Assembly: GCA_023653115.1 (NCBI GenBank)
Contig: JAMNXO010000003.1
Span: 62,001-126,000 of the forward strand
From: Erythrobacter sp.
GTDB lineage: Bacteria; Pseudomonadota; Alphaproteobacteria; Sphingomonadales; Sphingomonadaceae
Direction of reading: 5' to 3'
Length of the DNA stretch: 64,000 nt
The notes beneath the pieces are model-generated. The model searched no databases. It worked only from the letters and a program-made list of their open reading frames with translations, and was not told where the DNA came from. Below are positions 1 through 64,000 of this stretch, piece after piece. Within the stretch, counting starts at the first letter, position 1. Each line of letters opens with the position of its first letter. Position numbers and translations under genes: made by a program.

Positions 1-23
1 TCAGGAATTGGCGGCTGAGCGCT

Positions 24-99
24 TGGCAGGGGTGTGCGGACTCGAACCGCAGGCCCTCGGTTTTGGAGACCGATGCTCTACCAACTGAGCTACACCCCT
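24..99 (-). tRNA. trnW: tRNA-Trp (CCA anticodon)
   Basis: The reverse complement folds as a 76-nt cloverleaf. The 7-bp acceptor stem AGGGGTG/CACCCCT is followed by discriminator G and an encoded CCA. The D arm has AGCTCAGTTGGTAGAGC, the anticodon stem-loop reads TCGGT-CTCCAAA-ACCGA, and the T arm carries GGTTCGAGTCC. The anticodon CCA decodes tryptophan. In alphaproteobacteria this tRNA often precedes secE-nusG; that side lies outside the window, so the linkage is only an expectation. Confidence 0.97.
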
Positions 100-119
100 G
101 CAGCGCGTTGGAGCGGTGC

Positions 120-147
120 CTTTATCGAAGGCGCCGGGGATAGGCAA
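120..147 (-). promoter_or_regulatory. candidate promoter of tRNA-Trp
   Basis: On the minus strand TTGCCT is followed after 16 nt by ATAAAG, about 20 nt upstream of the tRNA-Trp 5' end. Spacing and position suit a sigma-70 promoter, but the -10 match is only moderate. It lies just ahead of the divergent aat start. Confidence 0.35.
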
Positions 148-180
148 TCCCCTCTGCCGCCTGTATTGTGCAGCGCAACC

Positions 181-1005
181 ATGCACGCCCCGCACCACCC
201 TCCGATTCCGGTCGAGACGCTGTTGCTCGCCTATCGCAGCGGGATTTTCCCGATGGCGGACCGGCGCGAGGACAGCGAGGTGTTCTGGGTCGAACCGCGC
301 GAGCGGGCGATTCTGCCGCTGGGTGGCCTGCATATCTCCAAATCCTTGCGCAAGGTGCTGCGCGCGGACCGCTTCACCGTAACGCTCGATCGCGCGTTCG
401 AGCCCGTGATCCGCGCCTGCGCCGAGCCGCGCGAGGATCATCCCGAAACCTGGATTTCCGAACGCATCGTGCAAAGCTACATCGCGCTGCACCGCGCTGG
501 CCACGCGCACTCGGTCGAATGCTGGGAGGAGGTCGCGGGCGGCGAGCGGGTGCTGATCGGCGGGCTCTACGGCGTCTCGTTTGACCGGGTGTTCTGCGGC
601 GAGAGTATGTTCAGCCGCGCGCCCAATGCCAGCAAGGTCGCGCTGGCGTGGCTGGTGGCGTTGCTCAAGCGCGCGGGCTTTGCGCTGCTCGACTGCCAGT
701 TCATGACCGAGCATCTGCGTTCGATGGGTGCGGTGGAGCTGCCGCAGCGCGACTACCGGCGGCTGGTCGATCAAGCCCATGGCCGCCCGCGCACCAGCCT
801 TGGCACGGCATGGCGGGCGTTTAATGATGGCGCGGATTACGCCTCGGGCGTGGCGGCAGGGGCCGGAGCGGGCGCAGGGGCTGGCGCGGCAGAAGGTGTG
901 GCCGAGGGTGCCGGAGCCGGCGAACCGGAGGGTTTGGGCGCAGGATTGGCCGAATCCGCCTCGCCCGGCCAGCGCATCGCGCAATTCTTGACCCAGACAT
1001 CATAG
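181..1005 (+). CDS. aat: leucyl/phenylalanyl-tRNA--protein transferase
   Basis: Transfers Leu or Phe from charged tRNA to proteins with N-terminal Lys or Arg, marking them for the ClpS/ClpAP N-end rule pathway in the cytoplasm. Family motifs are clear: LLAYRSGIFPM near residue 17, GGLYGVSFDRVFCGESMFS in the middle, and LLDCQFMTEHLRSMGA later. The ATG at 181 is chosen because the longer ORF from 34 runs through tRNA-Trp and lacks family sequence. The product is 274 aa, longer than the usual 220-250. The recognisable core ends near AWRAFNDG, and the last ~57 residues are a Gly/Ala/Glu-rich tail encoded opposite the end of the convergent DUF2155 gene. Core identity is sure; whether the tail matters is unknown. 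Confidence 0.95.
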   Translation: MHAPHHPPIPVETLLLAYRSGIFPMADRREDSEVFWVEPRERAILPLGGLHISKSLRKVLRADRFTVTLDRAFEPVIRACAEPREDHPETWISERIVQSYIALHRAGHAHSVECWEEVAGGERVLIGGLYGVSFDRVFCGESMFSRAPNASKVALAWLVALLKRAGFALLDCQFMTEHLRSMGAVELPQRDYRRLVDQAHGRPRTSLGTAWRAFNDGADYASGVAAGAGAGAGAGAAEGVAEGAGAGEPEGLGAGLAESASPGQRIAQFLTQTS

Positions 1006-1448
1006 ACCGGGTGCTCGACCACATTGAGGCTGGGCGATTCGCGGAACAGCCAGCCGGAGAACACGCGGCGGTGCTGATCGGCCCCGCGCTCGCGGATATC
1101 GACCTGCACGAAGGCGCCGGTTTCCTGCGGCAGTTCCCACGGCGCGGTGCGCTCGCAGGCGGACAGACGAATAATCACCGGGCCGATCGCGCGCGCCTCG
1201 CCCGGCTTCAGGGTGATGTCTTGCGAGACATTGTTCCGCTTGTTGAGCAGGCCGATCGTGGCCACCCGCTGCGCCATCGGGGTCGCGCCATTGGCGCTGG
1301 CGGCATCCGGCCCGGGCGCGGTGGCTGCCGTCGCCGCAGGCGCGGGACTATCGAGCGGAACGCCCGCCGTTTCGGGCTCGCCAGCGCTGTCGCAGGCAGC
1401 AAGGCCCGAGGCGCACAGCAGCAGCGCGGCAAGGCGGGAAAGCCGCAT
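837..1448 (-). CDS. DUF2155 domain-containing lipoprotein
   Basis: A 203-aa protein with a lipoprotein signal peptide (lipobox LAAC, Cys about residue 19), an Ala/Pro-rich linker, then a DUF2155 core (VATIGLLNKRNN, ITLKPGEARAIGPVIIRL, VYDVWVKNCAMRWP). The family is conserved in alphaproteobacteria, often beside NDUFA12 as here, and has no established biochemical role; a periplasmic location is inferred. The C-terminal ~40 residues are Pro/Ala/Ser repeats lying in the convergent overlap with aat. The gene is 8 nt downstream of NDUFA12 and probably cotranscribed with it. Domain call sure, function unknown. Confidence 0.9.
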   Translation of the reverse strand: MRLSRLAALLLCASGLAACDSAGEPETAGVPLDSPAPAATAATAPGPDAASANGATPMAQRVATIGLLNKRNNVSQDITLKPGEARAIGPVIIRLSACERTAPWELPQETGAFVQVDIRERGADQHRRVFSGWLFRESPSLNVVEHPVYDVWVKNCAMRWPGEADSANPAPKPSGSPAPAPSATPSAAPAPAPAPAPAATPEA

Positions 1449-1456
1449 CGTGCAGG

Positions 1457-1885
1457 TCAGCCTTCGGGGCTTCCCGGCGTCCAGGCCTCGTAATCGCCCA
1501 CCGCGCGGGCGCGCTTGCCGCCGCGCTCCAACGCGCCTTGCGGGAAATAGGCCTGCGCCGTGCCGGTGGCGTTGGGGGTGTAATCCACTTCCCAGATCTT
1601 GGCCGGAGGCAGATGGCTTTCGGGCACATCATCATAGGTGCCGTGCAGCCAGCCGTGCCATTCGGACGGCACGCGGCTGGCATCATTGGGGCCGTTATAG
1701 ATCACCCAGCGCTTTTCACGCTGCGTATAGGAGCCGGTGTTCGGCCCGCCGGTGCCCTTGGCGCGGTAATACTGGTTGCCCGCACCATCGGTGCCGACAT
1801 GCTCGGCGCCCACACGGCCGGCCCAGAGGTGGGTGCCGATGGTCGCACCGTCCCACCAGGTGAAGATCTTTGCGAGGATTCCCAT
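1457..1885 (-). CDS. NADH:ubiquinone oxidoreductase NDUFA12-family subunit
   Basis: A 142-aa homologue of the mitochondrial complex I accessory subunit NDUFA12 (B17.2), which sits on the peripheral arm. Typical segments are an N-terminal FTWWDGATIGTHLW, then RRW-type VIYNG, EWHGWLHG and a Pro-rich end (YEAWTPGSPEG). Alphaproteobacteria keep this gene away from the nuo operon, often upstream of DUF2155, as here. Two copies of the dispersed repeat lie immediately upstream. The ATG at 1885 gives a full-length product. Confidence 0.93.
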   Translation of the reverse strand: MGILAKIFTWWDGATIGTHLWAGRVGAEHVGTDGAGNQYYRAKGTGGPNTGSYTQREKRWVIYNGPNDASRVPSEWHGWLHGTYDDVPESHLPPAKIWEVDYTPNATGTAQAYFPQGALERGGKRARAVGDYEAWTPGSPEG

Positions 1886-1953
1886 GGGCGCTGCGCCTAG
1901 CGGATTAGAGCCAGCGCGCCAAGGGGTGAGGTTGTGTTTGAGCGCGTGGATTC

Positions 1954-2046
1954 TTGTTTGCGCGTCCGCCTCCGCGGACGCGTCCTCGGTGCGTTTCCGT
2001 CGCTACGCGCCGGAGCACCTGCGGGCGGCCAGTCGGCCTTGCGGCC
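1954..2046 (-). repeat. dispersed structured repeat, copy 1 (GGAG-hairpin element)
   Basis: Read on the minus strand: CCGCAAGGCCGACTGGCCGC, a variable middle, then CGAGGA and a hairpin GCGTCCGC-GGAG-GCGGACGC followed by CAAACAA. It matches copies at 2108, 27120 and 45107 in order and in invariant boxes, while stem bases differ. It faces copy 2 across about 60 nt. No ORF in 1886-2222 looks real; this gap holds only the two repeat copies and the NDUFA12 upstream region. Confidence 0.75.
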
Positions 2047-2107
2047 CATCCTGCGGCGTGCCGGGTCAGATCGCAAGCGTGATTGTAGCGATGCACCGGG
2101 CGCGCCA

Positions 2108-2198
2108 GCGACCGCAAGGGCGAATGCCCGCCCGCAGCGATGCGGCCTTCAGGCCGCGTGAGCGAGGATTTCGCATCGCGGAGGCGATGCGGAACAAA
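2108..2198 (+). repeat. dispersed structured repeat, copy 2
   Basis: Order of parts: GACCGCAAGGGC, hairpin GGGCGAATGCCC, CGCCCGCAGCGAT, hairpin GCGGCC-TTCA-GGCCGC, GAGCGAGGATTT, hairpin CGCATCGC-GGAG-GCGATGCG, then GAACAAA. It is in opposite orientation to copy 1 and ends just before the DUF192 stop codon. The stems pair perfectly although their sequence differs from the other copies. Confidence 0.8.
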
Positions 2199-2222
2199 AA
2201 CGCCGCGGAGGCGGGTGCGCAA

Positions 2223-2735
2223 TCAAGGCAATTCATATGTCACTAGATCACCCGCCACGATCCCCAGCTCCTTGGCCCGGCCTGCGCGCAGTTCGAGCAC
2301 CCCGCTCGCCGGGCCCTTCGAAGTCACCGAATCCAGCGAATAGGGAACCGTGTTGGCCTCGACATTGGCGATCCGCCCGTCCGGGCCGATGAAGATGATG
2401 TCGAGCGAGAGGGGCGTGTTCTTCATCCAGAAGCTGCGCGGTTCGGGCACGGCGGAAGGGAAGATCATCCCCTCGTTATCGCCCAGCTCGGTGCGGAACA
2501 TCAGTCCGCGCGCCTGCGCTTCGGGACTGGCGGCGAGTTCGACCTTGAAGGGCAGCTTCTTTGTGCCGCGCATCACCACCAGATCGATCACTTCGAGCCC
2601 GGAGACCGGATGGCGCGCGCTCGCAGCCGCCTGCGCGGCCGGAGCCTGCGCGCGCGCTGTCGCGCCTTCGCCGGGCGAGCACGCCGCCAGCATTGCAACG
2701 CCTGCCATGCCGGCCACCAGCCAGTTTTTCACCAC
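2223..2735 (-). CDS. DUF192 family lipoprotein
   Basis: A 170-aa protein with a lipoprotein signal (MLAAC, Cys about residue 19), an Ala/Gln-rich linker and a DUF192 fold. Family hallmarks are VELAASPEAQARGLMFR, FPSAVPEPRSFWMKNT, LDIIFIGPDGRI and GVLELRAGRAKELGI. DUF192 proteins are small beta-barrels of unknown function, found in the periplasm or secreted. The start overlaps the recX stop by 7 nt, so the two are translationally close. Confidence 0.9.
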   Translation of the reverse strand: MVKNWLVAGMAGVAMLAACSPGEGATARAQAPAAQAAASARHPVSGLEVIDLVVMRGTKKLPFKVELAASPEAQARGLMFRTELGDNEGMIFPSAVPEPRSFWMKNTPLSLDIIFIGPDGRIANVEANTVPYSLDSVTSKGPASGVLELRAGRAKELGIVAGDLVTYELP

Positions 2736-3394
2736 GATCCGTCCGTTCCTTCTTCATCTGCGGCCTCGTCCAGCCATTCCTCGATGGCCGCTTCGTTGGG
2801 GGCGGCGAGGATGAAGCGGACGTGTTCGTAATCGTGGCCTGCGCGCAGCATTGCTGCAACGGCTTTTTCGTGGGCCTTGCGCCGCGCCAGAGGATCGGCG
2901 CTGTCCTCGCGCCCGTTGCCGAACAGGCCAAGCCGCCGTTTCTGCGCCAGCAGCACAGCGGCGCGGCGGCGCGACCGTTCGCCGGGCGCGGTATCGGCGC
3001 GGATGCCCTCGTTCACGCCGGCTGCCCACAGCGCCTGCTCGACCCGCCGCGCGCCGTAGCCGCGCGCACCCAGATCGCGCGCCCGCATCCGGGCGTAGGT
3101 GGCATCATCAACATAGCCCAGTTCCACCAGCCGGGCGACCAGCGCGGGAATGTCGATAGCTTCTGTGCGGCCATCCGCATCCTCGGCCACCCCGCGCTCG
3201 CGCATCTTGCGCGCCAGATAGGCTTCGAGCCGCGCGCCGGTGCTGGCAAATCGGGCCGCATAGGACAGCGCCAGATCGCGCAAGGCAGCCTCGCTCAGCG
3301 GCGGTTTCACCCGCTTTTCGCCCCGCTTGTAACGGGGTTCCTTGCGGCCGCTTTCACTACCGGAGGATGACGAATTCGCTGGACCTGAAACCAT
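2729..3394 (-). CDS. recX: RecX family regulatory protein
   Basis: RecX proteins bind RecA filaments and modulate recombination and the SOS response. This 221-aa product has the usual three-helix repeat arrangement: LRDLALSYAARFASTGARLEAYLARKMRERG, LVELGYVDDATYARMRARDLGARGYGARRVEQAL and a C-terminal repeat (AVAAMLRAGHDYEHVRFIL). The ~30-residue basic N-terminal extension (Ser/Lys/Arg-rich) is common in alphaproteobacterial members. recA is not in the window. It is the first gene of a recX-DUF192 pair, divergent from the acyl-AMP ligase. Confidence 0.88.
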   Translation of the reverse strand: MVSGPANSSSSGSESGRKEPRYKRGEKRVKPPLSEAALRDLALSYAARFASTGARLEAYLARKMRERGVAEDADGRTEAIDIPALVARLVELGYVDDATYARMRARDLGARGYGARRVEQALWAAGVNEGIRADTAPGERSRRRAAVLLAQKRRLGLFGNGREDSADPLARRKAHEKAVAAMLRAGHDYEHVRFILAAPNEAAIEEWLDEAADEEGTDGSW

Positions 3395-3535
3395 TTCGCC
3401 TTATTCGTGCCACTTTCCTTATCAATGCGGAAAGCTGGACTGAGCCGGATTATGCCCGGTGCAACGGGGTTTTGCCAGTGCGCGCCAGATGACGTTCGTC
3501 AAGCGCGCCGCAACTTACGGGTATCGCTAGATAAT

Positions 3536-5269
3536 ATGACCGACGCCGTTTTGACGCCGACGCCGAATGATTGCAACCTGCCACGAGTCCGTGCGCAGTT
3601 TGCCACATTCAACGACGCGATCGACTACGCTGCGCAGAGCCGCAAGGGGCTTAATTTTCACGATATGCGCGGCGAGCTCGCGCGGGTGTATCCCTACTCG
3701 GAAATGCGTGAAGACGCGCTGGTGATGGCCCGCCGGCTGATCGCGGCCGGGATCGGCAAGGAAGACCGGGTTGCGTTGATCGCGGAAACCGGCGCCGATT
3801 TCGCCGCCTTGTTCTGTGCCTGCGTCTATGTCGGCGCCTGGCCGGTGCCGCTGCCGCTGCCGACCACCTTTGGCGGCAAGGACAATTTCATCGACCAGCT
3901 GGCGATCCAGCTGATGAGCTCGGACCCCAAGATCCTGCTCTATCCCGAAGAAATCACCGAGATGGCCGCAGCCGCAGCGGCGCGGCAGGGCTGCGATGCG
4001 GAAAGCTGGCAGGATTTCAGCCAGCGCCCCGCCCCCGATTGCGCGCTGCCCGAGGCCTCGCCCGACGATATCTGCTATCTGCAATATTCCTCCGGCTCGA
4101 CCCGCTTCCCCACCGGGGTGGCGGTGACGCACCGCGCGCTGCTGCATAACCTTTACGGCCATTCGACCACCATGAACCTCGGCGAGAATGATCGCTGTGT
4201 CAGCTGGCTGCCGTGGTATCACGATATGGGGCTGGTCGGCTGCCTGCTCTCGCTGATCGCCAATCAGGTTTCGGGCGATTATCTCAAGCCCGATGCCTTT
4301 GCGCGCCGCCCGCTGGCGTGGCTCGACATGATCAGCCGCAATCCGGGCAACACGCTCTCCTATTCGCCGACCTTCGGCTATGACATCTGCGCGCGCCGCA
4401 TTTCGAGCCAGAGCAATGTCGCCGAGCGGTTCGATCTGTCGCGCTGGCGCATCGCTGGCAATGGCGCGGACATGATCCGCCCCGACGTGATGCAGAACTT
4501 CGTCAACGCCTTTGCCGAAGCGGGCTTCAAGGCTTCCAGCTTCACCCCGTCCTATGGCCTCGCTGAAGCGGTGCTGGCGGTTACGGTGATGCCGCCGGGC
4601 GAAGGTATCCGGGTGGAACTGGTCGAGGAAGAGCGCCTGTCGGGCGCGCCGCGTGATCTGTCGCGCCCCGCCCGCTACCGCGCGATCGTCAATTGCGGCA
4701 AGGCGCTGCCCGATATGGAGGTTGCGATCCTCGGCGAGGACGGCAAGCCCCGCGCCGATCACAAGATCGGCAAGGTTTGGTGCCGCGGGCCGAGCGTGAT
4801 GCACTCCTACTTCCGCAACCCGGAAGCGACCGCCGACTGTCTCGTGGACGGCTGGCTCGACACCGGCGACATGGGCTACACCGCCAAGGGCTATCTGTTC
4901 ATCGTCGGCCGGGCGAAGGACATGATCATCATCAACGGCAAGAACCACTGGCCGCAGGATATCGAATGGGCGGTGGAACAGCTGCCCGGCTTCAACCACG
5001 GCGATATCGCCGCCTTCGCGATCGAGATGGAGAACGGCGAGGAAGCGCCCGCGGTGCTGGTCCATTGCAAGGTCTCCGACCCTGACGAGCGGGTGAAGCT
5101 GCGCGACCAGATTGCCGACAAGGTGCGCTCGGTCACCGGCATGAGCTGCATCGTCGAACTCGTCCCCCCGCGCACCCTGCCGCGCACAAGCTCGGGCAAA
5201 CTGAGCCGCGCCAAGGCGAAGAAGCTGTATCTGGCGGGCGAGATCGTGCCGATCCAGTTGGCGGCTTAG
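3536..5269 (+). CDS. fatty acyl-AMP ligase (FAAL / AMP-dependent synthetase)
   Basis: Activates a fatty acid with ATP to acyl-adenylate, normally for loading onto an acyl carrier protein. The A3-type loop YLQYSSGSTRFPTG, core WLPWYHDMGL, GLAEAVLAV, LDTGDMGY and C-terminal GRAKDMIIINGKNHWPQDIE are FAAL-like; SGKLSRAKAKK holds the catalytic Lys region. The track starts at 3407, but residues 1-43 are atypical; the ATG at 3536 gives 577 aa, the normal FAAL size. No polyketide synthase or carrier protein gene is adjacent, so the acceptor is unknown. Sphingomonads use acyl-ACP ligases for sphingolipid synthesis, one possible role. Confidence 0.9.
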   Translation: MTDAVLTPTPNDCNLPRVRAQFATFNDAIDYAAQSRKGLNFHDMRGELARVYPYSEMREDALVMARRLIAAGIGKEDRVALIAETGADFAALFCACVYVGAWPVPLPLPTTFGGKDNFIDQLAIQLMSSDPKILLYPEEITEMAAAAAARQGCDAESWQDFSQRPAPDCALPEASPDDICYLQYSSGSTRFPTGVAVTHRALLHNLYGHSTTMNLGENDRCVSWLPWYHDMGLVGCLLSLIANQVSGDYLKPDAFARRPLAWLDMISRNPGNTLSYSPTFGYDICARRISSQSNVAERFDLSRWRIAGNGADMIRPDVMQNFVNAFAEAGFKASSFTPSYGLAEAVLAVTVMPPGEGIRVELVEEERLSGAPRDLSRPARYRAIVNCGKALPDMEVAILGEDGKPRADHKIGKVWCRGPSVMHSYFRNPEATADCLVDGWLDTGDMGYTAKGYLFIVGRAKDMIIINGKNHWPQDIEWAVEQLPGFNHGDIAAFAIEMENGEEAPAVLVHCKVSDPDERVKLRDQIADKVRSVTGMSCIVELVPPRTLPRTSSGKLSRAKAKKLYLAGEIVPIQLAA

Positions 5270-5419
5270 GCCCGCGCAGTCGCGGCGCACGTCCTGACCA
5301 CCATTAGCCCACGTGCGTCCGCTTCAGGGTAGCCAGCCCGGATCGCTGATGGCGGGAATTGGGTGGAGAGCCGAATGGCGGCTTTCACAGGGCGAGCGTC
5401 GGAGAACGTCTCTTTGGCC

Positions 5420-5998
5420 TTATTGTGCCGCCACCGGTCGCTTGAAGTAATGAAATGGCGGCCAGCTCGACACATAGGTCCAACCAGCATTTCTCATTTC
5501 TGCCCGCATCTCGTCGGCTATCCAAACTCCTCCGATCCGCCGCTTGTATTCCCACTGCTGGTCGGTCTTGCGAAAGATGAGTTTGAGCAAACCGGCATCA
5601 ATCAACTCATGACCGCTCTCGCCTTCTTGCCCGAGAATGCGCATCTCGTTGAAGGCGTGCGCTCCGAGCCTAACCACCTTTTCGCCTTCAGCTTGAGTAG
5701 TGTCACCGTCGTCCATTTCGAGCTTGAAGCGCTGCTGTGCCGCTTGTTTCGATATACCAAGCGCATCTCCGATGTCTGCCCAGCTTAGCCCTGATCGCCG
5801 GGCGGCATCGACCCAGCGCTGTAAATCAAGCCGTCCTTCATCGGCCACCAAGTGCGCTGCCGTGATAGCGTCTCTGAATTCGTCGGCGTTCTCCCCTGTG
5901 AAGGGCGGTTGGCGGTTGTTTGCCCACTCAACCATTACCGCTGCCGTGCTTTTTCTGATGGCTTGTTGCTCTGCGAGATTCACGCCGACCTCCGTCAA
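5420..5998 (-). CDS. unrecognised helix-turn-helix protein
   Basis: Not assigned to a named family. The 192-aa frame carries a probable HTH around residues 69-90 (LSWADIGDALGISKQAAQQR), so DNA binding is likely. The C-terminal half (WEYKRRIGGVWIADEMRAEM, WPPFHYFKRP) has no recognised domain. Start is ambiguous: TTG at 5998 with AGGA upstream, or GTG at 5983 preceded by GGAGGT. Three 19-bp palindromes lie across and upstream of the start, suggesting autoregulation. GC looks somewhat lower than in neighbouring genes, consistent with an accessory origin, though this was judged by eye. Confidence 0.7.
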   Translation of the reverse strand: MTEVGVNLAEQQAIRKSTAAVMVEWANNRQPPFTGENADEFRDAITAAHLVADEGRLDLQRWVDAARRSGLSWADIGDALGISKQAAQQRFKLEMDDGDTTQAEGEKVVRLGAHAFNEMRILGQEGESGHELIDAGLLKLIFRKTDQQWEYKRRIGGVWIADEMRAEMRNAGWTYVSSWPPFHYFKRPVAAQ

Positions 5999-6058
5999 TG
6001 AGTTCCTGACGACTCGTCAATATGAAATTGACGATAATCCGTCAATAGGTTGTTGACG
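5993..6058. promoter_or_regulatory. three tandem palindromic operator-like sites
   Basis: Units at 5993-6011, 6015-6033 and 6040-6058 share the form CGTCAAT-N5-ATTGACG. The middle unit is perfect (7-bp arms), the third has one mismatch and the first two. Spacing is 22 and 25 nt, roughly helical repeats. They cover the TTG start and upstream region of the HTH gene. Operator function is inferred from symmetry and position. Confidence 0.65.
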
Positions 6059-6161
6059 AAAGTGCCAGGAGCAAATGCAGGTGCGCTGCGATGGAGCGTC
6101 GGAAACGGGGTCGCTAGCCGAATCGCACCCTTTGGCTGTCGCGACCCCAAAGCAGAAGCGG

Positions 6162-7679
6162 CTATTCACCCTGCTCCGCCCAGCCGGCGCGCAGCGGGCC
6201 GGAGCCGGGGCGGACGCTGACGCGGACTCCCTCTTCGCGCAGCAGCACCGCGGCGGCTTCGGCTTCGTCGGCGGGGCCGCTCAGCACCACGCCGCGATCC
6301 AGCCGCGCGGCGGCCCAGCCGATGACCGCCACTGTCTGCGTTCCGGCTGCATCGGGCGCGCCATCGGCGAAGGGGATGGCGGCGGGCAAGGCAGCAGCTG
6401 GCGGGATCAGTTCGATGGTCCAGTCCGGCTCGCTCGCCGCGATCCGCGCTTCGAGCGCGCGGTAGGTTGCCATGCTCGCGCCCTCCAGCCGCTTGGCCCG
6501 CACCAGCGCGCGGCGGCGGGCGAGGTCGATCAGCACCTCGTCCTCGGCCACACCTGCCGCCAGCGCCAGCCGCAGCGCCAGCGCCTCGGCGCGGCGTGAT
6601 GTGCCCTGCTCCTCGCGCGCCGAGGCCGCGGAGAGCTGGGCGCGTTCGGCTGCGGTGGCGCTGGTGCCGACCTCGTATTGCACCAGATCGAGCGCCACCG
6701 GCTCGCCCAGCCGCTCGGCCAGCGCGCGTTCGGCCGCGGTCGTGGCATCGGGTTGCAGCCCCGGGGTGAACACCACCGCGCTCACCGCCACCGGCACGGC
6801 GGCAAAATCGATTGTCAGCTCGTCAATCTGCGAGCCATTGTCGAACACGTCGCGCAGCTCGCTGCGCACGATCCGCTGGGCATTGGTCTCCCACGCGATC
6901 CGCTGCAGCGAAAAGCCGAGCGGAATGGCGAGCGCGACAAACACCAGCGCGACAAAGACATTCTGCGCGGTCGATTGCCCCTTAGTCAGATTGGCGCGGA
7001 AACCGTAAAGCTTCGCCATCGCAAAGGCGGTGAGCGCAATGGTGATGAAGTTGGTGACGAACAGCAGCAGCGCGCCCGAAAACACCGTCCAGTTCCAGGT
7101 GGCGAGGCAAAAGCCGACCACAGCCAGCGGCGGCATCAGCGCGGTGGCGATGGCGACCCCGACAATCGTGCCCTCGCGCCCGCGGATCACCGCATAGGCG
7201 CCGGCCAGCGCGGAAAACAGCGCCACGAACAGATCGAACAGATTGGGCCGGGTGCGCGCCGCGATCTCGGAGGTGATGGTCTGGATCGGCGAGAGGAACA
7301 CGAGGACCGCGCACAGCAGCACCGCCATCACACTGCCCAGCAGCAGCGTGCGGCCCGATTGCTTGAGCCACGCCCAGTCGCCGATCGCCAGCGCGAAGCC
7401 CAACCCCATGATCGGGCCCATCAGCGGCGACAGCAGCATCGCCCCGATCACCACCGCCGGCGAGGACAGCAGCAGACCGAGGATCGCGATTGCCGCTGCC
7501 ATTGCGGTCATGAACAAAAAGCGTTCGGACATGGCGCTATCCTCGCGCCGCGCCTCGATCACCTCGGCCTGATCGACCTGCCCGATGACGTGGACCCTCC
7601 ACCATTCGCGCAGATCGGCCAGCACGCCGCCGAGCGAGGCGGTGCCAGAGGGGGCCGGGGCGTTCGGGGTTTCGTTCAT
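6162..7679 (-). CDS. DUF389 (TIGR00341-type) membrane protein
   Basis: A 505-aa inner-membrane protein. After ~55 soluble residues come several hydrophobic segments (FLFMTAMAAAIAILGLLL, VVIGAMLLSPLMGPIMGLGF, LLLGSVMAVLLCAVLVFL, TIVGVAIATALMPPLAVVGF, VFSGALLLFVTNFITIAL), typical of DUF389. It then has a long soluble C-terminal half of ~230 residues rich in Ala and Arg, more extended than minimal members. The motif SPLMGPIMGLG and the intramembrane ALMPPLA are family signatures. Function is unknown. Start is ATG 7679; the longer track frame adds non-family sequence. It diverges from telA. Confidence 0.88.
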   Translation of the reverse strand: MNETPNAPAPSGTASLGGVLADLREWWRVHVIGQVDQAEVIEARREDSAMSERFLFMTAMAAAIAILGLLLSSPAVVIGAMLLSPLMGPIMGLGFALAIGDWAWLKQSGRTLLLGSVMAVLLCAVLVFLSPIQTITSEIAARTRPNLFDLFVALFSALAGAYAVIRGREGTIVGVAIATALMPPLAVVGFCLATWNWTVFSGALLLFVTNFITIALTAFAMAKLYGFRANLTKGQSTAQNVFVALVFVALAIPLGFSLQRIAWETNAQRIVRSELRDVFDNGSQIDELTIDFAAVPVAVSAVVFTPGLQPDATTAAERALAERLGEPVALDLVQYEVGTSATAAERAQLSAASAREEQGTSRRAEALALRLALAAGVAEDEVLIDLARRRALVRAKRLEGASMATYRALEARIAASEPDWTIELIPPAAALPAAIPFADGAPDAAGTQTVAVIGWAAARLDRGVVLSGPADEAEAAAVLLREEGVRVSVRPGSGPLRAGWAEQGE

Positions 7680-7814
7680 CGTGCAGCCTTCCGGAAAAAT
7701 CACAGGGTCGTTCCGATGGATAGCCTTGCGCGCGCAGGCTTGCCAAGCGATCCTCGCCCCGATGCGCGACACAATGGACGCGCAGGGGCATTCCGGCGTA
7801 GTCTGCACGGAAAC

Positions 7815-7843
7815 TTGAACAACGTGTTTTAGATCACTAATAC
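7815..7843 (+). promoter_or_regulatory. sigma-70-like promoter of the telA operon
   Basis: TTGAAC and TAATAC are separated by exactly 17 nt, with the -10 about 57 nt upstream of the telA ATG. This is the best consensus-type promoter in the 220-nt divergent gap between DUF389 and telA; nothing else coding is visible in the gap. Confidence 0.6.
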
Positions 7844-7900
7844 AGTCGGGATGGCCCTGATGCTGCGGCGCGGGGGACTTGAGGGAGCACGAGAGCTGGC

Positions 7901-9112
7901 ATGAGCACCGAGACGCAAACCGTTACCGCCACGGAATTCACCCTCACACCGCCCGATCCGGTGCCCACTGTCACGCCCGAGCAGGCTGCAGGGCTGGTGC
8001 CGGTCACCACCGAGCAGAAGTCGAAGCTCGACACCAAGGTCGATGCCTTTGTGAATGATCTGGTGACGGCCGATGCCAATTCGCCCCAGTTCGGCGAGAA
8101 GGTCGATCAGATCACCCGCATGGGCCAGGAACAGATCCGCGCGGCGGCCGCCATGTCGAACCGCTTCCTCGATCGCCCGGTGCGCGCGATGGATGCCGAT
8201 GGCAGCGTCGGCAAGGATCTGGCTGAATTGCGCCGCACGGTCGAAGACCTCGATCCCGGCCGCAAGGGCAAGCTGTCCGCCCCGCGCAAGATCTTGGGCA
8301 TCATCCCCTTTGGCAACAAGCTGAAGAACTACTTCGACAGCTACACCAGCGCGCAGGGACATATCTCATCGATCCTGCAGCGGCTCGAAAGCGGCAAAAA
8401 GGAACTCCACCTCGATAATGCCGCGATCGATACCGAGCGCCAGAAGCTGTGGGCGGCGATGGGCGAACTGGAGCAGATGATCCACATCGCCAAGACGCTC
8501 GACGAACGGCTCGAAGCCAAGGCGCTCGAACTCGACAGCTCCGATCCGGCCAAGGCCAAGGCGCTGCGCGAATCGGCGCTGTTCTATGTCCGCCAGCGCA
8601 CGCAGGATCTGCTCACCCAGATGGCGGTGAGCGTGCAGGGCTATCTCGCGCTGGACCTTGTGAAGAAGAACAACGTCGAACTGGTCAAGGGCGTGGACCG
8701 CGCTTCGACGACCACCGTCGGCGCGCTGCGCACCGCGGTGACCGTGGCGCAGGCGATGACCAACCAGCGCCTTGTGCTCGGCCAGATCACCGCGCTCAAC
8801 AAGACCACCAGCGACATCATCGATTCGACCAGCACGCTCCTTCGGGAACAGACCGCGCAGATCCACGAACAGGCCGCCGCCAGCACGATCCCGCTGGAGA
8901 CGCTGCAACGCGCTTTCCAGAACATCTATGACACGATGGACGAGGTCGACGCCTTCAAGGTGCGCGCGCTCGATTCGATGAAGCAGACCGTCAACGTGCT
9001 GACCAGCGAGGTCGAAAAGTCGAAGGGCTATATCGCCCGGGCTGAAGGCCAGGCGCAGGCGCAGGCCAAGGTCGCCTCGTCCGAACCGTCGCTGCTCTCG
9101 CTGGATAAGTGA
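7901..9112 (+). CDS. telA: toxic anion resistance protein, TelA family
   Basis: A 403-aa TelA/KlaA-type protein. It is mostly helical and coiled-coil: LDTKVDAFVNDLV, ILGIIPFGNKLKNYFDSYTSAQGHISSILQRLESGKKEL (the conserved central block), then ALDLVKKNNVELVKGVDRASTTTVGALRTAVTVAQ and a C-terminal Gln/Ala-rich tail. The family is linked to tellurite and cell-envelope toxin resistance, but the biochemistry is not established. It starts an apparent operon with the XpaC-like and PHA-system proteins (gaps of 13 and 3 nt), a pairing seen in many bacteria. Family call sure, physiological role uncertain. Confidence 0.9.
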   Translation: MSTETQTVTATEFTLTPPDPVPTVTPEQAAGLVPVTTEQKSKLDTKVDAFVNDLVTADANSPQFGEKVDQITRMGQEQIRAAAAMSNRFLDRPVRAMDADGSVGKDLAELRRTVEDLDPGRKGKLSAPRKILGIIPFGNKLKNYFDSYTSAQGHISSILQRLESGKKELHLDNAAIDTERQKLWAAMGELEQMIHIAKTLDERLEAKALELDSSDPAKAKALRESALFYVRQRTQDLLTQMAVSVQGYLALDLVKKNNVELVKGVDRASTTTVGALRTAVTVAQAMTNQRLVLGQITALNKTTSDIIDSTSTLLREQTAQIHEQAAASTIPLETLQRAFQNIYDTMDEVDAFKVRALDSMKQTVNVLTSEVEKSKGYIARAEGQAQAQAKVASSEPSLLSLDK

Positions 9113-9125
9113 TGGGGGATCGCTG

Positions 9126-9959
9126 GTGCCGGACATGACCCGCGAGAGTGACCGCATCCTGCGCGAGGCGAAAACCAGCCTCGCGGTGCAGCGCGAGGGC
9201 GGCACCCACCGGCCCGGGCAAGGCATTGGGCGGGGCAGCATCGGCAAGGGTTCGGCTGCGGCCAAGCGCAAGCTGTGGCTGACGCGGCTGCGCAATCTCG
9301 CGATTGCCGTGGCCACGATCTGGATCGGCGCGGGGATTGCCGGCGCGATGTTCAGCGGGATCGGCTTCTGGGGCCTGATGGCGGTGATCGTCACCACGGC
9401 GATCGCGGTGGGGCTGTTCTCCAGCTTCCCCAAGATCAAGGTGCCCCAGCGCGCCGAACTGACGCAGGGCAATCCTAAGCAGATGGTCGCGCGCACCGAG
9501 CTGTGGCTCGAAGCCCAGCGCCCCGCCCTGCCCCCGCCCGCGCAGACCATCGTCGATCAGCTCGGCGTGCAATTGGATGCGCTCGGGCTGCAATTGCAGG
9601 GATTGGACGGCGCGCACCCGGCGATGGCCGAAGTGCGCGAACTGGTGGGCGAATATATTCCCGAGACGATCGACAATTACCGCAAGATCCCTGCCCATCT
9701 GCGCAAGGAAGAGCATGCCGGCAAGACCGCCGACCAGCGCCTGACCGAGAGCCTCGGCAAGCTGTCGGGCGAGGTAGACCGCGTCACACGGCGGCTGGCC
9801 GAAGGCGCGCTCGATGATCTGGCGATCAAGAGCCGCTATCTCGAATACCGCTATGGCGGGGCCGAGGCGCTGGAGGATCTGACAGCCGGTGGAACGATTC
9901 CGGACACCGGCGCGCCGCTGCCCGATCTGTCCGCCACGCCCACCCGGCAGGGCCGCTGA
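9126..9959 (+). CDS. XpaC-like 5-bromo-4-chloroindolyl phosphate hydrolysis family protein
   Basis: A 277-aa protein with a basic N-terminal region (~50 residues), two closely spaced membrane segments (LAIAVATIWIGAGIAGAMF and GLMAVIVTTAIAVGLFSSF), then a soluble helical domain resembling XpaC (IVDQLGVQLDALGLQLQGL, LVGEYIPETIDNYRKIPAHLR). XpaC-family genes commonly sit beside telA. The historic phosphate-hydrolysis name does not establish a reaction. GTG 9126 is preferred because GGGGGA lies about 6 nt upstream; ATG 9135 is an alternative. Confidence 0.75.
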   Translation: MPDMTRESDRILREAKTSLAVQREGGTHRPGQGIGRGSIGKGSAAAKRKLWLTRLRNLAIAVATIWIGAGIAGAMFSGIGFWGLMAVIVTTAIAVGLFSSFPKIKVPQRAELTQGNPKQMVARTELWLEAQRPALPPPAQTIVDQLGVQLDALGLQLQGLDGAHPAMAEVRELVGEYIPETIDNYRKIPAHLRKEEHAGKTADQRLTESLGKLSGEVDRVTRRLAEGALDDLAIKSRYLEYRYGGAEALEDLTAGGTIPDTGAPLPDLSATPTRQGR

Positions 9960-9962
9960 ACC

Positions 9963-10262
9963 ATGCGTGTGAAGCTCCCCCACGATCTCCCGCGCGAGGA
10001 AGTGCGCCGCCGAATGCGCGCGCATTCGGACGAGATCGCCAGCTTCTTTCCCGCCGGCCTCGCCAAGGTCACCACCAGCTGGAGCAGCGATGACCGGATG
10101 GACATCACCGCCGAAGTGATCGGCTACACCATCGCAGGTGGCGTCGATGTCGGCGAGCACGAGGTGGTGATCGAAATGGACTTGCCGCTGATCCTCGGAA
10201 TGATGCGCGGTCCGCTGGAGGCTGCGGTCAAGAAGGAAGGCCAGCGCCTCCTCGCGCCCTAG
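9963..10262 (+). CDS. polyhydroxyalkanoic acid system family protein
   Basis: A 99-aa protein matching the small PHA_gran_rgn type family: LPREEVRRRMRAHSDEIASFFPAGLAKV at the N-terminus, then a beta-rich VTTSWSSDDRMDITAEVIGYTIAGGVDVGEHEVVIEMDLPLIL. Despite the family name, a direct role in polyhydroxyalkanoate granules is not shown, and no phaC or phasin is in this window. It lies 3 nt after the XpaC-like stop, so it is almost certainly cotranscribed. Confidence 0.75.
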   Translation: MRVKLPHDLPREEVRRRMRAHSDEIASFFPAGLAKVTTSWSSDDRMDITAEVIGYTIAGGVDVGEHEVVIEMDLPLILGMMRGPLEAAVKKEGQRLLAP

Positions 10263-10328
10263 GGCTAAAACCCTGGGCCAATCGCTCCGATCCGGCGCAA
10301 TCCACGAAGGCTGCGTGCTTGCGCGCGA

Positions 10329-10369
10329 TTGCCAAGCCTGTGCCGCTGTGTCATATTCTTTGGACACAG
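10329..10369 (+). promoter_or_regulatory. bphO promoter overlapped by a PpsR/CrtJ-like palindrome
   Basis: TTGCCA (10329) and CATATT (10352) are 17 nt apart and form a plausible sigma-70 promoter. The -10 is embedded in a palindrome with perfect 7-bp arms CTGTGTC and GACACAG (10346-10369). That palindrome contains TGT-N12-ACA (10349-10366), the known PpsR/CrtJ motif. Such placement fits repression. Only one box is visible in the 200-nt gap. The regulator itself is not in the window. Confidence 0.55.
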
Positions 10370-10462
10370 TTTATTGCCTAACTTGCCTTACGCCCACCCA
10401 TTCACTCGGTAGCGTGCGGCAGATCGGCGCATAGGCCGATTCGGGCAGGAAGGGCGGGGCAG

Positions 10463-11062
10463 ATGGCACCGGTCAAGGACACGGCGGAGGCGAGTAGCGA
10501 TCTTCGCAGCCACCTGCGTGCAGCCACCATGGCCGCGCATGATCTGCTCGATGCCGCGATGCAGGCCGCCAGCGGCTGGCAGACCCGCGATGATTACGCC
10601 CGCTTTCTCGCATTGCAGCACGCCGCCCGCGCGCCGCTCGAAGATTGGCTTGCGGCCCATGCTCCGGCCGATCTCCACCCGCCGCGCCAGACTGCGCTGA
10701 TCGCGCAGGATCTCGCCGCGCTCGGCCACCCGGTTCCGCCGCCCGCCGCTGCCTTTGCACTCGCACCCGGCGCACGCGGCGATATGCTCGGCGCGGCGTG
10801 GGTGCTGGCCGGATCGGCGCTCGGCAACCGCGCCATCGCCCGGCAGGTGCAACGCATCGGTGGCGGCGATTGGCCAGCCACCTTCCTCGATCACGGCGCG
10901 ATGCTGGCCTTCTGGCAAGGCCTGCGCGAGCGGATCGAACACCGCGCCGACGCATCCGAAGCGCAAGGCGCCGCCCGCGCGGCTGCCGCAGTGTTTGCCC
11001 ATTTCCTTGCCGTCGCAGAGCACGCGCCGCCGGTTCCGGCCCCCGCAGGTGCGGCGCTGTGA
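10463..11062 (+). CDS. bphO: heme oxygenase (biliverdin-producing)
   Basis: Cleaves heme to biliverdin, CO and iron; biliverdin is the chromophore of the bacteriophytochrome encoded next. The 199-aa helical protein has the N-terminal DLRSHLRAATMAAHDLLDAAM with the likely proximal His in AAHD, and the distal-helix signature GAAWVLAGSALGNRAI. It ends with AAAAVFAHFLAVAEHA. The stop overlaps the bphP GTG start (GTGA), a tight coupling that supports the function. An electron donor gene is not adjacent. Confidence 0.9.
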   Translation: MAPVKDTAEASSDLRSHLRAATMAAHDLLDAAMQAASGWQTRDDYARFLALQHAARAPLEDWLAAHAPADLHPPRQTALIAQDLAALGHPVPPPAAAFALAPGARGDMLGAAWVLAGSALGNRAIARQVQRIGGGDWPATFLDHGAMLAFWQGLRERIEHRADASEAQGAARAAAAVFAHFLAVAEHAPPVPAPAGAAL

Positions 11063-13602
11063 ACCTCCATCAGCGACCAGACACGCTCACAGAATGCGAC
11101 CGTGAACCCATTCACCACATCGCCGCGATCCAGCCGTTCGGCGGGCTGATCGCCGCGCGTGCTGACGGCACAATCGCCCACGCCTCGGCCAATTGCGCCG
11201 ATCTGCTCGGGCTGGCCGCGCAGCCCGTGCCCGGCACGCCGCTTCACGCCATCTTCGCCGCTGAGGCCCTCGCGCAGGTCGAAGCGGCGCTGGCGAGCCT
11301 TGGTACCGACGATGTGCCCGAGCGCCGCTTCGGGCTCGATCTGGCCGGCACCGGCGCGCAGTTCGATTGCGCGGTGCATCGGAGCGGCAGCCTTTCGGTG
11401 ATCGAATTCGAGCCCCACGCCCGCAACGACTTTGCCGATCACGTGGCGATGATCGTGCCGGTGATCGCGCGGCTCGAAGCGCTCGGCGATCCGCAGGCGC
11501 TGTGCACCACCGCGGCGCGGCTGGTGCGCCAGATGCTCGGCTATGACCGGGTGATGGTCTACCGCTTCCATCCGGACGAAAGCGGCGAAGTCGTGGCCGA
11601 GGAACTGGCCGAGGGGATGGAGCCCTATCTCGGCCTGCGCTATCCGGCCGCCGACATCCCGCAGCAGGCGCGCGAGCTGTTCCGCCGCAACCGGTTCCGC
11701 ATGATCGCCGATATCAGCGCGCCCGCGGTGCCGATTATGCCTGCGCTGGGGCCGGACGAAACCCCGCTCGATCTGTCGATGTCCATGCTGCGCGCCCATT
11801 CGCCGATGCATCTGGCCTATATGCAGAACATGGGGGTGGGCGCCTCGCTCGCCATCGCGATTGTACGGCATGACCGGCTGTGGGGCATGATCGCCTGCCA
11901 CCACCGCACACCGCGCCTGCCACCCTTCTCGCTGCGCACCGTGGCCGAACTGGTCAGCCAGACCTTCTCGCTGATGCTCGACCGTATTCTGGTCGCCCGC
12001 GCCGAAGAGCTGCGGGACCGCGCGCGCGAACTCAACGACCGGCTGTTGCTGCGGCTCGCCGGCGGGCTGGCGCTGGCGGACAGTCTGCCGCTGATCGAGG
12101 AGCTTCTGGCCGGCGCGATCCCGCATGACGGGGTCTCGCTGCTGGTCGATGACGAATATCGCGCCAGCGGCGCTGCGCCCGATGAAGCCGCCTTCCGCAC
12201 CATTGCCCCGCTGCTGGGGAGCACGCTTGGCAGCGCGGTCCACGCCTCCACGCGCCTCGCCGACCAGATCGCGGAAGCCGGCGGCTTTGCCGATTACGCC
12301 GCCGGGGCGCTGGTGCTGCCACTCTCGCGCGCCGGGCGCGATTGTCTGGTGCTGTGGCGCCGCCCGCAGACAAGCACGATCACCTGGGCCGGTGATCCCG
12401 ACAAGGCCCGCGCCGCGCCCGGCGAGATGCTCCAACCACGCGCCAGTTTTGCCGCATGGACCGAAACCGTGCGGGGCCGCAGCGCCGAGTGGGATGCGGA
12501 GCAATGCGAGATTGCCGCGCGCCTGCGCCGCACGCTGATCGAAGTCGTTCTGCGCATGAACGAGGACATGGCCCGCGAACGCGCCCGCGTGGCCGAGCAG
12601 CAGGATCTCGTGATCGCCGAACTCAATCACCGGGTGCGCAACATCCTCGGCCTGATCCGCGCGCTGGTATCGCAATCGCAGGCCGAGGCGCTGTCGGTGC
12701 CAGGCTTTGCCGCGATCCTCGGCGGGCGGATTGCCGCGCTCGCCGCCGCGCACGAGAACCTCACTCGCAAGAACTGGGGCCCGGCCTCGCTGCTCGGCCT
12801 GCTGGAGACCGAACTCGCGCCCTACTTCGGGGCCGACCGTGCGCGGCTGACGCTGGCGGGCGAGGATGTGCTGCTCGGCCCCGAGGCCTTCACCGTGCTG
12901 GCGCTGGTGGTGCACGAACTGGCGACCAATTCGGCCAAGTATGGCAGCCTTTCGGCGCGCGCGGGCACGCTCGATGTGCGGCTGGCGCGCACCGCTTTCG
13001 GCGATCTGTCGCTCGGCTGGCGCGAGGCGGGCGGCCCGCCGGTCAGCGCACCCTCGCGCCACGGTTTCGGCTCGACTATCATCCGCCGCTCGATCCCGCA
13101 TGATCTGGGCGGCGAGGCCGATGTGCGCTTCCGGCTCGAAGGGCTCGAAGCCGATTTCCTCATCCCGCGCCGCCACCTCGCCGATGCCGACACCAGGCCT
13201 TCCGTGCCGCTGAGCGCAGCCCCGCTGGCCAGTCTGGCACCTGCAACCCCCGCCGTCCCGCGCCCCGGACGGGTGCTGGTGGTGGAAGACAGCATCATCA
13301 TCGCGCTCGATACCGAGGAAAACCTCAAACGGCTCGGGATTGCCGAGGTGCGTGTGGAAAGCAGCGTCGCCGGAGCGCTCGCCGCGATTGCGGAAACCCC
13401 ACCCGATTTCGCGTTGATCGACTTCAACCTCGGCGGCGAATCCTCCGAGCCGATTGCAGCCGCACTGCGCGAGGCGGGCGTGCGCTTCGTGCTGGCGACG
13501 GGCTATGCCGATGGCGCCGCCACGTTCGAGCGGCTGGGCGCGGCCGCAGTGCTGCGCAAGCCCTATGGCAAGGGCGAGATCGAGCGGCTGATCGGGGGTT
13601 AG
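11059..13602 (+). CDS. bphP: bacteriophytochrome with HWE histidine kinase and response regulator receiver
   Basis: A red/far-red photoreceptor kinase of 847 aa starting at GTG 11059, overlapping the bphO stop. Order: PAS (residues ~13-110) with the biliverdin-binding Cys about residue 13 in LTECDREPIHHIAAIQPFGG. GAF (~125-300) carries the chromophore-pocket PAADIPQQARELFRRNRF and the conserved His of AHSPMHLAYMQNMG. PHY (~305-500) follows. The HWE-type kinase has phospho-acceptor His ~524 in ELNHRVRN, then VVHELATNSAKYG and WREAGGP. A C-terminal receiver holds Asp ~788 in FALIDFNL. A receiver fused to an HWE phytochrome kinase is known in Erythrobacter-type proteins. Output partner is not in the window. 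Confidence 0.95.
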   Translation: MNLHQRPDTLTECDREPIHHIAAIQPFGGLIAARADGTIAHASANCADLLGLAAQPVPGTPLHAIFAAEALAQVEAALASLGTDDVPERRFGLDLAGTGAQFDCAVHRSGSLSVIEFEPHARNDFADHVAMIVPVIARLEALGDPQALCTTAARLVRQMLGYDRVMVYRFHPDESGEVVAEELAEGMEPYLGLRYPAADIPQQARELFRRNRFRMIADISAPAVPIMPALGPDETPLDLSMSMLRAHSPMHLAYMQNMGVGASLAIAIVRHDRLWGMIACHHRTPRLPPFSLRTVAELVSQTFSLMLDRILVARAEELRDRARELNDRLLLRLAGGLALADSLPLIEELLAGAIPHDGVSLLVDDEYRASGAAPDEAAFRTIAPLLGSTLGSAVHASTRLADQIAEAGGFADYAAGALVLPLSRAGRDCLVLWRRPQTSTITWAGDPDKARAAPGEMLQPRASFAAWTETVRGRSAEWDAEQCEIAARLRRTLIEVVLRMNEDMARERARVAEQQDLVIAELNHRVRNILGLIRALVSQSQAEALSVPGFAAILGGRIAALAAAHENLTRKNWGPASLLGLLETELAPYFGADRARLTLAGEDVLLGPEAFTVLALVVHELATNSAKYGSLSARAGTLDVRLARTAFGDLSLGWREAGGPPVSAPSRHGFGSTIIRRSIPHDLGGEADVRFRLEGLEADFLIPRRHLADADTRPSVPLSAAPLASLAPATPAVPRPGRVLVVEDSIIIALDTEENLKRLGIAEVRVESSVAGALAAIAETPPDFALIDFNLGGESSEPIAAALREAGVRFVLATGYADGAATFERLGAAAVLRKPYGKGEIERLIGG

Positions 13603-13603
13603 G

Positions 13604-13736
13604 GCGTTTGTTGGCACAAACCACCCGCCCCGCCTCCCCGCCCGGCCACCAATAGTCCCACTATGTTATGGTGGCCGGGCGGGGAGGCGGGGCGGGTGGT
13701 CAGCGTCGCGCGCCGGCGCGACCGCTAAACAAACGC
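13604..13736. repeat. large composite inverted repeat between convergent genes
   Basis: Two 31-nt arms (13620-13650 and 13670-13700) are perfect reverse complements across a 19-nt loop. A second hairpin GTCGCGC/GCGCGAC follows. Both are enclosed by 9-bp arms GCGTTTGTT (13604) and AACAAACGC (13728). It fills the gap between the 3' ends of bphP and the manA-like gene and probably blocks read-through in both directions. No T-run follows, so it is not a textbook intrinsic terminator. Its right half resembles 46774-46820. Confidence 0.85.
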
Positions 13737-14528
13737 GCGGGTCAGCAGCGTCACCTTAGCGCGGCTGAAATCAAGGCTCGCAATCCCGTCGGCATAGAGA
13801 CACTCCCCCGCTCCGGCCCTGGCGCTGCCATCGCGCGCGGCGACCTCGCCTGCCAAGGGCAAGGCCAGCAGAGCGCCGGCATAGGCCGTCGCAGTCGCCG
13901 CATCCGGCGTGCCTTCCACCCGGTCGAGCCGGAAATGCGGCCCGTCCACCAGCACCGGTCCGCTTGCAATCGAACGGCGGTGCGCTGCGGCATAGGGCTC
14001 CCCGCGTGCCACTGCGAGGCCGCGTTGCAGATGCAGCTCGCGCGGGCGGCCATAGTCATAAAGGCGGAAGGTGGTGTCGCTGGTCTGCTGCACCTCGACC
14101 AGCGCGAGGCCCGGGCCAATCGCGTGAACGGTGCCAGCGGGCAGATAGAACAGATCGCCCGCACGCGCCGTATGCCACGCCAGCAAGTGTTCGATCGTGC
14201 CATCCTGCGCGGCGGCGGCGATTTCCTCGGAGGTCACCGGCCGCGCAAAGCCGATCGCGAGCTGCGCATCGGGCGCAGCGTCGAGCACCAGCCAGCACTC
14301 CTCCTTGCCCGCCTCGCCCGGCAGGGCTTGCGCCTCGGACGGATGGACCTGCACCGAGAGCTTTTCCGAGGTGAACAGATATTTGACCAGCACCTGCGGC
14401 ACTTCGGGCGGCGGTTCGAACCAGATCTCGCCAATCCGCTGGCCCGGCGGGGCGAGGAAGGGCGCAGGCAGGCTATCGCAGCCCCACACTTTCTCGACCA
14501 TCCGGGTCGGCAACTGGCGGGCCACCAT
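13725..14528 (-). CDS. manA: mannose-6-phosphate isomerase, class I-like
   Basis: Interconverts fructose-6-P and mannose-6-P, feeding GDP-mannose synthesis. The 267-aa cupin-type protein shows the zinc-site region KLSVQVHPSEAQAL, GKEECWLVLDA and FYLPAGTVHAIGPGLALVEVQQTSDTTFRLYDYGR, all type I isomerase signatures. It is shorter than the ~390-aa enterobacterial enzyme, like the compact form in many sphingomonads. The start ATG 14528 shares one base with the upstream stop (TGATG), so it is coupled to the guanylyltransferase gene. The longer track frame is not family-like. Symbol follows function. Confidence 0.88.
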   Translation of the reverse strand: MVARQLPTRMVEKVWGCDSLPAPFLAPPGQRIGEIWFEPPPEVPQVLVKYLFTSEKLSVQVHPSEAQALPGEAGKEECWLVLDAAPDAQLAIGFARPVTSEEIAAAAQDGTIEHLLAWHTARAGDLFYLPAGTVHAIGPGLALVEVQQTSDTTFRLYDYGRPRELHLQRGLAVARGEPYAAAHRRSIASGPVLVDGPHFRLDRVEGTPDAATATAYAGALLALPLAGEVAARDGSARAGAGECLYADGIASLDFSRAKVTLLTRAFV

Positions 14529-15568
14529 CACTGGTTGACCGCGCCCGGCAGCTTGCCGACGGCTTGCGCGCCCTCGCGCGTGGTCACCAGCACCTCGCCG
14601 CCCGCGACGATGATGCACACATCCGCAAGGCCCACCGCCGAGATGCGCGGGCCGTCGGTGATCGCCAGCACGCCGCTGCATCCGGCCAGATCGGCTGCGC
14701 CGCGCGTAACATTGCCGTGGGGATCGGCCTGATCCTCCAGCGCCTCGGCCAGCGCGGCCCAGGTGCCGATATCGGACCAGCCCATATCCGCCGGCACCAT
14801 CGCTGCGGCGCTGGTGTTCTCCATCACGGCATAATCGATCGATTCGCCAGCAATGGCTTCGAACGGCGCAGACGCTGGGTGGAAACAGGCGCCCTCACTG
14901 TGCCCCTCGGGCACCGCGTGCCGCACAAGCGCCGCCATTTCAGGTCGGTGCGCGGCGAGTTCATCGAGCAGATGCCCCGCACGAAAGGCGAAGATCCCGC
15001 CGTTCCAGCTGAAATTGCCGCTGTCGAGATAGACCTGCGCGGTGGCCAGATCGGGCTTTTCGACAAACCGCCGGATTGCATAGCCGCCCGCCAGCGGCTC
15101 CCCGCGTTCGAGATAGCCGTAGCCGGTCTCGGGCCGCACAGCCGCGATTCCGAAAGACACGAGATAATCCTCGCGCGCCAGTGCCGCCGCGGCGAGCGCG
15201 GCGGCGCGGAAGGCGTCCGCATCAGCAATGTGATGATCGCTCGGGCAGACCAGCATCACCGCATTATCCGGCAGCAGTGCGGCCGCCAGCGCAATCGCGG
15301 GCGCGGTGTTGCGCGCCGCCGGCTCCACCACCAGCCGCGCGCCCGGCGTATCGCCCAGCTGGGCCATGATCAGATCGCGATGCGCAGCGCCTGCCACCAC
15401 CATCGGCGCGGCAAAGCGATCATCCCCCGCCACCCGGCGCACCGCCTGTTCGAACAGGGTTTCGGTGCTCACCAGCGGCAGAAACGGCTTGGGCACCGCC
15501 TTGCGGCTGAGCGGCCAGAGCCGCGTGCCGCTACCGCCGCACAGGATCACCGGATGGATTTGCGTCAC
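14528..15568 (-). CDS. manC: mannose-1-phosphate guanylyltransferase
   Basis: Makes GDP-mannose from mannose-1-P and GTP for glycan synthesis. The 346-aa product has the nucleotidyltransferase signature ILCGGSGTRLWPLSRKAVPKPF at the N-terminus, VVEPAARNTAPAIALAA, the Mg-binding CPSDHHIAD, and FVEKPD with SGNFSWNGGIF typical of GMPs. The C-terminal isomerase domain of bifunctional ManC proteins is absent; it is supplied by the coupled downstream gene. No exopolysaccharide cluster is directly beside it. Confidence 0.93.
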   Translation of the reverse strand: MTQIHPVILCGGSGTRLWPLSRKAVPKPFLPLVSTETLFEQAVRRVAGDDRFAAPMVVAGAAHRDLIMAQLGDTPGARLVVEPAARNTAPAIALAAALLPDNAVMLVCPSDHHIADADAFRAAALAAAALAREDYLVSFGIAAVRPETGYGYLERGEPLAGGYAIRRFVEKPDLATAQVYLDSGNFSWNGGIFAFRAGHLLDELAAHRPEMAALVRHAVPEGHSEGACFHPASAPFEAIAGESIDYAVMENTSAAAMVPADMGWSDIGTWAALAEALEDQADPHGNVTRGAADLAGCSGVLAITDGPRISAVGLADVCIIVAGGEVLVTTREGAQAVGKLPGAVNQ

Positions 15569-15672
15569 GGGTAGTGCCCTTCCTTGCTGTTTTCCGCAGC
15601 TATATCAGCCGGCTCCATCATGCCAGCCCGAAGGCACCCGAACCGCCCTCAGTTCGCCCCGGAACGGAGGCG

Positions 15673-16395
15673 TTAGAACCATCGCTGGCGCCAGTAAAAC
15701 GGCGCAGCGACCGGATTGCCTTCGCTGTCCGTCGCGGGACGGAAGCCGAGACGGGTTTCGACCAGCTGGCAGGTGATCCGGTCGGCCTCGGCGTCGGGGC
15801 TGGGGCGGTAGATGGTGCAGCCCCGCGCGCGCCCGTCGGTGCCGACGGTGACGCGCACGAGCACCTCGGTGCCCTGCCGCGCGGTGCGGCCGCCGGGGGG
15901 CACGGGAAAGTCGCGGGCGTTGTCGATGCTGCCCGAGATATGCACCGGCTTGGTCACCGCCACCCCTCCGCGCCCGTTGCCGCTATTGCCGCTGCCGGTG
16001 CCCGTGCCGCTGCCTGCCGCCCCGGTGCCATCGCCCGCCTCGGCCGCGCCCGAGCGGGTTGCGGTGCCGGTTGATGAGGCTTGCGGGCGCTGCTCTTCCT
16101 CGCGCAGATTGCGGGGCGGTTTGGGCTGGGTGACAGCTTGAGCGACCGCCGTCTTGCCGGGATCGCCCTGGGCGGCTTCATCGGGCTCGGGCTGGTTCTC
16201 GGGCGGCGGCGGGAGCGGAGTCGTGACGGTGACCGTGAAGGCCGAAACCACCTGTTTCTGGACCGAAGCGGTGAGATCGGGCGCCAGCCCAAGGGCTAAC
16301 CCGTAGAGCGCCGCGATATGCAGCAGAATAATCACGACAAGCAAAGGCAGGCTGGGCCGGCGGCGTTGCCTCTGGAAACCAGCAGAACCGTTCAT
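15673..16395 (-). CDS. tonB: TonB family energy transducer
   Basis: A 240-aa TonB-like protein that would couple the proton motive force to outer-membrane receptors. It has one N-terminal membrane helix (LPLLVVIILLHIAALYGLALG, residues ~16-36), a Pro-rich periplasmic stretch (PLPPPPENQPEPDE), a Gly/Ser/Thr-rich linker, and a C-terminal TonB domain (VLVRVTVGTDGRARGCTIYRPSPDAEADRITCQLVETRLGFRPA). ExbB/ExbD are not adjacent. It lies 3 kb from a large TonB-dependent receptor on the same strand but is not in an operon with it. Confidence 0.88.
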   Translation of the reverse strand: MNGSAGFQRQRRRPSLPLLVVIILLHIAALYGLALGLAPDLTASVQKQVVSAFTVTVTTPLPPPPENQPEPDEAAQGDPGKTAVAQAVTQPKPPRNLREEEQRPQASSTGTATRSGAAEAGDGTGAAGSGTGTGSGNSGNGRGGVAVTKPVHISGSIDNARDFPVPPGGRTARQGTEVLVRVTVGTDGRARGCTIYRPSPDAEADRITCQLVETRLGFRPATDSEGNPVAAPFYWRQRWF

Positions 16396-16527
16396 GCAAG
16401 CTGCCTGTCAACCACGATTACCTCCGTTTCGGGCACGGTTCCGCTGGAAACCCGCGCCGACTTCCTATAGCACGGCGATGGATTTTGGCGATGGAGCGCA
16501 AGGATCGATCGCGCAGCTGACCTTGTT

Positions 16528-19500
16528 GTGGCCGCCGGGGATGCAAGCCCGGACGAGTGGAACGATCCCGCCGGCAGGGACGGTGCGCCCGTGCGCCTTC
16601 CGCTCGCGGGCGCAGGCAGCGGCGAGGCGGCGCCGGCCGCGCCGCCGCGCGGATCGCCCGCCACCCCGTCACCCGGCCGCTTCGCCCTTCTCGTCACCAT
16701 CTTGCGCATCGCGTCAGGCCCGATTGACCGGCCCACGCTGATCGCCTCGCTGCTGGGCGGCGGCGGTTATCTGCTGTTTGCCTGCGCCAGCCTGCTGCTC
16801 GCCCGCGCAGGCGATACGGTGACCCCGGTGTGGCTGCCCAATGCACTGGCCGTGGTGCTGCTGCTGCGCGCGCGGCTGCGCAATGAATGCCTGTTTTTCG
16901 GCCTCGTCTTTCTCGCCAGCCTCGCCGCCAACGGGGTCGCGCAGCTGCCATGGCTGATGGCGCTCGCCTTCTCGCTTGCCAATGTGGCCGAGATCGCGGT
17001 CGTGCTGGCGCTCACCCGCAGCGCCGATAGCGGACAGGCCGATATGACGCGGCTGGCGCATCTGGCGCGGTTCGTATGGGCGGGCGGGCTGGTCGGCCCG
17101 CTGGTTTCGGGGCTGATGGTCGCGCCGCTGATGGGCAATGATCTTGCCTCGGTGCGCGAAGGCGTGGTCACCTGGTTCCTGACCGACAGCATGGCGATGC
17201 TGCTGATCGTGCCGGCGGGGCTGCTGATGATCGACCGGTTGCGCGGTGCGCGCTCGCCTGCTGCCGCGCGGCCGCTCGAAAGCACGGCGCTGCTGATCGG
17301 CGGGATGACTTGTGCGTTGCTGGTGTTCAGTCAGACCCAATATCCGCTGATCTTCCTGATCCAGCCGATCACGCTGCTCCACGCCTTCCGGCTCGGCAGT
17401 CTTGGCACGGCGGTGCACGTGACCGGAGTGGCGCTGGTGGCAGGCGCGATGAGCCTGGCGGGGATCGGCCCGATCGCGGCGGTCTCGGCCGAGGGGATCG
17501 CGCAATTGCACCTGCTGCAGGCCTTCATCGCCGCCAACTTCCTCACCGGACTGCCGGTGGCCGCGATCCTCGCCGGGCGCGACCGGATGATGACGCAGCT
17601 TGAAACGGCCAAGCGGCAGCTCGATCTGCTGGCTGACAACATCACCGATGCGGTGCTGCGCTATGATCTCGATGGCATCTGCACCTATGCCTCGACTTCG
17701 GTGCGCGAGGTGCTGGGCGTGCCGCCCGAGACGTTCATCGGCAAGCCGGTGACCGCGCGCCTGCACGCCGATGCGCGTGATCGGGCGGTGCTGGCGCTGC
17801 GACGCCTGCTCGATGGCACCTCCGACAAGGAACGCGTCACCTATCGCCGCTTTCAGGACAATCCCGATGGCACGCCGGTCTTCCTCGAAGCGGACTGCGC
17901 GATCATCCGCAATCCCGAGACAGGCCTGCGCGAAGGCGTGGTGGTGGCCGCGCGCGATGTGACCGAGCGGGTCGAGCTCGAATTGCTGCTCACCCGCGCG
18001 CGCCGCCATGCCGAAAACGCGGCGCGGGCCAAATCCGAATTCCTCGCCAATATGAGCCACGAGATCCGCACCCCCATGAACGGGGTGCTGGGCTTTGCCG
18101 AACTGCTGCTGCAGGGCGAGCTTGATCACCAGCAGCAGCGCTATGCCGAGATGATCGTGCAGTCCGGCCGCTCGATGATGATGCTGCTCAATGATGTGCT
18201 CGATTTGAGCAAGATCGAAAGCGGGCAGTTCAGCATTGATGATGCCCCGGTCGATCTCCACGCCACGCTGTCGGAATGCGCCGCGCTGCACCGGCTGGCG
18301 GCGGAGAAGAAGGGGCTGACGCTCACCTTCGCCTGCGAATGCGATGATGCGCCCGATTGCCGCCTCGATGACGAGCAGACCCGCCCCTGGGTGATGACCG
18401 ATGGGCTGCGGCTGCGCCAGATCATGCTCAACCTGCTCGGCAATGCGGTCAAATTCACCGAGGCCGGCACCATCCGCCTGACATGGCGGGTGCGCGCGCA
18501 AGAGGTGCGGATCGTGGTCGAGGATACCGGCATCGGCATCAGCGCCGGGCGGCTCGATACGATCTTCCAGCCCTTCATCCAGGGCGAGAGCGATATTGCG
18601 CGGCGGTTCGGCGGCACCGGACTTGGTCTGTCGATCAGCCGCCAGCTGGCAGGCCTGCTCGGCGGGCGGATCGAGGTCGAGAGCACGCCCGGCGAAGGCT
18701 CGCGCTTCACGCTGCTGCTGCCCGCGCGGCTCGCCGCTCCGCTGGCTGAAGCGGCGGAGGAAGCCCCGGTCCAGCCCGCCGATCTTCCGCGCGCCTCGCG
18801 CATCCTGCTGGTCGAGGATCATGACATCAACCGCACGCTGGTAAGCGAAATGCTCGAACGCTGCGGGCAGGAGGTCGCCATCGCGCATGATGGCAACGAG
18901 GCGATCGCGATGGTGATCGATGCGACCATGCGCGGGCGCTTGTATGATCTGGTGCTGATGGATGTGCAGATGCCCGGCTGCGATGGCTATGCCGCGACCC
19001 GCGCGATCCGGGCCGAGGGGATCGGGCCGGATCTGCTGCCGGTGATCGCGCTGACCGCGAACGCCTATCCCGAGGATATTGCCGCCGCGCGCGCTGCGGG
19101 GATGCAGGGGCATCTCGCCAAGCCGATCGCGCTCGCCCAGCTGGTGCGGGCCTTGCAGCGCTGGTTGCCGACACGGATTGTCGAGGCCCCGCCCGCAATG
19201 TCCGGCCCGGTGGCGCTCGCGTCCGGGCCGGCAGGTGCGCCGCTTTCGCCGCGGCTGGTCGCGCGCTGGGAAGCGCGGCGGCACGAGGCGGTGGAAGCGG
19301 TGCGCGCCGCCCTGCGCGATGGCACGCTGGCCGCGCCGCGGGTCGCTACGGCGGCATCAGGCCCGGCTCCGGCTGAACAGGTGGCCTTGCTGCTCCACAA
19401 GCTGGCGGGCACCGCCGCGATGTTCGGCGAGGCCGATCTGGGCGACAGCGCGGCCGCGCTCGAACGGGCGCTGGCGATGGAGCATGGGGCGGAAACCTGC

Positions 19501-19584
19501 ATAGCACTGGCGCGCGAATTGCTCGCGCTGGCCGATCGTCCCTCGAAAGCCGAACTGCGCAAGGTCGGCCGCGCGGCGGGCTGA
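16528..19584 (+). CDS. hybrid sensor histidine kinase (MASE1-PAS-HisKA-HATPase-REC-Hpt)
   Basis: A 1018-aa multistep phosphorelay kinase. A Pro/Ala-rich N-terminus leads into a multi-helix MASE1-like sensor (TPVWLPNALAVVLLLRARLRNECLFFG and following helices, residues ~70-350). PAS follows at ~365-485. HisKA has His ~511 in NMSHEIRTPMNGVLGFAELL. HATPase shows NLLGNAVKFTEAG, DTGIGIS and FGGTGLGLSISRQL. The receiver has Asp ~812 in DLVLMDVQMPGCDGY. A C-terminal Hpt carries His ~957 in LLLHKLAGTAAMFG. The ligand of the MASE1 domain is unknown. GTG 16528 is the track start; a later start is possible because the first ~50 residues are low complexity. Confidence 0.92.
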   Translation: MAAGDASPDEWNDPAGRDGAPVRLPLAGAGSGEAAPAAPPRGSPATPSPGRFALLVTILRIASGPIDRPTLIASLLGGGGYLLFACASLLLARAGDTVTPVWLPNALAVVLLLRARLRNECLFFGLVFLASLAANGVAQLPWLMALAFSLANVAEIAVVLALTRSADSGQADMTRLAHLARFVWAGGLVGPLVSGLMVAPLMGNDLASVREGVVTWFLTDSMAMLLIVPAGLLMIDRLRGARSPAAARPLESTALLIGGMTCALLVFSQTQYPLIFLIQPITLLHAFRLGSLGTAVHVTGVALVAGAMSLAGIGPIAAVSAEGIAQLHLLQAFIAANFLTGLPVAAILAGRDRMMTQLETAKRQLDLLADNITDAVLRYDLDGICTYASTSVREVLGVPPETFIGKPVTARLHADARDRAVLALRRLLDGTSDKERVTYRRFQDNPDGTPVFLEADCAIIRNPETGLREGVVVAARDVTERVELELLLTRARRHAENAARAKSEFLANMSHEIRTPMNGVLGFAELLLQGELDHQQQRYAEMIVQSGRSMMMLLNDVLDLSKIESGQFSIDDAPVDLHATLSECAALHRLAAEKKGLTLTFACECDDAPDCRLDDEQTRPWVMTDGLRLRQIMLNLLGNAVKFTEAGTIRLTWRVRAQEVRIVVEDTGIGISAGRLDTIFQPFIQGESDIARRFGGTGLGLSISRQLAGLLGGRIEVESTPGEGSRFTLLLPARLAAPLAEAAEEAPVQPADLPRASRILLVEDHDINRTLVSEMLERCGQEVAIAHDGNEAIAMVIDATMRGRLYDLVLMDVQMPGCDGYAATRAIRAEGIGPDLLPVIALTANAYPEDIAAARAAGMQGHLAKPIALAQLVRALQRWLPTRIVEAPPAMSGPVALASGPAGAPLSPRLVARWEARRHEAVEAVRAALRDGTLAAPRVATAASGPAPAEQVALLLHKLAGTAAMFGEADLGDSAAALERALAMEHGAETCIALARELLALADRPSKAELRKVGRAAG

Positions 19585-19628
19585 GCATCGGCGCGCCCGC
19601 GCTGCACGACAGACCTGATCCCCCAAAG

Positions 19629-19664
19629 AAAAAGGGCGACCCGTTGCCGGGCCGCCCTCTCTTT
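19629..19664 (+). terminator. intrinsic terminator between convergent genes
   Basis: AAAAAGGGCGACCCG-TTGC-CGGGCCGCCC followed by TCTCTTT forms a 10-bp stem with one mismatch. It lies 45 nt after the hybrid kinase stop and 24 nt before the receptor stop on the other strand. The A-run on the left makes it usable from both sides. Confidence 0.75.
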
Positions 19665-19687
19665 ATGTTGTCGCTGGTCGCTGGCGA

Positions 19688-22600
19688 TCAGAACTTGACG
19701 CGGACACCAAAGCGCACGCCCCACAGCGAGCCGTTGATGTTGGTCGCCTCGTTCGGCGCACGGAAGCTCGAGTAGCTGTACTGTGCGCAAGGCTGGCTCG
19801 GGGTGGTGGCCGGTGCACCGCCCGGCGTTTGCAAGCAGGCCACGTTGACCAAGGTCGCGGTGTAGGGGAAGCCGACCTGACGCACCGTGCCCCAATCCTT
19901 GTTGATCAGGTTGAGCACGTTTTCGACGTCCGCCAGCAATTCCATCTTGCCACCGAAGGGCAGCGGCACTTCCTGACGCACGGAGAGGTCAAGCTTGTGC
20001 ACCCAGGGGGTCTTGGCGATGTTCTTCGGAGCGATTTCGCCCTGATAATCGGCCAGTTCCGAGTTCTGGATGAAGTTCTGGAAGCCGATGAAGTCGAAGT
20101 TCGGCGCATAAACCACGTTCGGATCAGCCGTCGCGCTGCTGACGTCCGGGACGTAGAACAGGTTGCGGCCGCCGCGGCCAGTCACACCGAACACCGCCGA
20201 ACGACCATTGGTCGGATCGTTGAAGGTGTAGCTGTAACGCTGGCCCGAACGCACGTTGTAGAACAGTTCGATACGGGTGTTGTTGTCGCCGAAGATTTCA
20301 CCGTCGAAACCGGTGCCCAGACGGAACTGGTGGTCACGCTGGTAGTTCGAGATGCCGATCGCGGCAAAGTTCGGATCTTCGCCGACCGCGGTGTTGGTGT
20401 AGTTCGAGAACGCCACCGACGATGTGCCCGGGTTCTGGTCGTCAGCATTCTGATAGGTGTAGGCACCGTTCAGGAAGAAGCCGGCATCCCAGCTCTTGTT
20501 GAACCGGCCGACAATGTTCCAGCTGTCGCCTTCATCGGTGTTGGTCAGCAGGATGTCGGTGTTGACGCCGGTCTGGCCCGCAATGATGTTGTAGCGCGGG
20601 CGGCCATCCGGCGTGGTGGTGCCGGTGGGGACCGAGCGCAGGTCAGTCCACTCGAGACCGTCCTTCACCTTCGAGTAGATCACGTCGACGCCGAAGTTCC
20701 AGCCATCGCCCAGGAAGCCGAGGTTGGCTTCATAGTCGACCGAACCCGAGAAACGCCACTGCGAGGGCACATCGAAATTCGGATCGATCGCGTTGGTCGG
20801 CGAGGCCGCGGTGCCGGTGGTGCGGATCGCATCAACCAGCGACTGCGGAATGCCGGTGCCGCCGGTGACGTTGTTGAGCGTCGCCGCACCGATGGCGTTC
20901 TGCTGGGCTGCCGACAGGCCGGTGAGACCCGAGATGGTGAAGGTGTCCGGAGCACCAGCCACGCCGCGCACACGGCGCACCTGCACGCGGCCGAGCGTCG
21001 GGCCGGGGTTCGAATAGCTGTTCGAGATCCACACGTTCGGGCTGCCAGCGCCGAACAGACCGGCCGAACCGCGCACCTGGAGGCGATCGGTCGGCTGCCA
21101 GTTCAGGCCGAAGCGCGGCTGGAACAGGTCACGGCCGTTGAGGGTCGAGGTGTTGGCAAAGCCGAAGCGCGAGAGGAACGCCGTGTTGTTGAACGGGCGA
21201 TCAGGCGTGTCGAACAGGTCGTAACGCATCCCGGCCACCACAGTCAGGGTGTCGGTCACGTCAATCGTGTCCATGATGCCGAAGGTCCAGCTGTTGTTCT
21301 GGAAGTCGGCGGTCACAGTTTCGATGCCGCCGAGAAGCGGGACAGCGATGTCGACTTCGTTGGCGCGCTGGCCCTGAAGGTCGGCGATGCTATCGAACAG
21401 CCAGGCACCCGAAACGCGCTGGGCGAACAGGTTGCGCACGTCCTGCTGACGACGCTCGGCAATGAACTTGACGTTGTGGTTGTTGAGCTTCAGCGCAGCC
21501 TGGAATTCGACCGCCAGCGATTGGGTTTCGAGCTCGTTGGCCTGACGGCTGATATCCGGGCCGAACTGCAGGCGCTCTTGACCGGGCGAGCACACACGCT
21601 CGGCAGCACCGACGCCGGTAGCGGGGTTCACCGGATCAAGGCAGACCTGGAACTGACCGAATTCGCGGTTGCCGCCAACCGGAACCTGCAGACGGGTGTA
21701 ATCGGCATAGGACACGCGCAGCTGGGTCGAGAAGCTGTCCGACCACTGGTTGTTCGACTGGATGATGCCGAAGTGGTTGACCGCACCCTGCGTGTAGTTG
21801 TTCGAGAGCAGGTTGTAGGTCGGGTTGCCGTTGCCGACGTTGGCGATTTCGCCGACGCCAGTCTGGCCGGCCAGCAGCGCACTGTCGTTCCAGATATAGG
21901 TCGCGGTCAGGCGGTGACCGTCAGCGACGTTCCAGTCGAGCTTGGTGACGAGCTTGTCGTCCTTTTCGACGATGTCGCTGGCAACACCGAGCGTGTCGAA
22001 ATCGTACACGTTTTGCGCGATGTCGCTGATCTGGCTGATGTCGGCTTCGGTGATGCCAAGCTGGCTCGGATCGACGTCGGCCGGGACGGTGTCACGCGTG
22101 CGCTCGTAGGTGACCGCGAAGAACAGCTTGTCCTTGATGATCGGGCCGGTGACTTGCGCGGTGTAGACCTTCGAGTCGAACGAGCCGACGCGGGTCAGGT
22201 TGCGCGCACGCTTGCCGCGCAGATTATCGTCCTGATAGTAGAAGCCGCCGAGGAAGGTGAAGTTGTTGCCACCCGACTTGAGCTGGGTGTTGATCGCACC
22301 GCCCTGGAAGAAGCCCTGCTGGATGTCGACCGGTGCGACTTCGACCGAGAATTCGCCGATGGCATCAAGCGGCACCGGGCCGCGCGAGGACACCAGGCCG
22401 CCGGATTCGAGGCCGAAGGGGTCACCGAATGCGACACCGTCAACCGAGAAGCGGTTGAAGCGGTTGTTCTGGCCAAGAATGCTGATGGCGTTGCCGTTGG
22501 TGGCGTCGAGCGTCACCAGCGGGTCGCGCAAGGCGAGGTTGCGGATGTCGCGGTTGACGTTCGAGACGCCGGCGATGTCACGCGCGGTCAGCACGGTGGC

Positions 22601-23014
22601 AGCGCCGGTGCCGAGCGAGATCGACGAACGCTGACGCGCGCCCGAAACCACGATGGTCTTGCCCACATCGGCCAGCGCCACGCTGATGCGCTGCGCCTGG
22701 CCTGCGGTCAGGAAGCCGATTTCCTGTTCGGCAGTTTCAAACCCGTCGGCGGTCACGCTTACGGTGAAGGGGCCGCCCAGACGCAGGCCCGAGGCGTTGA
22801 AGCCGCCCGCGGCATCGGTGGTCTGGGTCGAGGTGGTGCCCGAAGGGGTGTGCGTGACAGTCACCGTCGCGCCCGCGATCGGGGTGCCGCTCTGATCGAC
22901 GACTTCACCGCGCACCGACGAGGTGGTTTCCTGCGCGAAGGCCGGGGTGGCGACGAAAGTGCTGGTGGCAGCAAGGCTGACGACGCTCGCTGCAAGAAGA
23001 TACTTAAGCTTCAT
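19688..23014 (-). CDS. TonB-dependent receptor with carboxypeptidase-regulatory-like domain (Oar-like)
   Basis: An outer-membrane transporter of 1108 aa. A signal peptide (MKLKYLLAASVVSLAATSTF...AFAQ) is followed by a CarboxypepD_reg-like beta-sandwich (residues ~30-110: VRGEVVDQSGTPIAGATVTVTHT). A plug domain (~125-260: NALRD-type LALRDPLVTL, RFSVDGVAFGDP) and a long barrel come next, ending in aromatic GVRVKF. The plug and Oar-like architecture are typical of the large receptors of Sphingomonadales. The substrate cannot be read from sequence. The 278-nt upstream gap (23015-23292) has no ORF and holds its probable promoter, but no confident -35/-10 was found. Confidence 0.92.
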   Translation of the reverse strand: MKLKYLLAASVVSLAATSTFVATPAFAQETTSSVRGEVVDQSGTPIAGATVTVTHTPSGTTSTQTTDAAGGFNASGLRLGGPFTVSVTADGFETAEQEIGFLTAGQAQRISVALADVGKTIVVSGARQRSSISLGTGAATVLTARDIAGVSNVNRDIRNLALRDPLVTLDATNGNAISILGQNNRFNRFSVDGVAFGDPFGLESGGLVSSRGPVPLDAIGEFSVEVAPVDIQQGFFQGGAINTQLKSGGNNFTFLGGFYYQDDNLRGKRARNLTRVGSFDSKVYTAQVTGPIIKDKLFFAVTYERTRDTVPADVDPSQLGITEADISQISDIAQNVYDFDTLGVASDIVEKDDKLVTKLDWNVADGHRLTATYIWNDSALLAGQTGVGEIANVGNGNPTYNLLSNNYTQGAVNHFGIIQSNNQWSDSFSTQLRVSYADYTRLQVPVGGNREFGQFQVCLDPVNPATGVGAAERVCSPGQERLQFGPDISRQANELETQSLAVEFQAALKLNNHNVKFIAERRQQDVRNLFAQRVSGAWLFDSIADLQGQRANEVDIAVPLLGGIETVTADFQNNSWTFGIMDTIDVTDTLTVVAGMRYDLFDTPDRPFNNTAFLSRFGFANTSTLNGRDLFQPRFGLNWQPTDRLQVRGSAGLFGAGSPNVWISNSYSNPGPTLGRVQVRRVRGVAGAPDTFTISGLTGLSAAQQNAIGAATLNNVTGGTGIPQSLVDAIRTTGTAASPTNAIDPNFDVPSQWRFSGSVDYEANLGFLGDGWNFGVDVIYSKVKDGLEWTDLRSVPTGTTTPDGRPRYNIIAGQTGVNTDILLTNTDEGDSWNIVGRFNKSWDAGFFLNGAYTYQNADDQNPGTSSVAFSNYTNTAVGEDPNFAAIGISNYQRDHQFRLGTGFDGEIFGDNNTRIELFYNVRSGQRYSYTFNDPTNGRSAVFGVTGRGGRNLFYVPDVSSATADPNVVYAPNFDFIGFQNFIQNSELADYQGEIAPKNIAKTPWVHKLDLSVRQEVPLPFGGKMELLADVENVLNLINKDWGTVRQVGFPYTATLVNVACLQTPGGAPATTPSQPCAQYSYSSFRAPNEATNINGSLWGVRFGVRVKF

Positions 23015-23292
23015 GGATAGGCCCCTGATAGCAATGGAGAGGTAGACAATGGGCTCCCCTAAGCCCGCGTGACTGCGGAAAAGCGACTGTTCTGTGACAG
23101 TTTGATGAAACCCTACGCGCCCCTAACGCGTTTCCTCGCAAAGCGTGACCTCAGGCACACAATTTGCCCCGCGGATTTGCCGTTTCTGCGCGCGAGTGTG
23201 GCATTGCTGCAACGCAATATCTGCCCGAACAGCGCCGCGGCGCCCGCCTGACACAGGCAGCGCGAGCATTGGCGATCGTCCGCCGGTGCGAC

Positions 23293-24222
23293 TCAGGCGA
23301 GGTTGATCTCGCGCAGACGCTGCATCAGGAAATCATGCGCCGTGATCGGCTCGGGCGGGGGCGCGGCGTCATCGGCGGTGATGCATTCGGGCAGGGCCTC
23401 GATCAGGAAATCGGGCCGGAAATGCAGGAAGAACGGCATCGAATAGCGCGAGCGCAGCGCCGCATCCCCCCGCGGGTTGACCACCCGGTGCGTGGTCGAG
23501 CGCAGCCGCCCGTTGGTCTGGCGTTCGAGCATATCGCCGACATTGATTACCAGCGCGCCCTCGGCCGCCGGAATGGGGAGCCATTCGCCCTGCTTGGTGA
23601 GCAGTTCGAGCCCGGCTTCCTCGGCCCCGAGCAGCAGCGTGATGGTGTTGATGTCGCCATGCGCCGCCGCGCGGATCGCCCCTTCTGGCGCGCCTGGGCC
23701 GAGCGGCGGGTAATGCAGCAGCCGCATCACCGAATTGCCATCCTCGACGCTGGCGGCGAAGAAATCGCGCGGGCGGCCAAGGTGCAGCGCGATCGCTTCG
23801 AGCACCCGCCCGCCGGCGGCTTCGAACGCCGAGAACAGCGCGCTCATCGTTGTGCGGAAGCCTTCGACCTCGTCGGGCCAGATGTTGGGGGCCATGAATT
23901 CGGCGAGCGGATGGCCGGGCGGCAGGCTGCGGCCGACGTGCCAGAACTCCTTGAGATCGAACACCTCGGCGTCCTTGGCCTTTTCGGTGCCGAACGGCGT
24001 GTAGCCGCGCGCGCCGCCGCCGCCTTCGATCTTGTAGGCGCGCTTGACGCTGTCGGGCAGCGCGAAGAACGCCTTGGAGACCGCTTCGGCCTCGTCAATC
24101 AGGCTCTGCGGAATGCCGTGATCGCGCACCACGGCAAAGCCGAATTCGGCGAAGCTGCGGCCCAGTTCATCGGCGATGGTCTCGAGCGGCTGGGCGAGCG
24201 AAACGGAAGCAATGTCAGTCAT
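23293..24222 (-). CDS. isopenicillin N synthase family 2-oxoglutarate/Fe(II) oxygenase
   Basis: A 309-aa non-heme iron oxygenase. The N-terminal DIOX_N region (FAEFGFAVVRDHGIP) is followed by the jelly roll with iron ligands His/Asp in AAHGDINTITLLL and the distal His in RLRSTTHRVVNP. RYSMPFFLHF contains the RxS motif for 2-oxoglutarate. Proteins of this family hydroxylate diverse small molecules. No penicillin genes are nearby, so the name reflects fold only. It lies 42 nt downstream of the nucleoside transporter on the same strand, which makes a base or nucleoside substrate conceivable but unproven. Confidence 0.88.
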   Translation of the reverse strand: MTDIASVSLAQPLETIADELGRSFAEFGFAVVRDHGIPQSLIDEAEAVSKAFFALPDSVKRAYKIEGGGGARGYTPFGTEKAKDAEVFDLKEFWHVGRSLPPGHPLAEFMAPNIWPDEVEGFRTTMSALFSAFEAAGGRVLEAIALHLGRPRDFFAASVEDGNSVMRLLHYPPLGPGAPEGAIRAAAHGDINTITLLLGAEEAGLELLTKQGEWLPIPAAEGALVINVGDMLERQTNGRLRSTTHRVVNPRGDAALRSRYSMPFFLHFRPDFLIEALPECITADDAAPPPEPITAHDFLMQRLREINLA

Positions 24223-24264
24223 GGGCAGCGCCTTACACCTGCGCTTACGCCTCTGCCAAGCGTT

Positions 24265-25752
24265 TCAAAGCGGCAGGAACAGGCTCGCCAGCGCCGCGCT
24301 CATCAGGTTGGCGAGGCTCCCGGCGGCCAGCGCTTTCAGCCCCAGCTTTGCGATCACCGGGCGCTGGTTGGGCGCGAGCCCGCCCGTCACCGCCATCTGG
24401 ATCGCGATCGAGGAGAAATTGGCAAAGCCGCACAGCGCAAAGGTGATGATCGCCCGGCTGCGTTCCGTCAGTTCGCCCGCCTGCATCGCGCCGAGATCGA
24501 TAAAGGCGACAAATTCGTTGAGCACGATCTTGGTGCCGAACAATCCGCCCGCAATCTGCGCCTGCTGCCAATCGGAAATGCCGATCAGGAACATCACCGG
24601 CGCAAACACATAGCCGAGCAGCTTCTGGAAGCTGAGGCTGGCAAACCATGCGGCGGTCGCGGGCGAAAGCGGCGCGCCGATATTGGCGGCAAGCCCCACC
24701 ACGCCGCTGCCGAGCCCGGCCAGCATCCCGTTGGCGAGCGCCACCAGCGCCACAAACACCATCACCATCGCGCCCACAGCCACCGCCAGCTTCACGCCGG
24801 TCTGGGTGCCTTGGGCTGCGGCTTCGATGATATTGGCGGGGCGCTGGCCTTCCTCGAAGGTTTCCGCCGCGCTCACTTCATCAGCCTTGGCGCCGCCTTC
24901 GACCAGCGAGGCCGGGCCGACCGCGCTGATGCGCGCCTGCGGCAATTCGATCTGCTGCCCGTTCTCGTCATACATCACCACGCGGGTCGCTTCGGCGACC
25001 ATGTTGGCCTTGCCGCGCGCGCGCTGCACTGCGGCTGCGGCGATCCCGTCATCGCGGCCCAGGGGCGGGACAAAGGTTTCGTCGTCGGGCATGATGATCT
25101 TGGCCATCAGGATCCCGCCCGGCGCAGACATGAAGGCGGCTGCCAGCAGGAACGGCACGGCCTCGGTGCCGATGAAGCTGGCATAGGCGGCGAGGATCGT
25201 GCCCGCCACGCCCGCCATGCCAACCGTCATCAAGGTGAACAAACCGGCCGGGCTGAGCGCCGCCAGATAAGGGCGCACCACCAGCGGGCTTTCCGACTGG
25301 CCGACGAAGATATTGGCAGCCGCGCCCAGCGCCTCGACCTTGCTGATGCCGGTGACGAAACCGATCGCCCCGCCCACCCAGCGCACCAGCCGCTGCATGA
25401 TGCCAAGGTGATAGAGGATCGAGACGATCGCAGCGAAGAACACGATCACCGGCAGCGCGGCGATCACGAAGGTGTTGGCGAAGGGATTGCTCTCCATCGG
25501 CCCGAACACGCTGGTGATGCCCACCTTGGAGAAATCGAGCAGCGCGATCACCCCGCCCGAAAGCCCGCCGATCACCGCCACACCGACATCGGTGCGCAGC
25601 ACGATCAGTGCGGTGAAAGCCTGCAAGGCGAAGGCCGAGCCGACCACGCGCAGATTGATCCTGCTCCGCGCCGAAGACAGCGCGAACGCGATGGCGAGAA
25701 TGGCGAGCACCCCTGCAAGGCTCAGCAGGATAGGCGTGATACCTGAGTTCAC
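24265..25752 (-). CDS. nupC: concentrative nucleoside transporter, NupC/CNT family
   Basis: An inner-membrane cation-coupled nucleoside importer of ~495 aa. CNT motifs are present: LGAAANIFVGQSESPLVVRPYL (substrate-site region), GMAGVAGTILAAYASF, SAPGGILMAKIIMP and FALCGFANFSSIAIQMA. Multiple hydrophobic helices span the protein. An ~85-residue hydrophilic insertion (about 222-307) follows IIMP and makes it longer than the ~400-430-aa typical member. GTG 25752 starts the protein at SGITPILLSLAG; the longer track frame is not family-like. The downstream oxygenase is probably cotranscribed. Nucleoside specificity is not readable. Confidence 0.9.
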   Translation of the reverse strand: MNSGITPILLSLAGVLAILAIAFALSSARSRINLRVVGSAFALQAFTALIVLRTDVGVAVIGGLSGGVIALLDFSKVGITSVFGPMESNPFANTFVIAALPVIVFFAAIVSILYHLGIMQRLVRWVGGAIGFVTGISKVEALGAAANIFVGQSESPLVVRPYLAALSPAGLFTLMTVGMAGVAGTILAAYASFIGTEAVPFLLAAAFMSAPGGILMAKIIMPDDETFVPPLGRDDGIAAAAVQRARGKANMVAEATRVVMYDENGQQIELPQARISAVGPASLVEGGAKADEVSAAETFEEGQRPANIIEAAAQGTQTGVKLAVAVGAMVMVFVALVALANGMLAGLGSGVVGLAANIGAPLSPATAAWFASLSFQKLLGYVFAPVMFLIGISDWQQAQIAGGLFGTKIVLNEFVAFIDLGAMQAGELTERSRAIITFALCGFANFSSIAIQMAVTGGLAPNQRPVIAKLGLKALAAGSLANLMSAALASLFLPL

Positions 25753-25979
25753 GGCGGCTAATGGCCCTTCGTCTGTTCGGAAGCTTATGTGTGACCCCGT
25801 ATGCCCGCCGGACGCTTGCCCGCCGTGCAACGACGTTCGGGGTGGCAGTTTGCGCGGTCAGTTGCAAGCATGGATGCGCCGCGCGCGCCCACACATCGGC
25901 GCAAATCCGCGCAAAAGCTCCGGTGACAGCTGCGCGCGGGCCGCTTTTCTTTTGCCCGCGCGCTGGCTAGCCTCGGGCG

Positions 25980-26687
25980 ATGGATCAAACAGCACCCGAC
26001 GCCTCCCCCGCCGCCCCGCCGCCTGCTGCTGTGATCAGTGTGCCCCTGGGGATGTTCGTCTTCACGCTGCTCTATGGCGGGATGACGGTGCTGGCCGGCG
26101 TGCTGGCATTCAAACAGGTGCAGCTGTGGCCAACCAGTCTGTCGGTCGAAAGCGGGATTTTCCCGTTCCTGCTGCTGGTGGTGATCTCGAGCACGCTATC
26201 GCAGCTTTACGGGCGCGACGCGGCCAAGCGGATCGTGTGGTGGGGGTTCTTCCCGCTCGGGTTGTCGGCGCTGCTGATGCAGCTGGTGCTGGGCCTGCCC
26301 GCCTCGGGCGAGATGATCGCCTTCCGCCCTGACGACCTTGCCGCGTTCGAGCGGGTGCACCAGTCGACTTGGCGGGTGTGGATGGCGGGGCCAGCGTCCT
26401 ACATCACCTCGCTGCTGCTCAATATCTGGATCTTCGATCGCCTGCGCGGCAGCGGAGAGGGGGAAAGCACCATCGGCCTGATGATCCGCGGTGCGATTGC
26501 CTCGGCGCTCAGTCAGGCGGTGGATTCGGTGATCTTCATCACGCTGGCCTTCTACGGCGAGTTCGACATCACCGATCTGATGATCGGGCAGGTGCTGGCC
26601 AAGGTGGTGCTTTCGCTGGTGCTGGTGCCGTTCCTGATCACCTTCGGCGTGCGCGCCGCCCGGCGGCTGGACGCACGCGCCGGCTGA
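25980..26687 (+). CDS. queuosine precursor transporter (YhhQ/VUT family)
   Basis: A 235-aa membrane protein with about six helices (VPLGMFVFTLLYGGMTVLAGV, IFPFLLLVVISSTLSQLYG, VWWGFFPLGLSALLMQLVL, ASYITSLLLNIWIFDRL). It has the family motif RGAIASALSQAVDSVIFITLAFYG. YhhQ-type proteins import queuosine precursors for tRNA wobble modification. The first 20 residues are a Pro/Ala-rich leader. No que genes are in the window. It diverges from the nucleoside transporter across a 227-nt gap with no other ORF. Confidence 0.85.
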   Translation: MDQTAPDASPAAPPPAAVISVPLGMFVFTLLYGGMTVLAGVLAFKQVQLWPTSLSVESGIFPFLLLVVISSTLSQLYGRDAAKRIVWWGFFPLGLSALLMQLVLGLPASGEMIAFRPDDLAAFERVHQSTWRVWMAGPASYITSLLLNIWIFDRLRGSGEGESTIGLMIRGAIASALSQAVDSVIFITLAFYGEFDITDLMIGQVLAKVVLSLVLVPFLITFGVRAARRLDARAG

Positions 26688-26752
26688 TTTTGCCCGCTTT
26701 GCCGGCAACCCATGATGGGTTATCTTCCCGCTGTGATTGTGGGAGGAACAGC

Positions 26753-27073
26753 ATGAAAGTCGGAATTCTGGCACTGGCAGCAGGCGCGCTCGCGCTGGCG
26801 GGATGCGACACCGTGGGCGGCCCGGGCGTGAGCAGCTATTATGATTGCGGCAATGGCACCCGCCTGAAGGTCGATTACCTCTCGGGCGACCGGGTGATGG
26901 TGAAGATGAACGACAACCCGCCCGTCACCATCCCCGCCGACAGATCAGCCTCGGGCGCGAAATACATGAGCCCCACCCACCAGTTCTGGAGCAAGGGCGA
27001 CGAAGCCATGTGGACCGTCGGCCGGATGATGCCGATGACCTGCAGGCAGGTCGCCGTGCCGCGCGGGATGTGA
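26753..27073 (+). CDS. MliC-type lysozyme inhibitor lipoprotein
   Basis: A 106-aa lipoprotein (lipobox LALAGC, Cys about residue 18) with an MliC/PliC fold: YYDCGNGTRLKVDYLSGDRVMVKM, then IPADRSASGAKYMSPTHQFWSKGDEAMWTVG and a final Cys for the characteristic disulfide. The family inhibits c-type lysozyme at the outer membrane or periplasm. AGGA lies 6-7 nt before the ATG at 26753. A perfect 15-nt palindrome AACCCATGATGGGTT (26707-26721) sits upstream and may be regulatory or end the preceding transcript. Confidence 0.82.
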   Translation: MKVGILALAAGALALAGCDTVGGPGVSSYYDCGNGTRLKVDYLSGDRVMVKMNDNPPVTIPADRSASGAKYMSPTHQFWSKGDEAMWTVGRMMPMTCRQVAVPRGM

Positions 27074-27119
27074 GGCGGCGGGGGCCAATCTTGATCTGAC
27101 AGAGCCGGGCCGGTCGCAC

Positions 27120-27211
27120 AGCGACCGCAAGGCCGAACGGCCGCCCGCAGCGATGCGACCTTCAGGTCGCATGAGCGAGGATTTCGCGCGCCGGAGGGCG
27201 CGCGGAACAAA
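27120..27211 (+). repeat. dispersed structured repeat, copy 3
   Basis: GCGACCGCAA, hairpin GGCCGAACGGCC, CGCCCGCAGCGAT, hairpin GCGACC-TTCA-GGTCGC, GAGCGAGGATTT, hairpin GCGCGCC-GGAG-GGCGCGC, then GGAACAAA. It lies between mliC and the 3' end of tRNA-Lys. Relative to copy 2, an A:T pair replaces G:C in the middle stem and the last stem differs entirely yet still pairs. Confidence 0.85.
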
Positions 27212-27214
27212 TAT

Positions 27215-27290
27215 TGGTGAGCCCGACAGGATTCGAACCTGTGACCCGCTGATTAAAAGTCAGCTGCTCTACCTACTGAGCTACGGGCCC
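27215..27290 (-). tRNA. trnK: tRNA-Lys (TTT anticodon)
   Basis: The minus strand gives a 76-nt cloverleaf with CCA encoded. Acceptor GGGCCCG/CGGGCTC has one G:U pair. The D arm is AGCTCAGTAGGTAGAGC, the anticodon arm GCTGA-CTTTTAA-TCAGC, and the T arm holds GGTTCGAATCC. Anticodon TTT reads lysine codons. Confidence 0.97.
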
Positions 27291-27322
27291 ACACATGTCC
27301 CGCAAAGTGGCGGGCGGCGCGC

Positions 27323-27811
27323 TCACCTAGGCAGGGGGCGCGGGCGGGTCAAGCGGGCATGGAGTTGTGCCACACTGAGGCCGCTTGCCGGATCGCGCCA
27401 GTCGCGGGCAATCGCTGCCGCCGGACCGAGCACGAAGGCGCGGCGGCGGTATTGCGGGTGGGGGATGGCAAGGCCCGGGCTCGTCCAGCGCCCGCCGCTC
27501 CACAGCACGATATCGACATCGAGCACCCGGTCGCCCCAGCGCTGGCCGCGCCGCCGTCCGAATTCGCGCTCCATCCGCTTGGCAGCGGCCAGCAGCGCGG
27601 GCGGGGTGAGCTCGCTTTCCAGCACCAGCGCGGCATTGGCAAAGCGCCGCTGCGCCGCACCCATCGGTGCGCTCGCAATCACCGGCGCGCGGGCACTCAC
27701 GGTGCCGAGCGCCGCGATCTCCTCCAGCGCCGCGCACACGACATCCTCGGGGCGGCCATAGAGGCCGTGGCGCCGGTTGCTGCCCAGCGCGACCAGATAG
27801 AGGCTGCTCAA
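27323..27811 (-). CDS. folK: 2-amino-4-hydroxy-6-hydroxymethyldihydropteridine pyrophosphokinase
   Basis: HPPK transfers pyrophosphate from ATP to the pterin in folate synthesis. Signatures are YLVALGSNRRH at the N-terminus, FANAALVLESELTPPALLAAAKRMEREFGR, and the diagnostic RWGDRVLDVDIVLW plus IPHPQYRRRAFVLGP. The track frame is longer and includes non-family sequence. TTG at 27811 gives SSLYLVALGSN and 162 aa, the normal size; no closer ATG is available, so the start is tentative. It is 17 nt downstream of aguB on the same strand. folB/folP are not adjacent. Confidence 0.9.
   Translation of the reverse strand: MSSLYLVALGSNRRHGLYGRPEDVVCAALEEIAALGTVSARAPVIASAPMGAAQRRFANAALVLESELTPPALLAAAKRMEREFGRRRGQRWGDRVLDVDIVLWSGGRWTSPGLAIPHPQYRRRAFVLGPAAAIARDWRDPASGLSVAQLHARLTRPRPLPR
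27324..27352 (-). promoter_or_regulatory. promoter of tRNA-Lys
   Basis: On the minus strand CTTGACC is followed by TAGGTG with 17 nt between TTGACC and the -10, about 34 nt upstream of the tRNA. The tRNA-Leu promoter at 55244 has the same build. It lies within the 3' end of folK. Confidence 0.55.
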
Positions 27812-27828
27812 GCTATGTTCTCTGGCGC

Positions 27829-28707
27829 TCAGATGTCTTGCGCGATGCGGCCATAAAGCTGCGGGCGGCGATCGCGGAAGAAGCCCATGCCGGCGCGGTG
27901 GATGGCGGCGCGGCCCAGATCGAGCCGCGCGCTCAGCACGCCGGTTTCGCCCGCGCCATATTCGGCTACCAGATCGCCCCATTCGTCGCTGATAAAGGAA
28001 TGGCCGTAGAAATTCTGCGCAGCGCCCTCCGGCCCCTCGGCACCGATGCGGTTTGCCGCCACCACCGGCATACAGTTCGACACCGCGTGCCCGATCATCG
28101 CGCGCCGCCACATCCGGCTGGTGTCGAGCGCGGCGTCATAGGGTTCCGAGCCGATTGCGGTGGGATACATCAGCAGTTCGGCGCCCTCGAGCGCCATCAC
28201 CCGTGCACATTCGGGATACCACTGGTCCCAGCAGATGCCGATGCCGACGCGGACAATCGCGCCGCCCTCGCCCGGCACGTCCCACACCTTGAAGCCGTCA
28301 TTGCCGGGGCGGAAATAGTATTTTTCCTCGTAGCCCGGCCCATCGGGGATGTGGCTCTTGCGATAGGTGCCCATGATCTGCCCATCGGGGCCGATCATCG
28401 CCAGCGTGTTGTAATAGTGGTGGCCGTCACGCTCGAAAAAGCTGGTGGGGATGGTCACCTTCAGCCGGGCGGCAAGCGCCTGCATCGCGATCACGCTGGG
28501 GTGCTCGGCGGCGGGGCGGGCGAGCGCGAACAGCGCCTCGTCTTCCTCGCGGCAGAAATAGGGGCAGGAGAACAGCTCGGGCGGCAGGATCAGCTGCGCG
28601 CCCTTGGCGGCGGCCTGCTCCACCAGCGCGCTGACAGCGGCGATGTTGGCGGCCTCGTCCGAAGAACCGAGGGCAAGCTGAAGGGCGGCGACAGTGATTG
28701 CAGTCAT
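27829..28707 (-). CDS. aguB: N-carbamoylputrescine amidase
   Basis: Hydrolyses N-carbamoylputrescine to putrescine, CO2 and ammonia, in the agmatine route to polyamines. The 292-aa nitrilase-fold protein shows the catalytic triad: Glu in LILPPELFSCPYF, Lys in YRKSHIPDGPGY and Cys in VGIGICWDQWYPE. YNTLAMIGPDG and AANRIGAEG are typical of the AguB branch. The partner agmatine deiminase (aguA) is not in the window. It probably forms a transcript with folK. Confidence 0.93.
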   Translation of the reverse strand: MTAITVAALQLALGSSDEAANIAAVSALVEQAAAKGAQLILPPELFSCPYFCREEDEALFALARPAAEHPSVIAMQALAARLKVTIPTSFFERDGHHYYNTLAMIGPDGQIMGTYRKSHIPDGPGYEEKYYFRPGNDGFKVWDVPGEGGAIVRVGIGICWDQWYPECARVMALEGAELLMYPTAIGSEPYDAALDTSRMWRRAMIGHAVSNCMPVVAANRIGAEGPEGAAQNFYGHSFISDEWGDLVAEYGAGETGVLSARLDLGRAAIHRAGMGFFRDRRPQLYGRIAQDI

Positions 28708-28725
28708 GCCGCCGCCCCTAGCTTA

Positions 28726-29619
28726 TTACTTGGCCTTCTTGAACAACAGAGTCATGCGGTCGCTTTCGCCCAGACCCTTCAGGTCTTCGCGCTTGGTTGC
28801 GAGCACGGGGGGCATTTCCCATACGCCTTCCTTGTGATCGGCGGTGTCCTTGGGATTGGCGAGGATTTCGCTGGTGCCCACCAGTTCAAAGCCGTTGACG
28901 CGCATGAAATCGATCACGTCCTGCTGGCGCAGATAGCCCTTGGTGCCATTGGCATAGGACCACGGCGCATCCGCCTTGGCGCGGTGCTGTTCGATGCCGA
29001 GCAGGCCGTCATCCTTGAGCAGTTCGCGCATGGCGCGCAGTTCGGTATCGGCGGTGCCGGAGCGCAGCAGGTTGTGCATCGCGCGCATCACGAGAATGCG
29101 ATCGAAGGTGCCCTTCTGGTCGGCCGGAATGGCTTCCAGCGTCATGCCGGCGAACTTTTCTGCCGGCAGCCCGGTATAGCCTGCGACTTCGGCGGGGAAG
29201 CCGGCTGCGGTGTCACGGATGCGCTGCTGGCGCGCCGGATCGGCGGTGGCGGTGAGCGGGTTGGCGTAAAGGCCGACCAGCTTGCCCTCGCCGCCCAGAT
29301 AATGCCCGAGCAGGCGCGAATACCAGCCGCCGCCGGGCGCATATTCGCCAACCTTCATGTGCGGGCCGACGTGGAAGAAGGCGAGCGTTTCGGCAGGCTT
29401 TCGGAACTGGTCACGCGCCTTGTCTTCGGCGCGGGTGGGGTGATTGATCGCCGCCGACACCTGCTCGCCATGCATCTTCATGAACATCGCGGTGTCTTTC
29501 ACATGGGCGTCTCCCTGATCCGCGTGCGCGGCGTGGGCGGCGTGGTCCATATGCTGGGCCATCAGCGGGGCGGCGAAGGCAAACCCGCTCGCGGCGGCGG
29601 CAAGGATCAGCTTGTTCAT
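28726..29619 (-). CDS. predicted exported class I SAM-dependent methyltransferase
   Basis: A 297-aa protein with a convincing Sec signal peptide (MNKLILAAAASGFAFAAPLMAQ) followed by a His-rich segment (HMDHAAHAAHADQGDAH) and a COG4798-like methyltransferase fold. Visible are a motif-I-like VGEYAPGGGWYSRLLGHYLG, FDRILVMRAMHNLLRSG and ELLKDDGLLGIEQHRA. Proteins of this type are known in proteobacteria, but how SAM would be available outside the cytoplasm, and the substrate, are unknown. The His cluster suggests metal binding (inference). Stop is 18 nt upstream of the aguB start, same strand. Confidence 0.82.
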   Translation of the reverse strand: MNKLILAAAASGFAFAAPLMAQHMDHAAHAAHADQGDAHVKDTAMFMKMHGEQVSAAINHPTRAEDKARDQFRKPAETLAFFHVGPHMKVGEYAPGGGWYSRLLGHYLGGEGKLVGLYANPLTATADPARQQRIRDTAAGFPAEVAGYTGLPAEKFAGMTLEAIPADQKGTFDRILVMRAMHNLLRSGTADTELRAMRELLKDDGLLGIEQHRAKADAPWSYANGTKGYLRQQDVIDFMRVNGFELVGTSEILANPKDTADHKEGVWEMPPVLATKREDLKGLGESDRMTLLFKKAK

Positions 29620-29715
29620 GACGATGTCTCTCCGGGAATTGTAAACGAAGGCAGATGCCAGAGTGGCAATTGCGCTTTGCTAGCCTATCTCTGCCATAAA
29701 CCAACGGAGAATTCG

Positions 29716-30270
29716 ATGAGCAACTTGGAAACGGCAGTCGTCGCAGGCGGATGCTTCTGGTGCACCGAAGCGGTGTTCCGCGATGTGGTTGGCGTGAGCA
29801 TGGTCGAGAGCGGCTATATCGGCGGCACCAAAGCGAGCCCGACCTACAAGGAGGTCTGCACCGGCACCACCGGCCATGCCGAGGCGATCCGCGTGACGTT
29901 TGATCCCCACGCGATCAGCCTGGCCGAAATCTATGACGTGTTCCTCGGCACCCATGATCCGACGCAGCTGAACCGGCAGGGCGGCGACATCGGCACCCAG
30001 TATCGCAGCGCGATTTTCCCGCTGTCAGATGCTCAGGGCGCCGAGGCCGAAGCCGCGATTGCCCGCTGGAATGCCGATAATGGCAAGGTGGCCGTCACCA
30101 CCATCGAAGGCCTCGCAGGCGGCACGCAGACGGCGGAATGGTATCCGGCCGAGGACTATCATCAGGAATACTGGGACGGCGAAGGCCAGCGCAATCCCTA
30201 CTGCCTCGCGGTGATCCCGCCCAAGCTGATGAAGCTGCGCAAGAGCTTCCAGAAGTATGTGAAGGATTAG
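29716..30270 (+). CDS. msrA: peptide-methionine (S)-S-oxide reductase
   Basis: Reduces methionine-S-sulfoxide in proteins and free methionine. The 184-aa product begins MSNLETAVVAGGCFWCTEAVF with the catalytic Cys in GGCFWC, followed by VESGYIGGTKASPTYKEVCTG, GHAEAIRVTFDP, THDPTQLNRQGGDIGTQYRSAIF and YHQEYW. CGGAGA lies 5-7 nt before the ATG at 29716; the very long track frame ahead of it is a shadow of minus-strand genes. msrB lies 15 kb away, unlinked. Its stop overlaps that of the next convergent gene by 4 nt. Confidence 0.95.
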   Translation: MSNLETAVVAGGCFWCTEAVFRDVVGVSMVESGYIGGTKASPTYKEVCTGTTGHAEAIRVTFDPHAISLAEIYDVFLGTHDPTQLNRQGGDIGTQYRSAIFPLSDAQGAEAEAAIARWNADNGKVAVTTIEGLAGGTQTAEWYPAEDYHQEYWDGEGQRNPYCLAVIPPKLMKLRKSFQKYVKD

Positions 30271-30797
30271 GGCACGGGCGCGCCGATCGCGCGCTTTAGG
30301 ACCGGTGCGGCCACGCGGACCATGCCGGTTCGCGTGGCCACAGGGTAACCGGTGTGCTCCAGATAGAAGCAGACGTCCTGTGTGTTCCTTGCGAGGTCAA
30401 ACGTCCCGATGACGGGCGTTCTTCCATCCTTCCCCAAATCGCCCCAAGCTTCGCCCGTCACGGGGATATAGACCAGGTATCGCGATACGGGCGCGGGGTC
30501 GCCGCGCAGGGGTAATTCCTTAGGGACGGCAGCGTCCGTGAAGGGGCCGAAGGCGGTCATCCTGCCCGCGTCGGCGCCGTTGCACGCCCCAGCATTGGCA
30601 TAGAGCGCATTGATGTTCTCGTCGTTGAGGTCGGCGTTCGTGCTGAATGTCAGGACTACGTATCCCGGATCGTTCCGCGAATGGCGGACTTCCGCAGGTA
30701 GTTCGCTGGCATTGCGGGCCGACACCAGTTGATGCGTGCCAAGGTCCGGCCCGCAGGAGGCAAGCAGGATCGCGAAGCTGGCGACGATGAAACGCAT
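30267..30797 (-). CDS. hypothetical lipoprotein
   Basis: Not recognised. The 176-aa product has a lipoprotein signal (FAILLASC, Cys about residue 15) and then a soluble domain without known motifs. Two further Cys (in ACNGAD and QDVCFY) could form a disulfide. It is convergent with msrA and 9 nt downstream of rsmB on the same strand, so it may be read from the rsmB transcript. Codon use looks less biased than in its neighbours, judged by eye. Confidence 0.7.
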   Translation of the reverse strand: MRFIVASFAILLASCGPDLGTHQLVSARNASELPAEVRHSRNDPGYVVLTFSTNADLNDENINALYANAGACNGADAGRMTAFGPFTDAAVPKELPLRGDPAPVSRYLVYIPVTGEAWGDLGKDGRTPVIGTFDLARNTQDVCFYLEHTGYPVATRTGMVRVAAPVLKRAIGAPVP

Positions 30798-30806
30798 CGC
30801 TTGTTA

Positions 30807-32063
30807 CTAAAGCGATTTTTTCCAGCGGCCTACGAAAAACCCGTCGAGCCCGCCCTGCTCGGCCAGCATCCCCGGATGGGTGCGCAGCCAGCCTTCGGGT
30901 GTGGGGGCAAGGCCGGCGGGAAGCTCATCGGGTGTGATCGGCATCGGCGCGAGGCCCAGTTCGGCGTTGATCCACGCGGCCTGCTCCTCGCCCTCTTCGG
31001 CCTCCAGCGAGCACACGGCGTAAACCAGCACGCCGCCGGGGTTGAGCCAATCAGCCGCCTTGGCCGCCAGCGCGCGCTGCAACTCGACCATCTCGGGAAT
31101 CTGCCGCGCGCCGATCCGGTGCAGCACATCGGGGTGGCGGCGGCAGGTGCCGGTCGCGGTGCAGGGCGCGTCGATCAGGATCGCGTCGAAGCGGTGCTTG
31201 GGCTCCCATTGGAGCGCATCGGCGCGCACGGGGGAGGCCTTGAGGCCGGTGCGCTTCAAATTGTCCTTGAGCAGTTCGAGCCGCCGCTTGGAGCTGTCGA
31301 GCGCGGTGACGTTCCACCCTGCCGCCGCCAATTGCATCGTCTTGCCGCCCGGCGCGGCACACAGATCGAGCGCGTTCTTGCCCGCTCCGTGCCCCAGCAG
31401 GCGGGCAGGCAACGAGGCGGCGAGATCCTGCACCCACCAATCGCCGGCCTTGTAATCCGCAAGGCTCTCCACCGCCGCGCCGCGCGGCAGGCGGACATGG
31501 CCGGGGGCGAAGGTCACACCGCCCATTGCCACGGCGCGGGTCTCGGTTTCGGCGGCGTCTTTCAGCGCAAGGTCTAACTCGGGCGGGAAGGCGAGGCCCG
31601 GCGCAATCGCAGTGGCCTTCTCGGCGCCCCAGCGCGCCTGCACCGCTTCGGGCAAGGTCGGAACGTCGGGCAGCACGCCCACACCCGGCTTCACCAGCGC
31701 GGAGAACACGCCATGCGCCAGCCGCCGCGGCCCGCCGGCCAGCAGCGGCAGGCCGGTCGCAATCACGGCGTGGGGCGGGGTATCGAGCCGCAGCGCTTGG
31801 GCAAGCATGATCCGCAGCACCATCCGCGCCTTGGCATCGCCGGGCAGTTGTTGCTTCGTTGCACTGTCAATCAGGGCATCGAGATCGGTCAGCCAGCGCA
31901 GCGTCTCGCCCGCAATCGCCTTGGCCAGCGCGCGGTCAGGCGCCTTGCGGATATCGCCAAGCGCGCCGCCTTCGGCCTGTTCGAGCGTCTCGCCCCGCCG
32001 GAATACGGCATCAAGCAGACGAAGCGCGGCGCGGCGCACGGGAAGACCGGGGGTAGCTGACAT
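30807..32063 (-). CDS. rsmB: 16S rRNA (cytosine-5)-methyltransferase, RsmB/NOP2/Sun family
   Basis: Methylates cytosine in rRNA, probably C967 of 16S rRNA by homology. The 418-aa protein has an N-terminal NusB-like helical domain (residues ~8-135: RRAALRLLDAVFRRGETLEQA, RWLTDLDALIDSA) and a SAM domain. The latter shows LDLCAAPGGKTMQLAAAG, VTALDSSKRRLELL, the catalytic IDAPCTATGTCRRHPD and the second Cys in YAVCSLEAEEGE. It diverges from the SDHAF4-like gene; a dispersed palindrome lies in the gap. Confidence 0.92.
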   Translation of the reverse strand: MSATPGLPVRRAALRLLDAVFRRGETLEQAEGGALGDIRKAPDRALAKAIAGETLRWLTDLDALIDSATKQQLPGDAKARMVLRIMLAQALRLDTPPHAVIATGLPLLAGGPRRLAHGVFSALVKPGVGVLPDVPTLPEAVQARWGAEKATAIAPGLAFPPELDLALKDAAETETRAVAMGGVTFAPGHVRLPRGAAVESLADYKAGDWWVQDLAASLPARLLGHGAGKNALDLCAAPGGKTMQLAAAGWNVTALDSSKRRLELLKDNLKRTGLKASPVRADALQWEPKHRFDAILIDAPCTATGTCRRHPDVLHRIGARQIPEMVELQRALAAKAADWLNPGGVLVYAVCSLEAEEGEEQAAWINAELGLAPMPITPDELPAGLAPTPEGWLRTHPGMLAEQGGLDGFFVGRWKKSL

Positions 32064-32077
32064 TCGTGGCCTCTAGA

Positions 32078-32124
32078 GCATCGCGCGAAAAAGTGGGAAC
32101 CGGTTTTTCGCTCCCCGGCGATGC
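32078..32124. repeat. alphaproteobacterial palindromic repeat
   Basis: GCATCGC (32078) pairs with GCGATGC (32118), enclosing GCGAAAAA and TTTTTCGC around GTGGGAACCGG. Elements of this shape (AAAAGTGGGAACCGGTTTT core preceded by TCTAGAGCAT) are abundant between genes in Rhizobiales and other alphaproteobacteria. It lies between rsmB and the SDHAF4-like gene. Confidence 0.75.
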
Positions 32125-32185
32125 GGGCCTGAAAACGCGCCGAACCTTGCTTGAAACAAAGCGCCAGCATGGGCATTTGCATCAC

Positions 32186-32347
32186 ATGACCAAAGAGAAG
32201 TCCGAAGCCGCCAAGGCCTTCAAGAAGCCCGCCCACTGGACCAATGATCCGGTGCCTGCCCCCAAGGTGGTCAAAAACGACGAAAAGCTCTCCCCCACCC
32301 GCTACGGCGACTGGGAGCGGGGCGACGGAATCGCGGTGGATTTCTAG
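32186..32347 (+). CDS. DUF1674 / SDHAF4-like succinate dehydrogenase assembly factor
   Basis: A 53-aa protein starting at ATG 32186 and ending SPTRYGDWERGDGIAVDF, the diagnostic C-terminus of the DUF1674/SDHAF4 family (Pro-T-R-Y-G-D-W-E). The N-terminal part is Lys-rich. The mitochondrial homologue helps deliver the flavinylated SdhA subunit; the bacterial role is inferred. sdh genes are not in the window. The track frame from 32066 includes the repeat and is not the gene. It is flanked by two unrelated dispersed palindromes. Confidence 0.85.
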   Translation: MTKEKSEAAKAFKKPAHWTNDPVPAPKVVKNDEKLSPTRYGDWERGDGIAVDF

Positions 32348-32354
32348 GTTACCT

Positions 32355-32457
32355 CGTCATTGCGAGGAGCCGAAGGCGACGACGCAATCCATGGATGGAC
32401 GAAGCGTTAGCCGCAAGGTCAGGCCATGGATTGCTTCGCCTGCGGCTCGCAATGACG
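32355..32457. repeat. long imperfect palindrome of a widespread dispersed type
   Basis: CGTCATTGCGAGGAGCCGAA...GACGCAATCCATGG on the left is mirrored by CCATGGATTGCTTCGCC...GCTCGCAATGACG on the right, giving a ~100-nt stem-loop. Very similar elements (GTCATTGCGAGGAGC...) occur in many bacterial genomes. It occupies most of the gap between the SDHAF4-like gene and the P450 stop. Confidence 0.85.
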
Positions 32458-32493
32458 AAAAAAGAACGCCAGATCGATTCTTGGTGAAACCAA

Positions 32494-33909
32494 TCAGAGC
32501 GGCTTGAAGCTTACCTTCAGCCCGTCCTTGGGCTGCGGAATGGGCCAGTCCTGCCATTCGGGGTTGTAGCCCGCGGGTGCCTCGATCCGGTAGCGCTGGA
32601 GCAGCTGCGCGAGCAGGATCTTCACCTGCATATAGGCAAAGTGCAGCCCCAGGCACATATGCGCGCCGCCGCCGAACGGCACCCAGGCATATTTGTGGCG
32701 CGCCTTCACCTGTTCAGGCGTGAAGCGCAGCGGATCGAAGGTGAAGGGCTTGTCCCAATATTCTTCCGAATGGTGGGTCCAGTAGATGTTGATCCCCACC
32801 ATCGCGCCCGCCGGAATGCGGTAGCCGCCATATTCGAACGCCTTGAGCGCGCGGCGCGGCATCGAAGGCACCGGCGGGATCATCCGCAGCGATTCCTTGA
32901 ACGCCATTTCGGTGAGATCGAGCTTGGCCAGATCATCGTAATCGAGCGGGCGGGGGTTGCCGTCGCCATCGGGCCCGCCGGTCACTGCGAAGATTTCCTC
33001 GCGCAGCTTCTCCTGCCACGCCGGATTGGTGGCGAGGTGGTAGATCAGCGAGGTGGCAGAGGACGTGATGGTGTCGTGCGCCGCCATCATCAGGAAGTTC
33101 ATGTGATCGACCACTTCGTCGACCGGCAGCAGGCTCCCGTCCTCGCGGGTGGCGGTGGCGAACTGGCTGAACATATCCTGCCCGCCGCCTTCCGCGCGGC
33201 GGCGCAGCGTTTCCTTGGTGAAATATTCGACCAGGAAGGCGCGGCCATCGACGCCCTTCTTCATCTTGGTGAAGGGCAGCGGTTTGCGCACCGGCGCGAC
33301 CGAGGCCTGCACCATGTCCACGAAAGCCTCGTTGATCTTGTCGGCTTCCGGCCCCCACGGCAGACCGATGAAGCTGTCCGCGGCCAGATCGAGCGTGAGC
33401 TTCTTGATTGCGGGATAGAACTCTTTCGGCCCCGCCCAGCTGGCGACTTCGCGGGCGATGCCGCGATTGAGCGCGCCCGAATAGTGCCGCATCGGTTCCG
33501 GCTTGAAGGCAATCGACAGCGCGCGGCGGTCAATGCGGTGATGGTCGAAATCCATCAACATCAGCCCGCGCGGGAACAGCTGATCGAGCACCGGCCCCCA
33601 GCCCTGTTCGCTGGAGAAGATCTTGTCCTTGTTGAACAACAGCAGCTCGTTGGCCTCCGCGCCGATCAGCGCGATCTGCCAGCCGCCAAAGGCGCGGTTC
33701 TTGTAGACCTTGCCATGGGCGCTGATCATCCGATCGGCAAAGGCGTGCGGATCGGCGAGCATGGTGAAGGTGTTGCCGACCAGCGGCCAGCCGGCATCGC
33801 CCGGAATATGGGCCAGATCGGCCTCGCTCAGGCGCAGCTCGCTCCAGTGGCGCGGTGCGCCTGCGAACTCGGTTTCAGTGTCACGCGGGGCTTCGGCAAG
33901 GGTGGCCAT
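32494..33909 (-). CDS. cytochrome P450
   Basis: A 471-aa heme-thiolate monooxygenase. Signatures are the I-helix MAAHDTITSSATSL, the K-helix ExxR in FKESLRM and the heme loop FGGGAHMCLGLHFA with the Cys ligand. Sequence style (WPLVGNTFTMLADPHAFADR, YWTHHSEEYWDKPFTFDPLRF) resembles CYP51/CYP120-like bacterial P450s acting on lipophilic or terpenoid substrates; the substrate is unknown. No ferredoxin or reductase gene is adjacent. ATG 33909 is chosen; the track extension upstream is not P450-like. Ferrochelatase is 64 nt upstream, same strand. The gap has GGATTA and TAATCC 20 nt apart, a weak possible operator. Confidence 0.92.
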   Translation of the reverse strand: MATLAEAPRDTETEFAGAPRHWSELRLSEADLAHIPGDAGWPLVGNTFTMLADPHAFADRMISAHGKVYKNRAFGGWQIALIGAEANELLLFNKDKIFSSEQGWGPVLDQLFPRGLMLMDFDHHRIDRRALSIAFKPEPMRHYSGALNRGIAREVASWAGPKEFYPAIKKLTLDLAADSFIGLPWGPEADKINEAFVDMVQASVAPVRKPLPFTKMKKGVDGRAFLVEYFTKETLRRRAEGGGQDMFSQFATATREDGSLLPVDEVVDHMNFLMMAAHDTITSSATSLIYHLATNPAWQEKLREEIFAVTGGPDGDGNPRPLDYDDLAKLDLTEMAFKESLRMIPPVPSMPRRALKAFEYGGYRIPAGAMVGINIYWTHHSEEYWDKPFTFDPLRFTPEQVKARHKYAWVPFGGGAHMCLGLHFAYMQVKILLAQLLQRYRIEAPAGYNPEWQDWPIPQPKDGLKVSFKPL

Positions 33910-33973
33910 TATGTCTCGATGCTCCGTACAGGTTCGGATTAGCAACTGACCTTGGTGTAAATAATCCGCGCGG

Positions 33974-35008
33974 TCAAATCCACCCCGAAAGCTCGCGCCG
34001 CAGGATCGCATCGATCATGGTGAGGCCGTGATCCGAGGTGTTGAGGCAATCGAGCACCGCGTAATCCTCGCCGCCCGCCTCGATGAATTCGTCGCGGCCT
34101 TCGAGCGCCAGTTCCTCCAGCGTCTCGACACAATCGGCGGCAAAGCCGGGGGCAGCGACAACAAGGCGCTTGGTGCCCTTCTTGCCCTCTTCGATCAGCG
34201 TCGTATCGGTCGAGGGTTCGAGCCAGCGCGCCGGGCCAAAGCGCGACTGGAAGGTGGTTTCGAACCGCACACCGGCACATTCGGGACGCTGCGCCAGTTC
34301 CTCGCGCAGCAGCCGCGCGGTCTTGGAGCAATGGCAGAAATAGGGATCGCCCTTTTCGAGCGTCTGCATCGGCATCCCGTGGAAGCTCAGCAGCATCACC
34401 TCGGGCGTAAAGGCGAGACCGCGCAGCTGCGCCGTCAGATCATCCGCCAGCGCGGCGATGTAGTTCGGATCGTCGTGATAGGGCGGCACAAAGCGCAAGG
34501 CCGGCTGCCAGCGCATCGCGCCCAGCACACGCGCGACCTCGTCGAACACCGTCGCGGTCGTGGCGGCGCAATATTGCGGATACATCGGTGCGATCAGGAT
34601 GCGGTCGCAGCCCTGCGCCATCATCGCGGTCAGGCGGCTTTCGATCGAGGGATTGCCGTAACGCATCGCGTAATCGACTGTGACCTTCTCGCCGAAGCGG
34701 CCCACCATCGCCTCGGCCTGGCGCGCGGTGATATCGGCCAGCGGCGAGCCGCGCTCGGTCCAGATCTTGGTATAGGCCTTCGAGCTTTTCTGCGGGCGGG
34801 TGTTGAGGATGATCCCGCGCAGGATCAGCTGCCAGACGATCGGCGGGATCTCGACCACGCGCTTGTCCGACAGGAACTGCTTGAGGTAGCGCCGCACCGA
34901 ATCCGGGTCCGGCCCGTCGGGCGTGCCGAGGTTGACGAGCAGCACACCGATCTGGCCGCTCGATACAGGAGGATGATCGCCCGGAAGGCGCTGGGTCTGC
35001 CAGGTCAT
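33974..35008 (-). CDS. hemH: ferrochelatase
   Basis: Inserts Fe2+ into protoporphyrin IX, the last step of protoheme synthesis. The 344-aa protein has GVLLVNLGTPDGPDPDSVRRYLKQFLSD, RYGNPSI, IAPMYPQYCAATTATV, the catalytic His in LLSFHGMPMQTLEKGDPYFCHC, and the Glu region FAADCVETLEELALEG. The Cys residues late in the protein (DCVE, LDCLN) occur in other alphaproteobacterial members, some of which bind a [2Fe-2S] cluster; that is not shown here. It is followed by the P450, a heme consumer, but co-regulation is only inferred. Confidence 0.95.
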   Translation of the reverse strand: MTWQTQRLPGDHPPVSSGQIGVLLVNLGTPDGPDPDSVRRYLKQFLSDKRVVEIPPIVWQLILRGIILNTRPQKSSKAYTKIWTERGSPLADITARQAEAMVGRFGEKVTVDYAMRYGNPSIESRLTAMMAQGCDRILIAPMYPQYCAATTATVFDEVARVLGAMRWQPALRFVPPYHDDPNYIAALADDLTAQLRGLAFTPEVMLLSFHGMPMQTLEKGDPYFCHCSKTARLLREELAQRPECAGVRFETTFQSRFGPARWLEPSTDTTLIEEGKKGTKRLVVAAPGFAADCVETLEELALEGRDEFIEAGGEDYAVLDCLNTSDHGLTMIDAILRRELSGWI

Positions 35009-35087
35009 AGCCCGCCCAACGATTGGCAGGCGTTTCGTTTCCGGGCGACCTTATTGGCCCTGACCGGGGATGGCGAAAATGTCCGGG

Positions 35088-37361
35088 TCATATGCCGTCC
35101 GAAAGTAGGGGCAGTCGGCGCAGGCGCAAGCCCGTGGCCGAAAACAATGCATTGGCAATCGCCGGCGGGGCGACCACCGCGCCCAGCTCGCCGGGATCAG
35201 CCGGCGGGGCTTCGCTGGGAATAAACTCGATCCGCATCTCGGGGCAATCCGCCAGCGTCGGCAGGCCGAGCGCCTCGTAATCGGTCACTTCGGGCACGCC
35301 GCTACGCAGCTTGACCACGTTGCCGAGCGCGATGCCGATGCCGAACACCAGCCCGCCCTCGATCTGCTGCCGGGCGATATCGTGATTGACGATCCGCCCG
35401 ATATCGACCGCCGCGGCCAGCTGGGTGACGCGCACGCCGCCTTCGCCCTGCCGCGCGGTGGCGACGCAGGCGATGCGCGCGGCTTCCGGCCCTTCGCCGA
35501 TGCGCGCGACCGCAAGCCCCTGACCGCTCTGGTCGACCCCGCCGTCCCACCCGGCCAGCTGCGCTGCGCGTTGCAGGCAGGCAGCCAGCCGCACATCATT
35601 GCCCAGCATCGCGATGCGGAAGGTCAGCGGCTCGCGCTTGAACTTGGCGGCGATCTCGTCAACGAAGCTTTCGATCGCGAAAATGGTCGGCCCATGCGAA
35701 TTGCCGCGCACCCGGCCGACCGGCAGGCCGATCTCGACCGGGATATGCTCCACCATCACGGCCGGCAGGGCATAGGGCGGCACCGCGCCTTCGCAGGCCA
35801 TCGGATCGGGCTCGCCTGCGGTTTCGCGGATCGCGGCCATGCTGGTGAGATTTCCGAACAGGCGCTGGCCGAATTCGCGCGCGGCCGGCGGCGTGGCGAT
35901 CCGCATCCGGAAAGCGTCGATCGCGCCGTCATCATTCTTTGAAAGTTGCGCGCCGAGCAGCAGCCAGGCCGGCGCACGCGGGCGCGAACGGATCAGTTCG
36001 TCACGGCGCGGCCAGGTGAGCTGCACCGGGCGGCCAAGTTCCTTGGCGATCAGGGCGATTTCGATGGCGTGGTCATGCTCCAGCCGCGCATCGAAGCTGC
36101 CACCGGCGGGCATGGGGTAGAGCGCGACATCCTCGGTGGAGATGCCGATGGCGCGGGCGGCGGCGATGCGCGCCTGTTCGGGCGCCTGGCTGGCCATCCA
36201 CAGATCGAGCCGCCCGTCTTCAAAGCGTGCGGCGGCGCAGGCGGTCTCGAGCGGCGCGGCATAGGCCGCCTCGACCTCGTAGCGCCGCCCGATATCGACC
36301 CGCTGCAAGGCAGCCCCGCCGAACCCGGTTTCGGCAATGGTGTAGGCATCGCCGCCATCGAGCAGCGTATCGAGCTTGGCGGCGATCTCGTTGCTGCTGA
36401 CCGGCGCGCTGGTGGCCCATTTGGGCTTCATCGCGTCGAGCGCGCTTTCCGCGCTCCACCACGTATCGGCAGCGACGGCGAGCCAACGCTTGCTTTCGAC
36501 GATCCCCGCCAGCCCGCGGATGCCGGCCGCACCATTGCGGTTGAATCCGGCCAGTTCGGAGCCGTCGGCAGGCCCGTGGCGGATCGAGGCGAACACCATG
36601 CCGGGCAGCCGCACATCGCCGGCAAAGCGGTGCGAGCCATCGACCTTGGAAGGCAGATCGAGCCGCGGGAAAGCCGGAGTCTCCTCGGAATCGGCACTCA
36701 GCGGCTTTTCGCGCGGCGGCTCGGGGCGCAGCGGGGGGGGATCAGGGGGCGTGTAACCGGCCGCCGCCTCGGCCAGTTCGCCAAAGCTGGCGCGGTTGGT
36801 GCCGTGGGTGACAAACCCGCCCTCGACCTCGCATTCTTCCCAGGTCACGCCCCAGCGCGATGCGGCTTCCTGCGCCAGCATCGCGCGCGCGGCGGCGGCG
36901 GCCTCGCGGCAGGGCAGTTCATAGGCGGCAAGCGCGGTGCCATCGGCGGTGGCGTTGAACCGCTGGGCGCCAGCAAACCGCTCGGCCATCAGCGTATCGG
37001 TGCTGGGCGAGAGCCCGGCAAAGCTCGGATCCCACAGCGCGATCCACTTCTTTGCCAGCGGAACATTGGCATAAGCGCCCGACACCGGCGCGGGCTCGAC
37101 CGCGATCTGCCGCCAGTCCGCACCCAGTTCATAAGCGACGATCTGCGGCAGCATCGTGGTGATGCCCTGCCCCATCTCGAGCTGCGGGACAGCCACCGTC
37201 ACCACACCGTCAGCCGCAATCTTGAGCCAGGCGCCGAACACGTGCTCCCCGCTCGCGGCGACCAGCGGGGTGCGATAGGAGCGCGGCATCAGCCACCACG
37301 CCACCAGCAGCCCCCCGCCCACGGCCGCCCCGGCCAGCAACCCGCGCCGCGAAACCTGCAT
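35088..37361 (-). CDS. molybdopterin-dependent aldehyde/xanthine oxidoreductase large subunit
   Basis: A 757-aa xanthine dehydrogenase-family Mo-binding subunit of the IorB-like type. The N-terminus MQVSRRGLLAGAAVGGGLLV is a twin-arginine signal, so the enzyme is probably periplasmic or membrane-attached. Two Ald_Xan_dh_C2 modules follow (VPQLEMGQGITTMLPQIV, then SHGPTIFAIESFVDEIAAK). The active-site-type EVGTxxN region appears as ALGLPTLADCPEMRIEFIP near the end. No [2Fe-2S] subunit (IorA-like) or CoxG/accessory gene is next to it. It starts 2 nt after the mrp stop, so the pair is cotranscribed. Substrate unknown. Confidence 0.88.
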   Translation of the reverse strand: MQVSRRGLLAGAAVGGGLLVAWWLMPRSYRTPLVAASGEHVFGAWLKIAADGVVTVAVPQLEMGQGITTMLPQIVAYELGADWRQIAVEPAPVSGAYANVPLAKKWIALWDPSFAGLSPSTDTLMAERFAGAQRFNATADGTALAAYELPCREAAAAARAMLAQEAASRWGVTWEECEVEGGFVTHGTNRASFGELAEAAAGYTPPDPPPLRPEPPREKPLSADSEETPAFPRLDLPSKVDGSHRFAGDVRLPGMVFASIRHGPADGSELAGFNRNGAAGIRGLAGIVESKRWLAVAADTWWSAESALDAMKPKWATSAPVSSNEIAAKLDTLLDGGDAYTIAETGFGGAALQRVDIGRRYEVEAAYAAPLETACAAARFEDGRLDLWMASQAPEQARIAAARAIGISTEDVALYPMPAGGSFDARLEHDHAIEIALIAKELGRPVQLTWPRRDELIRSRPRAPAWLLLGAQLSKNDDGAIDAFRMRIATPPAAREFGQRLFGNLTSMAAIRETAGEPDPMACEGAVPPYALPAVMVEHIPVEIGLPVGRVRGNSHGPTIFAIESFVDEIAAKFKREPLTFRIAMLGNDVRLAACLQRAAQLAGWDGGVDQSGQGLAVARIGEGPEAARIACVATARQGEGGVRVTQLAAAVDIGRIVNHDIARQQIEGGLVFGIGIALGNVVKLRSGVPEVTDYEALGLPTLADCPEMRIEFIPSEAPPADPGELGAVVAPPAIANALFSATGLRLRRLPLLSDGI

Positions 37362-37363
37362 CG

Positions 37364-38368
37364 CTAGATTGTCCCTGTGTCGAGCCAGTGGTCGATCCGC
37401 GCCGCAATCGCGGTGAAGGGCAAGGCTTCCGGTCCGTCGCCTGCGGCCGGCGGCGTGCCGGCATCGCCGCTGGTGCGGGTGGTGATGGTGAGCGGGATGC
37501 GCCCGAGGAACGGCAGCTCCAGAGCAGCGGCGAACCGCTCGACCCCGCCCTGCCCGAAGGGATCGCTGACCTCGCCGCAATGCGGACATTCATAGCCGGC
37601 CATGTTCTCCACGAGGCCGATGATCGGGACATTGCCCTGCTCGAACATCTGCCCGGCGCGCGCGGCATCGATCAGCGCGAGATCCTGCGGGGTCGAAACC
37701 AGCACCACGCCGTCGGGGCGGTGGTCCGAGATCATCGACAGCTGCACATCGCCGGTGCCGGGCGGCAGGTCGATTAGCAGAATCTCGGTATCGTCCCACG
37801 CCGCATCGATCAGCTGCGAGAGCGCCTTGCCTGTCATCGGCCCGCGCCACGCCAGCGCCTTGCCGGGGGCAACAATGTGACCGATCGACAGCACCTTGAC
37901 CCCGTGGCGGCTGACCAGCGGCACCAGCTTATCGCCCTCCACCATCGGCTTGAGCCCTTCAGTGGCGAGCAGTTTGGGCTGCGAGGGGCCGTAAATGTCG
38001 CCGTCGACCACGCCGACCTTGCGCCCCATCCGCGCCAGCGCGACCGCGAGATTGGTGGTAACGGTCGATTTGCCGACCCCGCCCTTGCCCGATCCCACCG
38101 CGATCAGGCGGATGCGGCGCCGTTCGCCGGTAAGGGCGATGCGGATATCACTGACGCCTTCGAGCCCCGCAAGCGCGGCCTTGAATTCGGCTTCCAGCGC
38201 GGGGCGATCAGCGGTGGCGACATCGCCCGCTTCGGCCACGATCACCACCCGGCCGGAGATAATCCGCGCCGATTGCACCCGGGCGTCGAGCGCCTCTGGC
38301 AAGTGCCGGCGAATGAGCTCGGCCTGTCGCGCGCGTTCTGCGGCGCGCTGTTCCGGATCGCTTGTCAT
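37364..38368 (-). CDS. mrp: Mrp/ApbC/NBP35-type Fe-S cluster carrier ATPase
   Basis: A P-loop NTPase of 334 aa that binds and transfers [4Fe-4S] clusters. The N-terminal DUF59/MIP18-like part (~1-90) is followed by the deviant Walker A VGSGKGGVGKST, VGVVDGDIYGPSQP, LLIDLPPGTGDVQLS and the cluster-ligating CxxC in GYECPHCGE. It is directly upstream of the molybdopterin oxidoreductase subunit; assembly of that enzyme is a possible local role, though Mrp is usually a general factor. Confidence 0.93.
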   Translation of the reverse strand: MTSDPEQRAAERARQAELIRRHLPEALDARVQSARIISGRVVIVAEAGDVATADRPALEAEFKAALAGLEGVSDIRIALTGERRRIRLIAVGSGKGGVGKSTVTTNLAVALARMGRKVGVVDGDIYGPSQPKLLATEGLKPMVEGDKLVPLVSRHGVKVLSIGHIVAPGKALAWRGPMTGKALSQLIDAAWDDTEILLIDLPPGTGDVQLSMISDHRPDGVVLVSTPQDLALIDAARAGQMFEQGNVPIIGLVENMAGYECPHCGEVSDPFGQGGVERFAAALELPFLGRIPLTITTRTSGDAGTPPAAGDGPEALPFTAIAARIDHWLDTGTI

Positions 38369-38550
38369 GCTTCCTCGTTCTGGCCGGGCTTGGCGGCGCC
38401 AAAGGTGCCCTCAGCCGTGCCCGCCATCCCTAGCCATGAAATTAGCGAAGCCAACCCCTGTTTTTCCCGCCAAGCCGTGCTTATAACGGGACTATGCAGA
38501 GATTGGACGGTTGGAAAAAACGTCTTGGCCTGGCCTCACAAGGCTTCGCC

Positions 38551-39702
38551 ATGGCTGGCAAGAACCCCTGGGGCAACACCGGCAAGGGTGACGAGCCGGG
38601 AGACGATGGCGCAGGCGATAGCCCTGACGGCGAGCGCGGGCTCGGCGGCGGCGGTGAGAGTGGTGGCGACGGTGGCAAAGGCTCCGGCGGCGGCCCACGC
38701 AATCCGTGGCTGCCCGGCGGCGGCGAACCCGGCAAGCGGCGCTCGGCCAGCATCGAGGACATCTTCAAGAGCCGCGGCCCCGAAGGCCCGCGCCGCGCAG
38801 GCGGCGGTGGCGGTTCGGGCGGCCCGACCTTTCGTCTGCCTGAACGTCCTGGCGGCAAGAGCTGGGTGCCGGTGATCATCGGCGGCGCCGCGCTCGTCTG
38901 GGTGGCGGTTACCAGCGTGCACTTCGTCCAGCCGGGCGAGCAGGCGGTGGTCACCTGGCTTGGCGGCAAATATTCGCATTCGCTCGATTCCGGCACCAAC
39001 TTCACCGCGCCCTGGCCGTTGCAGATGGTCGAGAAGGAAAACGTCACGCAGGTGCGGCTGGAAGAGGTGCCCGGCACCAACACCGAAAAGCTGATCCTGA
39101 CGGGCGACCAGAACCTCGTTGATCTGAGCTACCTGATCCGCTGGAACATCTCGGATCTGGCACTCTACAAGTATCAGCTCGGCGATCCGCGCAACGCGCT
39201 GCTCGAAATCGGCGAGGCGGCGATGCGCGCCGCGGTGGCCAAGCAGAAGCTCGATGAAGTGCTGACCGGCGAAGGCCGGGCCGAAGTCGAACAGGACGTG
39301 CGCGCCGCGATGCAGGCGCGGCTCGATGCCTATCGCTCCGGGATTTCCGTGCAGGGGATCGAAATCAACAAGGTCGATCCGCCGAGCCGTGTGGAGGAAG
39401 CCTTCAAGGACGTTTCGTCCGCGCAGCAGGATGCCGATGCCGCAATCAACCGCGCCCGCGCGGTGGCCCAGCAGCTGCTCGCCCGCGCACAGGGTGATGC
39501 ATCCGAATTCAACGACATCTACGAGGAATACAAGCTCGCGCCCGAGGTTACCCGGCGCCGGCTCTATTACGAGACCATGGAGCAAATCCTGTCCAAGACC
39601 GACAAGACCATCGTCGAATCCGGCAATGTGATGCCATACCTGCCGCTGCCCGAAATCAAGCAGCGCGCCAAGGCGCAGCCTGCCCGGCCGCAGGGGGAGT
39701 AA
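38551..39702 (+). CDS. hflK: FtsH protease modulator HflK
   Basis: An SPFH/prohibitin-family membrane protein that forms, with HflC, a large periplasmic cage around FtsH. A Gly-rich cytoplasmic N-terminus leads to one membrane helix (SWVPVIIGGAALVWVAVTSV). The SPFH domain (VHFVQPGEQAVVTWLGG onward) and coiled-coil (EEAFKDVSSAQQDADAAINRARAVAQQLLARAQGDA) follow. The track starts at ATG 38494; ATG 38551 (MAGKNPWG, with AAGG 8 nt ahead) is preferred because the first 19 codons are AT-richer and a TTATAA box lies at 38478. The 402-aa alternative cannot be excluded. Confidence 0.92.
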   Translation: MAGKNPWGNTGKGDEPGDDGAGDSPDGERGLGGGGESGGDGGKGSGGGPRNPWLPGGGEPGKRRSASIEDIFKSRGPEGPRRAGGGGGSGGPTFRLPERPGGKSWVPVIIGGAALVWVAVTSVHFVQPGEQAVVTWLGGKYSHSLDSGTNFTAPWPLQMVEKENVTQVRLEEVPGTNTEKLILTGDQNLVDLSYLIRWNISDLALYKYQLGDPRNALLEIGEAAMRAAVAKQKLDEVLTGEGRAEVEQDVRAAMQARLDAYRSGISVQGIEINKVDPPSRVEEAFKDVSSAQQDADAAINRARAVAQQLLARAQGDASEFNDIYEEYKLAPEVTRRRLYYETMEQILSKTDKTIVESGNVMPYLPLPEIKQRAKAQPARPQGE

Positions 39703-39706
39703 GGCC

Positions 39707-40552
39707 ATGAACAGCGTGATCCAGAACTACAAAACGATCATCATCGCCGTTATCGGCCTGGTGGTGGTGCTGCTCGCCAGCGTGGTGATCGTGCCGGAAA
39801 CCCATCAGGCGGTGGTGATCCGCACGGGCCAGCCGGTGCGCATCTTCAATATGTTCCGCCCCGATCAGCCTTACGGCCAGACCGGTGCGGGCCTGCAGCT
39901 GCGCATTCCTTTTGTCGAACAGGTGCAGATGATCGACCGCCGGGTGCTCGATCTCGATATGGAGCGCACGCAGGTGCTCTCCAATGATCAGCAGCGCCTG
40001 CAGGTGGATGCCTATGCGCGCTATCGCATCATCGATCCGGTGAAGCTGGTGGAGCGGGCGGGCAATGAACGCCAGCTGGAAAGCCAGCTGCTGCCGATCC
40101 TCACCTCGGTGGTGCGGCAGGAGTTGGGGCGGCGGCCGTTCTCGGCGCTGATCAATGCCGAGCGCGGGACGGCGATGGCCAACATCACCCGCACGCTGGA
40201 TCGTCAGGCGCGCAATTACGGCGCGCAGGTGCTCGACGTGCGGATCAAGGCGGCGGATTTGCCCGAAGGCCGCCCGCTCGATGCCGCCTTCACCCGGATG
40301 GAGACTGACCGGCAGGAAGAAGCCGCCACGATCCGTGCGGCCGGCCAGCGCGACGCGCAGATCATCCAGGCCTCGGCCTCGGCTGAAGCCGCGCGCATCT
40401 ATGCCGATGCCTATGGCAAGGATCCGGAGTTCTACGATTTTTACCGCGCCATGCAGTCCTATCGCCAGACCTTCCTGACGGGCGAGGGGCAGAGCACCAT
40501 GGTTTTGTCGGAAGACAGCGAATACTTCCGCCAGTTCAAGGGCAAACGCTGA
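39707..40552 (+). CDS. hflC: FtsH protease modulator HflC
   Basis: Partner of HflK, 281 aa, 4 nt downstream. It has an N-terminal membrane anchor (TIIIAVIGLVVVLLASVVIV), then the SPFH domain (VPETHQAVVIRTGQPVRIF, RIPFVEQVQMIDRRVLDLDME) and the coiled-coil with RTDRQEEAATIRAAGQ-like repeats (MRTDR-type motif seen as METDRQEEAATI). The C-terminal YRAMQSYRQTFL is typical. It acts in the periplasm with HflK on FtsH. Confidence 0.95.
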   Translation: MNSVIQNYKTIIIAVIGLVVVLLASVVIVPETHQAVVIRTGQPVRIFNMFRPDQPYGQTGAGLQLRIPFVEQVQMIDRRVLDLDMERTQVLSNDQQRLQVDAYARYRIIDPVKLVERAGNERQLESQLLPILTSVVRQELGRRPFSALINAERGTAMANITRTLDRQARNYGAQVLDVRIKAADLPEGRPLDAAFTRMETDRQEEAATIRAAGQRDAQIIQASASAEAARIYADAYGKDPEFYDFYRAMQSYRQTFLTGEGQSTMVLSEDSEYFRQFKGKR

Positions 40553-40612
40553 GGGCACGACGATCCGGCGTTCGACCAGCGGCCAACCACGCCCGCCGAA
40601 CGCCGCACACGT

Positions 40613-40653
40613 TCAATTGGCGTTCAGGGCCGGAACGCTCAATCTGGCGTTCA
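40613..40653 (+). promoter_or_regulatory. direct repeats upstream of degP
   Basis: TCAATTGGCGTTCA (40613-40626) and TCAATCTGGCGTTCA (40639-40653) are near-identical repeats about 26 nt apart, ~95 nt before the DegP start. A GGAACGCTCAA lies between them. They may be sites for an envelope-stress regulator, but no family could be matched. The 193-nt gap has no ORF. Confidence 0.4.
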
Positions 40654-40745
40654 TCCGGAGCCTGCCGGGCGATGACAACACAGGGTTCAAGGAACGCGGC
40701 GGGGCTCTCACGCATTCCTAGCTCGAAGACAAGGATCAAGAGGAC

Positions 40746-42284
40746 GTGAACAAAGTGCGCTATGTGTATGGACTCTCGAGCGCGCTGCTGGTCGGCGGCG
40801 CGGCAGCCTCACTGATCACCGGTACGCCGCTCGGCGCGCAGGTCGCCCAGAATGATGGCGCGGTGATGGACCGGGTGGTCCCGGTCGCCGGCGCGCCCGC
40901 CAGCTTCGCCGATCTGACCGAACAGCTCGCTCCGGCCGTGGTCAACATCGCCACCCGCCAGCGGGTCGAGGTGCAGAACAACCCCTTCGCCGGCACGCCC
41001 TTTGCCGAGCTGTTCAACCGCCGTCAGGGCGGCGGCGAAGCGCAGCCCCAGACCCGTGAGGCGCAATCGCTGGGTTCGGGCTTCATCATTTCGGCTGATG
41101 GCTATGTGGTCACCAACAACCACGTGATCTCGCCCCCCGATACCCGCGCCAAGCTGGAATCGATCACCGTCACCCTGCCCGATGGCACCGAATACGAGGC
41201 CGATCTGGTCGGCGCGGACGCCGCGTCCGATCTGGCGGTGCTCAAGATCCGCTCCAACACCACCTTCCCCTTCGTCAAGTTCGGGGATTCGAGCGCAGCG
41301 CGCGTGGGCGACTGGGTGGTGGCGATCGGCAACCCCTTCGGTCTTGGCGGCACGGTCACCAGCGGGATCATCTCGGCAGTCTATCGCAACACCGGCCAGG
41401 GCGGCGCCTATGACCGCTATCTCCAGACCGACGCCAGCATCAACCGCGGCAATTCCGGCGGCCCGCTGTTCGACATGCGCGGCAATGTGATCGGCATCAA
41501 CAACGCGATTTTCTCGCCTTCGGGCGGCAGCGTCGGCATCGGCTTTGCGATCCCGGCGGAAATCGCCGCGCCGATCGTGGAACAGCTGCGCGCCGGCCGC
41601 GAGATCGAGCGCGGCTATCTCGGCGTCGGGCTCGCCCCGATCAACGAGGACATCGCCGCCTCATTGGGCATCGAAAAGCGCCGCGGCGAATTCGTGCAGA
41701 CCGTGCAGGACGATAGCCCGGCGGGGCGTGCAGGCGTCAAGCCCGGCGACATCATCACCAAGGTCAACGGCAAGGACGTCACCGCCGACCAGACCGTGTC
41801 CTATCTCGTCGCCAATCTGGAACCCGGCGCGCAGGTGCCGGTGGAATTGCTGCGCGGGGGCAAGAAGCTGGCCCTCACCGTCACGCTGGGCAAGCGCCCG
41901 ACCGAGGCGGAGTTGCAGCAGCAGACCCAGACCTTCGACCCCGATTCCGAAGAACCGATGGCGCCCGGCACTTCGGACGGCACGATCGAGGAAAAGCTCG
42001 GGATGCAGGTGATGCCGATGTCGGCCGCGATTGCCCGCTCGCTCGGCATCCCCGCCGATACCAAGGGCGTGGTGATCGGCGCGGTTGATCCCAACTCGGA
42101 TGCGGCGCGCAAGGGCCTGCGCCGCGGCGACATCATCCTGTCGGCCAACTACCAGGAGGTCGCCAGCGTCGAAGCGCTGCTGGCCCAGGTCAATGCTGCC
42201 GTGACCGAGAAGCGCGAGGCGATCCTGCTGCGCATCCAGCGTCGCACCCAGCCGCCGGCCTTCATCCCCATCCGCCTGCGCTAA
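40746..42284 (+). CDS. degP: Do-like periplasmic serine endoprotease (DegP/HtrA)
   Basis: A 512-aa periplasmic chaperone-protease. A signal/anchor segment (YGLSSALLVGGAAASLITGTPLGAQ) precedes a trypsin-like domain with the triad His in YVVTNNHVI, Asp in AASDLAVLKI and Ser in NRGNSGGPLF. Two PDZ domains follow (~300-385 and ~405-505; RGYLGVGLAP and KGVVIGAVDPNSDAARKGLRRGDII). GTG 40746 follows AAGAGGA, a good ribosome site. It is the next gene after hflKC and may share envelope-stress control. Confidence 0.94.
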   Translation: MNKVRYVYGLSSALLVGGAAASLITGTPLGAQVAQNDGAVMDRVVPVAGAPASFADLTEQLAPAVVNIATRQRVEVQNNPFAGTPFAELFNRRQGGGEAQPQTREAQSLGSGFIISADGYVVTNNHVISPPDTRAKLESITVTLPDGTEYEADLVGADAASDLAVLKIRSNTTFPFVKFGDSSAARVGDWVVAIGNPFGLGGTVTSGIISAVYRNTGQGGAYDRYLQTDASINRGNSGGPLFDMRGNVIGINNAIFSPSGGSVGIGFAIPAEIAAPIVEQLRAGREIERGYLGVGLAPINEDIAASLGIEKRRGEFVQTVQDDSPAGRAGVKPGDIITKVNGKDVTADQTVSYLVANLEPGAQVPVELLRGGKKLALTVTLGKRPTEAELQQQTQTFDPDSEEPMAPGTSDGTIEEKLGMQVMPMSAAIARSLGIPADTKGVVIGAVDPNSDAARKGLRRGDIILSANYQEVASVEALLAQVNAAVTEKREAILLRIQRRTQPPAFIPIRLR

Positions 42285-42301
42285 GCCGCGCGGCCAACCA
42301 C

Positions 42302-42340
42302 AAAAAAGGGCGCCGGGAGCTGATCCCGGCGCCCTTTTTG
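42302..42340. terminator. bidirectional intrinsic terminator
   Basis: AAAAAAGGGCGCCGGGA-GCTGA-TCCCGGCGCCCTTTTTG: a perfect 11-bp GC stem with A-run before and T-run after. It lies between the converging degP and PBP1A stops and can end both transcripts. Confidence 0.93.
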
Positions 42341-42353
42341 TATGGCGGCCTGC

Positions 42354-44528
42354 CTATTCGTCCGGCGGCGGGCGTGTCGCCTGCGGCTGCGGCGGGCGGC
42401 GCGGTTCGCGCTGGGGGCGCGGAATCTGGCCGCCGGTGGCCTGTTCGAGAAACTCGTCGCTTGCCGCTGCAGGATCATTCGGATCGGTGCCGAACGGCCC
42501 GTCGGACGGCTCGCGCCGCGCCGGTTCGACCAGATTGCCCTGCTCGTCGATGAAGTAGTAGTCCTCGGGCTCGCCGAACATTGCTTCTTCGTCGGGCTCC
42601 AGCTGCCATTCGGGCAGTTCCACAGTCGTCTCGAATTCCTCGACCGGGCGGTCCTTCACCGCATAGCGCATATAGGCGGCAAAGGCCTGCGCCGGTGCGC
42701 GCCCGCCCTGCAGGCCCGGCACTGCCTTGGCATCATCGCGGCCCATCCACACGCCGGTCGTCACGCCCGAGGAAAAGCCGATGAACCAGCCATCCTTGTT
42801 CGATGATGTGGTGCCGGTCTTGCCGGCCACTGGCCGTCCGATCTGCGCGGCACGGCCGGTGCCGGTCTGCACGGCGGCCTGAAGCAGATCCGTCATCCCG
42901 GCGACGACATAATCGGGCACCACGGTCCGATCGCGCTTGTCCTGGTGGCGGTAAAGCAGCTCGCCGCCCGCCGTGGTCACCTTGGCAATGCCATAGGGTT
43001 CCACGCCCACGCCCTTGGCCGAGATCGCGGCGAAGGCCTGCGTCATCTCGATCAGGCGCACTTCGGAAGAGCCCAGCACCATCGAGGGGAAGGTCGAAAC
43101 CTCCGAGGTGATCCCGAACCGCTTGGCCATCGATGCCACCGTGCCGAAGCCGACTTCGTTGCCGAGCTGGGCTGCGACCGTGTTGATCGAATAGGCAAAG
43201 GCGGTGCGCAGATCGGTTTCCCCGACATTGCGCCCGGTGGAATTGCGCGGGCTCCAGCCGTCGATCGTCACCGGCTCGTCCTTGACCATGTCCTCGGGCG
43301 TGTAGCCCGCTTCCAGCGCGGCGAGATAGACGAACAGCTTCCACGAGGAACCGGGCTGGCGCATCGCGGTGGTGGCGCGGTTGAAGTTGCTGGCGACGTA
43401 ATCGGTGCCGCCCACCAGCGCGAGGATCGCTCCGTCACGATCAAGGCTGACCAGCGCGCCCTGCGCATTGCCCGGCGTGTTGGCCTCGATCGCGGCCGTG
43501 GCGGCGCGCTGCATCCCGATATCGAGCGTGGTCCACACCTCGATCGGCTCGAAGGTTTCGGGCAGGATGATGTCGAGCTGCGGCAGCACCCAGTCGGTGA
43601 AATAGCGCACCGAGTTCTGGCCAGCCTGCTCCTTCAGCTGCACTTCGCTGATATCGACATTGGCCTGATCGGCGGTGATATAGCCCTGCTCGCGCATCAG
43701 CCGCAGCACCACCTGCGCGCGGTCGACCGCGGCCTGCGTGTCGGCGGTGGGGGAATAGCGGCTCGGCGCTTTCACCAGGCCTGCGATAATCGCCGCCTCG
43801 CCGACGCTGAGTTCGTTGGCCGGGTGGCTGAAGAACTTCCGGCTCGCGCTGTCGATCCCGTAGGCGCCGCCGCCGAAATAGACCTTGTTGAGATAGAGCT
43901 CGAGGATTTCCTCCTTGGAGAACTTCCATTCGAGCGCCAGCGCCAGCACTGCCTCGCGCGCCTTGCGATCGAGCGAGCGGTTGTTGTTGAGGAACAGGTT
44001 GCGCGCCAGCTGCTGGGTGATGGTGGAGGTGCCGCCGATCCGGTCGTCGCCGGTGAAGCCCTCGACGATCGCGCCGGTCAGGCGGATCGGATCGACGCCC
44101 AGGTGCGAATGGAAGCGCTTGTCCTCCACCGCGACCATGGCGCTCTTCATGTTGTCCGGGATTTCGTCGTAGTCGAGCCACTCGCCGAAGCTCGGGCCAA
44201 GTTCGACCAGTTCGCGCCCGTCGCGCGCGCGCACCACAATGGTCTGGCCCGGCTGGGTGGCCTGCAATGCGCCGTAGCTGGGGATCGAACTGGCCGCAAA
44301 ACCGACCGCAAAGCCGAGGAAGATCAGGCCCAGCAGCGCCAGCGCCCCGCCCCACACGAAGGCGCGTTTGATCCACTTGCGCAAGGCCGAGGGCGGCTTG
44401 CCGTCCCCGCTGCCCTTGCCGTCGCGGCTCAGCTTGGTGCGCACCGCCGGCGCGTCTGCGCGCTGCGCTGCCGCCCGGCGACTGCCGCGCGCGCCTTTGT
44501 TCTGCAACCGGTCACCCCTTCTGGACAT
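42354..44528 (-). CDS. class A penicillin-binding protein 1A-type
   Basis: Bifunctional peptidoglycan glycosyltransferase/transpeptidase of ~724 aa. A basic cytoplasmic tail and one membrane helix (FVWGGALALLGLIFLGFAVGF) come first. The GT51 domain shows VAVEDKRFHSHLGVD, GGTSTITQQLARNLFL and KEEILELYLNKVYFG. The transpeptidase domain has the Ser in RQPGSSWKLFVY, the SIN triad and KTGTTSSNKDGWFIGF. The C-terminal ~100 residues are acidic, then Pro/Arg-rich (RPQREPRRPPQPQATRPP). ATG 44528 (MSRRGDR) is favoured over the track's TTG 44543. Called pbp1A/mrcA-like; no symbol assigned with certainty. Confidence 0.92.
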   Translation of the reverse strand: MSRRGDRLQNKGARGSRRAAAQRADAPAVRTKLSRDGKGSGDGKPPSALRKWIKRAFVWGGALALLGLIFLGFAVGFAASSIPSYGALQATQPGQTIVVRARDGRELVELGPSFGEWLDYDEIPDNMKSAMVAVEDKRFHSHLGVDPIRLTGAIVEGFTGDDRIGGTSTITQQLARNLFLNNNRSLDRKAREAVLALALEWKFSKEEILELYLNKVYFGGGAYGIDSASRKFFSHPANELSVGEAAIIAGLVKAPSRYSPTADTQAAVDRAQVVLRLMREQGYITADQANVDISEVQLKEQAGQNSVRYFTDWVLPQLDIILPETFEPIEVWTTLDIGMQRAATAAIEANTPGNAQGALVSLDRDGAILALVGGTDYVASNFNRATTAMRQPGSSWKLFVYLAALEAGYTPEDMVKDEPVTIDGWSPRNSTGRNVGETDLRTAFAYSINTVAAQLGNEVGFGTVASMAKRFGITSEVSTFPSMVLGSSEVRLIEMTQAFAAISAKGVGVEPYGIAKVTTAGGELLYRHQDKRDRTVVPDYVVAGMTDLLQAAVQTGTGRAAQIGRPVAGKTGTTSSNKDGWFIGFSSGVTTGVWMGRDDAKAVPGLQGGRAPAQAFAAYMRYAVKDRPVEEFETTVELPEWQLEPDEEAMFGEPEDYYFIDEQGNLVEPARREPSDGPFGTDPNDPAAASDEFLEQATGGQIPRPQREPRRPPQPQATRPPPDE

Positions 44529-44651
44529 GGCCTTGTCGTTCAATCCGTTCCGATCAGGCGCCCGCAGCGCCGCTTGCGCCCCGGTGCATAGGCGAGTTGT
44601 AACCGCGGGTGAACCGCCGATGTGCAGCGCGCCTCCACGCTGCGATCTGCA

Positions 44652-45059
44652 CTAGTCTTCGGCCGGGGTGAACACCAGCGCGGCCGAGTTGATGCAATAG
44701 CGCAGCCCCCCCTGCTCGGGCGGGCCATCGGGAAAGACATGGCCCAGATGCCCGCCGCACTTGCCGCAGCGCACTTCGGTACGGACCATGCCGTAGCTGA
44801 CATCGCGGTGTTCCTCGATCACTTCATCGGTCGAAGGCTTGGTGAAGGCCGGCCATCCGCAGCCCGAATTGTATTTCGCGGTCGAGTAGAACAGCTGCGT
44901 GCCGCAAGCGGCGCAGTGATATTCGCCCTCGTCGTAGAACTTGTCGTATTCGCCGGTGAAGGCGCGCTCGGTGCCGGCCTCGCGCAGGACATGATACTGC
45001 ATCGGGTCCAGTTTCGCGCGCCATTCGGCGTCCGTCAGGCTGCGGGGATCGTCGGTCAT
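44652..45059 (-). CDS. msrB: peptide-methionine (R)-S-oxide reductase
   Basis: Reduces methionine-R-sulfoxide. The 135-aa zinc-containing form has CAACGTQLF and CGKCGGHLGHVF (two CxxC zinc pairs), GCGWPAF, and the catalytic Cys in LRYCINSAAL. Complements msrA elsewhere in the window. The dispersed repeat copy 4 lies in the upstream 123-nt gap. Confidence 0.96.
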   Translation of the reverse strand: MTDDPRSLTDAEWRAKLDPMQYHVLREAGTERAFTGEYDKFYDEGEYHCAACGTQLFYSTAKYNSGCGWPAFTKPSTDEVIEEHRDVSYGMVRTEVRCGKCGGHLGHVFPDGPPEQGGLRYCINSAALVFTPAED

Positions 45060-45106
45060 AAGTCACCTCTCTCTGTGGGCGCTGATATCGGATGGTCGCA
45101 GACAAT

Positions 45107-45182
45107 CCGCAAGGCCGACTGGCCGCCCGCAGCGACCGGAGGGAGCGAGGATACCGCACGCCGGAAGGCGTGCGAAAACAAA
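45107..45182 (+). repeat. dispersed structured repeat, copy 4
   Basis: CCGCAAGGCCGACTGGCCGC, CCGCAGCGACCGGAGGGAGCG (shortened middle hairpin), GAGGATACC, then the hairpin GCACGCC-GGAA-GGCGTGC and GAAAACAAA. The first box is identical to that of copy 1. It ends exactly before the GST stop codon and fills most of the gap up to msrB. Confidence 0.8.
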
Positions 45183-45851
45183 TCACCCATCAACCAACGC
45201 ATAGTGCGCAGGCGGCTGGATGGTCTCCATCCGCTCGGTCAGCAGCGGACGGAAGCTCGGGCGGCTCTTGAACACGGCATACCAGCCGCGCGATTGCTCG
45301 TGTCCCGCCCAGTCGATCCCGCCGAGATAATCCGCGACCGAGATCTGCGCCGCAGCAGCGAGATCCGCGAGGCTCATGGTGGAACCCGCCACCCACGGGC
45401 GGTTGTCGATCAACCAGTCGAGATAATCGAGATGCCCGTGCGCCAGCTTCATCGCGTTGCGCAGCGCACCGCTATCGGGCGGCTGGCGCAGGATGCGCTT
45501 TTTCATGCGTTCGGACAGCAAGGGCGCGGTGACATCGGCGTAGAAATTCTCGTCAAACAGCGCCACCAGCCGGCGGATTTCGGCACGCTGCGCGGCAGTG
45601 CCGTTGATCATCGGCGCGCGCTCGACTGTCTCTTCGAAATATTCCGCGATCGCCCGGCTATCGGGCAGGGTGACGCCCTTTTCCTGATTGACGATCACCG
45701 GCGTGCGCCCGGCCGGATTGAGATTGAAGAACATATCGGACGCAGCCCACGGGTCTTCGCGCACCAGCTCGAAGGGGATGTTCTTTTCGCTCAGCAGCAG
45801 CCGGATCTTGCGGCTGAAGGGGCAGAGGGGGAATTGATAAAGGAGCCACAT
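45183..45851 (-). CDS. glutathione S-transferase family protein
   Basis: A 222-aa protein with a thioredoxin-like N-domain (LYQFPLCPFSRKIRLLLSEKNIPFELV, cis-Pro in GRTPVIV, DSRAIAEYFEE) and a helical C-domain (LDYLDWLIDNRPWVAGSTMSLADLAAAAQIS). The CPFS motif has a single Cys where Ser/Tyr is found in other classes, so a thiol-dependent (beta/omega-like) reaction is possible. The substrate is unknown. It precedes msrB on the strand but is separated from it by repeat copy 4. Confidence 0.88.
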   Translation of the reverse strand: MWLLYQFPLCPFSRKIRLLLSEKNIPFELVREDPWAASDMFFNLNPAGRTPVIVNQEKGVTLPDSRAIAEYFEETVERAPMINGTAAQRAEIRRLVALFDENFYADVTAPLLSERMKKRILRQPPDSGALRNAMKLAHGHLDYLDWLIDNRPWVAGSTMSLADLAAAAQISVADYLGGIDWAGHEQSRGWYAVFKSRPSFRPLLTERMETIQPPAHYALVDG

Positions 45852-45918
45852 GATGCAGCTACCCTTGCCTTACTTGGCGCGGCGAATCCATGGCCTTGCC
45901 GCAGGCTAACGCGAATTA

Positions 45919-46266
45919 TCAGACGCCCGAGGCTTCCAGCATCAAAAGGCATGATGGCATCACCTTGTCGGTCTCGCCGCTGTCCTGCAACGCCTTGGCC
46001 TCGAACCCGGCCAGCCAGGCGATCCCGTCACGATCAAGCCCGGTCTGATCCATCAATTGCGCCAGCGACCGCACGAAGAATTCGCGCCCGCGAACTTCCA
46101 GCGACGGCCAGCGCAGCGCCACCGGATCGCCATTGGCCTGCCGGCGGGAGACAATCGCAAAGGCCGCAGAACAGCGCAGGATCGCGCGGTTTTCCTGGGA
46201 CAGGGCGGGAGGGGCGGCGGGCGCGGCCTGAAGCGCCAGAGCGGCGGCGAGAAACGGAGTGAGCAT
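45919..46266 (-). CDS. conserved hypothetical protein with signal peptide
   Basis: A 115-aa protein beginning MLTPFLAAALALQAAPAAPPA, a likely short signal peptide, followed by a small helical domain with two Cys (ILRCSAAFAIVSRRQANG and MPSCLLMLEASGV) that could be paired in the periplasm. No named domain is recognised. It lies 67 nt upstream of the GST gene on the same strand. Its coding nature rests on the signal peptide and codon pattern. Confidence 0.65.
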   Translation of the reverse strand: MLTPFLAAALALQAAPAAPPALSQENRAILRCSAAFAIVSRRQANGDPVALRWPSLEVRGREFFVRSLAQLMDQTGLDRDGIAWLAGFEAKALQDSGETDKVMPSCLLMLEASGV

Positions 46267-46376
46267 GGCGCTATCTATCCCTCGAAAGATGAACCTTTGG
46301 CTACCGGAATCCGCATTGCCGCGCGCAAAAATCCGTCCTAATCCGCAACCCGTCCTATGAGAGGAGACGCAGTTCC

Positions 46377-46766
46377 ATGTTCAGTCACATCATGATCGGC
46401 ACCAATGATTTCGATCGTGCCAAGGCGTTCTATGACGCCGTGCTCGCCACGCTCGGTGCAGCCCCCGGCAACATCAACGAAGCCGCTACCGGCCACAAGC
46501 GCGCGTTCTGGTTCCACAATGGCGGCATCTTCGCGATCAGCCAGCCGATCAACGACGCGCCCGCTTGCGTCGCCAACGGTTCAACCATCGGCTTTGCCTG
46601 CGACAGCCTCGAGCAGGTGCAGGCGTTCCATGATGCAGCCGTGGCTGCGGGTGGCAAGTCGATCGAAGACGCCCCCGGCCCGCGCACCGGCGCGATGGGC
46701 ACCCTGAACCTCGGCTATGTGCTCGATCTGGACGGCCACAAGCTGTGCATGCTGCATAGGGCCTGA
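46377..46766 (+). CDS. VOC family protein (glyoxalase/bleomycin-resistance fold)
   Basis: A 129-aa single VOC module: MFSHIMIGTNDFDRAKAFYDAVLATLG at the start and GYVLDLDGHKLCMLH at the end, with paired beta-alpha-beta units. Such proteins bind a metal and act on small molecules or confer resistance; here the function cannot be specified. GAGAGGAGACG gives a clear ribosome site before ATG 46377. Confidence 0.88.
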   Translation: MFSHIMIGTNDFDRAKAFYDAVLATLGAAPGNINEAATGHKRAFWFHNGGIFAISQPINDAPACVANGSTIGFACDSLEQVQAFHDAAVAAGGKSIEDAPGPRTGAMGTLNLGYVLDLDGHKLCMLHRA

Positions 46767-46773
46767 TGTGAAG

Positions 46774-46820
46774 GGGTGAGGCGGGTGGTCTGCGCCGCGC
46801 GATAGCGTGGCCGCAAACAA
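46774..46820 (+). repeat. partial relative of the 13.6-kb hairpin element
   Basis: GGCGGGTGGTCTGCGCCGCG...GTGGCCGCAAACAAAC matches in order the segment GGCGGGTGGTCAGCGTCGCG...GACCGCTAAACAAAC at 13691-13734, but lacks the inverted left arm. Both sit between 3' ends of convergent genes (here the VOC gene and metW). Confidence 0.55.
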
Positions 46821-46824
46821 ACAC

Positions 46825-47412
46825 CTACCTACTCAATTCAAATACCGCGAATTCGGCGCGCCAGTTAGCGGCTGGCGCGCCGATTTCGATTTCATTGGCG
46901 AAGAACCAAGCGCGCTCGATGGTCGCGCCCTTCATCCGCGCCAGATCGCGGAAATCTTCGACCGTGACGTGGTGGATGTTCTGCGTTTCATACCAGCTCA
47001 CCGGCAGCGCGCGGGTGACAGGCATCCGCCCGCCGAACATCAGCGCCGCCCGCGTGCGCCAATGCGCAAAGTTGGGGAACGAGACAAACGCCCGCCGCCC
47101 CACCCGCAGCAGCTCGTCAAGGATCAGATCGGGCCGCGTCGCGGTTTGCAGCGTCTGGCTGAGGATCGCGTAATCGAACGCCTTGTCAGGATAGTTGGCA
47201 AGATCGAGATTGGCATCGCCCTGCACCACGCTGAGGCCGCGCGACACGCAGCGTTCGACCAGCGCACCGTCCAATTCCATCCCACGCGCATCGCAACCGC
47301 TCGCGCTTTCAAGCTCCGCCATCAGCGCCCCGTCACCGCAGCCGATATCCAACACCCGGCTACCGGGCGTGACATGGGCGGCGATGGCGGCAAGGTCGGG
47401 ACGCAGGGTCAT
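46825..47412 (-). CDS. metW: methionine biosynthesis protein MetW
   Basis: A 195-aa class I methyltransferase-fold protein: [16 protein letters not shown] (motif I), [25 protein letters not shown] and [11 protein letters not shown]-like [13 protein letters not shown]. MetW works with MetX in homoserine acylation in many proteobacteria. It overlaps metX by 4 nt (start/stop ATGA), the usual metX-metW operon. Confidence 0.94.
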
Positions 47413-48506
47413 TCAACAAACCCCTTCACCACCCGGTCAAGCTGGTCGTGCTCGAGCAGGAAAGAGTCATGCCCGTGCGGCGCGCTCAGTTCGACAAAAC
47501 TCACCTTGGCGCCCGCCGCATTCAGCGCGTGGACGATGTGGCGGCTTTCGGCGGTGGGATAAAGCCAGTCGGTATCAAAGCTGACGAGGCAGAACCGCGC
47601 CTGCGTCCCCGCAAAGGCATTGGCGAGCTTGCCGCCGTGTTCTTCCGCGATGTCGAAATAATCCATCGCGCGGGTGATGTAGAGGTAGCTGTTCGCATCG
47701 AACCGGCGGGTGAAGCCGCTGCCCTGATAGCGCAGATAGCTTTCGACCTGGAACTCTGCGTCGAAACCGAAGCCCTTGGCCTCGCGGTCCTGCAAGCGCC
47801 GCCCGAACTTCTCGGTCAGCCCCGCTTCGGACAGGTAGGTGATATGCGCCGCCATCCGCGCCACGGCGAGGCCGTTGTCGGGCTTGGCTTCGCTCTCGTA
47901 GTAATCGCCTTCCGCCCATGCGGGATCGGCCATGATCGCCTGCCGGCCGACTTCGTGGAAGGCGATGTTCTGCGCCGAGTGCCGCGCGGTGGACGCAATC
48001 ACCAGCACCCGCGCGGCGCGTGTCGGCCAGTTGGCGGCGAGACTCAGCGCCTGCATCCCGCCCATCGATCCGCCGACCACCGCGTGCAGTTGTTCAATGC
48101 CGAGCCCGTCGAGCAAAGCCACCAACCCGCGCACCATGTCGCGGATGGTGATCACCGGAAAACGCATCGCATAGGGCTGACCGTCCGGCGCAAGGCTGGC
48201 AGGCCCGCTCGATCCCATGCAGCTGCCGATGACATTGGCGCAGATCACGAAGTGGCGATTGGTGTCGATCGGCAGACCCGGCCCGACCATCCGCTCCCAC
48301 CACCCCGGCTTGCCGGTGATCGGGTGCTGGCTGGCGAGATATTGGTCGCCCGTCAGCGCATGGCACACCAGCACCGCGTTGGACGCATCCGGCGCAAGCG
48401 TGCCGTAGGTCTCGTAGGCGATCTCGCACGCCTCCAGCACCTGTCCGCTGTCGAGCGGCAGGGGGTGGGGGATGCGATAGACCGTGGAGGCGGGGGCGGT
48501 GTTCAT
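47409..48506 (-). CDS. metX: homoserine O-acyltransferase MetX
   Basis: Acylates homoserine (acetyl- or succinyl-CoA) in methionine synthesis. The 365-aa alpha/beta hydrolase has [13 protein letters not shown], the nucleophile Ser in [15 protein letters not shown], a late acid region [10 protein letters not shown] and His in [15 protein letters not shown]. Start ATG 48506; the longer track frame is not family-like. Acetyl versus succinyl preference cannot be told reliably from motifs alone. No SAM riboswitch pattern was seen in the 107-nt divergent gap to hisC. Confidence 0.94.
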
Positions 48507-48613
48507 TCGCGGTGCGAATTGGGGGAGCCCCCCGCCCATGTCAATCGCCACCCTGCGGCTGCGCGTTTTCACGTTGTATTCGCGGCCGCAAACTGGTTAC
48601 ACGCGCCTCTCCC

Positions 48614-49711
48614 ATGACCAAGCCTCAACCGAAACCCTGGATCGCGCAGATCCACGCTTATGTGCCGGGCAAGTCCAAGTCGGCGAGCGGCCAGCCGCTG
48701 ACCAAGCTTTCGGCCAATGAAAACCCGCTGGGCAGCAGTCCGGCGGCGCTGGCGGCTTTGGCTGAGGCCCATAATCCGGCCGACTATCCCGATCCCGATG
48801 CACGCGCGCTGCGCGAGACAATCGCGGCGGTGCATGGGCTTAATCCTGACCGGGTCGTGTGCGGCACGGGCTCGGGCGAGCTGTTGCACTGCATCGTGCA
48901 GGCATTGGCCGGGCCGGGGGACGAGGTGCTGGCCTCGCGCTATTCCTTCTCGCTCTATCCGCTGCTGGCGCACAAGGTCGGGGCGACGGCCGTGCTGGCC
49001 GAGGATGCCGATTACGCCGCCAGCGTCGACAATCTGCTCGCCGCGGTGACCGAGCGGACCAAGGTGGTGCTGCTCGACAATCCGAATAATCCGGTCGGCA
49101 GCTTCCTGCCCCCGTCCGAAGTGGCACGGCTGCACGCAGGGCTTCCCGCCGATGTGCTGCTGGTGGTCGACGAGGCTTACGGCGAATATGTCGATCCGGC
49201 GCTGCAACAGGCGGCGTTTGACCTCGCCGCGCGGCATGAGAACGTGCTGGTCAGCCGCACCTTCTCCAAGGCCTATGGTCTTGCTTCCGAGCGGGTCGGC
49301 TGGGTGACCGGTGCGCCGCATCTGATTGATCTCGTCAACCGGCTGCGGGGCGCGTTCAACGTCTCGGTCAGCGGGCAGAAGGCGGCGCTGGCGGCATTGG
49401 GCGATCAGGCCTTCGTCGCCGCGAGCCGCGAACATAACGCTGCCGAACGCGCGCGCTTTGCCGCTGCGATTGCGGCGCTGGGCAACCACGGCCTCAGCGC
49501 CAGCCCCAGCGAAGCCAACTTCCTGCTGGTGCATTTTGACGGCGCGGTGAGCGCGGCGCAGGCGCTCGAGGCGCTGTCGGACGCCGGATACGCCGTACGG
49601 CACCTCCCCTCGCAAGGCCTGCCGAACAGCCTGCGCATCACCATCGGCAAAACCGAGGACATGACCCGCGTGATCGCCGCGCTGCGGACCCTGTGCGGGG
49701 AAGCGGCATGA
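48614..49711 (+). CDS. hisC: histidinol-phosphate / aromatic aminotransferase
   Basis: A 365-aa fold-type I PLP aminotransferase: [61 protein letters not shown] and the PLP-lysine region [17 protein letters not shown]. This is the HisC family. Placement 4 nt overlapping tyrA suggests it mainly serves tyrosine/phenylalanine synthesis (HisC2-like), although histidine synthesis is possible. ATG 48614 starts [10 protein letters not shown]; the track extension upstream is unlikely. Confidence 0.92.
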
Positions 49712-50616
49712 GCGTGCGCTCCGTCGCGATCATCGGGCTTGGCCTGCTGGGCGGCTCGATCGGGCTCGCAGTGAAAGCACGCGGGCTTCCGGTCACCACC
49801 ACCGGCTGGGACCGTGACGCGGGCGTGCGCGAGCGCGCAGCGGCGCGCGGGCTGGTCGATCAGGTGTGCGAGCGTGCCGAGGACGCGGTGGCCGCCGCCG
49901 ATCTCGTCATCCTGTGCGTCCCCGTCGGCGCGATGGGCGAGGCGGCGCGGGCGATTGCCCCGGGCCTGGCGCCCCATGCGATCATCAGCGATGTGGGTTC
50001 TTCCAAGGCCGCCGTGGCCGAGGCGCTCGCCGCCGCGCTGCCCGGCGCCTGCATCATCCCCGCGCACCCGGTCGCGGGCACCGAGCAGAGCGGGCCAGAG
50101 GCCGGCTTTGCCACGCTGTTTGCGGGCCGCTGGTGCATCATTACTCCGCCCGAGGGCGTGGACCCTGCGGCGCTCGAAGCGCTGTCGGAGTTCTGGACGC
50201 AGCTGGGCTCCAAGGTCGAGCTGATGGACGCGGCGCACCACGATCTGGTGCTCGCGGTGACCAGCCACATCCCGCACCTCATCGCCTATACGATTGTGGG
50301 CACGGCCAGCGATCTCGAGGACGTCACCCAGAGCGAGGTGATCAAATACTCCGCCGGGGGCTTCCGCGATTTCACCCGCATCGCCGCGTCCGATCCGGTG
50401 ATGTGGCGCGATGTGTTCCTGACCAACCGGGGCGCCGTGCTGGAGATGCTCGGGCGCTTTTCCGAGGATCTCACCGCGCTGCAACGCGCAATCCGGTCAG
50501 GCGACGGGGACACCCTGTTCGACCTCTTCACCCGCACCCGCGCAATCCGCCGGCAGGTGATCGAACAAGGCCAGGACGACGAGCGGCCCGATTTCGGCCG
50601 CGGGCACGGCGAGTGA
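49708..50616 (+). CDS. tyrA: prephenate/arogenate dehydrogenase
   Basis: A 302-aa NAD(P)-dependent dehydrogenase for tyrosine synthesis. Rossmann motif [38 protein letters not shown], the catalytic-site [16 protein letters not shown] and [18 protein letters not shown] are typical of TyrA. The ATG overlaps the hisC stop (ATGA). No ACT domain follows. Prephenate versus arogenate substrate is not decided. Confidence 0.93.
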
Positions 50617-50718
50617 TCGCGCGTCTGATTTAGGGGTGATGCGGACAAAAGCGGCTGTTCGGGGGCGACCCCGAAGCGATCGCTAGTTCAGGCGCCAATC
50701 CGGCCATGAACGCTAATG

Positions 50719-50997
50719 TCAGGCTTGGGCCAGCTGCCGTCCAAGGCGAACGTCAGCGTATTTCTTGATCTTTTTCGCTGCAATCAGCGGCACGATCACC
50801 GACAGCGCAATGCCGCCAAGCGAACACAAACCAAGCCAAATGACCGTCGCCGTTCCGCCGGACTGATAGATGCCGTAAAACACGGGAGCAGCCATGATCA
50901 GTCCCCGAATCTCGTTCAGGGCGACAAGACCGACACCTGCCTTGAGCAGGAAGCTGACAAGAAGGGAAAGGCGCTCGTTCATGCCCTTTAAGTGCAC
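50719..50997 (-). CDS. small membrane protein of unknown function
   Basis: A 92-aa product with two predicted membrane helices (LSLLVSFLLKAGVGLVAL and TVIWLGLCSLGGIALSVIVPLIAA) and a basic C-terminus (KKIKKYADVRLGRQ). No family is recognised. GTG 50997 has AAGG 6 nt upstream; ATG 50982 is an alternative start. It lies alone between tyrA (convergent) and plsC, with ~100-nt gaps on each side. Confidence 0.6.
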   Translation of the reverse strand: MHLKGMNERLSLLVSFLLKAGVGLVALNEIRGLIMAAPVFYGIYQSGGTATVIWLGLCSLGGIALSVIVPLIAAKKIKKYADVRLGRQLAQA

Positions 50998-51125
50998 GAG
51001 AAACCTTATCGATTGGTTGATATCGAGCTAGCGGATCGGCGCGCGCTTACAATTGGTCGCTGAAAGCCGCATTTTTCGCTGCCGATTGTGGCGGGAGGCT
51101 CAGGGTCACCTTCGGCCCGGCAATT

Positions 51126-51818
51126 CTACCCGTTCAGCACATTGATCGCCGCGTGCACCTTGGCCTCGACCTCCTTGCGCGGGAGGCCCGCTGGGATCGT
51201 TGCGCCGACCTTGTAGGTGATCCGCCCCCTCCGCTTGATCACATGGTGGTAGGCCTGCCCGCTATCCACCGCGATCGGCACCACCGGCAGCTTGAGCAGC
51301 TTGTAGAGACCCGCAAACCCCGCCTGCAGCGGCGGCTGTGTGCCCACCATCACGCGCGTGCCTTCGGGGAAGATCACCAAGGGGCGGCCCTCGTCCAGCC
51401 GCTGCTTGGCCAGCGACAGCATTTCGCGCAAGGTCTTCGCGCCCTTTTCGCGCGCCACCGGGATCAGGCCATAGGTCAGCGCCGAATAGCCCCAGCCCGG
51501 AATGCTGAACAACTCCTGCTTGGCGAACACCGCCGGGTGGGTGAACAGTCGCGGGGTGTCGATTGCCTCGAAAAAGCTTTCGTGCTTCACCGCGATCAGC
51601 ACCGGCCCTTCGGGCAGCACGCCATCAAGCACGACCTCGATGCCCAGCACATTCTGGGTGCACCACAAGTGCCAGCCGCCCCATTTCGCCACCACCGGCG
51701 CCAACCACACCTTGCGCGCAATGATCGCCACCACCGAGGCCGAGACCAGAAACACGCTGCCGCCATAGAACAGGGCGTAGAATGCAAGGCTGCGCAGGGC
51801 CGCGATGAGCGTTTTCAA
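51126..51818 (-). CDS. plsC: 1-acyl-sn-glycerol-3-phosphate acyltransferase
   Basis: Makes phosphatidic acid at the inner membrane. The 230-aa protein has an N-terminal hydrophobic segment (ALFYGGSVFLVSASVVAII), the catalytic His in VAVKHESFFEAIDT (an HX4E variant of HX4D), EFSIPGWGYSA-like context, VIFPEGTR for glycerol-phosphate binding and VVPIAVDSG. The start overlaps ydcF's stop by 4 nt; it ends the ftsE-ftsX-ydcF-plsC cluster. Confidence 0.9.
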   Translation of the reverse strand: MKTLIAALRSLAFYALFYGGSVFLVSASVVAIIARKVWLAPVVAKWGGWHLWCTQNVLGIEVVLDGVLPEGPVLIAVKHESFFEAIDTPRLFTHPAVFAKQELFSIPGWGYSALTYGLIPVAREKGAKTLREMLSLAKQRLDEGRPLVIFPEGTRVMVGTQPPLQAGFAGLYKLLKLPVVPIAVDSGQAYHHVIKRRGRITYKVGATIPAGLPRKEVEAKVHAAINVLNG

Positions 51819-52348
51819 AGGTCCGCCAGCCCTGCTGCACGGCTTGCGAGCAGCTTGTGATATTCGAGGAACAGCGTGCCGAGGTCGGGCCGCGAAGACA
51901 CCGCATCGCGGATCACGGTGACATGATCGGGCAGCGTTCGGTCAAGCTCGCCCGCGGCGCGGCGCATATGCCAGTCGGTCGTCACCAGTCGCAGCGAACG
52001 CACCTCGTTCTGCGCCACCCACTTGGCGGTTTCGGCGGCATTGGAGCGCGTGTCGACAGCGGAAAAGCCCAAGGTGACGCAGCATTCCATCGCTTCGGGC
52101 GAGACTCCGAATTCAGCGGCGAACTCGCCGGGCTTCACCTCGGGATCGACCCCGCTGACCAGCATCTTTGCCGCCAGCCGCTTGTCCAGCACCTCCAGCC
52201 CGCGCGCGATCCGCCCCGCGCCGCCGGTGGGGACAATCACCGCGTCGGTGGTCACAGCCGTTTCCGCCGGACGCGGCAGCGCGACCACGAACCACAGGAA
52301 GCCGATCGCCCAGGCCAGAAACATCAGGGAAAGCACACGCCGGATCAT
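51815..52348 (-). CDS. YdcF/DUF218 family membrane-anchored protein
   Basis: A 177-aa protein with an N-terminal membrane segment (VLSLMFLAWAIGFLWFVVAL) and a DUF218 domain: AVIVPTGGAGRIARGLEVL, KMLVSGVDP, NAAETAKWV, LVTTDWHMRRA. The family includes SanA/ElyC envelope factors of unclear biochemistry. ATG 52348 lies 8 nt after the ftsX stop, so it is in the ftsEX operon. Envelope role inferred from family and context. Confidence 0.88.
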   Translation of the reverse strand: MIRRVLSLMFLAWAIGFLWFVVALPRPAETAVTTDAVIVPTGGAGRIARGLEVLDKRLAAKMLVSGVDPEVKPGEFAAEFGVSPEAMECCVTLGFSAVDTRSNAAETAKWVAQNEVRSLRLVTTDWHMRRAAGELDRTLPDHVTVIRDAVSSRPDLGTLFLEYHKLLASRAAGLADL

Positions 52349-52356
52349 GACTACCC

Positions 52357-53295
52357 CTAGAGCATGTCCTTGAGCGCCAGCGCAATGGTCATGCGCGCGG
52401 TGGCGAGCGCCAGCAGCACGCCGATCACCGGCACAGCGGCGATCACCAGCCAATCGGCCATGCCCAGCCCGCCGCCGCCCGCCATGCCGCTATCAAGCGC
52501 GGCGAATTGCTGGCCCAGCAGCCACACCGCCGCCAGCCCCAGACCCGTGCCGACCGCCGCGCCGAAGGACGCCTCGCGCAGCACCGTGCCGAGGAAGATG
52601 CGGGTAATCTGGCGGTCTGTCCCGCCCAGCAGGTGCAGAATCTCGACCGTCTCGCGCGCCTGGCCCAGCGCATTGCGCGACGCCAGCCACACCGCCGCCG
52701 CGGTCGCCAGCGCGACAAGGCCGATCAGGCCCAGCGCCAGCCATTGCAACGCCGCGAGCGCGCGGTAGACCGGCCGCAGCCAGTCGCTCTGCGCATCGAC
52801 CCGTGCGCCGGGCACTGTGCCTTCGAGCGCGGCGGCCAGCTTGGCGATCTCAGCCGGCGATGCCCGGCGCACCAGCTCGACATCAACCAGCACCGGGATG
52901 GGCACATCGCCGCTCGTCGCCGCTGTGCCGAGCCAGGGTTCGAGCAGCGCGGCAAGCTCGCCTTCCGGCACCAGCCGCACCGCGCGCACCAGCGTCATGG
53001 CTTGCAGCACGGCGACCACCTCGGCCCCGCGCGCGGCGCGCAGATCGGGGTTGGGTTCGATCACCTGCACCGTTACCGCCGCAGCCAGATCGGCGCGGGC
53101 GTTATCGGCCAGATTGCGCAGCACGAGGCCGCCGGAAGCTGCAATCACCACCAGCGCGATCAGGATCGCGATCACCCACGGCATCAGCCCGCCCATCCGC
53201 GGCTGGGGCAGCAGGCGCGCGGCGCGTCTGGTTGCAGGCGCAGGAGCGGCGGCAGCCTCGTCCTCGGGCGCTTCGGGCAGCGGAGGGACGTTCAT
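52357..53295 (-). CDS. ftsX: cell division protein FtsX
   Basis: Membrane component of the FtsEX complex, which controls septal peptidoglycan hydrolysis. The 312-aa protein has a Pro/Ala-rich cytoplasmic N-terminus, a first helix (MPWVIAILIALVVIAASGGLVL), a ~120-residue periplasmic loop, then three helices (ALQWLALGLIGLVALATAAAVWL, FGAAVGTGLGLAAVWLLG, WLVIAAVPVIGVLLALATARMTI). It overlaps the ftsE stop by 4 nt. The sequence is divergent from E. coli FtsX, as usual in this group. Confidence 0.92.
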   Translation of the reverse strand: MNVPPLPEAPEDEAAAAPAPATRRAARLLPQPRMGGLMPWVIAILIALVVIAASGGLVLRNLADNARADLAAAVTVQVIEPNPDLRAARGAEVVAVLQAMTLVRAVRLVPEGELAALLEPWLGTAATSGDVPIPVLVDVELVRRASPAEIAKLAAALEGTVPGARVDAQSDWLRPVYRALAALQWLALGLIGLVALATAAAVWLASRNALGQARETVEILHLLGGTDRQITRIFLGTVLREASFGAAVGTGLGLAAVWLLGQQFAALDSGMAGGGGLGMADWLVIAAVPVIGVLLALATARMTIALALKDML

Positions 53296-54047
53296 GCGCC
53301 GCCCTCCCCGCCGGACGAGGCCCCCGGAGCTGACGATGGGCGCGGCGGATAGCGCAGCGCGCCGGTGGGATCGGACAGCTGGCCCTTGTTGAGCCGCATG
53401 ATCAGCGAATCAGGCACCTTCTTCAACAGGTGGACATCGTGGGTCGCCACCACCACCGTCGTGCCGACGCGGTTGTTGAGCGCCTCGAACAGACGCAGCA
53501 GCTTCAGCGCCATTTCGGGATCGACGTTGCCGGTCGGCTCGTCGGCGATCAGCATCTTGGGCCGCGCGATCACCGCGCGGGCGATGGCGACGCGCTGTTG
53601 CTCCCCGCCCGACAAGGTCGCCGGGATCGCCTGCGCGCGGTGCGCCAGGCCGACCCATTCGAGCATATCGGACACCGCCTTCACCACCCGTGCCTCGTCC
53701 GCGCCCGCCAACCGCAGCGGCAGCGCGACATTGTCGAAGGCGGTGAGGTGCGGCACCAGGCGGAAGTTCTGGAACACCACCCCCAGCCGCCGCCGCAGAT
53801 CGGGCAGGCGGGTGCGCGGCATCGTCATCAGATCCTGCCCGAACATCCGGATCGCCCCGCGCGAAGGCCGCTGGGCAAGGTAGAGCAGCTTCAGCAGGCT
53901 GGTCTTGCCCGCGCCGCTGGCACCGGTGAGAAAATAGAAGCTGCCCGGATAAAGCGTGAAGGACAGGTTGCTCAGCACCTCGGCATCGGTGCCGTAGCGC
54001 AGCCCGACATTGTCGAACTTCACATGTCCATCGAGGCGATCATTCAT
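53292..54047 (-). CDS. ftsE: cell division ATP-binding protein FtsE
   Basis: ABC ATPase partner of FtsX. Walker A GASGAGKTS, Q-loop VFQNFRLVPHLTAFDNVALPL, signature LSGGEQQRVAIARA, Walker B MLIADEPTGN and H-loop ATHD are all intact. ATG 54047 (MNDRLDGH) is preferred to the track start three codons earlier. The C-terminal ~20 residues are Pro/Ser/Gly-rich. It is the first gene of the ftsE-ftsX-ydcF-plsC run, divergent from the zinc-ribbon gene. Confidence 0.95.
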   Translation of the reverse strand: MNDRLDGHVKFDNVGLRYGTDAEVLSNLSFTLYPGSFYFLTGASGAGKTSLLKLLYLAQRPSRGAIRMFGQDLMTMPRTRLPDLRRRLGVVFQNFRLVPHLTAFDNVALPLRLAGADEARVVKAVSDMLEWVGLAHRAQAIPATLSGGEQQRVAIARAVIARPKMLIADEPTGNVDPEMALKLLRLFEALNNRVGTTVVVATHDVHLLKKVPDSLIMRLNKGQLSDPTGALRYPPRPSSAPGASSGGEGGA

Positions 54048-54201
54048 CCCGCGCACCTAACAGCGCGGCCGGAAGGGGGAAAGCCGAACATCGCATCTGC
54101 GCCTATAGTTAACCCCCAATGTGGAAAAAAGCGCCGATTTGGCCCCGTTTGGGGCAGCTGCTCTTGTGCGGGCCGGTGCGAGGACTATTGCCAAGCCTGA
54201 C

Positions 54202-55185
54202 ATGATCATCGCCTGCCCAGCCTGCAGTACCCGCTACGCCGTGCCGGATTCTGCCATCGGCAGCGAAGGCCGCACTGTGCGCTGCGCGAAGTGCAAGCAC
54301 AGCTGGTTCCAGGAACCGGCCGAGCTTGAGCTGCGCGACGCGCTTGAACAGGGCGCGCCCGAACCTGCGCCGACCCCGGCCCCGCCCGCTCCGCAGCCCA
54401 CGCCGGAGCCCACGCCCGTGCCGGAGCCCCGGCCGACCGCAGCTGCCCCGCCGCCTGCGCCGCCGCCGTCCGCGCCGACGGACGGCCCCTCGATCAATCA
54501 CTGGCGCACCGCCGAAGCCAGCGCCGCCGCCGGCAATCCGGACGAGCAGGCCACTATGGCCGTGCGCGCGCTGCGCATCGGCCTTGCGCAAAAGGGCCGC
54601 AGCGAAGAACCACCCGCCGCCGAAGCGCCCCCGCCGCTCATCGAAACTGCCGCGCCCGGGATGGACGAGCCCGAACCCCCGTTCGATGACGAGCCCGGCG
54701 AGGACGATGACCGCGCCTCGCAATTCGATTACCGCGCGCCTTTCACCCGGCGGCGCAACACGCTCAAGATGTGGACCATCGCGGCGGCGATCTTCGCCCT
54801 GCTGGCAACAGGCACTGTGGTTGCGGTCAATTATTCGGGCCTGCCCCTGCCCGACTGGCTGCCGCTGCAGCGCCCCACTTTCGGCATCGGCCAGCCCGGT
54901 CTCGAACTCAATTTCCCGCGCGAGGAACAGCGCAGCGAAACGCTCGAAAACGGCGAGAAGATCTTCCGCGTGCGCGGCACAATCAGCAACACCGCGCGCG
55001 AGACACTCAACGTGCCCAACCTGCTGGTGGTGTTCATCGACGCGCGCGAGCGCCCGGTGGGCGACTGGGTGGTCGTCCCGGCCAAGCGCGAGCTGGCCCC
55101 GGGCGAAAGCGTCAACGTGACCGAGGCAATCGCCAATATCCCGCCCGGCGCGGCGGTAGTCGATCTCGGCTGGGCACCCAACTGA
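54202..55185 (+). CDS. zinc-ribbon (MJ0042-type) membrane protein
   Basis: A 327-aa protein starting MIIACPACSTRYAVPDSAIG with the CxxC...CAKCKHSW zinc-finger of the MJ0042 family. A Pro/Ala-rich linker (~residues 50-120), a short helical stretch (TEASAAAGNPDEQATMAVRAL-like), one membrane helix (WTIAAAIFALLATGTVVAV) and a C-terminal DUF3426-like beta domain (FRVRGTISNTARETLNVPNLLVVFIDA) follow. Such proteins are widespread in alphaproteobacteria and functionally undefined. ATG 54202 avoids a non-family extension. Neighbour of ftsE, but divergent. Confidence 0.87.
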   Translation: MIIACPACSTRYAVPDSAIGSEGRTVRCAKCKHSWFQEPAELELRDALEQGAPEPAPTPAPPAPQPTPEPTPVPEPRPTAAAPPPAPPPSAPTDGPSINHWRTAEASAAAGNPDEQATMAVRALRIGLAQKGRSEEPPAAEAPPPLIETAAPGMDEPEPPFDDEPGEDDDRASQFDYRAPFTRRRNTLKMWTIAAAIFALLATGTVVAVNYSGLPLPDWLPLQRPTFGIGQPGLELNFPREEQRSETLENGEKIFRVRGTISNTARETLNVPNLLVVFIDARERPVGDWVVVPAKRELAPGESVNVTEAIANIPPGAAVVDLGWAPN

Positions 55186-55243
55186 CGCCGCATCGCCGCG
55201 GGCGACTTTTTCCGCCGCGCAGCCTTCCTGTCGTCAAATGCGC

Positions 55244-55272
55244 TTGCACGGGCCCGAACCCCTTGCTAGGGG
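55244..55272 (+). promoter_or_regulatory. promoter of tRNA-Leu
   Basis: CTTGCAC is followed by CTAGGGG with 17 nt between TTGCAC and TAGGGG, about 49 nt upstream of the tRNA. The same layout precedes tRNA-Lys (CTTGACC, CTAGGTG). Confidence 0.5.
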
Positions 55273-55321
55273 CGCGCTCCTACCGCGGGGCCAGCATCTG
55301 GTTGCCCCGAAAAACCCGAGT

Positions 55322-55408
55322 GCGGTCGTGGCGGAATTGGTAGACGCGCAACGTTGAGGTCGTTGTGGGCGAAAGCCCGTGGAAGTTCGAGTCTTCTCGA
55401 CCGCACCA
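55322..55408 (+). tRNA. trnL: tRNA-Leu (GAG anticodon)
   Basis: An 87-nt type II tRNA with CCA encoded. Acceptor GCGGTCG/CGACCGC, anticodon arm CAACG-TTGAGGT-CGTTG, long variable arm GTGGGCGAAAGCCCGT and T arm GGAAGTTCGAGTCTTCT are all clear. Anticodon GAG reads CUC/CUU. The 130-nt gap after it holds no ORF; CGGCAC...GTGCCG near 55420-55460 may form a weak hairpin. Confidence 0.97.
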
Positions 55409-55538
55409 AACTCCCCCCATCCCCATCCGGCACCCCGATCAGGCCCCTTCGTGCCGATGGGCAGGGCCAGGGCGCAATGGCGCGATACATAGCTTCGGCC
55501 TTGCGAATTTTTAATCGTGACAGGGCCATCTGGCCGGC

Positions 55539-57716
55539 GTGAACGATCCCGACCGCCTTGATGTCATCCGCAATCTGGGCCTCGAAACGAGCGCCGACCG
55601 TGCGCTGTTTTCGCGCACCACCGTGCTCGCCAGCACCATACTCGGCTGCCCTATCGCGCTGCTTTCGATTGTGGAGGAGGCGCGCCAGTGGTTCCTCGGG
55701 CGCACCGGAGTCGATCTCCACGAAACCCCGCGCGATGCCTCGTTCTGCGCGGTCTGCATCACCGGCGAGGGGCCGCTGCTGGTGACCGATGCCCGCGCCG
55801 ATCTGCGCTTCCGCGACAATCCGCTGGTTACCGGCGCCCCCTTCATCCGCTCCTATCTCGGCGTGCCGATCCGCGGCGAGGACGGCGTGCTGCTGGGCGC
55901 GCTGTGCGCCATCTCGCCCGAGCCCCACGCCTTCTGCAGCGATCAGATCGCCCCCTTGGCCATGCTCGCCGAACTGGCGGAGCAGAGCATCGCGCTCCAC
56001 GTCCGCACGCGCGAATTGAGCCTTGCCAATGCCGCTCTGAAGCAGACCTCGCAGATCTTCCGCCAGGCCGAACGCGCCACCAATGTCGGCTCGTGGCGGG
56101 TCGATATCGCCTCGCAGCGCCTGTTCTGGTCGGATCAGGTCTATGCCATCACCGGACTTGAAACCGGGCGCTCGGTCAGTGTCGAACAGGCGGTGACGCT
56201 ATACCAGCGCGACGATCAGGCGATGGTCAGTAGCGCGCTTGAAGAGACCATCGCGCTCGGCAAACCCTTCTCCTTTGAAACCAGCATCCGCCGCGGCGAT
56301 GGCGAGCGCCGCCGCATCCGGGTGGTGGGCGAGCGGATCGATGTTGATGGCCAGCCCGACAGTGTCGCCGGGATCATCCATGATTGCACCGAGGAGCATC
56401 TGCGCAACGCCGCGTTGAAGCGCGCGGCCGAGCATGACCGGCTGACCGGCCTGTTCAACCGCGCCAGCTTCGACCGCAAGCTCGCCGCCGCGATGCGGAT
56501 GGCCGACAGCGATCCGGTGATGGTCGCGCTGATCGATCTCGACGGGTTCAAGGACGTCAACGACACGCTCGGCCATCTGGTGGGCGACCGCGTGCTGGTG
56601 GCGATTGCCGAGCACCTCCACCAGCGCATCCGCCGCGGGATGTTTCTGGCGCGCTGGGGCGGCGACGAATTTGCGCTGCTGTTCCCGCCGGCGATGACGA
56701 TCGAGGAAGCCAGCGAGTTCCTGCGCAATCTGGTGGAAGAGCTTGATGAGGTGGTGGCGCTCGGCAGCAGCGCGCTCATCATCGGCGCAACCTGCGGCCT
56801 GGCGCGGATCGAGCAGCCGGGCAGCGGCGAGGAGATCATGCGCCGCGCCGATCTTGCACTCTATCGCGGCAAGGAACAGGGCTGCGGCGGCGTGGTGTGC
56901 TGGGATGCGCAGATCGAGGCGCGGCAGACCGAACGCCAGCGTGCCATCGCCCGCCTGCGCGCGGCGCTTAATGGCGGGCGCGCGGTGGCGGCCTATCAAC
57001 CCATCGTCGAGCTGGGCACCGGAAGGATCGTCTCGCTCGAGGCGCTGCTGCGCCTGCGTGACGAGGACGGCAGCCTGATCACCGCAAGCGAGATCTTTGC
57101 CGCCTTGCTCGATCCCGAACTGTCCCGCCGCGTCTCTCGCGCGATGCTCGATCAGGTGATGACCGACGGCCCGGCGATCCTCGCGCTGCTGGGGCCGGAA
57201 ACCCGGATCGGGCTCAATCTGTCCGAGGCCGATCTGCGCAGGAACGATTTCGTGCGGCACCTGATCGAGGTGGTAGATGACAGCGCGCTTACCCCGGCCA
57301 ATTTCACCATCGAGGTGACGGAAACCATGCTGCTCGATGCCGGAGGCCAGCTGCACGCCTCGCTGGCGATGCTTGATGCCTGCGGCTTTACCATCTGCCT
57401 CGATGATTTCGGCACCGGCTTTTCCTCGCTCACGCACCTGCGCCAGTTCCCGATCCACGAAGTCAAGATCGACCGCGACTTCATTGCCGGGATCGCCGAG
57501 GATCAGCAGTCGCGGCTGATCATCCAGGCGATCGTGCAGATGGGCCACGGGCTGGGCCTGCGGGTGGTGGTCGAAGGGGTCGAGACCGAAGAGCAGGAGG
57601 CCTTCCTGCGCACCATCGGCTGCGGCCATGTGCAGGGCTATCGCTATGGCCGCCCGGCGCTGATCCATGATCTGTGTGCGCAAATGGGCAGCGCGGCCCG
57701 GCGCCGCCGCGCCTGA
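55539..57716 (+). CDS. GAF-PAS-GGDEF-EAL cyclic-di-GMP signalling protein
   Basis: A 725-aa soluble protein. GAF (~15-160: FSRTTVLASTILGCPIALLSIVEE, YLGVPIRGEDGVLLGALCAI) is followed by PAS/PAC (~185-295). GGDEF (~300-460) has an intact GGDEF near residue 374 but the expected RxxD inhibitory site reads RGMF. The C-terminal EAL domain (~475-715) shows SLEALLRL, DDFGTGFSSLTHL, KIDRDFI and VVVEGVETEEQ, consistent with phosphodiesterase activity. GTG 55539 is the start. Whether it is a cyclase, an esterase or both cannot be told. The GAF ligand is unknown. Confidence 0.92.
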   Translation: MNDPDRLDVIRNLGLETSADRALFSRTTVLASTILGCPIALLSIVEEARQWFLGRTGVDLHETPRDASFCAVCITGEGPLLVTDARADLRFRDNPLVTGAPFIRSYLGVPIRGEDGVLLGALCAISPEPHAFCSDQIAPLAMLAELAEQSIALHVRTRELSLANAALKQTSQIFRQAERATNVGSWRVDIASQRLFWSDQVYAITGLETGRSVSVEQAVTLYQRDDQAMVSSALEETIALGKPFSFETSIRRGDGERRRIRVVGERIDVDGQPDSVAGIIHDCTEEHLRNAALKRAAEHDRLTGLFNRASFDRKLAAAMRMADSDPVMVALIDLDGFKDVNDTLGHLVGDRVLVAIAEHLHQRIRRGMFLARWGGDEFALLFPPAMTIEEASEFLRNLVEELDEVVALGSSALIIGATCGLARIEQPGSGEEIMRRADLALYRGKEQGCGGVVCWDAQIEARQTERQRAIARLRAALNGGRAVAAYQPIVELGTGRIVSLEALLRLRDEDGSLITASEIFAALLDPELSRRVSRAMLDQVMTDGPAILALLGPETRIGLNLSEADLRRNDFVRHLIEVVDDSALTPANFTIEVTETMLLDAGGQLHASLAMLDACGFTICLDDFGTGFSSLTHLRQFPIHEVKIDRDFIAGIAEDQQSRLIIQAIVQMGHGLGLRVVVEGVETEEQEAFLRTIGCGHVQGYRYGRPALIHDLCAQMGSAARRRRA

Positions 57717-57729
57717 CCGGACACCGCGC

Positions 57730-58236
57730 TCAACTGGCGAGCAGCATGTCCTGTGCCGCGTCACCAGCAGTGAAGATCAGGGTCGTGACGCCGGCGCCGC
57801 TGCCGATATTCACGCGGTTTTCCTGAAGCGCCCAGACATCGGTGAGGATCTGCGAATTGATCCGGATCGGCGTGCCTGCGCGGGCTGCGGGGAGTTCCTG
57901 ATAGACCCACAGGCTGCCGCCGGTGATCTCGCTGCCGACATAGGCGGGTACGGCAACCACGCCATCCACCGCCAGCACAAACCGCTGCGCGACGTAGCGA
58001 GCGAAGGCCTCGCGGCTCTCGGCGCTGCCGATGATATCGGGCGATTGGGCGCCCTGCACCCTGAGCGCGTGTTCGGCATCATGCACCGGCACCTGATGCA
58101 TGATCTCGATTGCCCCGCTGCGGGGATTGATCGCAACCGTGCTGATCGCGCGCTTCTGCTGGTGGGCAAGCGCCGGTGCAGCAAGCACGGCGGCCAGCGC
58201 CGCCGCCCCTGCCAGCACCGCGCGGCGCGCGATCAC
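57730..58236 (-). CDS. DUF6702 family exported protein
   Basis: A 168-aa protein with a twin-arginine-like/Sec signal (MIARRAVLAGAAALAAVLAAPALA), then AHQQKRAISTVAINPRSGAIEIMHQVPVHDAEHAL, the hallmark of DUF6702, and a beta-rich remainder (VNIGSGAGVTTLIFTAGDA). Function is unknown. Its ATG overlaps the M1 peptidase stop by 4 nt; DUF6702-M1 pairs are common in related genomes, suggesting a shared task. Confidence 0.82.
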   Translation of the reverse strand: MIARRAVLAGAAALAAVLAAPALAHQQKRAISTVAINPRSGAIEIMHQVPVHDAEHALRVQGAQSPDIIGSAESREAFARYVAQRFVLAVDGVVAVPAYVGSEITGGSLWVYQELPAARAGTPIRINSQILTDVWALQENRVNIGSGAGVTTLIFTAGDAAQDMLLAS

Positions 58237-60666
58237 TTGCGCTTGTCCGGCTCGGCCCCCGCTGCCTCGCCCATCAGGTCGCGGCTGACGCGGTCCATGC
58301 TGGCCTCGTCCTTGAAGGCTTCGATCCGGCTCGGGATGATCCGGCGCGGATAGTGGTTGTTCTCAAGGTCGGCATCGCCGGTTTCCCAATCGGGATCGAC
58401 CACCACCTGCACCAGTTCCTTGCCCTTGGGGAACACCAGCAGCTTGGCCACATCGCGCGCGTTGCGGCGCCAGATTTCAGCCGGGATGTTCATCTTCTGG
58501 GTGGAGCCATCCTTGAAGGTGAGGCCGAGGATCACCGGCATCACCAGCCCGCCCTTGTTGCTGAAGTTGAGGACGTAGTAATTCGCGTCCTCCTTCACCG
58601 CGCGGTCGAACACCTGGCGCTCCCACGGGTCCAGTCCCTCAAGGAAGCTGGTATAGCCCTTGCGATCCTTGGGGGTGACGGTGAACTGGTCATTGGTGTC
58701 GTAGAAATCGCGCACGCCGGGGTTTTCCAGCACCCAGATCGGCAGGCCCTGCGCCTTGTTAAGGCCGATGCCGACCAGATCGGGCTCGGCCTCCTTCTCG
58801 GCGCGGCGGCGCGGCAGATCAATGTCGGGATCCTTGGTGTCGACCTTCAGGCGGTAGATCGAGTCGAGCGAAATATCGACATGATCGGTGGAGTAGAACC
58901 ACCCGCGCCAGAACCAGTCGAGATCGGTGCCCGACGCTTCCTCCATGGTGCGGAAGAAATCGGCCGGGGTGGGCCGCTTGAACTTCCAGCGGCGGGCATA
59001 TTCCTTCAGCGCGAAATCGAACCGCTCGCGCCCGATGATGGTGTCGCGCAGCAGGTGATAGGCGGCCGACGGCTTGCCATAGGCGTTGGAGCCCAGGTTG
59101 GTGACCGAATCCGACTGGGTCATGATCGGCTCCTGCTGGTTCGAGACCATGTAGCTCACCAGATCACGCGGCACGCTGCGGGTCCACGGCATATTCGGAT
59201 CCCATTCGAAGCCCGCGACCGAATCGAGGAAGGAGTTGAGCCCTTCATCCATCCAGGTCCACTGGCGCTCGTCCGAGTTCACCGTCATCGGGAAGTAGAT
59301 GTGCCCGATCTCGTGGATCACCACGCCGACCAGGAACATCTTTTCGGCCAGCGAATAGGTGCGCGTGCCGTCCTTGTTCAAGGTGGTGCGCGGGCCGTTG
59401 AAGGTGATCATCGGATATTCCATCCCGCCGACCGGCCCGTTGACGGACTGCGCGGTGGGATAGGGATAATCGAAGCTGAAGCGCGAATAGACCTTCAGCG
59501 TGTGGACCACGGCGGCGGTGGAATACTTCTTCCAAAGGTCGCCGCCTTCCTTGGGCCAGAAGCTCATGGCGAGCACGGTTTCGTTCTCAGCGCCGGGCTG
59601 CTTCACCCCTTGCGCGTCCCACATGAACTTGCGGCTGGAAGCCCAGGCGAAATCGCGCACATTGGTGGCGGCGAACTTCCAGGTCTTGGTGCCCTTGGGG
59701 TTGCCGGCTTCGGCAGCGGCGGCTTCCTGCGGGGTGACGATGAACATCGGTGCGGCGGCATCCTTGGCCGTCTCCAGCCGCTGACGCTGGGCGGCGGTGA
59801 GCACGGCGTCAGGGTTCTGGATCGTGCCGGTCGCAGCGATGATGTGGTCCGACGGCACCGTCAGATCGACCTCGTAATCGCCGAATTCGAGCGTGAATTC
59901 GCCGCGGCCAAGGAACTCCTTGTTGTGCCAGCCTTCGTAGTCCGAATAGACCACCATGCGCGGGAACCACTGGGCGAGCAGGAAGATATCGTTGCCGCCC
60001 TTGCGCGGATCATCGGGGAAGTGCTCGTAGCCCGAACGCGCGTTGATCGCGTCTTCCTCGACAATGTTGAACGCCCATTCGATCGCGAATTCGGTGGTCT
60101 CGCCCGGCGCGAGCGGCGCGGGCAGATCGACCCGCATCAGCGTGCCGACGATGGTGTGCGGCAGGGCCGCGCCGTCCATCAGCGTCACTGCGCTGATATC
60201 ATAGCCATACTCGTTATCGGCCATCGCCTGCTGGCGGCGCAGTTCGTCCATCGACAGCTTGGTCGGCTCGGAGGCCGAACCGAGGCTCACCTTCGGCCCG
60301 CGCCGGCCAGGGCCGCCGAACGCATCGGTCAGCTCGGCCATCGAATCGCGCTTGAAGATGTTCTGATCGAGCTGGAGCCACAGCCACGGCAGCGCGTCGG
60401 GCGAATTGTTGGTGTAGCGGATTGTCGCCTTCGCAGTCAGGCGGCGCTTGGTCTCGTCGAGCGTGGCGGTGATCTTGTAATCGACTTTCTGCTGCCAGTA
60501 TTCGTGGCCCGGCGCGCCGCTCGCATTGCGGGTGGTGCTGGGATCGGGCAGCACTTCATCAAGCTGGCGGAACTTGTCTTCAAAGCTCCCCTTGGTCTGC
60601 TGCACGCCCTGGGCAGAGGCGGGGATTGGCAAGCAGCAGCGCGGCGACAAACAGCAGGAAACGCAA
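58233..60666 (-). CDS. M1 family metallopeptidase with an apparent frameshift in the signal peptide
   Basis: A ~810-residue exported aminopeptidase-like protein. The zinc site is intact: VVIHEIGHIYFP (HExxH) and, 18 residues on, WMDEGLNSF with the third ligand Glu; GGMEYPMITF replaces the usual GAMEN exopeptidase loop. The body frame has no convincing start. On the minus strand TTG 60666, preceded by GGAG with 7-nt spacing, encodes LRFLLFVAALLLA in another frame, and the body frame resumes with IPASAQGVQQ, the expected cleavage region. One extra A in GCCAATCCC near 60627 explains the break. Sequencing error or a real mutation are both possible. Confidence 0.85.
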
Positions 60667-60783
60667 GGGCGCTCTCCGGAAAGGGGGGATGTGACAGGTT
60701 GATGAACCTTGGTCACAGCCCAAAAGTTCCGGCCGCGCAAGGCGGAAATTGTCTTTGGCCCGTGCTCCGCCTATCGCCGCGCG

Positions 60784-60969
60784 ATGACCGAGCCCGACTG
60801 GCACGCCCTGCACGAAGCCGCCTGCGCCCGCGGGCAAGCGACCTATCGCGATCCCGAGACCGGCTACACCGTGTTCACGCGCGTCGCGCACCTGAAGCGC
60901 GGCAAGTGCTGCGGATCGGCCTGCCGCCACTGCCCCTATGGTCACGAAGCTGTCCTGCCGCTGCGCTGA
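60784..60969 (+). CDS. DUF5522 domain small protein
   Basis: A 61-aa protein starting MTEPDWHALHEAACARGQ and ending with RGKCCGSACRHCPYGHEAV, the conserved Cys-rich DUF5522 motif (CCGxxCRHCPYGH). Metal binding through these Cys/His residues is plausible but unproven. The longer track start at 60709 adds non-family residues. It lies 55 nt upstream of frmA on the same strand. Confidence 0.83.
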   Translation: MTEPDWHALHEAACARGQATYRDPETGYTVFTRVAHLKRGKCCGSACRHCPYGHEAVLPLR

Positions 60970-61024
60970 GACTTGCCAAGCTGCAAACCTGCGGGAATAG
61001 GCGTTTGCCCAAGGAGACCCGCCC

Positions 61025-62137
61025 ATGAAGACCCGCGCCGCCGTTGCCTTTGCCGCCAAACAACCGCTCGAAATTGTCGAGCTTGATCTCGAAGGCCCCA
61101 AGGCCGGTGAAGTGCTGGTCGAAATCATGGCGACCGGCATCTGCCACACCGATGCCTACACGCTCGACGGGTTCGACAGCGAGGGCATCTTTCCCTCTGT
61201 GCTCGGCCACGAGGGCGCAGGCATCGTGCGCGAAGTGGGCGCGGGCGTGACGAGCGTGAAGCCCGGCGATCACGTGATCCCGCTCTACACCCCCGAATGC
61301 CGCCAGTGTAAGTCGTGCCTTTCGGGCAAGACCAACCTGTGCACCGCGATCCGCGCCACGCAGGGCAAGGGCCTGATGCCCGACGGCACCACGCGCTTCA
61401 GCTACAAGGGCCAGCCAATCTTCCACTACATGGGCTGCTCGACCTTCTCGAACTTCACCGTCCTGCCCGAAATCGCGGTCGCCAAGATCCGTGAGGACGC
61501 GCCGTTCCAGTCCGCCTGCTATATCGGCTGCGGGGTGACCACCGGGGTCGGCGCGGTCACCAACACCGCCAAGGTGCAGGTGGGCGACAATGTCGTGGTG
61601 TTCGGCCTCGGCGGGATTGGCCTCAACGTCATTCAGGGCGCGCGGCTGGCCGGCGCGAACCTCATCATCGGCGTCGACATCAATCCGGCGCGCGAGGAAT
61701 GGGGCAAGCGCTTCGGCATGACCCACTTCCTCAACTCCAAGGGCCTGAGCCGCGAGGAGACGGTCGCCAAGATCGTCGAAATGACCGACGGGGGCGCGGA
61801 TTACACCTTCGATGCCACCGGCAACACCGAGGTGATGCGCACCGCGCTGGAGGCCTGCCACCGCGGCTGGGGCACCTCGATCATCATCGGCGTGGCCGAA
61901 GCGGGTAAGGAAATCGCCACCCGCCCGTTCCAGCTGGTGACGGGGCGCAACTGGCGCGGCACGGCCTTCGGCGGGGCCAAGGGCCGTACCGATGTGCCCA
62001 AGATCGTCGATATGTACATGACCGGCAAGATCGAGATTGATCCGATGATCACCCACGTGATGGGTCTGGAAGAGATCAACACCGCTTTCAATCTGATGCA
62101 CGAAGGCAAGTCGATCCGTTCCGTCGTGGTGTTCTGA
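61025..62137 (+). CDS. frmA: S-(hydroxymethyl)glutathione dehydrogenase (class III ADH)
   Basis: Oxidises the glutathione-formaldehyde adduct using NAD+, detoxifying formaldehyde. The 370-aa zinc enzyme has catalytic ligands in [12 protein letters not shown] and GHEGAGIV, the structural zinc cysteines in [29 protein letters not shown] and the Rossmann [14 protein letters not shown] with [31 protein letters not shown] is typical of class III. AAGGAGA precedes the ATG. An S-formylglutathione hydrolase gene is not adjacent. Confidence 0.95.
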
Positions 62138-62224
62138 CCTTGCGCTCGCCGGTGGTTAACCGGCTGGTTACGCCGCAGGGCTAGGGGTTAGCCGCGCGCA
62201 AGCCGCGTGCGTCCAAGGTTAGCC

Positions 62225-63325
62225 ATGTACCACAGCAGGATTGCAGCCGGCACGCCGACTGTCACAGCGATAGCGGGCTTCCCGCCCGAGATTGACGCGC
62301 TGGCGCAAGGCAACCTTGCGGGCCACGGCTTCCTGCGTGCGGCATGGTATCACGGCGCGGGCGAGGCGGCTGGCTGCACGCTGATCGTCCGGCGCGGCGC
62401 GGGCGACATGGGCGGCGCGCCGATCGCGGCGATCCCGACTGTCGGCTTCGGCCCGGCGCTGCTCCGCGCCCGCAAGGTTTCGGGCAGTTACTGGCCATTC
62501 CGCGCCCCCTTGCTGGCCCCCGATTGCAGCGCGCAAGAATTGGCCGAAGCGCTGCGCCATCCCGCCGCGGCGCGCAGCCTTGGCCCGCTTTGGCGGATCG
62601 GCCCGACGCGGCTTGATGACCCGGTCACCCTGCGCTTTGTCGAAGCGGCCCGTCTGGCGCGCTGGACAGTCTTGTCGCGTCCGGCCGGCACCAGCTGGGT
62701 GATCGATCTCGATCCTGCCGCGCCCAAGGGCAACACCCGCAGTTCGGTCGCGCGAAAGCTGCGTGCCGGATGGCGCAAGCTGGAGGCGCTGGGCACCCCG
62801 CACTGGCGCTATGTGCGCGGCGCACAGTGGAACGCGGACGTGCTGGCCGATCTTGCCCGGATCGAGGCCGACAGCTGGATCGCGCGCACCACCGATGGCA
62901 GCGGGGCAAAATTTCTTACCCCGCAAAAGCGCGCCCAATGGCTGGCCATGATCGCCGATCCGGTGCTGGCGCAAAGCCTGTCGGCAACGCTGCTGATGCT
63001 GGACGAACGGCCGATCGGCTTCAGCTTCGATTGCGACGATGGCCCAATCCGGTACGCGATCGCCGGAACCCATGTCGAGGATCTGAAGCACTGCTATATC
63101 GGCAAACATATCAATTACCGGGCAATGGATGATGCAACGGCAAATGGCCTGCGGCTGATGGATCTGGGCTCGGGGGACACTGGCTACAAGCGCGAAATGG
63201 GCGCGACGGCGGGCTATGCGCTGGCCGATCTGCTGTTCGTGCGCAATCCGCTTGCGGCGCGGGTGCTGGCGCGGATCTGGGGCGGGGCGCCGCCGCTGCC
63301 GCCGCAGGGTGCCGCGCATGGCTGA
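62225..63325 (+). CDS. GNAT/CelD-like acyltransferase of a polysaccharide locus
   Basis: A ~366-aa protein of the BioF2-like/FemAB-type acetyltransferase group: GHGFLRAAWYHGAGEAAGCTLIVRR in the first half and RIEADSWIARTTDGSGAKFLT, LLMLDERPIGFSFDCDDGPIRYAI, GSGDTGYKREMGA in the second. Relatives are linked to cellulose and exopolysaccharide synthesis; the substrate is unknown. ATG 62225 has AAGG 6 nt upstream and is preferred to GTG 62207. It overlaps the following flippase start by 9 nt, supporting an exopolysaccharide operon that continues beyond the window. Confidence 0.8.
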   Translation: MYHSRIAAGTPTVTAIAGFPPEIDALAQGNLAGHGFLRAAWYHGAGEAAGCTLIVRRGAGDMGGAPIAAIPTVGFGPALLRARKVSGSYWPFRAPLLAPDCSAQELAEALRHPAAARSLGPLWRIGPTRLDDPVTLRFVEAARLARWTVLSRPAGTSWVIDLDPAAPKGNTRSSVARKLRAGWRKLEALGTPHWRYVRGAQWNADVLADLARIEADSWIARTTDGSGAKFLTPQKRAQWLAMIADPVLAQSLSATLLMLDERPIGFSFDCDDGPIRYAIAGTHVEDLKHCYIGKHINYRAMDDATANGLRLMDLGSGDTGYKREMGATAGYALADLLFVRNPLAARVLARIWGGAPPLPPQGAAHG

Positions 63326-64000
63326 GGCCGACCGGCTTTCTCCCGCTGTCTCGCTCGCCGCGCAGGTCCGCACGGCGGTGCTGTGGCGCTCGGGCAGCCA
63401 GGTGTTCACGCAGATCGTGTCCTGGTGTTCCACGCTGATCGTGATCCGCCTGCTGGCGCCGCAGGATTACGGCCTGTTCGCGATGGCGCAGGTGATGCTG
63501 GTGCTGCTGAGCACGATGAACGGCTGGGGCCTCGCCTCGGCACTGATCCGCGAGGAGCACGTCAGCGAAGAACGCCTGCGCCAGACGCTGGGGATGCTGA
63601 TCCTGCTCAATGCCGGCTTGGCGCTGGCGCAGTTCCTTGCCGCGCCGCTGGTCGCCATGTGGTTCGATCAGCCGCAGGTGGCAGAGCTGCTGCGGGTGCA
63701 ATCGCTGCTCTATCTCGGCGTGCCGTTCTGCGCGCTGCCGCACGCGATGCTCAGCCGCAAAATGGATTTCCGCCGCCCCGCGCAGGTGCGCCTCGCTGCC
63801 GCGCTGGCGGGCGCGAGTGTGGCGCTCACCGGCGCGTTTTCGGGCTGGGGCGTGTGGACGCTGGTTGCCGCGCCCATGGCGATGCTGCTGACCGAGGCGA
63901 CCGGCATGACCCTTGCCGCGCGCGCGCCGATCCGCCCGAGCTTCCGCTTTGCCGGCGCCGGCCATATCGCAGGCTTCGGCGGAGTGATGACGGCGACCCA
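63317..64000 (+). CDS. oligosaccharide flippase / polysaccharide biosynthesis protein (partial)
   Basis: Absent from the track because it runs off the window. From ATG 63317 I read MAEADRLSPAVSLAAQVRTA, then VIRLLAPQDYGLFAMAQVMLVLL, MNGWGLASALIREE, TLGMLILLNAGLALAQFLAA and SRKMDFRRPAQVRLAAALAG. This is a Wzx/MATE-type (RfbX, PST family) membrane protein that would move lipid-linked glycan across the inner membrane. The 228 codons present cover roughly the N-terminal half. The start overlaps the GNAT gene by 9 nt. Confidence 0.9.

Follow-up and report, generated by a model that had tools for sequence, protein, structure and literature searches.

The element at positions 27107 to 27215 belongs to a large family of structured repeats, which is probably REP/REPIN-like non-autonomous mobile palindromic DNA, served by a putative mobiliser acting in trans. 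The basis for this reading is the anatomy of the repeats, their copy numbers, their pairing in inverted orientation, their placement at stop codons, an occupancy of sites that differs between species, and the clustering of copies by genome. The repeats look related to the well-known REP repeats, and are more elaborate than these. A fuller picture is offered as a tentative suggestion: mobile repeats with a multi-hairpin recognition core, handled by a non-RAYT enzyme and delivered beside stop codons, some copies of which are now 3'-UTR structures. The abundance of the family, its rich anatomy, its presence throughout the sampled genus and its known filled and empty sites make it tractable for a mobiliser hunt, and also for experiments on the role of hairpins that directly follow a stop codon. 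Annotation would gain too, since genomes in this common marine group contain dozens of structured elements that carry no label.

The window analysed here is a stretch of 64,000 nucleotides from Erythrobacter sp. (assembly GCA_023653115.1, contig JAMNXO010000003.1, positions 62,001-126,000), and it contains exactly four covariance-model matches. The initial annotation had listed four copies (1954 on the minus strand, 2108, 27120 and 45107), and all of these are found in the sequence, together with the stems quoted for the last hairpin and for the TTCA-loop hairpin. Its boxes, described as invariant, do occur in the same order and most are constant, but GAGCGAGGA is present in only three of the four copies, the 1954 minus copy carrying CACCGAGGA. 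The half-unit, of approximately 105 bp, consists of four hairpins in a row, with near-constant boxes linking them. In the orientation of the initial annotation, it starts with H1 (about GGTCGC/GCGACC), the linker GCAAG, and H2, the stem of which is GGCC/GGCC, GGGC/GCCC or GCGC/GCGC. There follow the box GCCCGCAG, which opens an outer stem with GCG-A-GG, an internal loop, H3 (stem GCGACC-TTCA-GGTCGC and variants), the box GAGCGAGGA, H4 (8 bp, with a loop that is usually GGAT, GGAG or GGAC), and a tail of about GGAACACAAA.

The copy at 27107..27215 (plus strand, model match 126.8 bits) is a whole half-unit. Its start had been placed at 27120, which must be moved upstream: the true first hairpin is formed by GGTCGC (27112-27117) and GCGACC (27121-27126), so that H1, GGTCGC-ACA-GCGACC, occupies 27112..27126, as indicated by sequence and covariation. 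H2, GGCC-GAAC-GGCC, is at 27131..27142, with two of its four pairs changing on both sides. The outer stem CCCGC/GCG-A-GG, with the boxes GCCCGCAG and GAGCGAGGA, is predicted by folding at 27144..27180; it is invariant across 17 copies from this genome, which says nothing for or against pairing. H3, ATGCGACC-TTCA-GGTCGCAT, lies at 27153..27172 and covaries, except at its second pair, which is a Y/R position without linkage. The tip hairpin H4, CGCGCGCC-GGAG-GGCGCGCG, is at 27185..27204, and seven of its eight pairs change on both sides. It is followed by the unpaired tail GAACAAA (27205..27211); all of these features are on the plus strand. The GGAG loop, which had been singled out as a conserved feature, is not so across the family, where the H4 loop is GGAT in 52 cases, GGAG in 29 and GGAC in 10. 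We also note that a tRNA gene lies at 27218-27290 on the minus strand, with its 3' end 6 bp from the tail of this copy, and that the element would lie in the 3' trailer of this gene.

The 1954 and 2108 copies, on the minus and plus strands respectively, form a single head-to-head pair. The right half of this composite (2093..2202, plus strand, 116.6 bits) is of subtype A, and the left half (1951..2062, minus strand) is of subtype B and scores 34.1 bits with the subtype-A model. Judged by eye, the distal part of the unit has further subtypes besides A, among them B (GCAGGCGCC..GGCGCCGAGGA) and C (GGATAGCCAAG..GCCGGCGCTTGAGG). The fourth copy, a model match at 45085..45185 on the plus strand, is single and has H3 largely deleted. 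It is flanked by two minus-strand genes, its tip lying at that end of the right gene which carries the stop codon, and at the orthologous site the element is present in some congeners and absent in others. At one orthologue of window 45060-45185 (L233, in genome G186), the intergenic region is replaced by a longer, seemingly partly coding sequence.

The family extends well beyond these four copies. An exact core pattern, GCCCGCAGCGAN{2,30}GAGCGAGGA, has 19 exact matches in the genome and none for the reversed control, and 17 of the 19 were aligned, folded and built into a covariance model (R1). On this 2.4-Mb assembly R1 gives 49 matches at E<=1, of which 44 also pass E<=1e-5, these E-values being rough because the calibration was short. 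In one even draw of the GTDB family the element was found in 72 of 151 genomes (E<=0.01); here the best 25 candidates per genome were scored, so per-genome counts saturate. Sampling the order in one even draw gave matches in 89 of 301 genomes (E<=1e-4), 88 of them in the same family, and the lone match outside it is weak. Within the genus of the window, the element is found in 24 of 24 sampled genomes, among the matches listed. The named records that carry it are mainly Erythrobacter, Porphyrobacter and Altererythrobacter, and as far as sampled the repeats are limited to the Erythrobacter-type part of one GTDB family. Pattern matches in Flavobacterium, Streptomyces and similar genera were taken as chance, having no R1 match except one marginal case (L184). 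There is no match in Rfam at or above a gathering score; the best, to the CrfA sRNA (RF01527), reaches 16.5 bits against a gathering score of 38 (E=0.4) and was dismissed as chance level. No description of this repeat family was found in open-licence papers, and the family is apparently uncatalogued.

Among 238 distinct matches there are 56 neighbouring pairs within 350 bp, of which 49 are head-to-head, four tail-to-tail and three tandem. Counted beyond the model ends, the gap in head-to-head pairs is most often 26 bp and mostly 19-36 bp, and such pairs form composites of approximately 250 bp, the other copies being single. The spacers are mostly dissimilar, with some shared sequence beside H1, for example GCGCTGAAAC or GGTCGCGGAGCACGG. 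A recognisable partner remnant was found in just one of 141 singles by a motif test with a sensitivity of 50 in 94 known pairs, and therefore most singles are not obviously broken pairs. We considered whether the pairs are solely two genes each with its own 3' element, and rejected this: codirectional genes have pairs between them as well, and the gap varies little.

Copies are mostly extragenic, with 10 of 238 overlapping a called ORF by more than 20 bp, where genes were called by a codon-usage ORF caller rather than taken from curated annotation. By context, 78 copies are in convergent gaps, 107 in codirectional and 15 in divergent ones. Where the tip faces the 3' end of a gene, the model end is no more than 15 bp from the stop codon in 92 of 147 copies; where the base faces the stop codon, the model start is usually further off. 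This would suggest a strong tip-to-stop orientation rule (92 against 16 within 15 bp), but the rule is weakened by the codirectional singles, of which 43 are tip-to-stop and 32 base-to-stop (p=0.25). Given this ratio, and given that the half-unit probably reaches past the 5' end of the model, our claim is of proximity to stop codons, not of orientation. The organisation is REP-like both in its inverted pairs and in its position downstream of ORFs. The hairpins were also considered as intrinsic terminators and rejected, there being no U-tract after them on either strand. At site X1 the element sits between the stop codon and a separate intrinsic terminator beyond it, and would therefore be transcribed. 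This site (L255:2132-2470; orthologues L344-L361) holds a composite with a central intrinsic terminator, and shows strong turnover of the halves among congeners.

The proposal that structure is kept by compensatory changes is upheld by strong stem covariation, both in the 17 copies and between orthologous copies. In the 17 copies, a 32-pair structure has 94.1% of cells paired, 17 pairs changed on both sides and a covariation score of 0.313, compared with 82.1%, 9.0 pairs and 0.111 for shuffles; none of 500 shuffles reaches the real value on any of five measures. Sliding the partners by 1-3 columns reduces the score to 0.010-0.052. The shuffles take no account of relatedness, and the 17 sequences tested are those from which the structure was derived, which is why the comparison of orthologous sites matters too. 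At site X2, H1 is GGTTGC/GCAACC in G186 and GATCGC/GCGATC in G157, and H2 is GGGC/GCCC or GGCC/GGCC. At sites orthologous to 45107, H1 is GGATTGTC/GACAATCC or GGAATGTC/GACATTCC, and H2 is GGCC/GGCC or GCGC/GCGC. H4 at this site switches between stems of types that are also frequent in other copies of the family, and therefore conversion or exchange of whole stems contributes; across the family, part of the stem variation consists of swaps of entire stems from a limited repertoire (CGCACGCC, CGCATCGC, CGCAGCCC and others). The initial annotation had argued from compensation to selection on structure. The compensation is real, but whole-stem exchange and template-switch correction of palindromes can also yield it, and covariation alone is therefore no proof of selection on RNA.

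Comparison between species reveals filled and empty sites. In genomes G211 and G210, two convergent stop codons lie 1-8 bp apart and the site is empty, whereas the same site holds composites of approximately 260 bp in G098 and G209, with differing subtype combinations, and a half-unit in G002. No target-site duplication is evident between the filled (G098/G209) and empty (G210/G211) versions, the species compared being only about 80% identical; movement of the element is likewise inferred from species at this distance. After the stop codon of gene X2, the element is present in G000, G186, G157 and G206. The nearest neighbour of a copy is in the same genome for 46% of copies, against 12% expected (maximum 22% in 2000 shuffles), and no two copies of one genome reach 95% identity. 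Site occupancy and clustering by genome indicate spread within lineages, and gene conversion could contribute to the clustering.

The search for a mobiliser covered one enzyme family, Y1. PF01797 (RAYT/IS200 Y1) has no match in this assembly, which is 86% complete. It occurs in 11 of 72 genomes with the element and 14 of 79 without, which is no association, and Y1 is absent from 18 of the 21 genomes having at least 12 element matches. In the flanks of 29 Y1 loci, no match to the element exceeds chance level (best E=0.54). Linkage to RAYT/Y1 was rejected on these three counts, of absence, lack of co-occurrence and lack of flanking elements, and the suggestion of a REP-type mobilising enzyme is not supported for the known kind.

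We therefore compared the repeats with those already described. CGTC REPs are common in alphaproteobacteria, including sphingomonads (S. wittichii), and have stems of 8-9 bp, loops of 4-5 nt and no known dedicated transposase; REPs are predominantly head-to-head dimers that lie close to the 3' ends of ORFs, a distance that in convergent gaps is below 20 bp (Di Nocera et al. 2013, PMC3733652). The Erythrobacter family resembles the CGTC REPs in its head-to-head dimers, hairpin size and ORF 3'-end placement. However, comparison of the alignment consensus with the published description, by eye, finds no CGTC foot tag, stem-base AT or CCA tail, and the unit is a four-hairpin one of about 105 bp with near-constant linker boxes, instead of one stem of 8-9 bp. 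The mobile unit of REPINs seems to be the inverted doublet, the spacer of which is less conserved (PMC3116915). REPINs and GTAG REPs share the inverted doublets and post-ORF placement, and structure-based recognition is plausible (PMC3116915, PMC3733652). In contrast to them, the Erythrobacter family has no GTAG/GGAG foot tag (GGAG being the H4 loop) and no RAYT, and its doublet is approximately 250 bp, with four hairpins per half. That the family is merely an elaborated member of the RAYT-mobilised GTAG or the CGTC superfamily is improbable. The dimers, the 8-bp stems with 4-nt loops, the post-stop placement and, for CGTC, the absence of a dedicated transposase would all fit, but H4 is flanked by GAGGATTT and GGAACACAAA and H1 by about GCTGAAAC and GCAAG in place of foot tags, the first two stem positions are C-G and G-C where the CGTC rule is AT, and four hairpins make up the unit in place of a single one of 20-40 bp. 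Membership in the tagged superfamilies thus fails for want of a GTAG/CGTC foot tag, a single hairpin and a RAYT. The family is best called one that works like REP/REPIN DNA, set apart from both superfamilies by the missing foot tags and the multi-hairpin unit. Rhizobial RIME-type intergenic mosaic elements are alphaproteobacterial, longer than 100 bp, and have several palindromes. They share these general traits with the Erythrobacter family and come from a different order.

A different reading is that the repeats are selected 3'-UTR RNA, in which a post-stop hairpin chain stabilises mRNA 3' ends, affects termination or yields sRNAs, and has spread through usefulness. The 92 tip-facing copies close to a stop codon and the transcribed position at X1 are in keeping with this, as are the orthologous H1 and H2 stems (H2 as GGGC/GCCC against GGCC/GGCC, and GGCC/GGCC against GCGC/GCGC), which stay paired through two-sided changes. 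Nevertheless we think it unlikely: orientation to transcription is not fixed, as the codirectional singles show, many congeners have no element at the gene in question, and counts of G.T and A.C pairs do not favour the mRNA-sense strand. On the strand of the initial annotation, leaving out the Y/R position, there are 29 G.T against 13 A.C in H3 and 38 against 23 in H4, an excess that comes from a few variants, each present in many copies, and may reflect one or two events. Lastly, the palindromes could derive from an extinct element, owing their perfection to template switching or gene conversion and having neither mobility nor function today. Orthologous copies that differ by whole stem types common to other copies, several that have lost H3 or H4, and the sub-95% identity of the closest same-genome pairs would agree with such a mutational origin. 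It is very improbable, given that different composites occupy one site in sister species, and that template switching does not account for the linker boxes and outer stem, invariant in the 17 copies (the boxes being partly a selection criterion).

For mobile REP/REPIN-like DNA, the mechanism would be that an enzyme supplied in trans recognises hairpins on exposed single strand and copies or moves the unit. Tolerated insertions would be mostly those directly behind a stop codon, which disrupt neither a promoter nor coding sequence. Stem pairing would be maintained by selection for recognition, by palindrome-correcting template switching, or by both, and hairpins transcribed in mRNA 3' regions may incidentally protect or tune those mRNAs.

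The X2 post-stop position is a hotspot for palindromic repeats of several kinds. In relatives other than the four carrying the element, it has a gap of approximately 65 bp or quite different palindromic repeats, some of them CGTC REP-like. Among the orthologues of L255:8950-9124, the unrelated palindromic repeats in L346, L350, L351, L352, L360 and L365 are of the forms GTCATTGCGAG..CTCGCAATGACG, CGTCACCCCTGCGCAGGCAGGGG and CGTTC..GTCGAGCGTAGTCGAG. Genome G098 (L382, L386, L390, L321-L325) has a genus-specific subtype, GAGCTnnTGCGAGGAAGCAAG..GCCCGCAGGGTCAAA, the copies of which are closely similar and are possibly a recent burst.
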